Shown here: positions 1 through 48,529 of the stretch, piece after piece
How the letters are laid out: every line of letters begins with the position of its first letter
How positions within the stretch are numbered: the first letter of the stretch is position 1
NCBI GenBank assembly: GCA_019695345.1
Contig: JAIBAE010000026.1
Location: 1 to 48,529, forward strand
From: Bacteroidota bacterium
Lineage (GTDB): Bacteria; Bacteroidota; Ignavibacteria; Kapaibacteriales; NICIL-2
Direction: 5' to 3'
DNA: 48,529 nt
Position numbers and translations under genes: made by a program
The notes under the pieces: model-generated
The model's database searches: none
Seen by the model: the letters and a program-made list of their open reading frames with translations, nothing else
Told to the model about the DNA's origin: nothing

Positions 1-50
1 ATTATTCACAGGATTTGTGTGGCTATGCACATAAACGGTGTTTATGATAA

Positions 51-82
51 AGAAAGCGACAGAATAGTTCCTGTCGCTTTCT
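51..82 (-). terminator. Rho-independent terminator of the BatA-like gene
   Basis: A perfect 12-bp inverted repeat (51-62 with 71-82, 8-nt loop) lies about 50 nt beyond the stop codon of the leftward gene at 130. Read leftward it is followed by a short T-rich stretch, so it fits an intrinsic terminator. It may also work for a rightward transcript. A second small hairpin, CATAAAC/GTTTATG (30-36 with 40-46), lies just beyond it. Confidence 0.6.
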
Positions 83-113
83 AAAAATATCTCTTGTTTT
101 AACCAGAGAAATC

Positions 114-127
114 GGGCGATAGCAGAA
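114..127. repeat. Family A repeat, solo end
   Basis: The string GGGCGATAGCAGAA matches the terminal motif (GCGATAGCAAA) of the dispersed family A inverted repeats. It stops 2 nt before the stop codon of the leftward gene at 130. No partner end was seen within the window. Confidence 0.45.
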
Positions 128-129
128 CA

Positions 130-2217
130 TTATTCTGTTGTTTTTACGGCACGTGCAACAAACATTTCGGCAATGGCGCATACCACAGCAAGTATTACAA
201 ATAACTTCCAGAGTTCAGTACCTATGCGCGCTCTGGCAACGCTTTGCGTTACGTTGCGTGGGTTGTCTATGTTTTCTATGGGGGTGTTCTCTTGCAGAAT
301 TGCTTTGAGTGATTCTAAGAATGCAGACTTATCGAATTGAGTTAACTCGGACTCGCGTGCAGGCGTGTTTACCGAAATTGTTGAAACAACATTTCCGTTT
401 GGTGCAAGTACAGAATACACACCCGTAGAGTTTAACGTACCAAGGTTTAACACCGCACCACTTGGAAGTATTGCCGCCTCGCGCAGTGATTCCGTGTTCG
501 ATGGGTCGGTGATTTTGAATGTACCGTTGGTGGAGTAGCGTTTGGGTAACACTATGGTTCCGTTGTTGCCTGCTATTACATCGGTACCAAGTGCCTCGCG
601 CATGGTGGCATACAACACACTGCGGAACACAAGTGTTGGGTATAAACCGGTGAACGGGAAGTTACTCCATGTTATGGTTGGTGGTACAGCACAGTATAAT
701 ACTTTACCTTCGCCAATACGGCTTTCCGCAAGGAATGCCCCGCCTTGTATGTCTATAATATGCTGACCTCCGTTAACGGGAAGTGCCTTTGTAATTTTTG
801 GTGATTCTACTATTCCTTTGCTATCGGTTGTACCTTTAAACACTCCCTGAAAAATCGGGTGAAGCTTATCGGTGCTGGTAAAGATTCCGGGATGGTCAGG
901 GACAAACGTTGCCTCGGTTGGCTCGCCAAGTTGCAGACCCTGTGTGATGGATTTCATCGTGGTGTAGTCTTGCGAGGCATCAGCAAAAAGTAAAACGCCG
1001 CCGCCGTTACGCACATAGTTTTGTAAACGTGGAATATCCGATTGCGAGATTCCTCCGGTAAGGATAACCATGTCGTAATCGCTGATGTTTGTACCGGAAA
1101 ACTGCGCAGGCGAAACCTCCTGAACACTTGCAACATCGCGCCCTGCATCCGATGCCATTACCAGCGAGGTAAACCGTGTAACATCGGGTGTGCCAACCAG
1201 AGCAACGCGTGGTTGCGGAGGAATAACAAAACCAAAGTGACGCTTGTTGTCGGTTTCTAAAGCATCGCCTTCTATTTCTACTACGGCTTTAACTAAACCA
1301 CGCTTTTGTGGCGGAGCTGAGATATTAATACTGCGAACCTGATGCGCCGGAATATCAATCGTCCGTTGCGATACGCGGTCGCCATTAAAGCTCATTCCAA
1401 CAACAACACCTTGTGCATCGGTTTCGCTATTGTTTTTAATAAACGCTTCAACTTCTACGGGTTTGTTTATTTGGAAGATACGTGTTAAGATACCAAGCGA
1501 ATCAACACTCAGGTTTTGTCCGGCAACTTTGGATGTTAAACCAATAGGAACCGTAAACACAGCCGCACCATTCAGTACAAGCCGAGCAGAATCCTGCATC
1601 GCATTCAGAATATTTTTCTGCGCATCGGTAACAATGTACACTTCTTTGTTGATGTTATTTGTTTCGGTTAGTAACGATGCCGTCATGCGCAGTAGCGAAG
1701 CAACTTGCCCCTCGGTAGAGGAGATACCAATCTTCTGGATATTCTCTTGTAACAACGAGAAGTTTTTAGAGAAATTGATTTTGCGTTTTTCGTTAACATC
1801 GGCAGAAGTAAGTATTGCCGCTTCATCGCCATCTTTAAGTGCGCGGATAATTTGTGCGGCCACGTTTTTAGACTGTGCTAATCGGTTGCCACTTTCATCA
1901 CTAACATCCATGCTGAACGAATTATCCAGAATAATCACCGCACTTGTTTTAACATGTCCGCCAAAAACCGGAAGTGTTGATTTGATAACAGGACGCGAGA
2001 ACGCCAATACCGCAAACACAATAATTAACGTACGCAAAATCAACAGCAGAATTTGTTGCAGTTTAAGTTTACGGATTTGCGTTTTTTGTAGCTCTTTTAT
2101 AAACCGTAGTGTACTGAAATCAATGGTTTTCAGTTTTCTCAGGTTTAACAGATGCAACAGCAACGGTATTGCAGCCGCAGCCAAACCAAGTAATACAAAC
2201 GGATTAAGAAATTGCAT
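130..2217 (-). CDS. BatA-like membrane protein with von Willebrand A domain
   Basis: A 695-residue inner-membrane protein. The N-terminus (MQFLNPFVLLGLAAAAIPLL, then HLLNLRK) is the typical BatA or 'aerotolerance' N-terminal region, with a second hydrophobic segment at about 56-73. A VWA domain follows with a complete MIDAS start, D98-x-S100-x-S102 (DNSFSM), so it probably binds a divalent metal and a protein ligand in the periplasm. Residues about 335-420 (DMVILTGGIS, NGGGVLLFAD) look like the class I glutamine-amidotransferase-like fold seen in this family, without an evident catalytic Cys. A C-terminal membrane helix lies at about 669-688. Bat proteins often sit beside MoxR ATPases; none is visible here, but the gene is near the window edge. 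Function beyond the family is unknown. Confidence 0.85.
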   Translation of the reverse strand: MQFLNPFVLLGLAAAAIPLLLHLLNLRKLKTIDFSTLRFIKELQKTQIRKLKLQQILLLILRTLIIVFAVLAFSRPVIKSTLPVFGGHVKTSAVIILDNSFSMDVSDESGNRLAQSKNVAAQIIRALKDGDEAAILTSADVNEKRKINFSKNFSLLQENIQKIGISSTEGQVASLLRMTASLLTETNNINKEVYIVTDAQKNILNAMQDSARLVLNGAAVFTVPIGLTSKVAGQNLSVDSLGILTRIFQINKPVEVEAFIKNNSETDAQGVVVGMSFNGDRVSQRTIDIPAHQVRSINISAPPQKRGLVKAVVEIEGDALETDNKRHFGFVIPPQPRVALVGTPDVTRFTSLVMASDAGRDVASVQEVSPAQFSGTNISDYDMVILTGGISQSDIPRLQNYVRNGGGVLLFADASQDYTTMKSITQGLQLGEPTEATFVPDHPGIFTSTDKLHPIFQGVFKGTTDSKGIVESPKITKALPVNGGQHIIDIQGGAFLAESRIGEGKVLYCAVPPTITWSNFPFTGLYPTLVFRSVLYATMREALGTDVIAGNNGTIVLPKRYSTNGTFKITDPSNTESLREAAILPSGAVLNLGTLNSTGVYSVLAPNGNVVSTISVNTPARESELTQFDKSAFLESLKAILQENTPIENIDNPRNVTQSVARARIGTELWKLFVILAVVCAIAEMFVARAVKTTE

Positions 2218-2295
2218 GGCGTTCTATTCTGGTAAACAAGTTTACGGGTAATTACAATGTGCCTTAGCACTCCGAATCATAATATAATGATTTTT

Positions 2296-2375
2296 GGTTA
2301 CCCGCACGGTATTTCACAGCGTTCTGCGCGGCAACCCTGTCCGCTCCGACCGTTTTACTACACGGGATATTGTTA
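2296..2375. repeat. Family B dispersed repeat
   Basis: This intergenic element reads GGTTACCCGCACGG, then TTTCACAGCGTTCTGCGCGG and CAACCCTGTCCG. The same core (CAGCG, then GCGCGSCAACCCKGT) recurs at 6486, 8057 (reverse), 25759 (reverse), 27686, 31005, 31167 (reverse) and 46168. It fills most of the 336-bp gap between 2218 and 2553, which holds no convincing gene. Confidence 0.6.
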
Positions 2376-2426
2376 GTGAGGTAAAATTCTAAAAAATGAA
2401 CTTGCAAATGATATGAATGTATAAGA

Positions 2427-2474
2427 TTGTCATTCCCGAAAATGCAAAGAGCATTTATCGGTAATCCAGAAATC
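2427..2474 (+). repeat. Family C hairpin repeat, copy 1
   Basis: TTGTCATTCCCGAAAATGC continues through a short loop into GCATTTATCGG and AATCCAGAAATC. It folds as an imperfect hairpin with inner stem AATGC/GCATT. The reverse complement of nearly the same sequence lies at 4250-4298, so the two copies flank the T9SS gene at 2554-4200 in inverted orientation. It resembles the widespread ATTCCCG...CGGGAAT class of bacterial dispersed repeats. Confidence 0.7.
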
Positions 2475-2553
2475 TTGAAGATTCTTGGTGATATAAAATT
2501 CTGCATACTCAATGAGTTCTGGTATATAATTATTTCAACTACAATAACCGTTG

Positions 2554-4200
2554 TTAATGGACTATCAACACAGGTTTGGTAATTCGAGTAGCTCCTGCGG
2601 TAATTTCCAGCATATATGCGCCGTTTGTTAGTTGTTTACATCTTTCCCAAATCACTTGTTGTTTACCCGCATACATAATTTGCGAAAGTATCGTATCTAC
2701 TTTCCGTCCGTGAATATCATAAAAAGTAATTGTGACTTTTTCTGTATTAGTGGTGGTAAAGTTTAGTGTAAGAAAGTCATTGGTTGGTGTTGGGAAAATT
2801 TCATCAACAGAAAGTGATGATGTGTTCTCTGTTTGTTCTGGAACAGAGGTGATGAAGTTGTTTTTCCAGAAGTGACGCCGCATTATTCCACTATGACTAT
2901 AATCAACGGGCATGTCAATAATAATGTTGTTTGTGTTTGCTATAATATCAACATTTATACCATATACAAATTTGCTATTGGTTGTGTAGTAGTTCTCTAA
3001 TAACTTAACCCACGTGACTCCATTATCATTTGTATAGTAAATAAACTGGTTATAAAAATCTCCATATACTTCAGCCACCACAAAAACACCACCATACCTG
3101 TTATTGTTAGGTATATTGTAAAGGCTGGATTGACGTATTGTAGTTAATCCAACAAATGAAGTATTTGGAATTATCATCTCGTCAATTTTGTCTCCATATA
3201 TTCTACGTAGATAATTTATTGTATCTAGCTCTGTTGAAATTATCCCTTTCTTGTATCTAAGTTTATCAGAGTTTTTCCATTGAATTTCACTTCCGTAAAC
3301 CTTCCTATATTCACTTTCATTCAACAATCCATAATAAAAATCATTACCTACATCAGGTTTCGGTTGATATATAGTAGTACCTTCTATATAATACATTTGT
3401 CTTGGTAAGTCAATTCTATTCCAAGTAAATCCATCATCAGTAGTTTCATAATAAGCATGTTCATAATGAGTTCCCAAAGTACCAAACACATACATTATCC
3501 TCCTGTATTTGTTTGTGCGATTGTAATTGGTTTCCCAATCTTCTATTGGAAACTGGAACGGAGGAAGTTTTGTAAAACCCCACGTTTGTCCGCCGTCGGT
3601 TGTACGGTAATATGCTCCTAAATCTCCAAACCCACCAACTAACGAAAACATTACATCATCGGCATTAATTGGGTTTTGAATAATATCCCAAAAGTAAAAT
3701 GAGTAGGATTGAGTTTGTGAAATGGTTCTGATAAGAGAAACAATAAATTCTTTTTCAAAAGGATAAAAGTATCGGTGCTTACCATACGCATACGAATGAA
3801 CACAACCGCCTGTACTATCTTTTACGTTTACATATACTGTTATTTCTTCCGTACCCCATTTAATTGATTTTACCATGTTAACATTGGTGCGGTTTACAGG
3901 TGGTATATAGTAATCCTGCCATACCTCTTTCCGTACAGTATCCCAATCAACTCCACCATTGTACGAGCGGAGGTAGTAGTTTTTTAACTCATAAGGTTTT
4001 GTGTAATCATCTACTGAGATTGAGATGGAATCATTGTGTGCATCAACATAATTTACCCTAGCCGAGTCAAGACCGCATAGGTACGTCCAGCCAGCGGGTG
4101 GTGGGTAGCCAAGGTCAGCAGGCGGATTGTTGTACGAGCCTGTTTGTGCGTTGGTATTGCTTACTACACAAATCAATAATACGATTACAAAGGATTTCAT
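2554..4200 (-). CDS. Secreted BNR/Asp-box protein with T9SS sorting domain
   Basis: A 548-residue exported protein. It has a signal peptide (MKSFVIVLLICVVSNTNAQ) and then aromatic-rich repeats carrying Asp-box-like motifs (TTDGGQTW, TTDDGFTW, TNDNGVTW), as in sialidase-type beta-propellers. The last 85 or so residues form a T9SS type A sorting domain: a PTPTNDFLTLNF start, the FYDIHGRKV strand, the GAYMLEI strand and a final PVLIVH. It is therefore predicted to cross the outer membrane by type IX secretion and stay at, or leave, the surface. The propeller ligand is unknown. The gene stands alone and is flanked by inverted family C repeats. It could have moved as a unit, although no transposase is present. 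Confidence 0.8.
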   Translation of the reverse strand: MKSFVIVLLICVVSNTNAQTGSYNNPPADLGYPPPAGWTYLCGLDSARVNYVDAHNDSISISVDDYTKPYELKNYYLRSYNGGVDWDTVRKEVWQDYYIPPVNRTNVNMVKSIKWGTEEITVYVNVKDSTGGCVHSYAYGKHRYFYPFEKEFIVSLIRTISQTQSYSFYFWDIIQNPINADDVMFSLVGGFGDLGAYYRTTDGGQTWGFTKLPPFQFPIEDWETNYNRTNKYRRIMYVFGTLGTHYEHAYYETTDDGFTWNRIDLPRQMYYIEGTTIYQPKPDVGNDFYYGLLNESEYRKVYGSEIQWKNSDKLRYKKGIISTELDTINYLRRIYGDKIDEMIIPNTSFVGLTTIRQSSLYNIPNNNRYGGVFVVAEVYGDFYNQFIYYTNDNGVTWVKLLENYYTTNSKFVYGINVDIIANTNNIIIDMPVDYSHSGIMRRHFWKNNFITSVPEQTENTSSLSVDEIFPTPTNDFLTLNFTTTNTEKVTITFYDIHGRKVDTILSQIMYAGKQQVIWERCKQLTNGAYMLEITAGATRITKPVLIVH

Positions 4201-4249
4201 AGATGTGCTATAGAAATAGTTTAAGAATTATGCTAAGCCATGTTAAATT

Positions 4250-4298
4250 GATTTCTGGATTCCCGATATACGCTTTTTGGCGTTTTCGGGAATGACAA
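4250..4298 (-). repeat. Family C hairpin repeat, copy 2 (inverted)
   Basis: The reverse complement closely matches the copy at 2427-2474. The inner stem changes from TGC/GCA to CGC/GCG, so base pairing is kept while the sequence differs. That covariation suggests the folded form is what is maintained. Confidence 0.7.
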
Positions 4299-4494
4299 AC
4301 CTCGCTAAAAACAAAAACAGGATACCTCTAAACAATACACATTACTAAAAATTTAAACAGCTTCTTAAAATTCGTCAGCTACTTACAGAGATTTATTTCA
4401 GATACCAAATAATATTTTTCTACATATGAAGCATCGTGTCTCTACGAGTATGAGATTTTCTGAATTACACGATAACCGTTGTTTTATAACATGA

Positions 4495-4558
4495 GGTTCT
4501 CTCCCGCAAGATGAGGTAATGTTGATGTTGAGATTTGGTGCGGTAATGCGGTAGCAAA
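4495..4558. repeat. Family A repeat, solo right half
   Basis: GGTTCTCTCCCGCAAG (4495-4510) is followed by GGTGCGGTAATGCGGTAGCA, which ends 2 nt before the stop codon of the leftward regulator gene at 4561. Both motifs in this order match the right half of the complete family A elements. The sequence just upstream, ATAACCGTTGTT, is shared with the copy near 17290. Confidence 0.6.
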
Positions 4559-4560
4559 AA

Positions 4561-5955
4561 CTATTTATCTTGTTTGCGTAGTGCGTGTACATCAATATCG
4601 TACTTGCGGATTTTAACGTGTAGTGTTTCGCGGCTGATACCAAGTTGTGCGGCCGCTTTACTAACATTGCCTTTGCAGGTGCGCAACATGGTTTCGAGTT
4701 TGATTTTATCAACGCGCTCTAAGTCTTCGCGGCGTGTTCTATCCAACGATATAATATTGCCTGTAACGTTGTGCTCCGGCATTGCCGTATGCGAGCCCGT
4801 GTTGTGCAGGTCGGTTATTTCGATTACTTCGTTGGGCGATGTTTGCAATGTAACGCGCAGTAAACTTGCAAGCTCGCGCACGTTACCGTTCCACTCGCGG
4901 TTTTGTAGATACTCTATTGCCGATGGCGATAATACCTTGTGGTCGCGCATATCGCCGTTGTGTTTTTGTACGTAGTAATCGGCTATTAGCGGTATATCCT
5001 CGCGGCGTTCGCGCAGAGGTGGAATGTAAATCTCACATTCGCGCAGACGGTGATACAACTGTTCGCGGAAGCCTCCGTTTTTCATTGCCTCTAACAAGTC
5101 GCGGTCGGTTGCTGCAACAAAGCGTATATCCACAGGTTCTGTTTCTAACGAACCAACTCTGCGTAATGTTTTTTCCTCGATAGGTAACAGCAAGTATGCT
5201 TGCGATTCCGCAGGTAGGTCGCCAATTTCATCAAGGAATAATGTTCCGCGGTCTGCCTGATGGAACAATCCTTTTTTATCGGTCATAGCACCGGAGAACG
5301 CTCCACGCAAGTGACCAAACAATTCGCTTTGGAATAACTCGCGGGGAATGTTAGGAATATCAACGGTTACAAAGTTGTACTTGTTGCGGCGGCTAATGCT
5401 ATGAATTGCCTTTGCTACTAATTTTTTACCGGTACCCGTTTCGCCGGTAATCAATACGCTAAGCTCTGTGCGACCGTAGCGAATAATTTTATCGGCAACG
5501 GAACGAATTGCTTTGCTTTGCCCAATAATGCCTTGCTCTTCTATAGCTTTCATTATCTCTTGCGCCTGCACCGTTTGCATAACACGCTCGGCCGCGCTGG
5601 AGACTACATCAATTAATCTATCGTGCGATAGTGTACTTTTCTCAATAAAATTAAAAGCACCAAGTTTGGTTGCGCGTACGGCTGTTTCAATAGTGCCTTT
5701 ACCCGAAATCATTATAACAGGAATAGCGGGATATTTCTTAACCGAGATTGCAAGAACATCTAATCCGTTCATTGCGGAGCGATGGTCGAACTCTATATCC
5801 AACAACATCAAGCCAACCTCGTGATGATGACGCTCTAAAAACTGCAAAGCACTTTCGGGAGTGTTTAATGCAGTTGGTGTCCACCCGTGCGATGCAACTA
5901 TATCGCTAAGAGTAGAGGAGAAATCGGCGTTGTCGTCAACAATCAGAATATTCAT
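4561..5955 (-). CDS. NtrC-family sigma-54-dependent response regulator
   Basis: A 464-residue cytoplasmic transcription activator in the usual three-part order. The receiver domain (1-125) has acidic pocket D7-D8 and phospho-acceptor D53 (LMLLDIEF). The AAA+ domain (about 142-370) has Walker A GETGTGKK at 171-178, Walker B LFLDEIGD at 239-246, and loop L1 reading GAFSGA (218-223). The C-terminal Fis-type helix-turn-helix (about 428-455) contains GNVSKAAAQLGISRETL. L1 is normally GAFTGA, the sigma-54 contact; Thr to Ser is conservative, so activity is likely kept. No histidine kinase gene is adjacent. The gene starts 7 nt after the stop of the upstream lipoprotein gene, so the two probably share a transcript. 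Its target promoters are not visible. Confidence 0.92.
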   Translation of the reverse strand: MNILIVDDNADFSSTLSDIVASHGWTPTALNTPESALQFLERHHHEVGLMLLDIEFDHRSAMNGLDVLAISVKKYPAIPVIMISGKGTIETAVRATKLGAFNFIEKSTLSHDRLIDVVSSAAERVMQTVQAQEIMKAIEEQGIIGQSKAIRSVADKIIRYGRTELSVLITGETGTGKKLVAKAIHSISRRNKYNFVTVDIPNIPRELFQSELFGHLRGAFSGAMTDKKGLFHQADRGTLFLDEIGDLPAESQAYLLLPIEEKTLRRVGSLETEPVDIRFVAATDRDLLEAMKNGGFREQLYHRLRECEIYIPPLRERREDIPLIADYYVQKHNGDMRDHKVLSPSAIEYLQNREWNGNVRELASLLRVTLQTSPNEVIEITDLHNTGSHTAMPEHNVTGNIISLDRTRREDLERVDKIKLETMLRTCKGNVSKAAAQLGISRETLHVKIRKYDIDVHALRKQDK

Positions 5956-5962
5956 GGTGATA

Positions 5963-6460
5963 TTAGTTAGCTACTTTTCCAATGGTGTTAAGGGAATCGA
6001 ATATAGAACGAAACTCTTTACTGCCATACGTTTGATACCGCGCATCCCACATGGCACGCAAAGATACTTGGTTTGCGGGATTCTGGTATTCAATAAAATG
6101 CCGCGTCTTTGCCGGAACAAACAACGATTGAATTTTTATGAACGTATTACGAACTGTATCCTTAAAAAAACATAACTGCGATGCTGATACAGTTCCAATA
6201 GAATCGCGCTCGTAATTAGACTTCTTTGTTGAAGCAACATAACGCCACAAACGTGCATTGGCATCAATTTCATATCCGTACAACGTACCGGTGGAATCAT
6301 AATACACACCCCAACGGATAAGCAAATCTTTTGTACTCTCGGTAATGCAGTTGGTACGGTATACATCGCCTGAATTGTTTTTTACAACACCCGATGTTGT
6401 TCCTCCGCATCCAAGCATCAGAATACAAATCGAAACACAAATTGAAAGTACGTATTTCAT
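5963..6460 (-). CDS. Putative lipoprotein, unknown function
   Basis: A 165-residue protein with a signal peptide ending in a lipobox (LMLGC, then GGTTSG), so it is probably lipid-anchored at Cys18. The mature part is hydrophilic with no recognised domain. It sits directly upstream of the NtrC-type regulator (7-nt gap, same strand). That suggests an operon and perhaps a role in sensing or in the process the regulator controls, but this is inference from position only. Confidence 0.7.
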   Translation of the reverse strand: MKYVLSICVSICILMLGCGGTTSGVVKNNSGDVYRTNCITESTKDLLIRWGVYYDSTGTLYGYEIDANARLWRYVASTKKSNYERDSIGTVSASQLCFFKDTVRNTFIKIQSLFVPAKTRHFIEYQNPANQVSLRAMWDARYQTYGSKEFRSIFDSLNTIGKVAN

Positions 6461-6485
6461 AATTCAGCGAAAGATAATTGTGGTT

Positions 6486-6544
6486 CGGTTACAGTATTTC
6501 ACAGCGTTCAGCGCGCCAACCCTGTGCGAACCGAGCCTTGGTGA
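6486..6544. repeat. Family B dispersed repeat
   Basis: GGTTACAGTATTTCACAGCG is followed by TTCAGCGCGCCAACCCTGTG and CGAACCGAGC. It is nearly the same as the copies at 2296 and 27686, and is the reverse complement of the one at 8057. It fills the gap between gltX and the lipoprotein gene. Confidence 0.6.
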
Positions 6545-6553
6545 ATGCAAATT

Positions 6554-8011
6554 TTATAACGAATTCAGAAATCGTTCAATGCGGTACACGCTTGCATCTT
6601 TTCCAAGAATTGCAATTGTGTCCATCATTCCCGCACCAACAGATTTACCGGTAACTGCCAAACGTAAAATGTTACCAATATCTTTAAACTTCATGCCGTT
6701 ATCTTTTACGTACGTGCTTATTGCGTTATGTACGGTATCGTGGTTGAAGTTTTCGGCATCTAATGTTCTAATCACATCCAAAATACCTCGTATAATATCG
6801 GCTGAGTTGTCTTTCCAAACCGATGCTTTGAACTCTTCATCAATAACAGGGTCTGTAAACATATACATACCAAAATCTGCTAACTCTGTAATTAACGTTA
6901 TGCGCTCGTGAAGAAGTTGAACAACGTTGCCAACATATTCATCGCTTGCAGTTACACCACGTTGGCGCAAAGTGGGTTGTACTTGCTCTACCAAATAACC
7001 AAGATTATTGGTAACATAGGATTTCATGTATTGGGAGTTCATCCATTCGAGTTTTTTCAAATCGAACACCGCACCAGCTTTGTTTACATGCTCAAGCTGA
7101 AACTCTTTTACCAATTCATCAATAGAATAAATCTCACGTTCGCCACTTGGGTTCCAACCAAGCAAAACGATAAAGTTGAGGAATGCTTCTTGGAAGTAAC
7201 CTTTGTTAATGTAGTCGTGTGTGGCTACATCGCCCTGGCGTTTGCTGAGTTTAGTTTTGTCGGGGTTGAGGAGTAACGGTAAGTGTGCAAACTTTGGTGC
7301 TTCCCATCCAAATCCTTCGTACAACAACACGTGTTTGGGTGTAGATGGCAACCATTCTTCGCCACGGATTACGTGAGTTATTGCCATTGTGTGGTCGTCC
7401 ACAACGTTTGCTAAGTGATACGTTGGGAAGTTGTCGGACTTGAGTAATATCTGGTCGTCCACATCTTTACATGGCACAACAATATTCCCACGAATCACAT
7501 CGTGGAATTTTACTTCGCCTGTTATGGGAACTTTCATGCGGACTGCAGCGGGTTCGCCTAAGTCTAATAAGCGTTGGGTTTCTTCCGGGCCAAGTGTAAA
7601 CTGATTCCGCATAGATGAACGGTCGTACCGTGGGGCTATGCCGGCAGCTTTTTGGCGTTCGCGCATGCGGTCGAGTTCTTCGGCTGTATCAAACGCATAA
7701 TATCCCATGCCTTTTTCAATGAGTTCTTTTGCATAGGCACGGTATAAATCTGTGCGATCGCTTTGCACATAGGGGCCGTAGTCTCCGCCACGTTGTGGAG
7801 ATTCATCGGGCACAATGCCTGCCCATTCTAACGATGAAACGATGTCATCTACCGAGCCTTCTACATACCGAGTCTGGTCGGTATCTTCAATCCGTAGAAT
7901 AAATGTTCCGCCGTGATGTTTGGCAAACAAGTAGTTATATAATGCTGTTCGTAATCCGCCAACGTGTAAGTATCCGGTTGGCGATGGTGCAAAGCGTACT
8001 CGTACTGACAT
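6554..8011 (-). CDS. gltX: Glutamate--tRNA ligase
   Basis: A 485-residue class I aminoacyl-tRNA synthetase that charges tRNA-Glu (and in many bacteria tRNA-Gln) with glutamate. The HIGH-type motif appears near the N-terminus (FAPSPTGYLHVGG) and the KMSKS-type motif as KLSKRQGD. The length is normal for GluRS. The frame is open 20 codons further upstream, but the start at 8011 (MSVRVRFAPSPTG) matches the family, and the extra residues look like translated intergenic sequence. No Shine-Dalgarno is evident, as is common in this group. A family B repeat separates it from queD upstream, so co-transcription with queF-queD is possible but unsure. Confidence 0.95.
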   Translation of the reverse strand: MSVRVRFAPSPTGYLHVGGLRTALYNYLFAKHHGGTFILRIEDTDQTRYVEGSVDDIVSSLEWAGIVPDESPQRGGDYGPYVQSDRTDLYRAYAKELIEKGMGYYAFDTAEELDRMRERQKAAGIAPRYDRSSMRNQFTLGPEETQRLLDLGEPAAVRMKVPITGEVKFHDVIRGNIVVPCKDVDDQILLKSDNFPTYHLANVVDDHTMAITHVIRGEEWLPSTPKHVLLYEGFGWEAPKFAHLPLLLNPDKTKLSKRQGDVATHDYINKGYFQEAFLNFIVLLGWNPSGEREIYSIDELVKEFQLEHVNKAGAVFDLKKLEWMNSQYMKSYVTNNLGYLVEQVQPTLRQRGVTASDEYVGNVVQLLHERITLITELADFGMYMFTDPVIDEEFKASVWKDNSADIIRGILDVIRTLDAENFNHDTVHNAISTYVKDNGMKFKDIGNILRLAVTGKSVGAGMMDTIAILGKDASVYRIERFLNSL

Positions 8012-8056
8012 GGTTGTTATTATTATGTGAACGATTTGTACTACCGATGTTTTGTA

Positions 8057-8117
8057 AGGGTTGGATCGCACAGGGTTGGCGCGCTGAAGGCACTATAATC
8101 CTGTGAGGGTAACCAAC
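8057..8117. repeat. Family B dispersed repeat (reverse orientation)
   Basis: On the minus strand it reads GGTTACCCTCACAGG, then CTTCAGCGCGCCAACCCTGT and GCGATCC, the same core as the copy at 6486. The two copies thus flank gltX in opposite orientation. This one begins 2 nt from the queD stop codon. Confidence 0.6.
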
Positions 8118-8119
8118 AC

Positions 8120-8545
8120 TTATTTTATTACCACACTGCGTTCTGCGTAAGAGTGTTCGGTTTCGTGTAGGCGAACTGCTATCCGGTGAATGCGTGGGTT
8201 TTGAAGAAGTTGTTCTTTGATTTGTTCTAAGAGCCAGTTACAGATGTTCTCGGCGGTTGTTACAAACGGAACGACTTCGGTTTTCATGGGATTTGTGAGA
8301 AAAAACTCTATCATTACGGAGTCTTGTTCGTCGCAAATAAACGCATGATCTAATTTATCTATTATTGGCTGAACTATGGTGGAAATATCGTAAAAGTCTA
8401 TTACCATTCCATTGTTGTCAAGCTCGCCTTCCAACTCAACGCGGAGTTTATACGAATGTCCGTGAATATTCTTGCATAGCCCGTTGTGGAAGGGGAGTCG
8501 GTGCCCCATTTCCCAGCGAAAATCTTTTGCAATGGTTGTGGTCAT
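8120..8545 (-). CDS. queD: 6-carboxy-5,6,7,8-tetrahydropterin synthase
   Basis: A 141-residue member of the 6-pyruvoyl-tetrahydropterin synthase family. It most likely converts dihydroneopterin triphosphate to 6-carboxytetrahydropterin in queuosine synthesis. Zinc ligands H15, H28 and H30 (MGHRLPF and IHGHSY) and the catalytic C24 are visible. The pairing with queF (4-nt gap, same strand) supports QueD rather than a biopterin role. queC and queE are not in this window. The chain is slightly longer than the minimal QueD because of an acidic loop after DHAFICDEQD. Confidence 0.9.
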   Translation of the reverse strand: MTTTIAKDFRWEMGHRLPFHNGLCKNIHGHSYKLRVELEGELDNNGMVIDFYDISTIVQPIIDKLDHAFICDEQDSVMIEFFLTNPMKTEVVPFVTTAENICNWLLEQIKEQLLQNPRIHRIAVRLHETEHSYAERSVVIK

Positions 8546-8549
8546 GGTA

Positions 8550-8894
8550 CTATCCTTCGCGTGTGTAGGTTGCTTCTATAATGGAGTGAATTCCACCACG
8601 TGTGCTCCATTCACTCTTTATGGTCATGCTAATTGGATTACAACAAGCTACTAAATCGTCGAGTATTTTATTGGTAACGGCTTCGTAAAAAATGCCCTGG
8701 TTACGGAAATCAAGGTAATAGTATTTGAGTGATTTTAACTCTACGCAGATTTCATCGGGGATGTACTGTAGGGTAATGGTGCCGAAGTCCGGCAAGCCGG
8801 TAACAGGGCAAACTGATGTAAATTCTGGGTTTACGTGAGTAATAGAGTATCGCCGGTTGCGATTTGGGTTTGGAAATGTTTCTAAAGTAGCCAT
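8550..8894 (-). CDS. queF: NADPH-dependent preQ0 reductase
   Basis: A 114-residue type I QueF that reduces 7-cyano-7-deazaguanine (preQ0) to preQ1 for queuosine. The nucleophile is C29 in SVCPVTGLPDFG and the catalytic Asp is D36. The family signature ELKSLKYYYLDFRNQG is present. The open frame runs 68 codons further upstream, but the start at 8894 (MATLETFPNPN) matches the family length and the upstream part looks non-coding. It is first in the leftward queF-queD pair. No preQ1 riboswitch could be recognised in the 96 bases upstream. Confidence 0.92.
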   Translation of the reverse strand: MATLETFPNPNRNRRYSITHVNPEFTSVCPVTGLPDFGTITLQYIPDEICVELKSLKYYYLDFRNQGIFYEAVTNKILDDLVACCNPISMTIKSEWSTRGGIHSIIEATYTREG

Positions 8895-8990
8895 TGGAAA
8901 CTTTATGTGTGTAATGGTGAAAAATTTGGACAAAAAGTAGAATCGGACTGCAAAACTACATGATTTTAACCAAGAAATTGCGAACAATGG

Positions 8991-9021
8991 TTTGTCCGTT
9001 TGCAGAAATGCCGTATTTTCG
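8991..9021 (+). promoter_or_regulatory. Candidate promoter of rpsF-rplI
   Basis: TTTG (8991-8994), then 19 nt, then TATTTTCG (9014-9021). This differs at one base from the Bacteroidota pattern TTTG-N19-TAnnTTTG. It predicts transcription from about 9027 and a leader of about 85 nt before rpsF. Confidence 0.5.
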
Positions 9022-9040
9022 CGGTCTGTGTTTTTACATC

Positions 9041-9068
9041 CTGCCGTAAAGTATAGTTTTACGGCTAG
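9041..9068 (+). promoter_or_regulatory. Hairpin in the rpsF leader
   Basis: GCCGTAAA (9043-9050) and TTTACGGC (9058-9065) form a perfect 8-bp stem with a 7-nt loop. It can be extended by CT/AG with one bulged T. It would lie in the 5' leader made from the promoter at 8991. It might be a binding site for ribosomal proteins that control the operon, but the bulged CCG known for S6:S18 leader sites is not obvious. Confidence 0.45.
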
Positions 9069-9110
9069 TGTTTCATAGCAAAACAGTACACTAACCATAG
9101 GAGTTTTTTC

Positions 9111-9488
9111 ATGAGCGTTCGTCGTTTATACGAAACAACGTACATTATCAATGCCGCTTTAGAAGATGGCGATGTAGAATCGGTAGCAAAACGTGTTAGC
9201 GAATACATTGAGAATCACGGCGGTACCATAGTAGAGACCAACCGTTGGGGTCGCAGACGTTTAGGTTACCCAATCAAAAAGAAATTCAACGGATATTATG
9301 TTCACTGCATTTTTGAAGCACCAAGCAACACAATTCCTCTTTTAGAGCGTTTCTTTGTGTTGGACGACAATGTATTGCGTCACTTAACGCTTCAGTTAAC
9401 TGAGAAACTGCATCAGTTCCGCAAAACACGTGCAATTGCACAAGCAGAACGCGCGGCAGCATTAGCAGCAGCATCCGATAACAAGTAA
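9111..9488 (+). CDS. rpsF: 30S ribosomal protein bS6
   Basis: A 125-residue small-subunit protein. Family features are the opening RRLYETTYIINAAL, the central NRWGRRRLGYPIKKKFNGYY and FFVLDDNVLRHL, followed by a charged and Ala-rich tail (about 104-125). It has a good ribosome-binding site, AGGAG at 9099-9103, 7 nt before ATG. rplI follows 66 nt downstream. The usual middle gene rpsR (bS18, the direct partner of bS6 on the ribosome) is absent from this place, as is ssb. Confidence 0.96.
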   Translation: MSVRRLYETTYIINAALEDGDVESVAKRVSEYIENHGGTIVETNRWGRRRLGYPIKKKFNGYYVHCIFEAPSNTIPLLERFFVLDDNVLRHLTLQLTEKLHQFRKTRAIAQAERAAALAAASDNK

Positions 9489-9554
9489 GTTGTTATAACG
9501 GAAACACAACATAATAGTAGAATTTGAAAACAAATAATAATTAAGGTATAAGCC

Positions 9555-10001
9555 ATGAAAGTGATTCTTCGCGAAGACGTTGCTAACTTAGGCAACATCG
9601 GCGACATAGTAACAGTAAAGGATGGTTACGCTCGTAACTATCTGATACCACGTTCGCTTGCATATTTTGCTAATCCTTCTGCATTAAAACGCCTTGAAAC
9701 TGAGCGTCGTACATACGAAAAGAAACAATTACGTATGCGCGAGCAAGCAGAATTAACAGCAAGCAAACTTTCCGAATTACAAATTTCCATCCCAATGCAA
9801 GTTGGCGAAGAAGGTAAATTGTTTGGTTCGGTAACTCCACAAATGATTGCTCAGGAGTTGGATGTTCGCGGTTTCAATATCGACCGCCGTACAATTATCA
9901 TCGATGAGCCAATTAAATCGTTAGGTGTGTTCGACGTAAAAGTACGTTTGCACCACGATGTTATCGGAACGTTAAAAGTATGGGTTATCAGTCAGGAATA
10001 A
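9555..10001 (+). CDS. rplI: 50S ribosomal protein bL9
   Basis: A 148-residue large-subunit protein. The N-terminal domain carries the signature (MKVILREDVANLGNIGDIVTV, with GYARNYLIPR). A long connecting helix (about 44-76, charged) leads to the C-terminal domain, where GEEGKLFGSVTPQ is typical. Full length. AAGG lies about 8 nt before the start. It is in an operon with rpsF and ends at the terminator at 10031. Confidence 0.96.
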   Translation: MKVILREDVANLGNIGDIVTVKDGYARNYLIPRSLAYFANPSALKRLETERRTYEKKQLRMREQAELTASKLSELQISIPMQVGEEGKLFGSVTPQMIAQELDVRGFNIDRRTIIIDEPIKSLGVFDVKVRLHHDVIGTLKVWVISQE

Positions 10002-10030
10002 TTCCACACGAAAACCCTGCACACAAGAAG

Positions 10031-10065
10031 CGCACGAATTGAGAAATCGGTTCGTGCGTTTTTAT
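10031..10065 (+). terminator. Rho-independent terminator after rplI
   Basis: CGCACGAA (10031-10038) pairs with TTCGTGCG (10051-10058), followed by a T-rich tract. It lies 30 nt after the rplI stop. Confidence 0.85.
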
Positions 10066-10096
10066 TTGTTGTCAACGGAACAACCTGCCTGACTGA

Positions 10097-10124
10097 TGTG
10101 TTATATTCCCATACCTATAACACA
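10097..10124. promoter_or_regulatory. Inverted repeat before the epimerase gene
   Basis: TGTGTTAT (10097-10104) and ATAACACA (10117-10124) are perfect inverted arms separated by 12 nt, ending 10 nt before the ATG at 10135. This may be an operator or a hairpin over the translation start. The arms resemble the MarR-type palindrome at 19128 (GTGTT...AACAC), but the spacing differs. Confidence 0.4.
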
Positions 10125-10134
10125 CTAATACAAT

Positions 10135-11043
10135 ATGAAACCAATTGTTATTACCGGTGCAACCGGACTGTTAGGCAAAAAGATAGTTGCCTTGCTGCAC
10201 AAAAAAAACTACGATGTCATTATCTTCAGTCGTTCTCCACAAAAAGCAAAGGAAGTACTACCGTATGCGCAAGAATATGTACGCTGGAATGCAGAAGAAA
10301 ACGGCGACTGGGCAAAGTATATAGATGGAGCGTACGGGGTAATCAATCTTGCCGGAACAAACGTAGGTGAAGGACGTTGGACCGAACAAAAGAAGAAAGA
10401 AATCTACAATAGCCGAATTGTTGGAACACGCGGCATAGTACAAGCAATTACACAAGCAGTAAACCCACCTAAAGTGTTGGTAAATACTTCGGCATCTGGG
10501 TTCTATGGGAACAGTGATATTGTACAAACCGAAGAGCAGACTGCGGCATCGGATTTTTTAGCGCAAGTGTGTAATAGTTGGGAAGCAGAAGCACAAAAAG
10601 CATCATCCGTTACAAGGGTTGTTTGCCCCAGAGTTGGCGTTGTGCTTGATGCAAAAGACGGCGCATTGGCAAAACTTGCCTTACCATTTAAGTTGTTTAC
10701 CGGTGTTTGGCTTGGTTCGGGGAAACAATGGATGCCGTGGATTCACCGTGACGACGTTGCCCGAATGTTTGTGTGGGCACTTGATGAACACAACCTTCAA
10801 GGAGCAATTAATGCTGTTGCACCAAACCCTGTTACCATGAAACAACTTGCAAAAGCCATTGGTAAAACTATGCACCGTCCGTTGCTTGCACCCGTTCCGG
10901 AGTTTGCCTTAAAACTACTTCTTGGTGAGCAGCACAGCATAGTTACTGGTGGCAATCGCCTTAGTGCCAACAAAGCTCTTTCGCTTGGATTTACCTACAA
11001 CTTCCCTGTTGTTGAAGATGCTTTAAAAGATTTGTTGCAGTAA
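10135..11043 (+). CDS. TIGR01777-family NAD(P)-dependent epimerase
   Basis: A 302-residue extended short-chain dehydrogenase/reductase of the TIGR01777 (YfcH-like) group. It has Rossmann motif TGATGLLG at residues 7-14, the NLAG motif, the family's long TSASGFYGN and DFLAQVCNSWEAEA segments, and HRDDVARM. The C-terminal domain (about 250-302) is the DUF1731 type. The substrate is not known for the family, so only a nucleotide-sugar-epimerase-like or reductase role can be stated. It is a single gene between the rplI terminator and a family A element. Confidence 0.88.
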   Translation: MKPIVITGATGLLGKKIVALLHKKNYDVIIFSRSPQKAKEVLPYAQEYVRWNAEENGDWAKYIDGAYGVINLAGTNVGEGRWTEQKKKEIYNSRIVGTRGIVQAITQAVNPPKVLVNTSASGFYGNSDIVQTEEQTAASDFLAQVCNSWEAEAQKASSVTRVVCPRVGVVLDAKDGALAKLALPFKLFTGVWLGSGKQWMPWIHRDDVARMFVWALDEHNLQGAINAVAPNPVTMKQLAKAIGKTMHRPLLAPVPEFALKLLLGEQHSIVTGGNRLSANKALSLGFTYNFPVVEDALKDLLQ

Positions 11044-11047
11044 AGAG

Positions 11048-11302
11048 TTTTGCTATCGCAGGACGGCACCGAACAACTGTGATAAACACAACATCATACT
11101 GCCGATGAGAATGTTAGCTAAACTGATTTAACGTATCATGATTTGTAACTGATAATTCGTAATGGTAATAAATGCTGGTTATGAAGCAAATGTTGTTTAT
11201 AAGTGTGTAATCCTTTGTGTTATTTGAAACACATAGTGCTCTCTACGGCAAGAAATAGGGTGTGGTGTAAGTAAACATGCGGTGCCGTCGGGCGATAGCA
11301 AA
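11048..11302. repeat. Family A paired inverted-repeat element
   Basis: The left end TTTGCTATCGC-AG-GACGGCACCG (11049-11071) and the right end (11280-11302) are reverse complements at 21 of 23 positions. The element is 255 bp long and starts 4 nt after the epimerase stop codon. Inside, CTACGGCAAG on the right and CTGCCGATGA on the left echo the inner motif of the other copies. It contains no convincing ORF. It looks like a MITE or REP-like element. Confidence 0.7.
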
Positions 11303-11343
11303 TAATGCTTAAACAACAGGAAAACCAATACTTTAAAATACTT

Positions 11344-11375
11344 CTTGACTTTAAAGAGCGTGTGGGTTAAGTTTC
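11344..11375 (+). promoter_or_regulatory. Candidate promoter of the aldo/keto reductase
   Basis: CTTG (11344-11347), then 20 nt, then TAAGTTTC (11368-11375). This is close to the Bacteroidota TTTG/TAnnTTTG promoter and predicts a leader of about 75 nt. That leader contains two short hairpins (GTGCC/GGCAC and GGATA/TATCC). Confidence 0.35.
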
Positions 11376-11457
11376 GCCCGCCGATGGTGCCACGTTAGCC
11401 TTCCGGCACAATCGGATAACTATTTATCCTACCAATTTTAAGAGGGGAGTGTGGGAC

Positions 11458-12957
11458 ATGGACTCTTCAGAAGAATACGCACAGCGTTTTCCTCACCTTC
11501 AGTTTACGCGCTGGACTACAGGCGCAATGGCTTCGCAAGCCGGTTTTGGTTGCTACCGTATTAATACCCATAATGTACATCACGAACAAGCGCTTCATAG
11601 GGCGTTAGCGTCGGGCATTAATGTTATTGATACATCGGCTAATTACGGCGATGGTAGTGCGGAAGAACTAATTGGCAAAGTGTTAGCAGATGTTCAGACG
11701 CACAGTGGAATTACCCGAGAGGATCTGATAGTTGTTTCTAAAGCGGGGTATATGCAGGGGAGAAACTATCACCGTGCACACAAGCGCGAACATTTGGGTA
11801 ATGCATTTCCGCATGTTGTAAAGTTTGGCGAAGGTTTGTGGCATTGCATTCATCCTGAATTTTTAGAAGACCAGATAACGCGTTCTATCCGCCACATGAA
11901 TACACCGTATGTTGATGTGTATTTGCTGCATAATCCGGAGTACTTTTTAATTCATGCACAACGCGAAGAAATTCCGTTGGAAGAAGCTCGTGCTGAGTTT
12001 TACTACCGTATTAAACTTGCTTTTGAACATTTGGAGAAAGAAGTTGCAAGTGGCAGGATTAAACATTACGGTATTTCTTCTAACTGTTTTGCACATCCGG
12101 CGCATGCCGATGATTTTGTATCGTTAGAACGTTGCTTGGAAATTGCTGAAGAAGTAGCCGGAGCAAACCACAGATTTAAGGTGGCACAATTACCGTTTAA
12201 TTTGTTAGAGACAAATGCTGCTACAGAGCTGAATCAGAATGGCAACACACAAACGTTTCTTGAATATGCGCAAGAGCATGATATTACCGTAATGGTTAAT
12301 CGTGTTTTGAACGCAATAACACAAAACTCGCTGATTCGCCTTGCTGAACATGCGTTTGCAGGAACACCGGCACCAAGCGAAAGTGATATTGCTGCATTAA
12401 TTGGTGATTGTGTTAAACATGAGGATGATATGCTTCAACGCATTCTTCCAACACTTCCTTTTGAAGAACACAGCAAAGAAACATTGGCTGATTTTCTTTC
12501 GCCCGGATTGCACCTTGTACACCACTGGGATAAGTTTGAAAGTGTTGAGCATTGGCACGATGTACAAATGCAGTATTTACAACCACGCATGAACGAAGCC
12601 ATTGAGGCTATTCTGCATCATCCTGTTGAAGGCATGGATGATTGGATTAGAGCATTTAAGTTGGTAACTAAAGATGCCTTTAAGGCAATTACACATTTTT
12701 ATGCTGTAAAAGCACAACCTCGTCTAACGCTTATCCGCGAAAAAGCGGTTTCGGTGTTTGGAGAGAAGTTTAATGATATGACCATTGCGCAGTTAGCATT
12801 TAATGCACCCAGAGCAACGGTTGGCGTACATTGCACACTTATTGGTGCCAGACGCGAACAGTATGTAGATGAAGTAATACAATCCCTGCAATCTCCTATG
12901 CCTGCGCTAACCCGCGAGCATTGGGAACAGCTTGCCGGATTAGAACAAGTTGTGTAG
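11458..12957 (+). CDS. Aldo/keto reductase family protein with large insertion
   Basis: A 499-residue cytoplasmic oxidoreductase. All four catalytic residues of the fold are visible: D58 and Y63 (DTSANYGDG), K95 (SKAGY) and H158 (LLHNP). Typical members have 300-340 residues. The extra length is a mostly helical, His- and Glu-rich insertion at roughly 295-440, before the C-terminal family end (TLIGARREQYVDE). The frame opens at a GTG at 11449, but AGAGGGGAG (11441-11449) is a strong ribosome-binding site placed for the ATG at 11458, so that start is chosen. The substrate is unknown. A terminator follows. Confidence 0.88.
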   Translation: MDSSEEYAQRFPHLQFTRWTTGAMASQAGFGCYRINTHNVHHEQALHRALASGINVIDTSANYGDGSAEELIGKVLADVQTHSGITREDLIVVSKAGYMQGRNYHRAHKREHLGNAFPHVVKFGEGLWHCIHPEFLEDQITRSIRHMNTPYVDVYLLHNPEYFLIHAQREEIPLEEARAEFYYRIKLAFEHLEKEVASGRIKHYGISSNCFAHPAHADDFVSLERCLEIAEEVAGANHRFKVAQLPFNLLETNAATELNQNGNTQTFLEYAQEHDITVMVNRVLNAITQNSLIRLAEHAFAGTPAPSESDIAALIGDCVKHEDDMLQRILPTLPFEEHSKETLADFLSPGLHLVHHWDKFESVEHWHDVQMQYLQPRMNEAIEAILHHPVEGMDDWIRAFKLVTKDAFKAITHFYAVKAQPRLTLIREKAVSVFGEKFNDMTIAQLAFNAPRATVGVHCTLIGARREQYVDEVIQSLQSPMPALTREHWEQLAGLEQVV

Positions 12958-12984
12958 GCATACCAACAATTTTTAGAACAAACT

Positions 12985-13019
12985 AAAGCACCTTAAAAAG
13001 TAAGGTGCTTTTTTATTTT
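12985..13019 (+). terminator. Rho-independent terminator after the aldo/keto reductase
   Basis: AAAGCACCTTA (12985-12995) pairs with TAAGGTGCTTT (13001-13011) across a 5-nt loop and runs into a T-rich tail. Stem and tail are near perfect. Confidence 0.9.
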
Positions 13020-13028
13020 CAGTACCAC

Positions 13029-13058
13029 TTTGTTTCATAATTTGCATTGGTACATTGT
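13029..13058 (+). promoter_or_regulatory. Weak candidate promoter of the phosphatase-deoC pair
   Basis: TTTG (13029-13032), then 18 nt, then TACATTGT (13051-13058), two bases off TAnnTTTG. It lies just after the upstream terminator and before the phosphatase start, where a promoter is needed. Confidence 0.3.
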
Positions 13059-13083
13059 TCAACCATAACGCATTGTGTGGTGT

Positions 13084-13758
13084 ATGATTGATTCGCAGGT
13101 ATTAGTAGTAGGAGATGTTCACGGTTGCTTTCACACTTTTAAAAAGATTGTGATTGAATACTGGAATCCGGAAAAAGAAATTCTGGTGCAGGTAGGGGAC
13201 CTGATAGACCGTGGTTTGTATTCGCCCGAGTGTGTTGGGCTTGCCCGTATGCTCAATCAGCGATATCCAAACCGAACGTTCTTTATTAAAGGCAATCACG
13301 AACTGGAGGCATCTATTTACTACGAAACACAAGCAAATAATCATTGGATTGAACAAGGTGGAGCAAAAACATTAGCTCAGTATAAAACTCGCGGTTATTC
13401 CTTTGCCGAAGATGTGGTATGGTTTAACCAAATGCCATTGTATTACGAAAGCAACTATTACCTTATTTCGCACGCTGGAGTTACCGATACCGACGAGCCA
13501 TTTGATGAACTTAATTCGCTTGGTGTTGTATGGAATAGATCGGAACTAAAAAACATTGGGAAGGTGCAGATAATTGGACACACACCTTTGCCATCAAAAC
13601 CGGAGTACCGCAAAACTGAAAATGTATGGAATATAGATACAGGAGCTTATCGCGGAAATACACTTACGGGATTACGTTTATCGGAACACGGTGATGTATT
13701 AGAAACGATACAACTACCAACCGATAAAGCAGACATCGCACAAACAACAACACAATAA
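13084..13758 (+). CDS. PPP-family serine/threonine or symmetrical phosphatase
   Basis: A 224-residue metallophosphoesterase of the PPP (PP1/PrpA/ApaH-like) type. The metal-binding motifs are in order: GDVHG (10-14), GDLIDRG (38-44) and GNHE (70-73). HAGV, GHTP and DTGAYRG follow. It most likely removes phosphate from phosphoproteins or from a nucleotide such as Ap4A; the sequence cannot decide which. The frame opens at a GTG at 13075, but the ATG at 13084 (MIDSQVLVVGDVHG) fits the family better. deoC follows 24 nt downstream, so they probably share a transcript. Confidence 0.85.
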   Translation: MIDSQVLVVGDVHGCFHTFKKIVIEYWNPEKEILVQVGDLIDRGLYSPECVGLARMLNQRYPNRTFFIKGNHELEASIYYETQANNHWIEQGGAKTLAQYKTRGYSFAEDVVWFNQMPLYYESNYYLISHAGVTDTDEPFDELNSLGVVWNRSELKNIGKVQIIGHTPLPSKPEYRKTENVWNIDTGAYRGNTLTGLRLSEHGDVLETIQLPTDKADIAQTTTQ

Positions 13759-13782
13759 TTATTCACCAACACAACAACAATT

Positions 13783-14451
13783 ATGAACGACATTCAACAA
13801 CGATTAGCACGCGCAATCGACCACACTGCACTTAAACCGGAAACAACAAATGACCAGATTCAAAAACTATGCAACGAAGCATTAGAGTATCATTTTGCAT
13901 CGGTATGTGTGCAACCACATTATGTTCACTTTGCACACGATATAGTTGATGGAAGCAACGTAAAAGTTTGTTCGGTAGTTGGCTTCCCACATGGAGCAAC
14001 ATTTGGAATGGTTAAAGCCCACGAAGCCCGCGCCGCAATTGCTCGCGGGGCCGATGAAATTGATATGGTAATTAACATTGCCGACCTTAAAAACGGCCGA
14101 GATGAAGATGCTCTGTATGATATTGAAGAAGTAACCGAAGTATGCCACTCGCTTGGTGTGCCGGTAAAAGTAATTATAGAAACGTGTGTACTTACAACCG
14201 ACGAAAAGAAACGTGCATGTGATATTATTACTCGTTCACTTGCCGATTACATTAAAACCTCTACTGGGTTCTCTACCGGTGGGGCAACCCTGGAGGACAT
14301 TCAGTTGTTTAAGCAACACATTGGTCCGCAAGTAAAAATCAAAGCAAGTGGTGGCATACGTACAGCCGAATTTGCCTTACAACTTCTTGATGCCGGTGCA
14401 GACCGCATTGGTGCAAGCGCAAGTGTAGATATAGTTAACGGCGCAGCATAA
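13783..14451 (+). CDS. deoC: Deoxyribose-phosphate aldolase
   Basis: A 222-residue class I aldolase that cleaves 2-deoxyribose-5-phosphate to glyceraldehyde-3-phosphate and acetaldehyde in deoxynucleoside breakdown. The Schiff-base lysine is K158 (YIKTSTGF) and the second conserved lysine is K187 (KASGGIR). IDHTALKP, VVGFPHG and DEIDMVINI are family motifs. The length is normal for the bacterial short form. No other deo genes are nearby. It sits behind the phosphatase and is followed after 5 nt by a family A element. Confidence 0.95.
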   Translation: MNDIQQRLARAIDHTALKPETTNDQIQKLCNEALEYHFASVCVQPHYVHFAHDIVDGSNVKVCSVVGFPHGATFGMVKAHEARAAIARGADEIDMVINIADLKNGRDEDALYDIEEVTEVCHSLGVPVKVIIETCVLTTDEKKRACDIITRSLADYIKTSTGFSTGGATLEDIQLFKQHIGPQVKIKASGGIRTAEFALQLLDAGADRIGASASVDIVNGAA

Positions 14452-14456
14452 TATTT

Positions 14457-14815
14457 TTTGCTATCGCCTGACCGCACCGAAGGTTTCTGCTCTATTTACC
14501 AACTACCTGCGGGACATAACCACAGCTTCAAATCTGTGTTTATCTTGTTTATGAAATAGTTGAGCATTAACAAATACTTCGTGTACGTTGCGTTTTTTTA
14601 TGCAAGCTTTGAGGTTATGTATTTATAACCGCAAAGTACACAAAGTTGCCGCTAAGTTTCGCAAAGTCAGTAATTATGGGTAACGTACAGTTTAAATTAG
14701 TCAAACTAATCTGAATTGACCAGTTCTAACATTTTATATGTAGTTGAAGGTTCTTTCCGGCAGAAAAAGTTGTGGGGTTTGAATCAAACGTTTGGTGCCG
14801 TCTTGCGATAGCAAA
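14457..14815. repeat. Family A paired inverted-repeat element
   Basis: The left end TTTGCTATCGCCTGACCGCA (starting 14457) and the right end TGGTGCCGTCTTGCGATAGC plus AAA (14793-14815) are imperfect reverse complements. The element is 359 bp, the longest here. Inner motifs are CTGCGGGACATAACC on the left and GGTTCTTTCCGGCAG on the right. It fills the whole gap between the convergent genes deoC (5 nt away) and the TerC gene (4 nt away). No gene was found inside. Confidence 0.7.
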
Positions 14816-14819
14816 AGAA

Positions 14820-15866
14820 TTACTCTTCTGCTGTAATGCGGTCGTCAGTGATGTCCAAGGTTACCGATGTATCTTCCGGTTCTGGTTTGGGGAAGATAAT
14901 AGAGAGAACAACTGATAACACAAGGATGGATGCCACTACTGTTAGTGATATTCCAATGGGAATTTTGAAGGTATCCATAAGTACCATTTTAGTACCTATA
15001 AACGTTAGTACCAACGCCAAACCATACTTAATGTAATGGAAAAGATTCATGATGTGCGATAGCGCAAAGAAGAGCGAGCGCAGACCCAGTATTGCAAAGG
15101 CATTGGATGTATATACCACAAACGGATTTCTGGAAACAGCAAGCACCGCAGGTACAGAGTCAACTGCAAAGATTAAATCGGTTACTTCTACAACCAGAAC
15201 AACGATAAACAATGGTGTTGCATAACGCTGTGCATTTTGTATAACAAAGAAACGGTCGCCGTGGTATTCGTTGGTAACAGGGAAGAAGCGCTTGAACACC
15301 CGTACAAGTGGGTTTTGGTCTGGGTGAAGTTCTTTCTCTTTGCCAAACACCATGCGCAACCCGGTAAAAATCAGGAAGCCTCCAAAGATATAGATAAGCC
15401 AATGGAAATTCTCGATGAGTTCTACGCCAATGATAATCATTATCATGCGCATGATTAACGCACCAAAAATTCCCCAAAACAACACCTTGTGCTGGTATTC
15501 CTTTTTAACATGGAAGTACCCAAAGATGAGCAGGATAACAAAGAGGTTATCTACACTTAACGATTGTTCTATAATGTAGCCGGTAAAGAATTCGAGTGCC
15601 CGTTCTTGCCCTAAATAGTAATAAACTCCAACATCAAAAGCCATGGCCAGCATAACCCAAAATGCAGTCCATCCTAATGATTCTTTAACGGTAATGGTAT
15701 GAGAACGGCGGTTAAACACAGCCAAGTCGAGCCACAACATCAGGGAGATGAAGGCACAAAAAACTATCCACATCCACATCGGCTCGGTCTGCATCAATAA
15801 GGTAATGATTAATGGAATTACTCGCAATATACGAATTAGCCCTAAGTATTTGAGGGTTTCATCCAT
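14820..15866 (-). CDS. TerC-family integral membrane protein
   Basis: A 348-residue membrane protein of the TerC/Alx type, implicated in metal-ion (manganese, tellurite resistance) handling. Conserved acidic residues in helices are visible: LWLDLAVFN, EQSLSVDNLFV and EVTDLIFAVDSVPA. Eight to nine hydrophobic segments and an acidic C-terminal tail are present. The usual family start would be near MQTEPMWMW (15794), but AAGGGG lies 8 nt before the ATG at 15866 and no ribosome site precedes the inner one, so the longer form is kept. A yybP-type manganese riboswitch was not recognised upstream. Confidence 0.9.
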   Translation of the reverse strand: MDETLKYLGLIRILRVIPLIITLLMQTEPMWMWIVFCAFISLMLWLDLAVFNRRSHTITVKESLGWTAFWVMLAMAFDVGVYYYLGQERALEFFTGYIIEQSLSVDNLFVILLIFGYFHVKKEYQHKVLFWGIFGALIMRMIMIIIGVELIENFHWLIYIFGGFLIFTGLRMVFGKEKELHPDQNPLVRVFKRFFPVTNEYHGDRFFVIQNAQRYATPLFIVVLVVEVTDLIFAVDSVPAVLAVSRNPFVVYTSNAFAILGLRSLFFALSHIMNLFHYIKYGLALVLTFIGTKMVLMDTFKIPIGISLTVVASILVLSVVLSIIFPKPEPEDTSVTLDITDDRITAEE

Positions 15867-15883
15867 TATAATAACCCCTTATA

Positions 15884-15913
15884 CTTGCTTGTGGTAACGA
15901 ACGCGTATTTTTG
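15884..15913 (+). promoter_or_regulatory. Candidate promoter of the aspartate kinase gene
   Basis: CTTG (15884-15887), then 18 nt, then TATTTTTG (15906-15913), a full match to TAnnTTTG. The predicted start of transcription is near 15919, 28 nt before the ATG. Confidence 0.5.
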
Positions 15914-15946
15914 CACTCGTTTTTTTTGAATATCGCTTAAAACTAT

Positions 15947-17278
15947 ATGATAGTGATGAAATTTGGCGGGACATCGGTAAAAGATGCAACCGCAATGCGC
16001 CGCGTGTTAGGGATTGTACACGCACAACATGAAAGAACTCCGTTAGTTGTGCTATCTGCCTGTGGCGGATTTACCGATAAATTGCTTACCATGGCACGCT
16101 GCGCCGGCACAGGCGATACTCAGAAAATGCATGAGATGTATCAGATAATTTCTACACATCATATTACATTGTGTAATGAGTTATTGGCAAACGAAACCTA
16201 CCGAGAACGCGCCTTACACAGAACAAACACCCTGTTAGAAGAACTTCGCGTGTTTTGCGAAGGTATTGCATTATTGGGCGAGTGTACTCCACGTTCGCTT
16301 GATGCTATTGCATCATTTGGCGAACGGCTTTCCACCAGCATATTTACTATAGCTGCCCAGGAACAAGGTTTGGATGCGTTGTTTCATGATGCCAGAACAA
16401 CTATGCGGACAGATTCTGTTTACACAAACGCGACCGTACAGTTCAGCCAGTTACAAACTCTATCGCGCGGACAAATCCTTCCGCACATGGAACAAGGCGG
16501 CATCGTGATTACACAAGGATTTATCGGCAGTACGGAACAGCGCATTACTACTACGTTGGGAAGAGGTGGTTCGGATTTATCGGCCGCATTGTATGGTGCT
16601 GCATTACTTGCTGAAGAGATTCAAATCTGGACGGACGTAAGTGGTGTTTTAAGTGCCGACCCGCGCGTTATACTAAATGCCAAAAGCTTACCGGAAATCA
16701 GTTATGCCGAGGTGCGCCAGTTATCGTATTACGGTGCAAAGGTTCTCCACCCCGATACCATAAAACCCGCCGTAGATAAAAATATTCCGGTGAAAGTGCT
16801 TAACACATTCGAGCCATCGAACTCCGGAACAACAATAGTGTATTCTACCAAACCCGAAGAACATGGTTTGCGCGCAGTTACATTGATGCAGAATTGTATG
16901 ATGATTCGTTTTGATGCCTCGCCTGATGAATCTGCCGCTCATATTTTGGCTGATGTGTTGGAATACTGCCATGTTCAAAAAGTTGAGATACTTGCCTCGG
17001 TTGGGAATGAGAGCTCGTGCGCCATTGTAATCCGTTCTTCCGATTCCACTATTATTCCCAACGCAAATGCTGTCCGTACAGCCGTTGCGCTTTTATGTGC
17101 CTGCGGACCTAACTTGTTACAACACGGCACAGAGTTGTTTGAATTTGCTTCGGCATTGCAGGAAAGTTCGCCTCTATCGGTATTATATGGTAGTTCGGAT
17201 GTAAGCATTATTGCGCTTCTATCACCCGATAAAGCTCAGGCTGCGTTGCAAAAGGTACATGAGTATATTGCTGTATAA
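15947..17278 (+). CDS. lysC: Aspartate kinase
   Basis: A 443-residue kinase that phosphorylates aspartate, the first step to lysine, threonine, methionine and diaminopimelate. N-terminal KFGGTSV (about 5-11) binds ATP and aspartate. TLGRGGSDLSAAL and WTDVSGVLSADPR are core motifs, as is SYYGAKVLHP. The C-terminal 140 residues would hold the regulatory ACT domains. No homoserine dehydrogenase domain is fused. The symbol is by family; which isozyme it is cannot be told. It is a single gene, with a family A half-element between it and purH. Confidence 0.9.
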   Translation: MIVMKFGGTSVKDATAMRRVLGIVHAQHERTPLVVLSACGGFTDKLLTMARCAGTGDTQKMHEMYQIISTHHITLCNELLANETYRERALHRTNTLLEELRVFCEGIALLGECTPRSLDAIASFGERLSTSIFTIAAQEQGLDALFHDARTTMRTDSVYTNATVQFSQLQTLSRGQILPHMEQGGIVITQGFIGSTEQRITTTLGRGGSDLSAALYGAALLAEEIQIWTDVSGVLSADPRVILNAKSLPEISYAEVRQLSYYGAKVLHPDTIKPAVDKNIPVKVLNTFEPSNSGTTIVYSTKPEEHGLRAVTLMQNCMMIRFDASPDESAAHILADVLEYCHVQKVEILASVGNESSCAIVIRSSDSTIIPNANAVRTAVALLCACGPNLLQHGTELFEFASALQESSPLSVLYGSSDVSIIALLSPDKAQAALQKVHEYIAV

Positions 17279-17309
17279 CCTAAACGGTAACCGTTGTTAT
17301 ATAAACATT

Positions 17310-17374
17310 GGTTCTTTCCCGCAACTACTACGCTATTAGTAGCTGAATGACAGGTGCGGTTTGCGTTAGCAGAA
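17310..17374. repeat. Family A repeat, solo right half
   Basis: GGTTCTTTCCCGCAAC (17310-17325) is followed by AGGTGCGGTTTGCGTTAGCA, ending at 17374. It closely matches the half-element at 4495, including the preceding TAACCGTTGTTATATA. It lies in the 185-bp gap before purH, which holds no gene. Confidence 0.6.
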
Positions 17375-17463
17375 AGATATTCTTGTGGATAATTCCATCG
17401 GTTGAATGTTGTATATGTACCGTAATTTCGCGCTTCTCATTACACTTCACTTTGGATTATATC

Positions 17464-19014
17464 ATGTTAACACCTTCATCGTATCAGGTAAAACGGGCAC
17501 TTATAAGTGTTTCCGATAAAACAGGCATTGTTGAATTTGCACGCGAGTTACATGCGTTGGATATTGAGATTTTATCTACGGGCGGAACGGCTAGTATGCT
17601 ACGCTCTGAGGGGATTCCCGTTACCAGTGTTAGTGATATTACAGGATTCCCCGAAGTGATGGACGGCAGAGTGAAAACGTTGCATCCAAAAATTCACGGT
17701 GGTTTGCTTGCCGTGCTTGATAACGAACAACACAAACAGCAAATGGATGAACATGATATTTCTTCAATTGATATTGCGATTATCAATTTGTATCCGTTTG
17801 AAAAAACTGTTACTAATCCAAACTCAACCGATGAAGACATTATTGAGAACATTGATATTGGCGGCCCGGCTATGGTTCGTGCTTCGGCTAAGAATTACAA
17901 GTGGACAGCTATTGTGGTAAACCCACTTCGTTACGAACAATTGTTAACCGAGCTAAAAGCCAATAACAATACAATTAATGAAGACGTGCGTCGCAGTCTG
18001 GCTGCCGAAGCATTTGCCCACACGGCCCGTTACGATACACTTATTGCCGAGTACTTTGCAAAAGAAAAACAAGAATATGCGGAAACGTATATCATAACCG
18101 GAAGCAAAGACCAAGATTTACGCTACGGCGAAAACCCTCACCAAAGCTCGGCATTGTATGGTGGTTTTACAAAGTTGTATAATCAGGTACATGGTAAAGA
18201 GCTATCGTATAACAACATTATTGATATTGATGCCGCACAACACTTGGTAATGGAGTTTGGCGAACCAACAGTTGCTATAATCAAACATACTAACCCATGT
18301 GGCGTTGGTTCGGCTGATAATTTAGTTGATGCTTGGGATAAAGCATTCTCAACCGATACCGTTGCTCCGTTTGGTGGTATTGTTGCCGTTAACCGCGTAA
18401 TTGATGCAACCTTTGCAAATGCTGTACATGCAATCTTTACCGAAGTGTTGATTGCCCCGGGTTTTACCGACGAAGCCTTGGATATACTCCGTAAAAAGAA
18501 AGACCGCCGTTTAATGATTGCCAATGCAAACGAAATCAGCAGAAACTTAGGAAAGCAAGTTCGTTCGGTAAGTGGTGGGTTTATAGTGCAATCGGCCGAT
18601 GATAAACTTCTTGATAAAGATGCAATGCGTGTTGTAACCGACCGCGAACCAAACGACAACGAAATTGCATCTATGATGTTTGCATGGAAAGTATCGAAAC
18701 ATGTAAAAAGTAATGCCATAGTATATTGCGCCCCTGATAGAACTCTTGCCGTTGGTGCCGGACAAATGAGCAGAGTTGACTCAGCCCGAATTGCGGTTTC
18801 ACGAGCAAAGCAATTTAACCTAAACCTACAAGGATGTGCTGTAGCAAGCGATGCCTTCTTCCCATTTGCCGATGGCTTGTTACAATGTATCGAGGCAGGA
18901 GCAACAGCGGTAATACAACCCGGTGGGTCTGTTCGCGACAGCGAGGTTATTGCGGCAGCTAACGAACACAACATTGCCATGATGTTTACCGGAATGAGGC
19001 ACTTTAAGCATTAG
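17464..19014 (+). CDS. purH: Bifunctional AICAR formyltransferase/IMP cyclohydrolase
   Basis: A 516-residue enzyme for the last two steps of IMP synthesis. The N-terminal MGS-like cyclohydrolase domain (about 8-150) has GRVKTLHPKIHGG and IDIGGPAMVRASAKN. The C-terminal formyltransferase domain has LRYGENPHQ, the catalytic IKHTNPCG and DAFFPFADG. Full length. The frame is open 39 codons upstream into the repeat region. The ATG at 17464 (MLTPSSYQVKRALISVSDK) matches the family start. It is a single gene with no other pur genes near. Confidence 0.95.
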   Translation: MLTPSSYQVKRALISVSDKTGIVEFARELHALDIEILSTGGTASMLRSEGIPVTSVSDITGFPEVMDGRVKTLHPKIHGGLLAVLDNEQHKQQMDEHDISSIDIAIINLYPFEKTVTNPNSTDEDIIENIDIGGPAMVRASAKNYKWTAIVVNPLRYEQLLTELKANNNTINEDVRRSLAAEAFAHTARYDTLIAEYFAKEKQEYAETYIITGSKDQDLRYGENPHQSSALYGGFTKLYNQVHGKELSYNNIIDIDAAQHLVMEFGEPTVAIIKHTNPCGVGSADNLVDAWDKAFSTDTVAPFGGIVAVNRVIDATFANAVHAIFTEVLIAPGFTDEALDILRKKKDRRLMIANANEISRNLGKQVRSVSGGFIVQSADDKLLDKDAMRVVTDREPNDNEIASMMFAWKVSKHVKSNAIVYCAPDRTLAVGAGQMSRVDSARIAVSRAKQFNLNLQGCAVASDAFFPFADGLLQCIEAGATAVIQPGGSVRDSEVIAAANEHNIAMMFTGMRHFKH

Positions 19015-19017
19015 ATA

Positions 19018-19095
19018 ATTTTGCTTTCCCGCTGTGGCCGAAGCAACCCTTCTGCGCCGTCACACGGGCGGGAACTACCCTTCTGCATCGCTAGT
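19018..19095. repeat. Composite repeat after purH
   Basis: TTTTGCTTTCCCGCTGTGG starts 3 nt after the purH stop. GCCGAAGCAACCCTTCTGCG and a GGGCGGGAAC hairpin arm follow. It mixes a family A-like end with the GCCGAAGCAA motif of family B. A degenerate member is likely. Confidence 0.4.
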
Positions 19096-19127
19096 GAAAA
19101 ATATTTTTACTGTGAAATACAATAATG

Positions 19128-19159
19128 CGTGTTGTAACACGTATTGATCCTTATCTTTG
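19128..19159 (+). promoter_or_regulatory. marR promoter with overlapping palindromic operator
   Basis: The palindrome CGTGTT-GT-AACACG (19128-19141) overlaps the upstream promoter element GTTG (19131-19134). Seventeen nt downstream lies TATCTTTG (19152-19159), a full TAnnTTTG match. The same palindrome core precedes the next gene at 19657. A regulator bound here would block RNA polymerase, as expected for MarR autoregulation. Confidence 0.65.
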
Positions 19160-19166
19160 TAAAGTT

Positions 19167-19634
19167 ATGGGTGAAATTCTACGAAATCGCATACAACAAT
19201 CGCAAGAAATGTCGCCATATGTGGATGCCATGCTTAATGTACTTGTGTGTGCCGATTACTTCCGCCGGTTAAGCGAGCAGGTATGTTCCGAGCACGGAAT
19301 CTCGTTAATACAGTACAATGTATTACGAATTCTCAAAGGCGCACATCCGGGCGGTCATTCTCGATGCGATATACGTAGCAGATTAGTAGAACGTGGAACG
19401 GATATAACTCGGTTAGTAGATAAACTTGAAGCTCAAGGATTTGCCGAGCGTACCCGTAGTGAAACCGATAAACGTTACTCCCATACAAAGATCACTACAA
19501 AAGGGATACAGTTACTCCAAACACTGCATCCAAAAATAGAAGCAATTGACAATATGCTTTCTGAGGTGATTTCTCATAAAGAGGCAGAGAAGTTATCTGA
19601 AATTTGCGAAAAGATTTACTCTAACGAAGAGTAA
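19167..19634 (+). CDS. MarR-family transcriptional regulator
   Basis: A 155-residue winged-helix regulator, probably a dimeric repressor that responds to a small molecule. The core is ISLIQYNVLRILKG (helix 1-2 region), DIRSRLVERGTDITRLVDKL (recognition helix) and the wing with GFAERTRSETDKRYSHTKIT, which holds the Asp/Arg wing pattern of the family. The frame is open from an ATG at 19125, but that ATG lies inside the promoter-operator, so the ATG at 19167 (or 19209) is more likely. The shared palindrome before this gene and before the YceI gene points to self-control and to control of yceI. The ligand is unknown. Confidence 0.85.
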   Translation: MGEILRNRIQQSQEMSPYVDAMLNVLVCADYFRRLSEQVCSEHGISLIQYNVLRILKGAHPGGHSRCDIRSRLVERGTDITRLVDKLEAQGFAERTRSETDKRYSHTKITTKGIQLLQTLHPKIEAIDNMLSEVISHKEAEKLSEICEKIYSNEE

Positions 19635-19656
19635 AATTTTTTAAACGAATTATATG

Positions 19657-19670
19657 TGTGTTGTAACACG
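19657..19670 (+). promoter_or_regulatory. Second copy of the MarR-type operator, before yceI
   Basis: TGTGTTGTAACACG shares 13 of 14 bases with the site at 19128, and both are preceded by ATG. It lies between marR and the YceI gene, 36 nt before the start codon. A weak TATAAAT box follows at 19679. This suggests a separate regulated promoter for yceI. Confidence 0.6.
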
Positions 19671-19705
19671 CTTTTTTTTATAAATAACTTAATAAGGGAC
19701 TTGAT

Positions 19706-20296
19706 ATGAAAAATATCCTCTCCATAGCATTACTACTTGTAGTAAGTGCTTTCACCGCAACCGCTCAGAATACGGTTTGGAATCTGGATCCATCGCACAG
19801 TATGTTAGGATTCAAAGTAAAACACCTTGTAATATCATCGGTAACAGGGAAGTTTACAGAGTATAGTGTATCAGTTAAATCGGATAAACCTGATTTTACC
19901 GATGCACAGATTACTGTTGTTGCAAAAACAAAAAGCATATTCACCGATAACAACGACCGCGATAATCACTTACGTAGTGATGATTTCTTCAATTCGGAAA
20001 AATTTCCTGAAATGACGTTCAAAAGCAAATCCATCAAAAAAACAGGTGGTAATAAATACAAAGTAACCGGCGATCTTACTATCAGAAATGTTACAAAAAC
20101 AGTAACGCTTGATATGGAATTTGGTGGAATAGTAAAAGACCCTTGGGGTAATACTAAAGCCGGTTTCAGTATCTCTGGTGAAATCAATCGTTTCGACTAT
20201 AACTTAGCTTGGAATAAAGCAATTGAAGCAGGTGGCTTAGTTGTAGATAAAATGGTTAAGATTGAATGTGATGTAGAATTAGCAAAAGCAAAATAA
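19706..20296 (+). CDS. YceI-family exported lipid-binding protein
   Basis: A 196-residue periplasmic protein. It has a signal peptide (MKNILSIALLLVVSAFTATA) and then a YceI lipocalin-like domain: WNLDPSHSMLGFKVKHL, DNHLRSDDFF, KFPEMTFKS, GDLTIRNVTKTV and the C-terminal WNKAIEAGGLVVDKMVKI. Family members bind polyisoprenoids such as ubiquinone precursors in a beta-barrel and respond to pH or osmotic stress. Pairing with a MarR regulator is common for this family and is supported here by a shared operator. A ribosome site, AAGGGA, is present. A strong terminator follows. Confidence 0.9.
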   Translation: MKNILSIALLLVVSAFTATAQNTVWNLDPSHSMLGFKVKHLVISSVTGKFTEYSVSVKSDKPDFTDAQITVVAKTKSIFTDNNDRDNHLRSDDFFNSEKFPEMTFKSKSIKKTGGNKYKVTGDLTIRNVTKTVTLDMEFGGIVKDPWGNTKAGFSISGEINRFDYNLAWNKAIEAGGLVVDKMVKIECDVELAKAK

Positions 20297-20316
20297 TAAT
20301 TTGTTGGTAGGGAGTT

Positions 20317-20356
20317 AGCAGCACTATTCACATACAGAATAGTGCTGCTTTGCTTT
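20317..20356 (+). terminator. Rho-independent terminator after yceI
   Basis: AGCAGCACTATTC (20317-20329) pairs perfectly with GAATAGTGCTGCT (20337-20349), then TTGCTTT. Its tail runs to the end of the convergent dehydrogenase gene. Confidence 0.85.
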
Positions 20357-21350
20357 AAAACTGAAGTACCAGTTTGCCAAATTGTTTACTTTCTTTCATT
20401 CTATCGAATGCAGATACAACATCTGCAAAAGAGCGAATTGAATCAACTACCGGTACAAGTTGATGAACGGTGATAAAGTCTAGCATTGCAGAAAAGTCCT
20501 CGTCCGAGCCCATTGTAGAGCCTTGAATCCGTAACTGCTTCCAAAATACTTTTCTAATGTCAAAATCAGGAATAATCCCATGAGTAGCACCATAGCTAAC
20601 AATTGTGCCTCCCGGTTTAATAACATTCAATAGTGCATTAAAATCATTTCCACCTGCACTATCTATAATAACATCAAATCCGTTACTGATTTTCAGTAAT
20701 TCTTTATACCAATCTTGTTTCTTATAATTGATTCCACCCTCTGCACCTAATTGAATTGCCTTAGAAATTTTCTCTTCACTTCCACTGGTTACAAAAACAC
20801 GCGCACCTACGGTTATGGCAAACTGCAAGGCAAATAACGCAACCCCACCGCCAATTCCAGTTATCAGCACATTTTGATTTTTTACTGTGCCTCCTTGGGT
20901 AAATAGTGCCCTGAATGCAGTAAGCCCGGCTAATGGGATAGCGGCAGCTTGTTCTGGTGTTAGGTGTTGTGGCAAGTAGTGGAGTCTGTCCATTGGTACA
21001 TTAATATACTCTTGCAATGTACCTGTTGTAGGCATTCCTAAAATAGAATACTCGCCAGACTGTGACTTTGGGTTTGAGCCCCAGTTGATGTTTGGATTTA
21101 TGATAACTCTTTGTCCAATCAAGTGTCGATTTTCATTATTAGCAACCGATTCAATTACCCCACACCCATCAGAGCCCAATATAGCCGGGTACATTATTTT
21201 AGCATACTTTCCTTGTCTTATCCACTCATCTCTGTGGTTTAAAGCGGCAGCTAACATTTTTACACATACCTGATTATTTTGTAAAGGTGTTTTGCTGATC
21301 TCTTCAATACGGAAAGAATACGGCGAATTACGTAAGCACAATGCTCTCAT
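20355..21350 (-). CDS. Zinc-independent MDR (quinone oxidoreductase-like) dehydrogenase
   Basis: A 331-residue medium-chain dehydrogenase/reductase. The GroES-like N-terminal part has AAALNHRDEWIRQGKY and LGSDGCGVIE. The Rossmann part has LITGIGGGVALFALQFA at about 162-178. The catalytic zinc ligands of classic alcohol dehydrogenases are replaced (NHRDEW), which suggests a zinc-free quinone-oxidoreductase- or YogA-like enzyme using NAD(P)H. The substrate is unknown. It follows the receiver-CheB gene by 43 nt on the same strand. Confidence 0.85.
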   Translation of the reverse strand: MRALCLRNSPYSFRIEEISKTPLQNNQVCVKMLAAALNHRDEWIRQGKYAKIMYPAILGSDGCGVIESVANNENRHLIGQRVIINPNINWGSNPKSQSGEYSILGMPTTGTLQEYINVPMDRLHYLPQHLTPEQAAAIPLAGLTAFRALFTQGGTVKNQNVLITGIGGGVALFALQFAITVGARVFVTSGSEEKISKAIQLGAEGGINYKKQDWYKELLKISNGFDVIIDSAGGNDFNALLNVIKPGGTIVSYGATHGIIPDFDIRKVFWKQLRIQGSTMGSDEDFSAMLDFITVHQLVPVVDSIRSFADVVSAFDRMKESKQFGKLVLQF

Positions 21351-21393
21351 AAACTAATGTATTGTTGTTGGATGAATGTCTACTTGCTCTGCA

Positions 21394-22497
21394 TCAGGAA
21401 TTCTGCAACTTACTACTAATCCCCGATTTGTTGTTCTGTAAATCCGACCACATTCGTTTGTAGGATTGTTCAATAGTTACATGAATAGTGTCCAGATGAA
21501 TTGACTCGCAGGGAACGCCTGCTTTTATAACATTACTCGGCATAGGTGGAGCAACGCAAGAGGTAGGTTCCTGAACAATAACTTTTCCTTTATACTTACT
21601 TATTTCTTGTGCTCCCTTGGTTCCATCAGAACCTAATCCGGTCATCACAATACCTAAGCAATATTTACCAAATGCAGATGCACAAGTTCTGAATAATGGG
21701 TCTGCAGCAGGGCGAACATAATTTTCTTTTGCTTCTTGGTTTAATTCAATACCAAATCTATTATTTATCAACAAGTGGTGGTCACCTGCTGCAAGATATA
21801 TTAATCCCGGCTCTGCCTTCATTCCATGTTCTGCAAGTACAACCGTGTGGTGTGTTACATTGGTTAACCTTGCCGCAAAGGAATCCATCATCCAGCTTGG
21901 GCCGTGTAACACAATAAACATTGCAGCATGCTCTAATCTTGGAAGTTTAGTTAACATTTCGGTTAATGTAACTGGTCCGCCGGTAGAAATTGCCAGGCAA
22001 ATACCTACAAATGGCGGCACGGCTTGTCCGTGTATTACAGGTGTTGTTCGTACTTCGTTAACAATAGTAGTTTTGAATGCTGGGGTTGACGGAACAACTG
22101 CTTTGTGCTCAGACGAAGGGTGAGTTGGTTGTCCCGGTTCAGTATTGCCTTTTTCAATAGCTTCAATGATTACTTTGGGGTCAACAGGTTTGGCGTAGAA
22201 TTCATTTGCACCGCATTCTTTAGAATACTTACGTGCACTTTCGGAATTCAAAGCTGTGTAGATAATAATTAGGGGTTGCTTCCGGTTAGAACTTCGTATG
22301 TACCGTAATATTTCCACTCCATCAACACCGGGCATCATCCAATCGGTAATTACCACATCATAGTCATCTTTTTTCCAGTATTCCAAGGCACGTTGTCCAT
22401 CGTACGCAGTAATAACGTAGTAACCCGCTTTCTCCAAATGCATTCGTAAGAAAGAGGCAGATGATGGATTATCTTCAGCCAGTAATACTCTTTTCAT
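21394..22497 (-). CDS. cheB: Receiver-CheB protein-glutamate methylesterase
   Basis: A 367-residue two-domain protein. The receiver (1-116) has the phospho-acceptor D52 (ITDWMMPGVDG) and K103 (YAKPVD). A Thr/Pro-rich linker (about 118-162) leads to a CheB esterase domain with catalytic S171 (AISTGGP), H198 (VLHGPSW) and D291 (GLGSDG). CheB removes methyl esters from chemoreceptor glutamates, and phosphorylation of the receiver activates it. No CheR, CheA or receptor gene is nearby, so its partner is elsewhere, or it serves a non-chemotaxis role as reported for some stand-alone CheB proteins. The length is normal for CheB. Confidence 0.9.
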   Translation of the reverse strand: MKRVLLAEDNPSSASFLRMHLEKAGYYVITAYDGQRALEYWKKDDYDVVITDWMMPGVDGVEILRYIRSSNRKQPLIIIYTALNSESARKYSKECGANEFYAKPVDPKVIIEAIEKGNTEPGQPTHPSSEHKAVVPSTPAFKTTIVNEVRTTPVIHGQAVPPFVGICLAISTGGPVTLTEMLTKLPRLEHAAMFIVLHGPSWMMDSFAARLTNVTHHTVVLAEHGMKAEPGLIYLAAGDHHLLINNRFGIELNQEAKENYVRPAADPLFRTCASAFGKYCLGIVMTGLGSDGTKGAQEISKYKGKVIVQEPTSCVAPPMPSNVIKAGVPCESIHLDTIHVTIEQSYKRMWSDLQNNKSGISSKLQNS

Positions 22498-22613
22498 GTA
22501 AAAGATATAAGCCTATTTTGATACCGCGTAGTATTTCGAGTAAGTTATCGGAAATTACATAGAAAACTGAACATAGTATCCAAATTAGTTGAGTAGAAGT
22601 ATGAATGGGAATA

Positions 22614-22779
22614 TCTGCTATCGCCGGACGGCACCTAACCGCCTGCTATGTAGTGCCTTACCTTGCCGGAAGACTCCTTATCTACATCACGATGAAGGCT
22701 GCTATTATGTATACAGTTATCTCCCGCAATAATAAGGGTGTTTTACAGCAATTGTTCGGTGCGGAATTGCGTTAGCAAA
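22614..22779. repeat. Family A paired inverted-repeat element
   Basis: The left end TCTGCTATCGCCGGACGGCA (from 22614) and the right end CGGTGCGGAATTGCGTTAGC plus AAA (22757-22779) are imperfect reverse complements. Inner motifs are TTGCCGGAAG on the left and TCTCCCGCAA on the right. At 166 bp it is the shortest complete copy. It lies in the 354-bp gap upstream of cheB, which holds no gene. Confidence 0.65.
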
Positions 22780-22792
22780 AACACCATTGTAC

Positions 22793-22831
22793 AACAAAAA
22801 AGGTATGCCCGTTTACTTCAGACATACCCTT
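22793..22831 (-). terminator. Rho-independent terminator of the T9SS protein gene
   Basis: On the minus strand AAGGGTATG (22831-22823) pairs with CATACCTT (22807-22800), then a run of T and TTGTTG. It begins 20 nt after the stop of the gene at 22852. Confidence 0.8.
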
Positions 22832-22851
22832 GAAAATATTAAAAGTATGGT

Positions 22852-24099
22852 TTACTTTACAATGATAACCGGAGTTGATTCAGATTGTTTGCCCGCTTGG
22901 ATACGAACGCCATACATGCCGCTTTCAGCTTTCGAGGCATCCCATTTTACGGTGTATGTGCCGCTTGGTTGTACTTCGTTTACAAGCGTTGCTTGAAGTT
23001 CACCAACGTTATTCACAACCATTAATGTTACTAGTCCTTTCTCGTGGATAGTATAGGTGATAGCTGTGGAAGTAGTTGCAGGATTTGGATTTACTTCGCC
23101 AATTAGCGGTTCCGCTACCGATGCCGCCGGGGTAGTGGTTGGATTGATTTGATACATTGCATTGATACTTGGCGCACCGTAAGCTGCTGCTACCATACGT
23201 CCGTTTGGAGCAATTGCTAACCCTTGTACACATTGTTGGTCTAACCCTGTATTAAAGGTTGTCCAGTTTTCGCCGTTATCGTTCGAAACAAAAACTCCGC
23301 CACACCATGTTGCGGCATAAATTGCGCCCGATGGAGCTAATTGTAACGATTTAACGTGTAATCCTTCAAAACCAACTTTGTTCCAAGATTTACCGTTGTC
23401 TTTGCTTAAAAACATTCCGCCAGGAGCGCATGGACCAACTAAGTATCCGCCTGCTAAAACATTACCGTTAGGTGCTACTAAAACTTGTTCAATAACACGG
23501 TTAGTTAATCCTTCCGAGCTTTCACTCCACGGGGCACGTCCGTTATCAGAGATAAATATGCCGCGGTATGTACCAAGAAGTATTTTACCATTACGTAACT
23601 GGGCAAAGCTGCTGATTGGTTCGCCTTCTAATCCGGCTAAAGTCCAACTTAGTCCGTTGTCATCGGAACGGTACACACCGTTGTTAGGTGTGCTTGCCAG
23701 GATGTAGCCCTCTGGCGAGTGCCATAAACGTGCAACGTGGTTAGCTCCAATACCTTTGTTTGTTTGGTACCACGATTGTCCGTTATCATCGGAACGTAAA
23801 ATCCCGCCGTAGGTTGTTCCAACCAAAATGGAATTTCTGGAATCACCCGCAGTTGGTAGGGAAATCTCTAAAACGGTACTGATGTTACCGTATTCCGATG
23901 AGAGTACTTTAATCCAGGTGTCTTCTACACCCAGACGGAAAAGCGCATCGGAATTAACGGAATATATATCGCCATTTGCGGTTGCTACCACAAGATTTGT
24001 AGTTTTATCGGATGGCATATGTAAACCCTGCCATACATCTTGTGCATACAAACTACATGCACTTAATGCTAAACTTACTAATAGTGAACCAAAACGCAT
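22852..24099 (-). CDS. Secreted beta-propeller (BNR-like) protein with T9SS sorting domain
   Basis: A 415-residue exported protein. It has a signal peptide (MRFGSLLVSLALSACSLYAQ), then about seven photosystem II assembly/VPS10-like propeller repeats with Asp-box motifs (SDDNGQSWY, SDDNGLSWT, SKDNGKSWN, SNDNGENWT). The C-terminal 85 residues are a T9SS type A domain (EVNPNPATTSTAITY, VVNNVGELQ, SGMYGVRI). It was probably displayed on, or released from, the cell surface. It lies 36 nt downstream of ugd on the same strand, so it may belong to the ugd transcript. The ligand is unknown. Confidence 0.85.
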   Translation of the reverse strand: MRFGSLLVSLALSACSLYAQDVWQGLHMPSDKTTNLVVATANGDIYSVNSDALFRLGVEDTWIKVLSSEYGNISTVLEISLPTAGDSRNSILVGTTYGGILRSDDNGQSWYQTNKGIGANHVARLWHSPEGYILASTPNNGVYRSDDNGLSWTLAGLEGEPISSFAQLRNGKILLGTYRGIFISDNGRAPWSESSEGLTNRVIEQVLVAPNGNVLAGGYLVGPCAPGGMFLSKDNGKSWNKVGFEGLHVKSLQLAPSGAIYAATWCGGVFVSNDNGENWTTFNTGLDQQCVQGLAIAPNGRMVAAAYGAPSINAMYQINPTTTPAASVAEPLIGEVNPNPATTSTAITYTIHEKGLVTLMVVNNVGELQATLVNEVQPSGTYTVKWDASKAESGMYGVRIQAGKQSESTPVIIVK

Positions 24100-24135
24100 T
24101 GTACCTCCACTTCGTGTAATACTATAAACTATTTA

Positions 24136-25470
24136 TTAACCAACTTTAGGACGACCCACGGAATGATATTCAAAACCGTACGACTCCATAACGGGTAAAT
24201 CGTACATATTTCTTCCGTCAAATATAACTTTATTTTTGATTGAATTTGCAACTCGTTCAAAATCCGGATTGCGGAACTCATTCCATTCTGTTGCAATTAT
24301 TAATGCATCTGCTCCCTCAACACACGCATACATAGATGCAGCATACTGAATTTGGTTACCGTATCGTTTCTCGGTGTTGGCTTTTGCCTCGGGGTCGTAA
24401 GCCACAATTTCAGCACCTAACGGAAGCAACATATCTATTATTTTATACGATGGAGCTTCCCGCACATCATCGGTATTTGGCTTGAATGCCAATCCCCATA
24501 ATGCAAACTTCTTACCCTTAATATTGCCATTAAAACGTTCAACAAGTTTGTTAACAAAACGTACAACTTGTTCTTTATTGACGTGTTCAACAGCTTCAAT
24601 AATTTGTAAGGGAGTTCCGGCTTCTCGCGCAGAGTAAATCAACGCTTTTACATCTTTTGGGAAACACGAGCCGCCATATCCAATCCCCGGATAGATAAAT
24701 CGCTTACCAATTCTAGAGTCCGAGCCAATTCCCAAACGCACATTTTCAATATCTACACCAACATTCTCGCAATACACGGATAAATCATTCATAAAGCTAA
24801 TCTTCATTGCCAAGAATGAATTTGCAGCATACTTAGTAACCTCAGAACTCCGTTCATCCATCACAAATACCCTGCTTCCGTTTCGGAAAAAGGGGTCGTA
24901 TAAATCGCGTAGTTGTTCTTCAATAAATTTGTTCCTGGTACCTATTACAACGCGTTCCGGTTTCATCGTATCTTCAACTGCAAAACCTTCGCGCAAAAAT
25001 TCGGGATTACTTGCAACATGGATTTCAAATCCCGGCGCTACTTCATCAATAACTGCTCTTACTTTTTCAAATGTTCCAACAGGTACAGTGCTACGTGTAA
25101 TAATTATACGTGGCGCGGTAATGTTTTCTTCTTTAATAATTGTTGCAAGCTGGCGGGTTACCTGTAATACATATTGTAAATCAGCCGAACCATCTTCGTT
25201 GGGTGGGGTAGGCAAGCACAAAAACAACATGGTGCAGTTTCTCACTGCCTCGGCATGGTTTGCCGTAAATATCAACCGACTTTCCCGTAGGTTGCGCTCT
25301 AACAGTATTTCTAAGCCGGGTTCGTAAATAGGTGATTTCCCACTTTTCATGGTGGCAACTTTTTGCTCATCTACTTCCACACAGTATACGGTATTACCAA
25401 CTTCGGCAAAACACGTTCCTGATACTAAACCAACATATCCTGTTCCAATCACTCCTATTTTATGAGGCAT
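24136..25470 (-). CDS. ugd: UDP-glucose 6-dehydrogenase
   Basis: A 444-residue enzyme that oxidises UDP-glucose twice with NAD+ to UDP-glucuronate, a precursor of surface polysaccharides. The N-terminal Rossmann fold has GVIGTGYVGLVSG (6-18). The family motif SNPEFLREG is at about 154-162. The catalytic Cys is C269 in GYGGSCFPKD. The C-terminal NAD/UDP-binding domain has LWGLAFKPNTDDVREAPS. Full length. A UDP-N-acetylmannosamine-type dehydrogenase is a less likely alternative. The small membrane-protein gene lies 9 nt upstream. No glycosyltransferases are present in the window. Confidence 0.93.
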   Translation of the reverse strand: MPHKIGVIGTGYVGLVSGTCFAEVGNTVYCVEVDEQKVATMKSGKSPIYEPGLEILLERNLRESRLIFTANHAEAVRNCTMLFLCLPTPPNEDGSADLQYVLQVTRQLATIIKEENITAPRIIITRSTVPVGTFEKVRAVIDEVAPGFEIHVASNPEFLREGFAVEDTMKPERVVIGTRNKFIEEQLRDLYDPFFRNGSRVFVMDERSSEVTKYAANSFLAMKISFMNDLSVYCENVGVDIENVRLGIGSDSRIGKRFIYPGIGYGGSCFPKDVKALIYSAREAGTPLQIIEAVEHVNKEQVVRFVNKLVERFNGNIKGKKFALWGLAFKPNTDDVREAPSYKIIDMLLPLGAEIVAYDPEAKANTEKRYGNQIQYAASMYACVEGADALIIATEWNEFRNPDFERVANSIKNKVIFDGRNMYDLPVMESYGFEYHSVGRPKVG

Positions 25471-25479
25471 GAACGCACC

Positions 25480-25644
25480 TTATTGTTGTATCAGTTTCAT
25501 AATAACCATAACCAAAATAATTAACGCTGCTAACATAAGCCCGAACTTTACCAACTTTTTAACAATGGTAAACACAAGCCCAACAGCCAATATTCCAATA
25601 ATAATTTTGGCAAACACCGGCAATGCCACAAACATTTCAATCAT
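25480..25644 (-). CDS. Small membrane protein upstream of ugd
   Basis: A 54-codon ORF starting MIEMFVALPVFAKIIIGILA and ending KLIQQ. Two hydrophobic stretches (about 5-28 and 35-49) are split by KKLVK, so it could be a helical hairpin in the membrane. GGAGA lies 5-9 nt before the ATG. It ends 9 nt before ugd, which suggests translation from the same mRNA. No family is recognised. The clean start, ribosome site and spacing support a real gene, but nothing shows its role. Confidence 0.55.
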   Translation of the reverse strand: MIEMFVALPVFAKIIIGILAVGLVFTIVKKLVKFGLMLAALIILVMVIMKLIQQ

Positions 25645-25758
25645 AAGTATCTCCGTATAATGAATTTGCTGGCGCAGTGGGGAGGTAACTAATTCGTATC
25701 ACATGCCCACATTTACCCAGACAGTTTCGTCCTGCTATAGTCTGTCGTTTCCTTGCGA

Positions 25759-25826
25759 CGCTGTACCGAGCGGTTCGCGCCGAGTCTGCGCGTAGTATGG
25801 ATTGCTTCGGCAGAGGCGGGAAACCC
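25759..25826. repeat. Family B dispersed repeat (reverse orientation)
   Basis: The minus strand reads GGGTTTCCCGCCTCTGCCGA, then AGCAATCC and GCGCAGACTCGGCGCGAACC. It shares its first half with the copy at 31005 and its second with those at 31167 and 27686. It sits in the 249-bp gap upstream of the small membrane-protein gene. Confidence 0.5.
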
Positions 25827-25893
25827 AAAAAATTATCAACAAATTTATGGAAGTCCGGATAGATAGTTCTACGCAAAATCCCGTACGCGCCAA

Positions 25894-27654
25894 TTACTTT
25901 GTACTCATGGGCGAGTTCATAATTGGCGGTTTTGGGAAGTCGCCTTCTAACGGACGAATCTCAACGTCTTCGAATAACAAATCGGGCACAATTACCGACG
26001 CCGCCAAATACTGCGAGCCACCCGAAATATATGGGCTTGTTACCGCAGGTGCTAAAAAGTTGTAGGCATACGGTGTTTTACCAACTGCAAGCAAATCCTT
26101 AAACATGCTTGGTGCCATTCCTGCTGCTTGGGTACCACGTACAAGTTCTTCGCGGCCATCGGGGAATACTTTGTACACCTCAAGCAAATTCATGGTTGAC
26201 TCGCCAAGTGAATAAGGGAAGTCTCCACTGGTTTGCGAGAACAATGTTGTGTAAAGTATATTCTGGTTTAGTGCTTTACGAACAATGTAACCAAACTGTA
26301 AGTCGCGGTCTTTTAGAATCTTTGCCATGCGTTTGATAAGCTCTTTGTGGTCTGCTTCTTTTTTCTTGTCGTTACATACAAATTGCAGAACATCAAACAT
26401 AGCGGCACAGCCACGTTGGCGTCCGTTGCTTTGTTTTATGCGTCGTGTTGGGATTCTGGAACTGAGTAAAGTTTTTAAGTATCCTTTATCAACCAATGTA
26501 AGTTTCTCGGGGCGTATTCCATCGTCATCTAACGTAAAAGAACCAAACAATGGTGTTTTGTTAAATGTAGTTTCTTTTGGAATGGAATAGACTGAACAAA
26601 ACTCTGCCATAACACGCGCACCAACTTTATTCTGGAATGCAGTGTAGCGGTCGTTATCCTGAATACCTCTATCGGTTAAAGGAGCGCGTTGAGTTGCTAC
26701 GTACGGTGCAAACATCTGCGCAAACACTTCTGCTGCTGCCTGACCTTCAAACAACACCGGACCCGAATACGGCTCGACAGTGTTGGAGGTTAGACATTGC
26801 TCTAACTTTGTTGCAATCATATCTGCGGCACGTGCCAAAGAGTCGCGCCAAGGTAAATCGTTAGGGTGCTTTGCATAAGCAGAATACATTTGTGCAAGTG
26901 GCATTCCATCGGCTGCTTGGGTAGAACACACAATCTCAAAGCCGGTTTGCAATTCTGTTTTTACATACTCACGTCCTTCGCTATTAACATAGATAACAGT
27001 TTCGGGCAGGTATTCCATGCTCACACTACTTGCGTTAATGTTTGGATGTTTTGTAAATGCTAACGATGTGAGCATAACTAATTCTTCAAAACGTTTTTTA
27101 TCCCACGCTGGGATTGCAAACGTATCAATTTCAGTTACGGGTGGTAGTAGGGTAAAATCGTAGGTGGTATCTAAGCGCGAACGGTTTTTTACCGATGATT
27201 CTTTTTTAGCATATAGCTCAACTGCTTGTTTGTAACATGCATCGCTTGCCAGCCATAACTCACGGCGGAACGCATTGTAATCTAACTCCATTGGAACGCG
27301 ACGGTTCTTAAAATTCTCTTCGTCATCGCTCGAGCCAAAGAAGCTCAAACTTACATCAAAGAAATTTGTGTTATCGAACTCCGGTTTACCAACACGAATC
27401 CCAACAGTAAGCCGTGGAACAAGTGCCGAACTTGACTCAACCAAACTGCCAAGCGTTGCCTTTACATTATTGCTTTGGCGGATAGTTAACGTGTATTCAA
27501 TGTAATACGGCTTTTGCAACGACGCCACCTGCAACTCCTGTAACGAGCGTTTAATTTCATCGCGCATTGCACGGCGTACCTGCTCAATATTCTGGGCATT
27601 GGTAAGCGATGTTGCAAAAACAAATAGTAGTACTAATCCGGATATTTTCTTCAT
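25894..27654 (-). CDS. Exported TldD/PmbA-like protein lacking metal ligands
   Basis: A 586-residue protein with a signal peptide (MKKISGLVLLFVFATSLTNA), related to the TldD/PmbA (TldE) peptidase family and to its neighbour at 27814. Aligned without gaps to the neighbour, the metal-binding motif HEIFGH is replaced by AQMFAP, so both histidines and the glutamate are gone. It is therefore probably a non-catalytic partner, like PmbA/TldE beside TldD. Unlike those cytoplasmic proteins, both here appear exported. The frame opens 11 codons upstream (27687), but the start at 27654 gives the signal peptide directly. The two genes lie on the same strand 160 bp apart, split by repeats. Confidence 0.8.
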   Translation of the reverse strand: MKKISGLVLLFVFATSLTNAQNIEQVRRAMRDEIKRSLQELQVASLQKPYYIEYTLTIRQSNNVKATLGSLVESSSALVPRLTVGIRVGKPEFDNTNFFDVSLSFFGSSDDEENFKNRRVPMELDYNAFRRELWLASDACYKQAVELYAKKESSVKNRSRLDTTYDFTLLPPVTEIDTFAIPAWDKKRFEELVMLTSLAFTKHPNINASSVSMEYLPETVIYVNSEGREYVKTELQTGFEIVCSTQAADGMPLAQMYSAYAKHPNDLPWRDSLARAADMIATKLEQCLTSNTVEPYSGPVLFEGQAAAEVFAQMFAPYVATQRAPLTDRGIQDNDRYTAFQNKVGARVMAEFCSVYSIPKETTFNKTPLFGSFTLDDDGIRPEKLTLVDKGYLKTLLSSRIPTRRIKQSNGRQRGCAAMFDVLQFVCNDKKKEADHKELIKRMAKILKDRDLQFGYIVRKALNQNILYTTLFSQTSGDFPYSLGESTMNLLEVYKVFPDGREELVRGTQAAGMAPSMFKDLLAVGKTPYAYNFLAPAVTSPYISGGSQYLAASVIVPDLLFEDVEIRPLEGDFPKPPIMNSPMSTK

Positions 27655-27685
27655 AATCGTTGTATGTAATTGTTTTATTTCTCTC

Positions 27686-27807
27686 ACAGTATTTCACAGC
27701 GTTCAGCGCGCAGACCCGGCGCGAGCCGAGCGTTGGTTAATGCGGTTACTTCCCGCAAGATGTTGGTGTTTAGTAATGTACATTCGGTGCGGTCAGGCGT
27801 TAGCAAA
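27686..27807. repeat. Family B repeat joined to a family A half
   Basis: ACAGTATTTCACAGCGTTCA and GCGCGCAGACCCGGCGCGAG form the family B part. GGTTACTTCCCGCAAG and CGGTGCGGTCAGGCGTTAGC plus AAA (27785-27807) form a family A right half that ends 6 nt from the stop codon at 27814. This composite separates the two TldD-like genes. Confidence 0.6.
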
Positions 27808-27813
27808 TAATAC

Positions 27814-29511
27814 TTATGGCTTAGCACCTGTAACCGGTGAAGCAAGGAGTGGCGGCTTTGCCTGACTCTTTGCTTTCTTCTGAACTTCTATTGTGGACAC
27901 CAGTAAACTTGGGCTACTTGCACTTACAGGCACCCCGCCACTCTCTGCGCCACACACACCATTAAAAATACCGATGTCATCTGCCGCGGCAACAATGTTA
28001 TTAAACGTTGCAAGCGGAGTACCGATTAAATCCACACCGCGAACAAGTTCATCGGCGCGACCATCGGCATATATTTTATACACCACAAGCGGCTGTACGT
28101 TAAATGCGTTGGGTACTGTTCTACCTGTAAATGTAAAACCGCCACTGATGTCCTCGAACAATAAGCCGTACTCTTTATTCTGCTTTTTACATTCGTTGCG
28201 AAGTTGCGTGCGAAGTGAATCGTAAGGAATTTGTTTGTGAGCAACTACCATCAGGTTTGATTGGCGTGCAACACAACGGTATCCTGCTTGGCGTCTGCCG
28301 TGACCGTTGGAAACCGGAAAACCATCAATTGGAGAACGTGACATCAGAAAGCTTTTGAAGATTCCATTTTCAACCGATACAACTTTCTTTCCTTCTACTC
28401 CTTCATCGTCGAACTTAAAGTAACCAACTAAATCGGTATTGCCACGTTGTTTTAAAGTTGGGTCGAAAACCACGTCAATAAAATCGGGTAATATCTTTTT
28501 GTTTACGAAGTTCTTAAATGTTTGTGATGAGTTAGGATCTTTCTGACGGTGACCTTCAACTCTGTGACCAAATATCTCGTGGAAAAATACGCCCGATGAA
28601 CGCCCTGATAAAATTGCCGGACCTGTATATGTTTCAGCAAGCGGTGCCTCGCGAAGTTTGCCCAACAGTGAAATCATTTCTTCCACATCTTTGCGGAGTG
28701 ATTCTTCGTTGGGAAGTCTATCGGCAGTGAATGCAGTGTATGATTTGTATAAGGGCAACGTCATGCCGTCATCGGCTTTTGTACTTGCCTGAATAAACAG
28801 CTTTACTATCGGCTCGGCAGAAACAATTTCAGAGCCTTCGCTACTTACAAAATACTTTACGTTTAAGTCTTGTTGGAAATACATACGCGCTGTAAAGATT
28901 TTGCCATCGCGTGAAAACAGAGCAGACAATCGGCGCATGATGCCTTTCCATTGTGCGGTATCAACAATAAATTGTGTGTCAACATTATCTTTATAAATAA
29001 TCGGAGACTGATGCGAGAAATCTGCGGAAGTATCTTCTTCTTTAACTTTTACTGCCTTGTTGGTAAGAACTTTACCATAGCGCTCAACCGCTGACTTATA
29101 AATACGGTCGGTTGCGCTCCATAACGCCTGGCGTATGGGCATTTCATCGTTACCTAACGGAAGTTGTTTGCCGCCGCGTCCGCCGCCGCCAAAATCAAAT
29201 GCCTGCCCGCGAATTACGTGGGTATTATCGAGGTTGTAATCGCCAACGCGCATATCAATATCAAGCAACCGTTGTTTGGAGTAATCAGCAGCTTCTATAT
29301 TTCCAAACGAAACGGATATTCGTTGAGACTGTATATCGGTAACACAATACGATAAATAATACGGAGGACGCTGTTCTTTCCCAAGTTGCTTCATGGAACG
29401 CTGAAGTTCCGATTTCATGGCAGTTAATAATGCGGGGTCGTTTTGGGCATGTACTACAGAGCCAAACAACAGTAAAGAACAAAAAAGAGATAAGCGAATC
29501 AAAACGTACAT
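27814..29511 (-). CDS. Exported TldD-like metallopeptidase
   Basis: A 565-residue protein with a signal peptide (MYVLIRLSLFCSLLLFGSVV, then HAQ), so it is probably periplasmic or outer-membrane associated. It belongs to the TldD/PmbA modulator-of-gyrase family. The HExxxH motif is intact as H311-E312-I-F-G-H316, followed by VEGHR, as in active TldD. GRRQAGYRC is near the C-terminal third. The upstream part (about 165-300) corresponds to the TldD N-terminal domain. In E. coli, TldD and TldE form a cytoplasmic heterodimer that degrades unfolded peptides and matures microcins. Here a secreted pair is suggested, with the degenerate protein at 25894 as partner. Substrate unknown. Confidence 0.83.
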   Translation of the reverse strand: MYVLIRLSLFCSLLLFGSVVHAQNDPALLTAMKSELQRSMKQLGKEQRPPYYLSYCVTDIQSQRISVSFGNIEAADYSKQRLLDIDMRVGDYNLDNTHVIRGQAFDFGGGGRGGKQLPLGNDEMPIRQALWSATDRIYKSAVERYGKVLTNKAVKVKEEDTSADFSHQSPIIYKDNVDTQFIVDTAQWKGIMRRLSALFSRDGKIFTARMYFQQDLNVKYFVSSEGSEIVSAEPIVKLFIQASTKADDGMTLPLYKSYTAFTADRLPNEESLRKDVEEMISLLGKLREAPLAETYTGPAILSGRSSGVFFHEIFGHRVEGHRQKDPNSSQTFKNFVNKKILPDFIDVVFDPTLKQRGNTDLVGYFKFDDEGVEGKKVVSVENGIFKSFLMSRSPIDGFPVSNGHGRRQAGYRCVARQSNLMVVAHKQIPYDSLRTQLRNECKKQNKEYGLLFEDISGGFTFTGRTVPNAFNVQPLVVYKIYADGRADELVRGVDLIGTPLATFNNIVAAADDIGIFNGVCGAESGGVPVSASSPSLLVSTIEVQKKAKSQAKPPLLASPVTGAKP

Positions 29512-29605
29512 AAATTATTTTCTAGAAATTGAATTCAACAAAGATACCAAGTGTTTATCAAACCTGCGTGGAGACGCATTGAAATTAGTTGAATTGAAAA
29601 ATACC

Positions 29606-29644
29606 ATAAAAAAAGTCCTCAAGCCAAGCCGGCTGAGGACTTTT
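29606..29644 (-). terminator. Rho-independent terminator of the T9SS protein gene
   Basis: On the minus strand AAAAGTCCTC (29644-29635) pairs with GAGGACTTTT (29620-29611), with an inner AGCC/GGCT step, then a T run. It lies 20 nt beyond the stop of the gene at 29664. Confidence 0.88.
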
Positions 29645-29663
29645 AACAGTTTATGGGTAAAAA

Positions 29664-30362
29664 TTAACGTACTATAGCAAGTTTACCAAGTGAAACTACT
29701 TTACCACCATTGATAACAGTGTAATTATACATTCCCGCCGGTAATGCAGCTGTGCTGAATTGGGTTGAGCTACCGTTGAACGATACATTCTGAACTTGCT
29801 GACCAAGGTTATTGGTGATAACTAATTGAGATTGTACGTTTCCTTCCGGTAGATTAACCTGAATAGTTGCAATATCTGATGTTGGGTTTGGAGTAACGAA
29901 TGATGGAGTTGTAGCTTCTTCTTTAACATCGGTTGTACCAACATGGATTGTGATTTTAACATCAAGTTTATCTGATTCGCTATTGATATTGTAAATGGTA
30001 TAGGTAAGAATTGTGGTGCCCATTACATTGTTTGGGAAAAAACTCATGTGTCCGGAATCATTTACGTCATTCGGTGCTAATACTACAGTACCATCTTTAC
30101 CGGATGTTTCATTTTGAGATTCGCCAAAACACTGTTCTGCAAAACAAAATGTACTGGTATGACCATTTACCTGCTCCGCACGATTAATTTTTAAGCGGTA
30201 GCTATTTGTAGATGAAGATATATTCTTAATTGCAACCGTGAAGTTAACGGATTTATTAGGTGTAGTCCAATATTCCATGGTCATTGGCTCAAGCTGAATG
30301 GTTTGTGCCATAGCCATAAATGGAATTACACAAAAAATAATAAGGCGTATCAAGAATTTCAT
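29664..30362 (-). CDS. Secreted protein with T9SS sorting domain
   Basis: A 232-residue exported protein. It has a signal peptide (MKFLIRLIIFCVIPFMAMAQ), then a single immunoglobulin-like beta domain (about 21-145: VNFTVAIKNISSSTNSYRLK, and a CFAEQCF pair that may form a disulfide). A T9SS type A domain occupies about the last 80 residues (TPNPTSDIATIQV, VITNNLGQQVQNV, AGMYNYTV). The frame extends 28 codons upstream into the divergent promoter region, but the start at 30362 yields the signal peptide. It is divergent from the thioredoxin gene. Function unknown. Confidence 0.83.
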   Translation of the reverse strand: MKFLIRLIIFCVIPFMAMAQTIQLEPMTMEYWTTPNKSVNFTVAIKNISSSTNSYRLKINRAEQVNGHTSTFCFAEQCFGESQNETSGKDGTVVLAPNDVNDSGHMSFFPNNVMGTTILTYTIYNINSESDKLDVKITIHVGTTDVKEEATTPSFVTPNPTSDIATIQVNLPEGNVQSQLVITNNLGQQVQNVSFNGSSTQFSTAALPAGMYNYTVINGGKVVSLGKLAIVR

Positions 30363-30487
30363 AAGTTTGCTCCGAAACATTTTAGATAAAACAATTGTCA
30401 CAGTTTTCAATCCGCAAAATACAAAAGCGAATCCGTTCAAAAACACGAATAATTAAAACAAGTTTCAATACTATTTCAGGAATCCTT

Positions 30488-30997
30488 ATGAAAATTGTTA
30501 GTTTTCTTGCTCTTATTGTTGTTTTTACATTGGCTGCCCATACCAAGTTTGCCGATGCCTCAAAACTTCCCGCTATTAAAATTAAAACTCTTGACGGTAA
30601 AACTATCAACACAGCCGACCTTGCTAACGACGGTAAACCAATCATTTTAGACTTTTGGGCCACCTGGTGCAAACCATGCGTTCAGGAATTGAGTAATATT
30701 TCTACCGTGTACGAAGATTGGCAAAAAGAAACCGGTGTTAAAGTAATTGCAGTTTCCATAGATGATGCGCGTAATAGCCACAAAGTTGCACCATTTGTTA
30801 AGGGACGTAACTGGGATTACGAGGTATATATTGATGAAAACTCCGACCTAAAACGTGCGCTTAATGTAAACGAAATCCCGCATACATTCCTTATCAATGG
30901 AAAGGGCGAAATTGTTTATCAGCATAAATCATATGCTCCGGGCGATGAGAATCACTTATACGAAGAAGTGAAAAAAGTTGCAGGGTTAACGAAGTAA
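30488..30997 (+). CDS. Exported thioredoxin-like protein (TlpA/ResA type)
   Basis: A 169-residue protein. It has an N-terminal signal sequence (MKIVSFLALIVVFTLAAHT) and a thioredoxin fold of the TlpA/ResA group with the redox motif W60-C61-K-P-C64 in ILDFWATWCKPC. IPHTFLINGKGEIVY holds the cis-Pro region. It probably reduces disulfides in the periplasm, for example for cytochrome c assembly. AGGA lies just before the ATG at 30488. The frame runs 31 codons further upstream into the shared promoter region and is not used here. It is a single gene, ended by the terminator at 31084. Confidence 0.88.
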   Translation: MKIVSFLALIVVFTLAAHTKFADASKLPAIKIKTLDGKTINTADLANDGKPIILDFWATWCKPCVQELSNISTVYEDWQKETGVKVIAVSIDDARNSHKVAPFVKGRNWDYEVYIDENSDLKRALNVNEIPHTFLINGKGEIVYQHKSYAPGDENHLYEEVKKVAGLTK

Positions 30998-31004
30998 CAT
31001 TCAT

Positions 31005-31076
31005 GTTACCCACAACTGCCAAAGCAATCCTTCAGCGCGGCAACCCGGTCCGAACCTAACGGTTCAGCGTTGCAGG
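31005..31076. repeat. Family B dispersed repeat
   Basis: GTTACCC, then CTGCCAAAGCAATCCTTCAG, CGCGGCAACCCGGTCCGAAC and GGTTCAGCGTTGCAGG. The last two parts fold on each other (GAACC/GGTTC and GCAAC/GTTGC). It begins 7 nt after the thioredoxin stop codon. Confidence 0.6.
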
Positions 31077-31083
31077 AAAAAGT

Positions 31084-31116
31084 AAAAGGGACAAATTCTG
31101 TTTGTCCCTTTTTATT
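31084..31116 (+). terminator. Rho-independent terminator after the thioredoxin gene
   Basis: AAAAGGGACAAA (31084-31095) pairs with TTTGTCCCTTTT (31101-31112) and runs into TATTCTG. It has perfect 12-bp arms with a 5-nt loop. Confidence 0.88.
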
Positions 31117-31166
31117 CTGTAATTGTATTATGTAGCTATTCATTACGTCTTTTGCGAAAGGCAATT

Positions 31167-31224
31167 GGTGGGTTCGCGCTGTGTCTGCGCGCTGGCGCGT
31201 TTGCTACGGTAGTAGCGGGTAACC
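31167..31224. repeat. Family B dispersed repeat (reverse orientation)
   Basis: The minus strand reads GGTTACCCGCTACTACCGTA, then GCGCCAGCGCGCAGACACAG and CGCGAACCCACC. It ends 4 nt from the stop codon of the gene at 31229. Confidence 0.5.
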
Positions 31225-31228
31225 ATAA

Positions 31229-33634
31229 TTATTTTAAACGAAACCTCGCACCAAGTTGAACGCATACATGGGTAACGCTCCAATCCCCGTCTCCTTCACT
31301 AATCATACCACTAACTGGTATTGTATAGTTAGTTTCGATATTTGCACTGATACGTGGTGTAATTGGTAACGTAAACCCTATACCCAATACAAAGCCGAAC
31401 CTGAATGTTGTCAGTGATGACATTTCTGTTGTAGGTTCAGTTTTGGTACGACCAAGTGAGGGGGAATAAGCATAATTTTCGGGTTGGAGAATTCTGCGTT
31501 GTAATGTTATGTTATTATTGGCATGTAACATTCCACGTGCTCCACCCATAATATACATTGAACGTAATGGGTAATATTCAGCGGCAAAACATAACGAGAG
31601 TACCGGAGTATTCACTGTTACTATGCGTTCTTCCTGAAAAGGTACTAAACTACCATCCGGTAAACGTATTTGAGAAAGTATAGTATCAGCAGAGCGTATG
31701 TCCCCGCCAATAGTTTCTAAAGTAAATCTTCCGCTTAAGGCAAGTTTTTCGTTTATTCTCCGTGAAGCTGAAACTCCAAAATATCCACCACCGCCAGAGG
31801 TGCCTCGGAATACACCGTTACTGATGATATTTCCACTTCTGCCAAACTCTGCATTGTGATACGTTTGATTATAAACAAAGAACCCCCCAACCGACCATGA
31901 TGAGCTTGTTTCGCAATCCTCTCCATCCGGACATATCTTAAAACCGTATTTCTCTGTTCTATTGTCAAACGTGTAACAAACGGTAATTAATGTTCTATTG
32001 CCGGCAACATCGTATGCCTGAAAAACCATTTTGCCCTCGATTCCATCTTTTACAGGTTTAACTTTAATCTGTACCTGTGGGGCACCTTCTTCTATTGTAG
32101 GTAATGTTGCATTTAAGCCAAGTGCATACAATACTTTTACCGAAGCTAACCCTTTATCGTTATTTCTATCGTCTCGTATATAAACTGTAATACCATCTTT
32201 TGTTTGTTTACTTTCGCCAAGAGGGGGAATAGTATCTTTTCCTTCTTCTAAGTCGAAGAATGATTGCCCACCCATGTTCCCATACGCATCAAACGAATCA
32301 GACTTATACCCAAAACCATAACTGTACAAACCAAAAGGAGCTTCGCAATTAAGAATATGAGTACCAAAATCTATTTTCTTTTGCGCAATGGAATAACGGG
32401 AAAGAGCAAGTTGCTCAAACTCTGCAGAAGGTATCGGCTCACCATCTAATCTTATTGTAGTAATTGACTCTGTAGGAACAACAAGATTTACGTAATGATC
32501 CCAACTACCATTAACCGGAGTTGCTATTCGATAGTTCTTAATGAATTGTTGTGTTGGTGATACCAGGATTAACATGGGGTCGCCAATAGAATCACCATTC
32601 TTAAACCCTTGCGAAAACTGTCCTACAAGTATAGGTTTATCTGCGGTAATTTGTAAATGTTCACGTACATTCATGTTCTCGTAAAATTCGCCTGCATCTA
32701 AAACGCTTACCAATTTAGTGTTCTCAAACACCTTAGTTTTATTTTCAGATGCGATTACCCTAAGTGTATATCTTGAACGCCCCTTTAGCATACCTACATA
32801 GAAATGCTTCCCCCACGATGAAACCGGAGGCATTTGTTCAACAAGATGATTGCATGCCTGTACATTCATTGGAACATAACCACAACTATGTCCGCTAAAC
32901 ACAGCAACTTTTCTGTTTGAACGGATTAATGTTCCAGTTAAATCACCTGTGCCTACGGAGTAAAAATCAGCCAATAGTTGATACACATCACCTTTACGAA
33001 GTAATACCGCATATGGCTCACCTTGTTTATGACCATCGGTAGTGGCAGCATTGGGTGTTATATATAACTCCGTTGAATCCTCGGTAGCAACCACGGCAAT
33101 TTGTGATACTAAATCTGCTGAAAGTTTATAATATCCCATTGCTCTATACTCTGTACCCAACACACTAACGGGTAAAGCCAAATAAGTATCTGTTGATTGG
33201 TAACGTCTGTTCAAGCCATATACAGAGATAGGGTTATCGCTGGTTATATGAACTGCTCTACGTTGGGGAACGGTTATAGTATCAAGTTGTGCATTTTCCG
33301 TTAGCATCATACTTGCAACAGTGCCACCTTTAACAATAAGGTTCCGTTTATAATTAATGCCATCGCAAAAAATTTCTACTCGTGCATCGTTGTTTGCAGT
33401 TATAAACAATTCTAATGTTAGTGGGTCGGCAGAATTGTTATCAGAACCTTCGCGATAATTACGCATAAAGCAAACCCAAAAGTCAGTGCCTTCGCTATTT
33501 ACCATCTTTGGGGATAGTTCAACAGGTTTCCGGTTAGGAATGGCACCGGATTTTTGTGCAAAACTAACCTGAGTTGCTAATGTGACTAAAACTGCGATGC
33601 TTATGATATGTATTATGTACAAGGTTCTTACCAT
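31229..33634 (-). CDS. IgGFc-binding-domain protein with C-terminal outer-membrane barrel-like region
   Basis: An 801-residue exported protein. The start at 33634 (MVRTLYIIHIISIAVLVTLA) gives a signal peptide; 28 further upstream codons belong to the previous gene. Residues about 40-420 match the IgGFc-binding N-terminal-type domain of bacterial surface proteins (SDNPISVYGLNRRYQSTDTY, FSGHSCGYVP, CNHLVEQMPPVSSWGKHFY). A short Ig-like segment follows (KVLYALGLNATLP, VYIRDDRNND). The last 200 residues have alternating beta strands like an outer-membrane porin (GGYFGVSASRRINEKLALSG), ending in RFRLK. So it may carry its own anchor rather than a T9SS domain. Its ATG overlaps the stop of the upstream gene (TAATG), which implies translational coupling. 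Confidence 0.75.
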   Translation of the reverse strand: MVRTLYIIHIISIAVLVTLATQVSFAQKSGAIPNRKPVELSPKMVNSEGTDFWVCFMRNYREGSDNNSADPLTLELFITANNDARVEIFCDGINYKRNLIVKGGTVASMMLTENAQLDTITVPQRRAVHITSDNPISVYGLNRRYQSTDTYLALPVSVLGTEYRAMGYYKLSADLVSQIAVVATEDSTELYITPNAATTDGHKQGEPYAVLLRKGDVYQLLADFYSVGTGDLTGTLIRSNRKVAVFSGHSCGYVPMNVQACNHLVEQMPPVSSWGKHFYVGMLKGRSRYTLRVIASENKTKVFENTKLVSVLDAGEFYENMNVREHLQITADKPILVGQFSQGFKNGDSIGDPMLILVSPTQQFIKNYRIATPVNGSWDHYVNLVVPTESITTIRLDGEPIPSAEFEQLALSRYSIAQKKIDFGTHILNCEAPFGLYSYGFGYKSDSFDAYGNMGGQSFFDLEEGKDTIPPLGESKQTKDGITVYIRDDRNNDKGLASVKVLYALGLNATLPTIEEGAPQVQIKVKPVKDGIEGKMVFQAYDVAGNRTLITVCYTFDNRTEKYGFKICPDGEDCETSSSWSVGGFFVYNQTYHNAEFGRSGNIISNGVFRGTSGGGGYFGVSASRRINEKLALSGRFTLETIGGDIRSADTILSQIRLPDGSLVPFQEERIVTVNTPVLSLCFAAEYYPLRSMYIMGGARGMLHANNNITLQRRILQPENYAYSPSLGRTKTEPTTEMSSLTTFRFGFVLGIGFTLPITPRISANIETNYTIPVSGMISEGDGDWSVTHVCVQLGARFRLK

Positions 33635-34383
33635 TACTTCACCACCCAACATTGCTGTATGTAAACACCACGTTTCGATTTCATCCTGATGTGATAAACA
33701 CCTGAAGCAACCGACCACGTATCAAACAAAAATGTATGTTTATATGTACCGGGTGGCTGAATTTTTACTTCGTCAGTTTGTACTAAAACACCTGCCAAAT
33801 TAAACATATCAAACACAACCGATGTACTATCAAGCACTCTATACTCAACTGTAGTAAACGATGTACAGTAGTTTGGAGCAGGTGAGGAAATATACTCTCC
33901 ATCAACTGGTTCTATAGGAGCTGTATCATAAATTTTAATCAACGAACTGTCATTTTTAAAGGTATCTACAAGTCGGTTACCAATCAATAATCGAGTTATG
34001 AGAATTTTTGCAATAGAATCCGGACCTGCTAATGGTTCAAACGGTATACTGATAACTTTTTTACCCACGTATGTAACATTATTAGAGGCAACAAACGAAA
34101 CAGTAACCAGAGAGTTGTCTTCCGAAAGTGGCACCTCTGAAATCGAAGCTGACGTAACATCAGTGCTTAAAATGGTAGGTGTAAGTAATAGATTAAGTAA
34201 ACTTTTTCGATACGAAAAAATAAAGCGCACGGTGTCATTCTTAGAAGCAGATAGTGATGCTTCTACAGGAACTAACGAAACTTTACCACGAGATAACGTG
34301 GTGTCGCGTATATCAACACGAGGCTGTGCCGTAGCAATCAAAGCACTAAAAAGCAGAACTACAATTATCCTTAGTATAGTCAT
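33634..34383 (-). CDS. Secreted cohesin-like protein with T9SS-type C-terminus
   Basis: A 249-residue exported protein. It has a signal peptide (MTILRIIVVLLFSALIATA), then a beta domain at about 25-140 resembling a cohesin or dockerin-partner fold (VRFIFSYRKSLLNLLLTPTI, KKVISIPFEPLAG). The C-terminal 85 residues look like a T9SS sorting domain (FDMFNLAGVLVQT, ASGVYHIRM, QQCWVVK). AAGGAT lies 6 nt before the ATG at 34383; the open frame starts 14 codons earlier. It overlaps the next gene (TAATG), so the two products are likely made together and may form a surface complex. Confidence 0.72.
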   Translation of the reverse strand: MTILRIIVVLLFSALIATAQPRVDIRDTTLSRGKVSLVPVEASLSASKNDTVRFIFSYRKSLLNLLLTPTILSTDVTSASISEVPLSEDNSLVTVSFVASNNVTYVGKKVISIPFEPLAGPDSIAKILITRLLIGNRLVDTFKNDSSLIKIYDTAPIEPVDGEYISSPAPNYCTSFTTVEYRVLDSTSVVFDMFNLAGVLVQTDEVKIQPPGTYKHTFLFDTWSVASGVYHIRMKSKRGVYIQQCWVVK

Positions 34384-34476
34384 TCGGTCATCCTTTTCCT
34401 TATAAACAAATATACGCATATACATTCAACCAAGAGGTAAAGGATGAATAACCTTCAAATTTGTTAAATTTAATTG

Positions 34477-34540
34477 TTTGCTACCGCCGACGGCACAGAA
34501 TCTGCTGCTAAAAAACAAACTTTTCTTGCCGGAAGGAACC
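34477..34540. repeat. Family A repeat, solo left half
   Basis: TTTGCTACCGCCGACGGCAC (34477-34496) and the inner motif CTTGCCGGAAGGAACC (34525-34540) are present in left-half order. No matching right end was found in the 275-bp divergent gap to 34658, which otherwise must hold the promoters of the two surface-gene blocks. Confidence 0.55.
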
Positions 34541-34658
34541 TGTAGCGTAGCAACCCAGTATCACAATTCAGAAATTTTGACTTTGGGTAACTCACATAAC
34601 ATCATAAATTGCTACAGTAGAGCAGTAGTTCCCAACTCAAACATATTACCGGAATAGA

Positions 34659-36308
34659 ATGATACATAAGAAATATATACTTCTAAGTGCATGTGTTGTA
34701 TGGGTGTTGAGTGTAACTGCGCAACTACAGGCACAAACCAAATGGATTGATGCCAGTGCCTCGCTAGGGCTGTCGTCGGATATGTATTCTCAAAGCGGCG
34801 GGCAACCAACAACAATGCCATCATCGGTACAGCGTGCTACCTTACGCGCTTCGGTTGTGTTATTAGAGCAAATTGAATTACCGTTCGAAGCGTATATCAC
34901 AAATACACAAGCAGGATACAACCAGCCATTTAATCAATTCGGAATAAACCCACGGTTTGGGTCATGGCTAACGCTTCACGCAGGATACTTCTCCATGCGC
35001 ATGAGCGACTTTACCTTTGGCGATGCCCGTTTACTTGGTGGTGGTGCGGAGCTTACCCCAAAAAATTTCCGGTTTGGTGTGTTTTATGGATATTCCCGCG
35101 AAGCACGCAATCCAGATATTCCTAATTTTTTTGTGGGTGAATATAAACGCCGGGTAATGGGAATGAAAATGGGGTACGGTGATGAAAGTGGTGGAAGTCT
35201 TTCCCTCAACATTTTACATGCTCAGGATGATTCTACATCAATCAAACGCGACTCACTTACTCCAACCCCACAAGAAAATCTGGTAACATCATTGTCCTTT
35301 ACAATTCCAATGTTCGAAAATGTTATTCGACTAACTGGGGAAGTAGCTGCGGGTGCGTTTACCAATAACACTCAAGCCCAACTTATCGACAGCGCAAACA
35401 GGATTGAAATACAAGAATCATTATACAATGCCAACATTAGTACACAAGTAGATGGCGCAGCCAAAGTGGGTTTAATGATAACGCCATCAAACACATGGAA
35501 TGTTCGCTTTGATGCCCAGTGGATTGGCCCGGGCTATGTAACACTGGGGTATGTGCAGCTACAAAACGATGCGCTCGATTTAACAGTTACACCTTCTTTG
35601 CGTTTGTTTGAAAGTAAAGTATTTATTCGTGCATCTATCGGAAGAAGAACCAACAATCTGCGTAATACACGGTTGGCATCAACCGATAGAACAATCGGTT
35701 CACTTAACACATCAATTCAGTTTACCGACCAGATTGGACTTGATGCAATGTACAGCAACTTCGGGATGAGATCATCACACAGAAACGATACTATTAGAGT
35801 TGAGAATATATCGCAAATGTATTCCTTTACACCACGTGCTAACTTTCAGGCATTTGGCGGAACAAACGCACTATCGTTAACGGCAACGTTCCAACAAAGC
35901 GAGGACAAAAATCAGTTTACCGCAAACGCTACAAACAACACAACATCAAGTTTTGCATTAGTACATTCGTTGTCGTTTACATCAACATTAAGTTTTGCAA
36001 CATCAGCGTTGTATAACAAGGTTCTGAATTCATCATTTTCAACCGGTATAACAACGCTTAACGAAACAATTGGATACTCACTTTTCGAACGATTACTTTC
36101 GTTAAGTGGAACAGCCGGTGTAAACTTTATCTCATCAGCAAACAACTCCACTCAGTTTATGGGACGTTTCTCTGCCACGTTCGATTTAAAAGCATGGGGT
36201 TCGTTTACAGCACAAATCATGAATAACAATTATAATTTCGATACAGTAAGTAAACAACCATCGTATAGCGAATTACAAGGTAGTTTACAGTACGCAGTTA
36301 GTTTTTAG
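34659..36308 (+). CDS. Predicted outer-membrane beta-barrel protein
   Basis: A 549-residue exported protein. It has a signal peptide (MIHKKYILLSACVVWVLSVT, cleavage near LQAQ). The rest is alternating amphipathic strands (RFGVFYGYSREA, WNVRFDAQWIGPGYVTLGYV, SLSATFDLKAWGSFTAQIMN). The chain ends in Phe (LQYAVSF), as is usual for proteins assembled by the BAM complex. No named family was recognised. It is followed by the giant gene on the same strand after 153 bp that contain a family A half-element, so it may anchor or export that protein. That link is inference from position. Confidence 0.72.
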   Translation: MIHKKYILLSACVVWVLSVTAQLQAQTKWIDASASLGLSSDMYSQSGGQPTTMPSSVQRATLRASVVLLEQIELPFEAYITNTQAGYNQPFNQFGINPRFGSWLTLHAGYFSMRMSDFTFGDARLLGGGAELTPKNFRFGVFYGYSREARNPDIPNFFVGEYKRRVMGMKMGYGDESGGSLSLNILHAQDDSTSIKRDSLTPTPQENLVTSLSFTIPMFENVIRLTGEVAAGAFTNNTQAQLIDSANRIEIQESLYNANISTQVDGAAKVGLMITPSNTWNVRFDAQWIGPGYVTLGYVQLQNDALDLTVTPSLRLFESKVFIRASIGRRTNNLRNTRLASTDRTIGSLNTSIQFTDQIGLDAMYSNFGMRSSHRNDTIRVENISQMYSFTPRANFQAFGGTNALSLTATFQQSEDKNQFTANATNNTTSSFALVHSLSFTSTLSFATSALYNKVLNSSFSTGITTLNETIGYSLFERLLSLSGTAGVNFISSANNSTQFMGRFSATFDLKAWGSFTAQIMNNNYNFDTVSKQPSYSELQGSLQYAVSF

Positions 36309-36368
36309 TATTTTCTTGTTGTACAGCTCCACACGGTTCACGTACAACGCCGGTGCATTGCATGGAGA

Positions 36369-36432
36369 GACTCTCCCGCAAGGCACACCGTTTCCCGCGA
36401 TGCAACGCCCGGGGCGGTCACGCGATAGCAAA
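36369..36432. repeat. Family A repeat, solo right half
   Basis: GACTCTCCCGCAAGGC and GGGGCGGTCACGCGATAGCA plus AAA are the two motifs of a right half in order. It ends 29 nt before the start of the giant gene. A separate hairpin, GTTGTAC/GTACAAC, lies just upstream. Confidence 0.55.
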
Positions 36433-36461
36433 AAGTTCAAAAACATATTACGGATGTTGAT

Positions 36462-39400
36462 ATGAAAAAAGCAGTACTTTTATTAGTAACAATGATTTGT
36501 GGAATGCAAGCCTACGCCCAAGATGTACGCGTGGATGTGCGGTTGTTGCGTCCTGTCCCGTTACAGCTATCGCAATGGCGTACCGACCCAAGTATTGTGC
36601 AAATTCAGATTACTGCGTTGCGTAATGTTGAACCGTTTATTGTTGCTTTTGAAGTTAGGAATAATAATACGGGGCAAAGTGCTCGAACAAATAACTCGCA
36701 TGCGTGTATGCCGTTGTTTCCCGACCGTGGCTCGCGTAGATTAAACGCCGGTGAAGTGATTACGATAAATGGTCCGCAACTGATTTGTAATAATGCCGTA
36801 GATGCGGCACCTGAACTTCAGCGTAGTGTACTTGCCGCAGGTGCTATTCCGGAAGGTGATTACTCTTTTTGTATAAAAGTAATTAACGCAACCGACCGCC
36901 GCACAGAATACGCCTTAACCGGAAGAGACTGCGATTACTTTACCGCAGTATGGAGCGACCCTCCAAGTTTAATAAACCCTGTAAGCCAGATGGATATTGC
37001 TTGTACAAGTGCAATCAATTTGCAATGGACGCCGCTATCACCACCTATACCCGGAGTAACAACACAATACAGAGTTAAAGTTGTTGGTGTACAAGATGGG
37101 CAAGAACCGCGTGCTGCACTTGATGCCGCCGCAGTTACCGATGTTGTGATTAATGAGATTGTTCTTGCAAGCCCATATTTGATTGCTCCGAACAATCCGC
37201 GCATACTTGATATTATAAACCGCCGTGCTCCGCGATATACAAGATTTGCATGGCAAGTTCAAGCAGTACAAAATGATGTTGCACACACTCCGATTGCAAC
37301 ACGTGGTGGCGGATTAGGCAAAAGTGAGATTGGTTTATTTTGGGTGAACTGTGCTTCGGTAGAAACTTCTTGTACTACAGAGCGATTTAACCTGATAAAC
37401 TTTTACCCTGATAACAGAGATACAGTGCCGTGGGTATACCCACATATGATTATGCAGTGGAGTCCGTTTTGTAACGAATTACAAAGTTACGATTACACGC
37501 TGCATATTAACAGAGTTGGTGGTGGCGCATTGCCGGATAACTCTAGGTTGCTTTCGTGGGGTAATAATGTGATGTCGGCACAAGGAGTAAGTGATGCATT
37601 ACGTGCTTCGCTTATTATTGGTAATACACGTAATAGAACAGGTGGAACGCCAACGTTAAACAATTCGTTAGAACGAGGTCCGGGATACTCTTGGTATTGC
37701 GAAACTGACATTGTAAAAAGTGGCAGAACATTTCATGCAACATCAACACCAACAGAATTCTCGTTAGGATTGAAAATGCCGGTGAATCCTGAGCCGGCCA
37801 ATAATGCCGTGTTAGAAAGCGGTGCAGCCGTAGCTCTTCGTTGGGATATACCGTCACCATCTCGGTTAATGTTCGACCCACCAGATGTAGGGACAAGAAT
37901 AAGAACAGAGAGTGGGATGGAGTTTGGTGCGGCAATGGAGTTTGTTCGTGTGAAGTTATCACGAGCTAATGATATGAGCTCACCAATTGCATCGCGTTCA
38001 CAACGATTCCCGGAAACAGGAAATTATGTTACGGGTGAAAGTGCTATCAATGGAATGTTTGGCAGAAAAGCATTAGAAGGTTTGAATTTAACTTCGGGAA
38101 CGTATTATTGGCGTGTTGAATATTGTAACCCGATGGATACGTTGCAAGTGTACCGCCAAGGACCCATTTGGCGATTTGAAATTCGTAGTGAGGATATTCC
38201 TGCTACAACGTGTTTACGCATAACACCTGCAGCACCCGAGAACAGAGGTACAGTCTCGGAAGGTACTGGTAGAGTTCGTTTCTCTGTGTTAGTGCGACCG
38301 TTAATTAACATCAATAACGTTCGTGGGGGACGATTACGCATTTGGCGTATGAGTTCGATGAGTGAAGAACCAGGAACAGTAAAAGGTCGCCCACCGGTAT
38401 TCGACGGTAGTTTTTCCGGTCATGCAGAACAAGATATACGCCTTGCTATGGAAAGCGGTTCGTTATCAGCCTACAACCTAAACTTTTTGAATGGCGAGCG
38501 TGCAACACAAACCTGGACAGCTACAAACAATACCACATACATGTGGCAGTTTACATTACAGGTTGATGGCGCGAGTATTCGCCGAGATGGAACGCCATGT
38601 ACACTATCGCAAATTGAAAGTAGTGACGGTATTTTTACGTTCCGTCAAGGATGTACCGACCCATGTATAAAACCCGCACCATCAAACACAACGCCGTCAT
38701 CGCGTTCGTTTGCAGTAGGCGATGAACTTATCGTCGGGCATTTCCGTGCTAGGTTAACACGAGTAAGCGGAACAGGTAGTTCGTTAAGTGGCGAAGCAAC
38801 AGTAAACATTCCTGTATTTCGCGGTGGAATGCAAGTTGAGTTTAACAATATTCAGGTGAACTCGGATAATGAAGTATATGGTGGAGAGTTGCGTGGTAGA
38901 GTAGCACCAAGCGCACCCGTAAACAGTACCGTTGCTAATGCATTGACAGGAGGTTTGGGCTTAACACGTCCGCAAGTGGATGCAATGCACGGATTGGCTT
39001 CGGATGCTACGCGCTTAGTAAGCAATTTAGTTGAGGGCTCACCGGTAAACTTACCGATTGGATTTGATAGAGTCATTGAAGGGCAAAGAGTTGTTGTTGG
39101 TGTTATGGGAATGGTATTTATGCCAACCAGTGCACGGATGAATGTTGTGCTTTCATTCCCTATGCCTGCATTAGGGCCGGGAGAACGCATTGGATTTGGT
39201 GCAAGGAATCTGTGCTTTTATCCGGGTGGGTTAGGAAGTGAGTTTGATATTGGCTTAGTTGATGACTTAGGGTACCGCCCAAGTGATTCTTCGTGGTCGT
39301 TCCACTTCTTAGCTCCACGAAGTGAAGACAGAGGACGAGGTGTTGCGGCTGACTCAGGAACATTTGCACGTTTTGGGTGTAATGGATTTGAGTTTATTCG

Positions 39401-42400
39401 GATTAAAGCAGAAGTGGAATTTCCGCAAACGTGGATGAAACACTCGCCAGATGACGGACACAATGTTAAGGCGCAGTTTACAACTCTTATACGCGCATCG
39501 GGAGATTTTATAGCTGAAGCCACGATGGAACAATTCTCGCCTGCCGGAACGCCGGACTTTGTGATGAGAGTTGACACTGTTGCCTTGGACTTTTCGGATT
39601 TAGATAACCCAAGGTCAATACGTTTTCCGGAAGGATATAGAGGTGCAACTGATAACCATTGGCGTGGATTCTATATGAACCGGTTAACAATGAAGTTACC
39701 CGACCAGCTACGAACCTTTGAAGAAGGAAGACCACCGCAAGTTGAAGTTGCTAATACATTGATTGACAGAACCGGTTTTTCGATGAAGGCAAGAGTAGTG
39801 AATATTATTCAATACCCACGAGGCAACTTTGGTGAATGGGGTGCATCGTTAGATACAGCAGGGATTGACTTTGTGAGTTCGTCGTTGGAACGTGGTTATC
39901 TGATGGGTAGAATAAAAATTCCAATTAGTGATAGTGCTTTAGCTTATAGTGCTACACTTGCCCGTGCTAGAGGTGGTAGTGGATTAGAGTTTGAGTTTAA
40001 TATACGTCCGCGAGATACAATTAACGCGCCATTGTGGGTTGCACGATTGCGATTAAACCCAACATCGTATATACGATTAAATGCAAGTGCGCGCGGGTTT
40101 GTTGCAGAAGCAATGTTAAGCGGTGGTATCTCTATAACGGGTGATGCAAATGGTATCCCGCTTGGGTTTAGAGGAATTCGGTTTGAGAATTTTCATTTAA
40201 CAACTAACGCACCGTACATAGAGTGTGGTAACTGGAGTTTTGCTTCACCACAACACGGATTGTTTGTAGAACCCGTGCCAACACCAACAGGAGAAGGTGG
40301 TGGTAGTAACGGTGGTATGAGTGGATTCCCGGTTAGTATAGGAAATATACAAGTTGTTGGTGGAACGCGTGAAGGTGGACGTCCCGGCATGGGAATTCGA
40401 TTTACGATTAGCGTTAACTTACAACCGGGTAATAATGCAATAAGTGGTGGAACTACGCTAAGTATATGGGGCGCAATGGAAACTGCCGGTGGCATGCGGG
40501 CAGTGTTTGATGGTGTTGATTTGGATTCGATTGGAATACGTGCAGATATGGGTGCAGTAGCAATTGAAGGTAGTGTTGCATTTTACAGAAGAGACCCAAC
40601 ATTTGGAACAGGATTTAGAGGAAGAATCAGCGCAAACTTTTTACGTATGGTACAAGCTACTGCAACAATGCAATTTGGAGCTAAACCTATTTCGCCAAGT
40701 AGTGCAGAAGAGTTTAGGTATTGGTATGTTGATGCTCGTGTTACATTGTCATCGGGTATTATGGTGTTCAGTGGTGTGGGTATCTATGGCTTTGGTGGTG
40801 GTGCTTGGTATAATATGGTCCGAGAAACGCCAAGTAGTTCAGGAGCGAGCCTCTCCGCCGCGGATAGGGCTTTACTTAGTGGTGGTGCGGGGGCGTCTGC
40901 GCCAGCATCATCTACACCGGGTCAGACTAATTCGGGAACACGTTATGTTCCTTCGTACGACCCACGTGGTGCAACGTTTGGTTTTTATGGAATGATAACC
41001 GTTGGTACGTATCCAAGTGCTGATGCCTTTAACTGTGATGTTCGCTTGGAGGTTTCGTTTGCTGGTGGAGGTATTAGAGAAATACGATTACGTGGTGATG
41101 GATATATGATGGCAGGTATAAATAGCAGGAGTGATGCTAAGGTAACTATGTATGCAGATATTTATTACAACTTCCCAGATAGAATTTTTCACGGTGATTT
41201 TGATGTGAGAATTCGTGCCGCGGTTGTTACGGGCGGCGGACACATGGTGATGCACTTTGCACCAACCACATGGTATGTAAAAATTGGTGACCCCGAAGCA
41301 GAGCGTGTGAATATTAATTTGATGGATATTATTCAGGTACAAGCGTATGTAATGTGCGGTATGAACTTACCAAACAGTATGAATGTACCAAGAGAGATTA
41401 CTGAGTTGATTGCAGTTCCGCCACCGCCACGTGGTATGGCACAACTTACACGCGGAGATGGATTTGCATTTGGCGCAAGAGCAGATATACCTCCGGGTCC
41501 GCGTCCTTTGGAAATGCAGTTCCTGATTTTCTATGCCTCAATGAAGTTAATGGTTGGCTTTGATGTTTCGTTATTGAATTACGGACCAAATGCAACGTGT
41601 GCAAACACCGGTGGTGCAATGGGAATTAACGGTTGGTATGCGTTGGGGCAAATGTATGCACGTGTAGATGCTTCGATTGGAATTGGTGTGGACTTATGGT
41701 TTGTATCGGGTAGGTTTGAAATACTTGGGATGCGGCTTGCAGCTATCTTGCGTGCAGGATTACCTAACCCAACTTGGATGCAAGGTGCTGTTGGTGGAGA
41801 TTATAACATTCTTGGTGGTTTGGTTCACGGACATTGTGAATTCCAATTTAGTGTTGGAGAAGAATGCAGACCAATTGTAGAAAGCGGTGCAGCAAGTGCT
41901 GATTGGTTTAACCAGATTTCGCCACAAGATGGTGCGACTGATGTTTCAATTTTTGTACAGCCATCGGTAGCAGCTAACTTACCATTAGAAAAACCATTTT
42001 ACTTAGAAGAACCCGATGGTAATGGAAGAACGGTTATCAAGATTTACCGTTTGAAAGTTCGTTCGTTTACTATGGTGAATGCAGATAGAGGTAATGCTGC
42101 GGTTACTACAGCAAATCAGGTGAATGCGAATGATGCACACTATGTGGTGCAAACACCTTCTGCTCCTTTAACACAACGCACTCGCCATACATCCACATTT
42201 ACAGCGTACGCACAAGAGTTTACAGGTAGCAGTGTTGGTTTTGCTACGCAAATGGCTTCTACCGCTACAATAAGAGATGCCGCAGCACGCGAGAACGCGC
42301 GCATGGATTATTTAAACAGATACTATAATACTCCAACTAACTGGAGTGATGCACGATTCAGAACCGGAGATAGAAGAGGTCAGTTGATAGAGAAATCTAT

Positions 42401-43895
42401 TTCAACAACATTTACAACCGAAGTATTACCGGATTCTATTCGACCGCAAGAAGTGTATTTATCGTATCCCCGTAACCGCCAGCGTTGGTATTTACAAGGA
42501 CATTGTACGAATGGATTTATTAGTTTGCTTAACAACCGTGCAGATTTGTTTCCTGCAAATACCAGAGTAATGACCTATGATTATTATCTGCGGTTTATTT
42601 CAATGCCGGGTAACCAAAAAATTGAAGTTCCATTTTCGTATAATGTTTCTCAACCACCGTATTACGTTGGCGAAACACGTGACCAAAGCACTGCAGCCTT
42701 ACGTTCTGCATGGGCATCACGTGGGGGATACATTTCGTTTGAGATACCACCACTACAAAACAATACCATGTATGCAGTACAGGTTATTAGAAAAGGTACG
42801 TCAATTACTGCCATGGCAGCAGCAGGCATGTCGTCTTTTAGTATGCCGGCATTAGGTGGAGCTGGTGGCGGAAGAAGTACGCCGGGTGTATCAGCTGCGG
42901 GTATTGCAGGTTCTGCATTATCATCCAGTCTAGCTGGAACTCAAATCAGAAATCTCTATGCCTCTATGCTTGGAAGATATAGCTCATCGTTGAACATACA
43001 ACAACGCCAGATTTCAGGATTTGAGTTAGGAAGAACCGTTAACGATTTTGAAAAGTTGCTCTTTTTAATGTTCTTCAAAACAAGCCGTCACAACCAATTA
43101 GGCGCAAAGGTAGCAACATTAACACGTGGCACCACTACGGTTACACCTGCTTCATGGAATTTACAAACGGTGAAATCGGGATATACAGCACCGGAGTTAT
43201 TTGACCCGTTTGATATCGAAACACAAACAGTTGATTTAGGCACTAACGGTGTAACACATACCTACAAAATAGATCCGCTTATCAAAATTAGCGGAACGCC
43301 GCGTACATCCCGTTGGCATACGCAATATGCTAACCCGTTAATCTATGATGCCTATAACTGGATGCGGTTTGGCTTAGGACAGTATGCATTGTTAACACGC
43401 CAGTTAGAGTTTGATAGAGCAATTGCACGAGGTGAAAACTTTGTAGATGCACCAAGTGTTGACCCCGCTATTACCGATGGCGAGATATCCTCTGTATCTA
43501 ATCCCGGACTCATGCGCTCATTCTCAATGTTACAACGTATAAGGTTTACCATACAACCAAACCAAAGTGGTTCATCGTTAGGAATTGGAAGTGGAGGTAC
43601 TGTGTCGTTTGCCCCTTATCAATGGAATGTTCATTACATGCAACCGGCGTTTGTTGGCTTCTTGGATTTCCCAATTGTACGAAGTGCTGCTGCACGTCTG
43701 TACGCAAGTTTCTGCGGTGGAGGCGATGTTGGATTTACTCCGGCAGAGTGCGCTCGCTTACGCCAGATTGCTACTACACCGTATAATTATCCGGAATCAA
43801 TCAGACCAAGCAGGTATCAGGTAAACTTGTGGTACAACTACTGCGATATCCCCGATGTAACAACGCCTATGTATCAAATATATCTCGAATACTAA
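36462..43895 (+). CDS. Giant secreted TANFOR-like surface protein
   Basis: A 2477-residue exported protein, about 7.4 kb of uninterrupted frame. It has a signal peptide (MKKAVLLLVTMICGMQAYA). Residues about 20-170 resemble the TANFOR domain of Bacteroidota surface proteins: GAIPEGDYSFCIKV, GRDCDYFTAVWSDPPSLINP. Fibronectin-like or Ig-like segments follow (INLQWTPLSPP, VALRWDIPSPS, GTYYWRVEYCN). The large middle (about 780-1800) is glycine- and beta-rich with repeated 'GISITG...FENF' and 'YGFGGGAWYN' style strands and a Ser/Ala/Gly linker near 1456-1496. It contains many Cys. There is no T9SS domain at the C-terminus (MYQIYLEY), so export may need a partner such as the barrel upstream. The FN3 gene starts 14 nt downstream. 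Function unknown; adhesion or gliding is possible. Confidence 0.75.
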   Translation: MKKAVLLLVTMICGMQAYAQDVRVDVRLLRPVPLQLSQWRTDPSIVQIQITALRNVEPFIVAFEVRNNNTGQSARTNNSHACMPLFPDRGSRRLNAGEVITINGPQLICNNAVDAAPELQRSVLAAGAIPEGDYSFCIKVINATDRRTEYALTGRDCDYFTAVWSDPPSLINPVSQMDIACTSAINLQWTPLSPPIPGVTTQYRVKVVGVQDGQEPRAALDAAAVTDVVINEIVLASPYLIAPNNPRILDIINRRAPRYTRFAWQVQAVQNDVAHTPIATRGGGLGKSEIGLFWVNCASVETSCTTERFNLINFYPDNRDTVPWVYPHMIMQWSPFCNELQSYDYTLHINRVGGGALPDNSRLLSWGNNVMSAQGVSDALRASLIIGNTRNRTGGTPTLNNSLERGPGYSWYCETDIVKSGRTFHATSTPTEFSLGLKMPVNPEPANNAVLESGAAVALRWDIPSPSRLMFDPPDVGTRIRTESGMEFGAAMEFVRVKLSRANDMSSPIASRSQRFPETGNYVTGESAINGMFGRKALEGLNLTSGTYYWRVEYCNPMDTLQVYRQGPIWRFEIRSEDIPATTCLRITPAAPENRGTVSEGTGRVRFSVLVRPLININNVRGGRLRIWRMSSMSEEPGTVKGRPPVFDGSFSGHAEQDIRLAMESGSLSAYNLNFLNGERATQTWTATNNTTYMWQFTLQVDGASIRRDGTPCTLSQIESSDGIFTFRQGCTDPCIKPAPSNTTPSSRSFAVGDELIVGHFRARLTRVSGTGSSLSGEATVNIPVFRGGMQVEFNNIQVNSDNEVYGGELRGRVAPSAPVNSTVANALTGGLGLTRPQVDAMHGLASDATRLVSNLVEGSPVNLPIGFDRVIEGQRVVVGVMGMVFMPTSARMNVVLSFPMPALGPGERIGFGARNLCFYPGGLGSEFDIGLVDDLGYRPSDSSWSFHFLAPRSEDRGRGVAADSGTFARFGCNGFEFIRIKAEVEFPQTWMKHSPDDGHNVKAQFTTLIRASGDFIAEATMEQFSPAGTPDFVMRVDTVALDFSDLDNPRSIRFPEGYRGATDNHWRGFYMNRLTMKLPDQLRTFEEGRPPQVEVANTLIDRTGFSMKARVVNIIQYPRGNFGEWGASLDTAGIDFVSSSLERGYLMGRIKIPISDSALAYSATLARARGGSGLEFEFNIRPRDTINAPLWVARLRLNPTSYIRLNASARGFVAEAMLSGGISITGDANGIPLGFRGIRFENFHLTTNAPYIECGNWSFASPQHGLFVEPVPTPTGEGGGSNGGMSGFPVSIGNIQVVGGTREGGRPGMGIRFTISVNLQPGNNAISGGTTLSIWGAMETAGGMRAVFDGVDLDSIGIRADMGAVAIEGSVAFYRRDPTFGTGFRGRISANFLRMVQATATMQFGAKPISPSSAEEFRYWYVDARVTLSSGIMVFSGVGIYGFGGGAWYNMVRETPSSSGASLSAADRALLSGGAGASAPASSTPGQTNSGTRYVPSYDPRGATFGFYGMITVGTYPSADAFNCDVRLEVSFAGGGIREIRLRGDGYMMAGINSRSDAKVTMYADIYYNFPDRIFHGDFDVRIRAAVVTGGGHMVMHFAPTTWYVKIGDPEAERVNINLMDIIQVQAYVMCGMNLPNSMNVPREITELIAVPPPPRGMAQLTRGDGFAFGARADIPPGPRPLEMQFLIFYASMKLMVGFDVSLLNYGPNATCANTGGAMGINGWYALGQMYARVDASIGIGVDLWFVSGRFEILGMRLAAILRAGLPNPTWMQGAVGGDYNILGGLVHGHCEFQFSVGEECRPIVESGAASADWFNQISPQDGATDVSIFVQPSVAANLPLEKPFYLEEPDGNGRTVIKIYRLKVRSFTMVNADRGNAAVTTANQVNANDAHYVVQTPSAPLTQRTRHTSTFTAYAQEFTGSSVGFATQMASTATIRDAAARENARMDYLNRYYNTPTNWSDARFRTGDRRGQLIEKSISTTFTTEVLPDSIRPQEVYLSYPRNRQRWYLQGHCTNGFISLLNNRADLFPANTRVMTYDYYLRFISMPGNQKIEVPFSYNVSQPPYYVGETRDQSTAALRSAWASRGGYISFEIPPLQNNTMYAVQVIRKGTSITAMAAAGMSSFSMPALGGAGGGRSTPGVSAAGIAGSALSSSLAGTQIRNLYASMLGRYSSSLNIQQRQISGFELGRTVNDFEKLLFLMFFKTSRHNQLGAKVATLTRGTTTVTPASWNLQTVKSGYTAPELFDPFDIETQTVDLGTNGVTHTYKIDPLIKISGTPRTSRWHTQYANPLIYDAYNWMRFGLGQYALLTRQLEFDRAIARGENFVDAPSVDPAITDGEISSVSNPGLMRSFSMLQRIRFTIQPNQSGSSLGIGSGGTVSFAPYQWNVHYMQPAFVGFLDFPIVRSAAARLYASFCGGGDVGFTPAECARLRQIATTPYNYPESIRPSRYQVNLWYNYCDIPDVTTPMYQIYLEY

Positions 43896-43909
43896 ATCTT
43901 CAGAACATT

Positions 43910-46102
43910 ATGAGTATTACGTTTAAAAGCAAACAACAATTCGGCACAGGAATACTATTTGTATTTCTCTGTGTGGCTGTAGTTATAGGGCAAGCTCAAA
44001 CCAAAAAGAAACCAACTTCCACACCAAGCACTCCTAAAAAGGAAGAACAAAGTACTACCTCTACTAAGGTGTTGGATTCTCTTCATGTGCTTATGGAGTC
44101 TTCACCATTTTATTCACGGTTATATGCTGTTGCAAAATCAAAGGGTGATTCTGTTGTGTTACGGTATGCCCCAACCAAATCAGGTCCGTGGAAAGCATAC
44201 AACGCAATTGGATATGTTGTAGAGCGTAAAGATATTTCCGATAGTAATCGCAACGAAGCATTTGTGCGCTTAACATCTGCGCCACTAAAACCATGGACGT
44301 TAGAAGAATGGAAAGCAAAGAGTGCAAAAGAAGATAGCTACGCCGCTATTGCCGCACAATGTTTGTACGGACGTGTAACGCCTATGGACCCCACCAAACC
44401 GGCGCAAGCAATTGTTGATGCCGCAAACGAGTTTGAAAATAAGTTTGGCTTTGCATTGTTTGCCGCAGATAATCATCCGCACGCGGCTAATGGTTTAGGG
44501 TTACGATATGTTGATGCTTCTGTTAAAGAGGGGAGAACCTATGTCTATCGCATTTTCCCCGCTCGCCCGGACAGTATCTTCATCATTGATACGGCCTATA
44601 TCGTGACAACTGTAGGAAAAGCCGACCCATTACCACCGCCTGCAAATTTAGTAGCAGAAGAACTGGAAGGGAAAGTAGAAATAAAATGGAAGAACATAGG
44701 TACAGGGTTTTATACCGGATTCCATGTGTACCGCAAAGGGAAAGACGGAAAAGAAGTACAACTCACAAAAACACCTGTTGTACCCATGACGTTCTCGCAA
44801 GCAAAGAAACCAATGGAACCATTCTATACCGATACAACAGCCGGCTATTACAAACAATGGACGTATCTTGTGCGCGGTATTGATGCCTTTGCTGACCTAT
44901 CCGAACCCGCTATAGTAACTGCAATGGGACGCGATAAAACTCCACCTCCAATTCCGGCATTAAACAAACCGTTGGTAGTTGGTAACAAGGTTACCTTAAC
45001 ATGGGAAATGAAAAAAGAAGTTTCTGATTTAGCCGGCTTTATTGTAGAGCGTAGTGACTCTATTACATCGCGCTACTCAACACTAACCGAAAAACAATTA
45101 CCGGCGTCGCAAACAAAATATCTCGACTCCAACGCCACGCCCGATTTCCCGTACTACAACGTAATGGCTGTAGATACTGCAGGCAATATGTCCGAACAAT
45201 TCCCAATGTATGTTGAGCTTGCCGATACGCTTCCGCCATCTACGCCAAAGTTTATAAGTGCCGCCATAGACACCAATGGCATTGTAACATTAAAGTGGCA
45301 CTTGGGCAGCGAGCGCGATTTACTTGGATACCGCGTTCTATGGGCTAACGACTCCACGCACGAGTTCACTCAACGTACAAACCTTGTGTTGCAGGATACC
45401 GTGTTCTACGATTCCGTTAGCATCAAAACATTAACGCATAACATCTATTATAAAGTTGTTGCCGTTGATACGCGCTACTATCACAGCCAGCCAACCGACA
45501 TCATTAAACTCCGCAGACCTGATGTACTGCCACCCGAAACCCCTGTGTTTACCGATGTATTTGTTACCGATACCAGTGTTGTATTACGTTGGGCACCATC
45601 AACATCCGATGACGTTAAAGAACAAGTGTTATCGCGCCGCAGGCAAGGCGAAAAAGAATGGCAACCATTTGCAACGCTTAACCCGCGCACCGATGGCTAC
45701 ACCGATACCACTGTAAACAAACTCATTATGTACGAATACAGTTTGCAGGCAATTGATAGTGCCGGGCTAAAAAGTCCATTGTCATCGGCAGTGCAAGGCA
45801 GACCCTACGATGCCGGCGTACGCCCCAACGTGCAAGATGTAGTTCTTACCTATAACGACAAAACAAACACCGTCTCCGTACAATGGAAATATCCATACAG
45901 AATAAAAGAGAAATACTGGTTTGTTGTGTATCGTTCGTTCGAAGAGTTTCCGTTGCGCCAATACCGTGCAGTAGAATCCGAAAAAACAACATTTACAGAT
46001 AACGATTTGATTGGTAAAGGTCGGTATACATATGCCGTACGGGTTATGTCTAAAGTGGGCGAATCCCCCATGAGCGACGTAAAAGAAATCACCATAAAGT
46101 AA
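43910..46102 (+). CDS. Secreted five-FN3-domain protein
   Basis: A 730-residue exported protein. The start at 43910 (MSITFKSKQQFGTGILFVFL) leads into a signal sequence ending near IGQAQT, then a Lys/Thr/Ser-rich linker. Residues about 240-730 hold five fibronectin type III domains beginning near 240, 343, 440, 539 and 637; each carries the W core (IKWKN, LTWEM, LKWHL, LRWAP, VQWKY). A unique region fills 60-235. There is no T9SS domain. It begins 14 nt after the giant gene and is probably co-transcribed, so its product may act with it on the cell surface. A strong terminator follows, so the block 34659-46102 is one likely unit. Confidence 0.82.
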   Translation: MSITFKSKQQFGTGILFVFLCVAVVIGQAQTKKKPTSTPSTPKKEEQSTTSTKVLDSLHVLMESSPFYSRLYAVAKSKGDSVVLRYAPTKSGPWKAYNAIGYVVERKDISDSNRNEAFVRLTSAPLKPWTLEEWKAKSAKEDSYAAIAAQCLYGRVTPMDPTKPAQAIVDAANEFENKFGFALFAADNHPHAANGLGLRYVDASVKEGRTYVYRIFPARPDSIFIIDTAYIVTTVGKADPLPPPANLVAEELEGKVEIKWKNIGTGFYTGFHVYRKGKDGKEVQLTKTPVVPMTFSQAKKPMEPFYTDTTAGYYKQWTYLVRGIDAFADLSEPAIVTAMGRDKTPPPIPALNKPLVVGNKVTLTWEMKKEVSDLAGFIVERSDSITSRYSTLTEKQLPASQTKYLDSNATPDFPYYNVMAVDTAGNMSEQFPMYVELADTLPPSTPKFISAAIDTNGIVTLKWHLGSERDLLGYRVLWANDSTHEFTQRTNLVLQDTVFYDSVSIKTLTHNIYYKVVAVDTRYYHSQPTDIIKLRRPDVLPPETPVFTDVFVTDTSVVLRWAPSTSDDVKEQVLSRRRQGEKEWQPFATLNPRTDGYTDTTVNKLIMYEYSLQAIDSAGLKSPLSSAVQGRPYDAGVRPNVQDVVLTYNDKTNTVSVQWKYPYRIKEKYWFVVYRSFEEFPLRQYRAVESEKTTFTDNDLIGKGRYTYAVRVMSKVGESPMSDVKEITIK

Positions 46103-46122
46103 TCCGTTTTCCCCATCCCCAT

Positions 46123-46160
46123 AACAAGCGCAGAGAATAACAACTCTGTGCTTGTTTGTT
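46123..46160 (+). terminator. Rho-independent terminator of the giant surface operon
   Basis: AACAAGCGCAGAG (46123-46135) pairs with CTCTGTGCTTGTT (46144-46156), with one G-T pair, then TGTTTT. It lies 20 nt after the FN3 gene stop. Confidence 0.85.
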
Positions 46161-46167
46161 TTAAAGG

Positions 46168-46217
46168 TGTTCCCCGCATCTGCCGCAGCGCGCCTTGTGC
46201 GCCGCAACCCGGTCGGG
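46168..46217. repeat. Family B dispersed repeat
   Basis: GTTCCCCGCATCTGCCGCAG, then GCGCC and CGCAACCCGGTCGG: the family B core, GC-rich against its AT-rich surroundings. It follows the operon terminator directly. Confidence 0.5.
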
Positions 46218-46328
46218 AAACATCGTTACAGCGCCGCGTGATTTTCTCCCACTCTTTTTGGAGCTACAATTAGGAACACTTTCTCACAAACACTTATTTC
46301 GTTAGCATTCTATGATGAACATGTAGTT

Positions 46329-46449
46329 CAATACCGGAGGTATTGCATGTTTATAGGAAAATGGAATCTCAAGGAGCATCTTCGACCCCAGCCGGGGTCG
46401 CACAGTCTTTCGTGCATCGTGTTCTATAAACCTTAAACTGCTCCGCAGT
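46329..46449. repeat. Family E element with three hairpins
   Basis: Three perfect small hairpins in a row: CAATACC-GGA-GGTATTG (46329-46345), CGACCCC-AGCC-GGGGTCG (46383-46400) and ACTGC-TCC-GCAGT (46437-46449). GTTTATAG after the first and CTATAAAC before the third are inverted. It looks like a complete inverted-repeat element of a class common in environmental Bacteroidota, a recall from memory. Gap 46103-46509 otherwise holds nothing gene-like. Confidence 0.6.
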
Positions 46450-46509
46450 ATATCTTTTACCTTGATAATTCAACTTTTTCAACATCTAAAATTTTGTGTT
46501 CGAATTGAA

Positions 46510-46644
46510 CTCCTTTGGAGAGGGTTGGGGTGAGGTCATACCAGCCAAACGAAAAAGTTTGTTTATGTAAGAAAGTACAGATGTAAATTGCAAGCGTAAC
46601 ACTACGTCATGAGCGCTACGCTGAACTCATGACGGGACTTAAAA
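46510..46644 (+). repeat. Family D1 direct repeat, copy 1
   Basis: A 135-bp segment starting CTCCTTTGGAGAGGGTTGGG and ending CATGACGGGACTTAAAA. It recurs at 47347-47479 with only about four differences. The last part folds as a hairpin, CGTCATGAG/CTCATGACG. A small gene starts 25 nt downstream, as after copy 2. Confidence 0.9.
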
Positions 46645-46669
46645 TAATTTACTTTGAGAATTTTAAGTT

Positions 46670-47110
46670 ATGACCAAAATAGGTGATTTAACCTTCTGTT
46701 TACACACAGATAATTCAAGTATTAATGCTTTGAGTATACTTGATTCATTTTTAAACTGTGGATGGGATTTAGTAAACGATGGTGAAATCTGGATTCTGCC
46801 AATTGAAGATACGGATTTCGATTGGAAGATATTTAAAGATACTGAGAGAGATATAGTTTTAAATATTATACAAAATAAGTATATCCGAAATGAATTAATC
46901 GGTGTTGTAATGACTTATAAATTAACAGGTCATGGAGTCAGCATGTTGTTGCAGCCTGATTTAAAATCTATTAAAGTTATTTGTAATATTAATCAGAAAA
47001 TGCTAAAAGATTTGAATGTTGTTGATTTTTCTTGGTATTTAATGAAGATAATACCGATTCTTAGTAAATTGAAAATTACTATAGATTCTATAACGTGTGA
47101 TTATAGTTGA
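46670..47110 (+). CDS. Small orphan protein in repeat cassette 1
   Basis: A 146-residue soluble protein with no signal peptide, AT-rich and unlike the neighbouring operons in base use. It starts MTKIGDLTFCLHTDNSSINA. It is acidic in the first half (GEIWILPIEDTDFDWKIF) and has a compact alpha/beta look. No family was recognised. Its place between repeats D1 and D2, next to a second unrelated gene in the same frame of repeats and a toxin remnant, suggests an orphan immunity or cargo gene. That is inference only. Confidence 0.65.
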   Translation: MTKIGDLTFCLHTDNSSINALSILDSFLNCGWDLVNDGEIWILPIEDTDFDWKIFKDTERDIVLNIIQNKYIRNELIGVVMTYKLTGHGVSMLLQPDLKSIKVICNINQKMLKDLNVVDFSWYLMKIIPILSKLKITIDSITCDYS

Positions 47111-47132
47111 TATTCAACTTTAGGAATTCTTT

Positions 47133-47169
47133 AAGTTCTGGCATGAGTTCAACGTAGTGCTCATGCCAG
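47133..47169. repeat. Hairpin after cassette gene 1, inverted copy of the D1 end
   Basis: CTGGCATGAG (47138-47147) and CTCATGCCAG (47160-47169) form a perfect 10-bp stem. Its reverse complement matches the hairpin at the end of D1, including the loop CACTACGTTGAA versus CGCTACGCTGAA and the following ACTTAAA. Stem bases differ in a paired way (GC for TA). The gene at 46670 is thus bounded by inverted covarying hairpins. Confidence 0.7.
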
Positions 47170-47185
47170 CCATGTGTATGTTGTG

Positions 47186-47285
47186 TTTAAGTTCCGGTAT
47201 TACTTCTTGTGTCTGTAATGAGTATCTGCCGTTGTTACAAGGTGTGTCGGTAGATACTTCGTGTAACTCCTACACAACGTAAAAC
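47186..47285 (+). repeat. Family D2 direct repeat, copy 1
   Basis: A 100-bp segment starting TTTAAGTTCCGGTATTACTT and containing GCCGTTGTTACAAGG and CTTCGTGTAACTCCT. It recurs at 48167-48266 at roughly 80% identity. It follows cassette gene 1 just as copy 2 follows cassette gene 2. An internal stem, GTATCTGCC/GGTAGATAC, is present. Confidence 0.8.
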
Positions 47286-47346
47286 AGGGATGGCATCTGT
47301 ATCTTCTTCTCTAAACCAATACTATACTACAACACGTGTTCTCCCT

Positions 47347-47479
47347 CTCCTTTGGAGAGGGTTGGTGTGAGGTCATACCAGCCAAACGAGAAGTTTGTTT
47401 ATGTAAGAAAGTACAGATGTAAATTGCAAGCGTAACACTACGTCATGAGCGCTACGCTGAACTCATGACGGACTTAAAA
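47347..47479 (+). repeat. Family D1 direct repeat, copy 2
   Basis: A near-identical copy of 46510-46644. Here the leading hairpin is intact: CCCTCTCC-TTT-GGAGAGGG (47343-47361). It ends 20 nt before the ATG of cassette gene 2. Confidence 0.9.
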
Positions 47480-47499
47480 CATCAAGTAACTTCAATGAT

Positions 47500-48033
47500 A
47501 TGAGAATAAAATTTTTAAAATACCTACGTTATATACGCAATATTATCTTGTTACTTTATATTGCTTCGTTCATATTATTGGCATTAAGTAGCGAGTTAGG
47601 GGGAAGTGCAGAAACTATTAAGTCTATAATTCAGATAATGGTATTTATACATCTCAGTTTATATGCAATTACACTTAGATATGTGTCATTTGATAGAATG
47701 AGCATAATACTCTCTACAGCCTCAATAATTATTTTATTGGTTGTCTTTCCATTAGCTGGTATATTAATGAGATTACTTATTGCTGAAGAGTATGGCGTAG
47801 TCTCTATTGATACTGCAATAATAATAACTGCCATTTTCGCTCCTATGTACTTCTCTATACTTCTTATACTTACATATCGACTTATTTATTCAGAGAAACA
47901 CCATCAAAGATATACGTCTTCCTTCATATTAACGTTTTTTTCTTTTTTTATATTTATTATAGGGTGGTGGTTTATACATAAGCGTATTGAGTTATTACTG
48001 CAAATAATTAATCAATCAGATGAATCGTTGTAA
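47500..48033 (+). CDS. Small five-helix membrane protein in repeat cassette 2
   Basis: A 177-residue integral membrane protein, very AT-rich, with hydrophobic segments at about 12-31, 41-60, 67-92, 104-128 and 140-160. A basic N-terminus (MRIKFLKYLRYIR) favours an inside start. No family was recognised. It occupies the same place between D1 and D2 as the unrelated gene at 46670. Multi-helix membrane proteins of this size are known as immunity proteins in toxin loci, which would fit the toxin remnant directly downstream, but this is inference. Confidence 0.62.
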   Translation: MRIKFLKYLRYIRNIILLLYIASFILLALSSELGGSAETIKSIIQIMVFIHLSLYAITLRYVSFDRMSIILSTASIIILLVVFPLAGILMRLLIAEEYGVVSIDTAIIITAIFAPMYFSILLILTYRLIYSEKHHQRYTSSFILTFFSFFIFIIGWWFIHKRIELLLQIINQSDESL

Positions 48034-48047
48034 TTCAGGTTCTTTTT

Positions 48048-48188
48048 GTCGTGTTGGTGCATAATAATTGTGATAGTTGGATTGATAAAGATTTATACAG
48101 TAGATTAGGTGATTAGAACCCAGAATTACAAAAGGTTTTTGAAAATGCAATGAAGAAGGGGATTGTTTTAAGTCCCGGCATTACTTCC
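48048..48188 (+). pseudogene. Remnant of a polymorphic-toxin C-terminus (VLVHNN junction)
   Basis: The frame reads VVLVHNNCDSWIDKDLYSRL then GD, a stop (TAG at 48114), then NPELQKVFENAMKKGIV before it runs into repeat D2. VLVHNNC is the typical junction between a pretoxin (HINT-like) region and the variable toxin domain in Rhs or other polymorphic toxins. No start codon or upstream toxin body is present, so it is a displaced C-terminal tip. The stop could have come from a CAG codon. Confidence 0.5.
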
Positions 48189-48266
48189 TAAGTCTGCGAA
48201 GGGCGTCATGCCGTTGTTGCAAGGCGTGTCAGCAGAACTTCGTGTAACTCCTTACACAGCGTAAAA
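48167..48266 (+). repeat. Family D2 direct repeat, copy 2
   Basis: A copy of 47186-47285 starting TTTAAGTCCCGGCATTACTT, with GCCGTTGTTGCAAGG and CTTCGTGTAACTCCT conserved. It overlaps the end of the toxin remnant. Confidence 0.8.
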
Positions 48267-48305
48267 AATGCTACATTAAATACCTGATTATCATTAATAA
48301 GTGAG

Positions 48306-48446
48306 ATGCAAATGCCAAAAATTGTCTGTACATGTTCAGAGATTGTTAACTTAACACCAATGCCAAATGAGCACGAGTACAAATTTATTTCAGATATTAA
48401 TTTAGGCACAAGACTAGATAAGGTTATACAATTTAGAGAGTTTTAG
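48306..48446 (+). CDS. Short or truncated Cys-x-Cys protein
   Basis: A 46-codon ORF, MQMPKIVCTCSEIVNLTPMP then NEHEYKFISDINLG. The CxC start followed by a Pro-rich turn and 'ISD' resembles the N-terminus of small zinc-ribbon-like proteins often found as orphan immunity genes. It stops early (TAG, then TAA), so it is probably a truncated remnant. The last 83 bases of the window (48447-48529) show nothing further. Confidence 0.4.
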   Translation: MQMPKIVCTCSEIVNLTPMPNEHEYKFISDINLGTRLDKVIQFREF

Positions 48447-48529
48447 TAAAATTTGATAGATGTTATTCTTTCTATTATTAAACCGAAACTCACACTCTTT
48501 CAAATGTAGGTAAAATGTTGATTTGCTCA

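Follow-up and report, generated by a model that had tools for sequence, protein, structure and literature searches.

Two TldD homologues encoded side by side

The analysed window covers 48,529 bp of a contig from a Kapaibacteriales genome that is 99.9% complete. Its minus strand carries two ORFs for TldD homologues, at the positions where the initial annotation had placed them. The active subunit, an apparently exported TldD-type metallopeptidase of 565 aa, is encoded at 27814..29511, and the ATG at 29511 is the start of its ORF. The inactive subunit, an apparently exported TldD homologue without metal ligands, has a length of 586 aa and is located at 25894..27654. A longer ORF of 597 aa opens at a GTG at 27687, but the sequence indicates that the ATG at 27654 is likely the true start, as the leader is then located at the N-terminus.

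The assignment of the active subunit is based on the C-terminal domain PmbA_TldD_3rd (PF19289, 88 bits at a cut-off of 22), on a sequence search against the PDB, which matched the E. coli TldD chain 5nj5_A (E 6e-16), and on the conservation of its motif. The metal-binding and catalytic motif HEIFGH (aa 311-316, 28564..28581, minus strand) is equivalent to the HExxxH motif at residues 262-267 of E. coli TldD, and Cys520 (27952..27954, minus strand) aligns with Cys454, the third metal ligand of the E. coli protein (PMC5810440). An alignment of the active subunits of Kapaibacteriales revealed this cysteine in 43 out of 44 sequences, the remaining one being truncated. Therefore, the HExxxH motif and the remote cysteine ligand that characterize a catalytic TldD subunit are both present.

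The inactive subunit also contains PF19289 (49.6 bits, cut-off 22), and a PDB sequence search with this protein gave no match. A BLASTP comparison of both proteins showed 28% identity over nearly the full length (E 2e-51) with a gapless motif region, confirming the proposed alignment of HEIFGH with a pseudo-active site AQMFAP (aa 312-317, 26704..26721, minus strand). The replaced motif is itself conserved in the alignment of 45 Kapaibacteriales partners (Q in 42/45, P in 43/45), which argues for a function and not for decay. The third ligand is replaced by Ala535 (26050..26052, minus strand), and alanine is found at this position in 41 of the 45 partners. Thus, the inactive subunit has neither a metal ligand nor the catalytic Glu. 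The initial annotation had stated that all metal ligands are lost, which is correct and even stronger than claimed, since the third ligand had been overlooked.

Both proteins begin with leaders that look like ordinary Sec signal peptides: MYVLIRLSLFCSLLLFGSVVHA followed by QN in the active subunit (29446..29511, minus strand) and MKKISGLVLLFVFATSLTNA followed by QN in the inactive one (27595..27654, minus strand). A hydropathy count over relatives revealed a clear leader in 64/74 active and 55/63 inactive proteins, with most of the leaderless cases having no ATG within the range scanned; canonical TldE has no leader in this survey. Sequence features and survey are therefore in line with the signal peptides suggested earlier for both proteins. 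Neither subunit matched a type IX sorting domain, whereas the adjacent gene at 29664-30446 does, which would make the periplasm the likeliest location of the pair. A lipobox-like LTAGC was observed in one close relative (L064).

Conservation of the pair across genomes

A scan of named genomes revealed at least 80 loci with the active gene in many phyla, including Bacteroidota, Acidobacteriota, Gemmatimonadota, Planctomycetota, Verrucomicrobiota, Proteobacteria and others; among the named relatives are Candidatus Kapaibacterium and other Ignavibacteria/Bacteroidota. The partner is located directly downstream of the active gene or fused to it in 75 of the 80 loci listed, and the gap between the two genes has a median of about 21 nt. 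Of the other five, four are from Kapabacteria that carry the partner at another place in the genome, and one lies too close to the end of its contig. In a separate phylum sample, the partner adjoins the active gene in all six genomes that contain the latter. The two genes are naturally fused in some Kapabacteria, Gemmatimonadetes, Eisenbacteria and Gammaproteobacteria.

Within the Kapaibacteriales, the domain was found in 61/61 sampled genomes, and 119 out of 123 genomes gave a strong match to the inactive partner or to a large piece of it. A 120th genome (G002) retains only the C-terminal end of the partner, which is cut by the contig edge. Both genes are present on different contigs in G035, G030, G013, G015, G045, G018 and G012, and the contig of G041 stops inside the active gene. 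Only the active gene was found in G394 (85% complete) and only the partner in G052 and G053, while G369 and G374 gave no match to the exported partner. The initial annotation had named relatives with only one of the two genes as evidence against its reading. The reading passed this test: both genes are adjacent or fused at 75 of the 80 loci, and most of the remaining exceptions in Kapaibacteriales are incomplete or fragmented assemblies. The pairing is ancient and near-obligate.

Additional copies mostly arrive as complete pairs. A candidate for an intact lone subunit in G179 was ruled out, as it turned out to be a frameshifted remnant. This locus (L180, contig 67, 3906-5700) combines a HETPGH motif with a partner-like C-terminus without the cysteine and is possibly left over from recombination between two tandem genes. 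In a Pseudomonadales pair (L118 in G397, 5994-9653) about 1.8 kb of sequence interrupts the partner gene, and the same genome also has a second, complete pair.

The host genome itself contains no further protein with the TldD C-terminal domain PF19289 as far as we could find, and no cytoplasmic TldD/TldE was detected with PF19289 or the TldD model. A match to PF01523 on contig 44 was discarded as a further TldD, because it is spurious and sits in a ClpC-like ATPase. A search for plasmid copies of the pair gave no match.

The motif is distributed in a strict manner. HExxGH is conserved throughout the active copies (128/128) and was found at the equivalent position in 0/120 partners, one of which carries an unrelated HExxxH elsewhere in its sequence. 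This contrast indicates that the difference between active and dead subunit is not due to chance. Furthermore, the pairwise distances between loci correlate for the two subunits with r 0.91 compared to at most 0.11 in shuffles, a value to which shared ancestry of the organisms contributes.

Family membership and origin of the inactive subunit

The pair belongs to the TldD/PmbA superfamily (PF19289, MEROPS M103). The overall TldD/TldE fold was found in an AF2 model of the inactive subunit (pLDDT 92.9, pTM 0.92), which aligns with the TldD chain 5nj5_A at Z 30.2 over 440 residues, and in the active half of a modelled natural fusion, which aligns with the TldD chain 5nj5_C at Z 36.3. In a Pfam search at E 0.001, the N-terminal domain PF01523 (PmbA_TldD_1st) was recognised in neither protein, and the structural alignment of the partner covers that half. 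The curated cut-offs for the TldD equivalog, NCBIfam NF008006 and NF040952, were missed by far (55.3 vs 513 and 92.4 vs 635 bits), so it is possible that substrate and chemistry have changed.

E. coli TldD/TldE (PDB 5NJ5 and relatives, MEROPS M103) is the closest known system. Both of its subunits are required, and they form a hollow heterodimer in which the metal is bound by TldD only (PMC5810440). The exported pair shares the fold, the HExxxH motif with a cysteine in one subunit, the ligand-free partner and the joint conservation of both subunits. Unlike the E. coli proteins, it has Sec-type leaders on both subunits, the proteins are longer (565/586 aa vs 481/450 aa), the genes usually form one operon or are fused, and the scores are far below the curated TldD cut-offs. 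In addition, the dead subunit is not placed with TldE in the tree, and its model is closer to TldD chains (Z about 30) than to TldE chains of E. coli (Z about 24).

A maximum likelihood tree of 75 proteins separated the exported subunits, active as well as inactive, from TldD and TldE with full support (100/100), although the branch between both halves is long and model error is possible. Within the exported half, support is moderate for the active group (70/92) and better for the inactive group (93/98). A constrained tree with the inactive partner and TldE in one clade is worse by 118 log units (AU p 3.4e-11). Therefore, the idea that the dead partner is an exported TldE was rejected. As the same ligands are present in both active groups, the simplest explanation is that they were lost twice independently. 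On this simplest account of the sequence data, the dead partner would have arisen separately from TldE, and the design of one active plus one dead subunit would have evolved twice. The suggestion that the pair repeats the TldD/TldE logic thus applies more literally than it was meant, with a dead subunit that goes back to its own loss.

Some Bacteroidota loci (L053, L072, L162-L165) likewise encode a TldD-type pair that is apparently exported. They differ in being canonical TldD/TldE by sequence, with a leader on the active subunit only, which is of the Tat type. The TldD leader of these loci is twin-arginine-like (RR.F[IL]) and the adjacent TldE is leaderless, so that co-export of a folded heterodimer by Tat is possible. 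Another case is MXAN_2519 of Myxococcus xanthus, for which the likeness is limited to family name and envelope location: a "Peptidase U62", as the family was formerly called, is enriched in outer-membrane vesicles of this bacterium (PMC4158809). We found no description of an exported TldD pair in the literature searched, a set that lies outside the main family review. An exported pair with a separately evolved dead subunit therefore seems, provisionally, to be new to the literature.

Possible function of the pair in the periplasm

With regard to complex, location, activity and substrate, we infer that the pair is probably (at about 0.68) a periplasmic heterodimeric M103 peptidase of the TldD fold that shortens unfolded exported peptides at their N-terminus. 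Sec would carry both subunits across the inner membrane, and after folding in the periplasm they would close around a hollow chamber. His311, His316 and Cys520 of the active subunit would hold the metal, with Glu312 as general base, whereas the ligand-free partner would complete the chamber and leave room for the substrate N-terminus. By analogy to E. coli TldD/E, an unfolded peptide might enter through a narrow channel, where short pieces would be cut off its N-terminus, so that access rather than sequence would determine selectivity.

The proposed heterodimer is in line with the existence of natural fusions and with the model of one of them (pLDDT 84.8, pTM 0.83), in which the pTM refers to the fused chain and is not a measurement of the interface. 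This value is higher than expected for two randomly placed halves. The protein modelled was itself a natural fusion, and the underlying alignment contained 14 paired rows; nine alignment rows came from neighbouring genes in the same frame, joined by reading across the stop codon. According to a citation in PMC5810440, a TldD homodimer from Sulfolobus was reported to be active, and therefore the active subunit of the pair might also work alone.

A cysteine as metal ligand is unusual in the oxidising periplasm, which counts against the periplasmic peptidase described here. A thioredoxin-like protein with a WCKPC motif and a possible leader is encoded at 30395-30997 of the window, two genes away from the pair. 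We can only speculate that it could keep the ligand cysteine reduced.

The most likely task of the pair would be a housekeeping one, in which unfolded exported peptides are trimmed or disposed of. The upstream neighbours in Kapabacteria are mainly housekeeping genes, namely phosphoglycerate mutase, GlmU and aspartate decarboxylase as named from their sequences, while a UDP-glucose dehydrogenase or a secreted subtilase is found downstream. Together with the near-universal occurrence in Kapaibacteriales, this leads us to prefer a general role. We consider it unlikely that the pair is a dedicated enzyme that matures a single class of exported modified peptide, RiPP or pheromone-like. Such an enzyme would have a precedent in the maturation of microcin B17 by E. 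coli TldD/E, whose genes lie outside the biosynthetic cluster (PMC10885120), and the fold is suited to it as it threads unfolded peptides (PMC5810440). For a dedicated enzyme, however, patchy occurrence and linkage to a substrate would be expected, whereas the domain is present in all sampled Kapaibacteriales genomes and in many phyla, and the gene neighbourhoods gave no convincing neighbour common to different phyla as a clue to the substrate.

Still somewhat less probable is an amide hydrolase other than a peptidase, for instance an N-deacetylase acting on an envelope metabolite. The distance to the curated TldD models would fit this idea, and so would a review cited in PMC10885120, the title of which names N-deacetylases among the TldD/TldE proteins; on the other hand, the active subunit has the full set of metal ligands of the peptidase as well as its catalytic Glu, and the partner is conserved along with them. 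A reading of the dead subunit as a functionless duplicate in decay is hardly credible and largely refuted by conservation already. It does evolve faster, with a mean identity between loci of 35% compared to 50% for the active subunit, but it has stayed in frame across phyla, even where it is unlinked or fused, and the AQ..AP residues are conserved in Kapaibacteriales.

A broader reading is more tentative, and we would not quite offer even odds for it: a second ancient TldD-type lineage outside the cytoplasm, spread over many phyla, with a dead subunit of its own that evolved independently of TldE, and acting on unfolded peptides as a general periplasmic N-terminal trimmer. No such trimmer of the TldD fold was described in the literature searched. 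The pair points to an enzyme design, with a live and a dead subunit that would enclose a chamber, which arose twice from a single fold, and it provides a natural test of why a dead subunit stays, be it as chamber wall, for access control or for stability. It also suggests a widespread and unstudied step of envelope proteolysis in Acidobacteriota, Gemmatimonadota, Planctomycetota, Kapaibacteriales and others. For structural work, single-chain versions are available in the natural fusions.

Two further features of the window deserve mention. An ORF of 2477 aa without Pfam match is located at 36462-43895 and is followed by a protein with an fn3 domain. In addition, a dispersed GC-rich repeat similar to TTCGCGCCGAGTCTGCGCGT occurs at 25774-25793, 27706-27725 and 31173-31192. 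It lies on both sides of the gene for the inactive subunit in opposite orientation, and 14 copies with at most 2 mismatches are present in the genome, compared to 0 for the reversed control.
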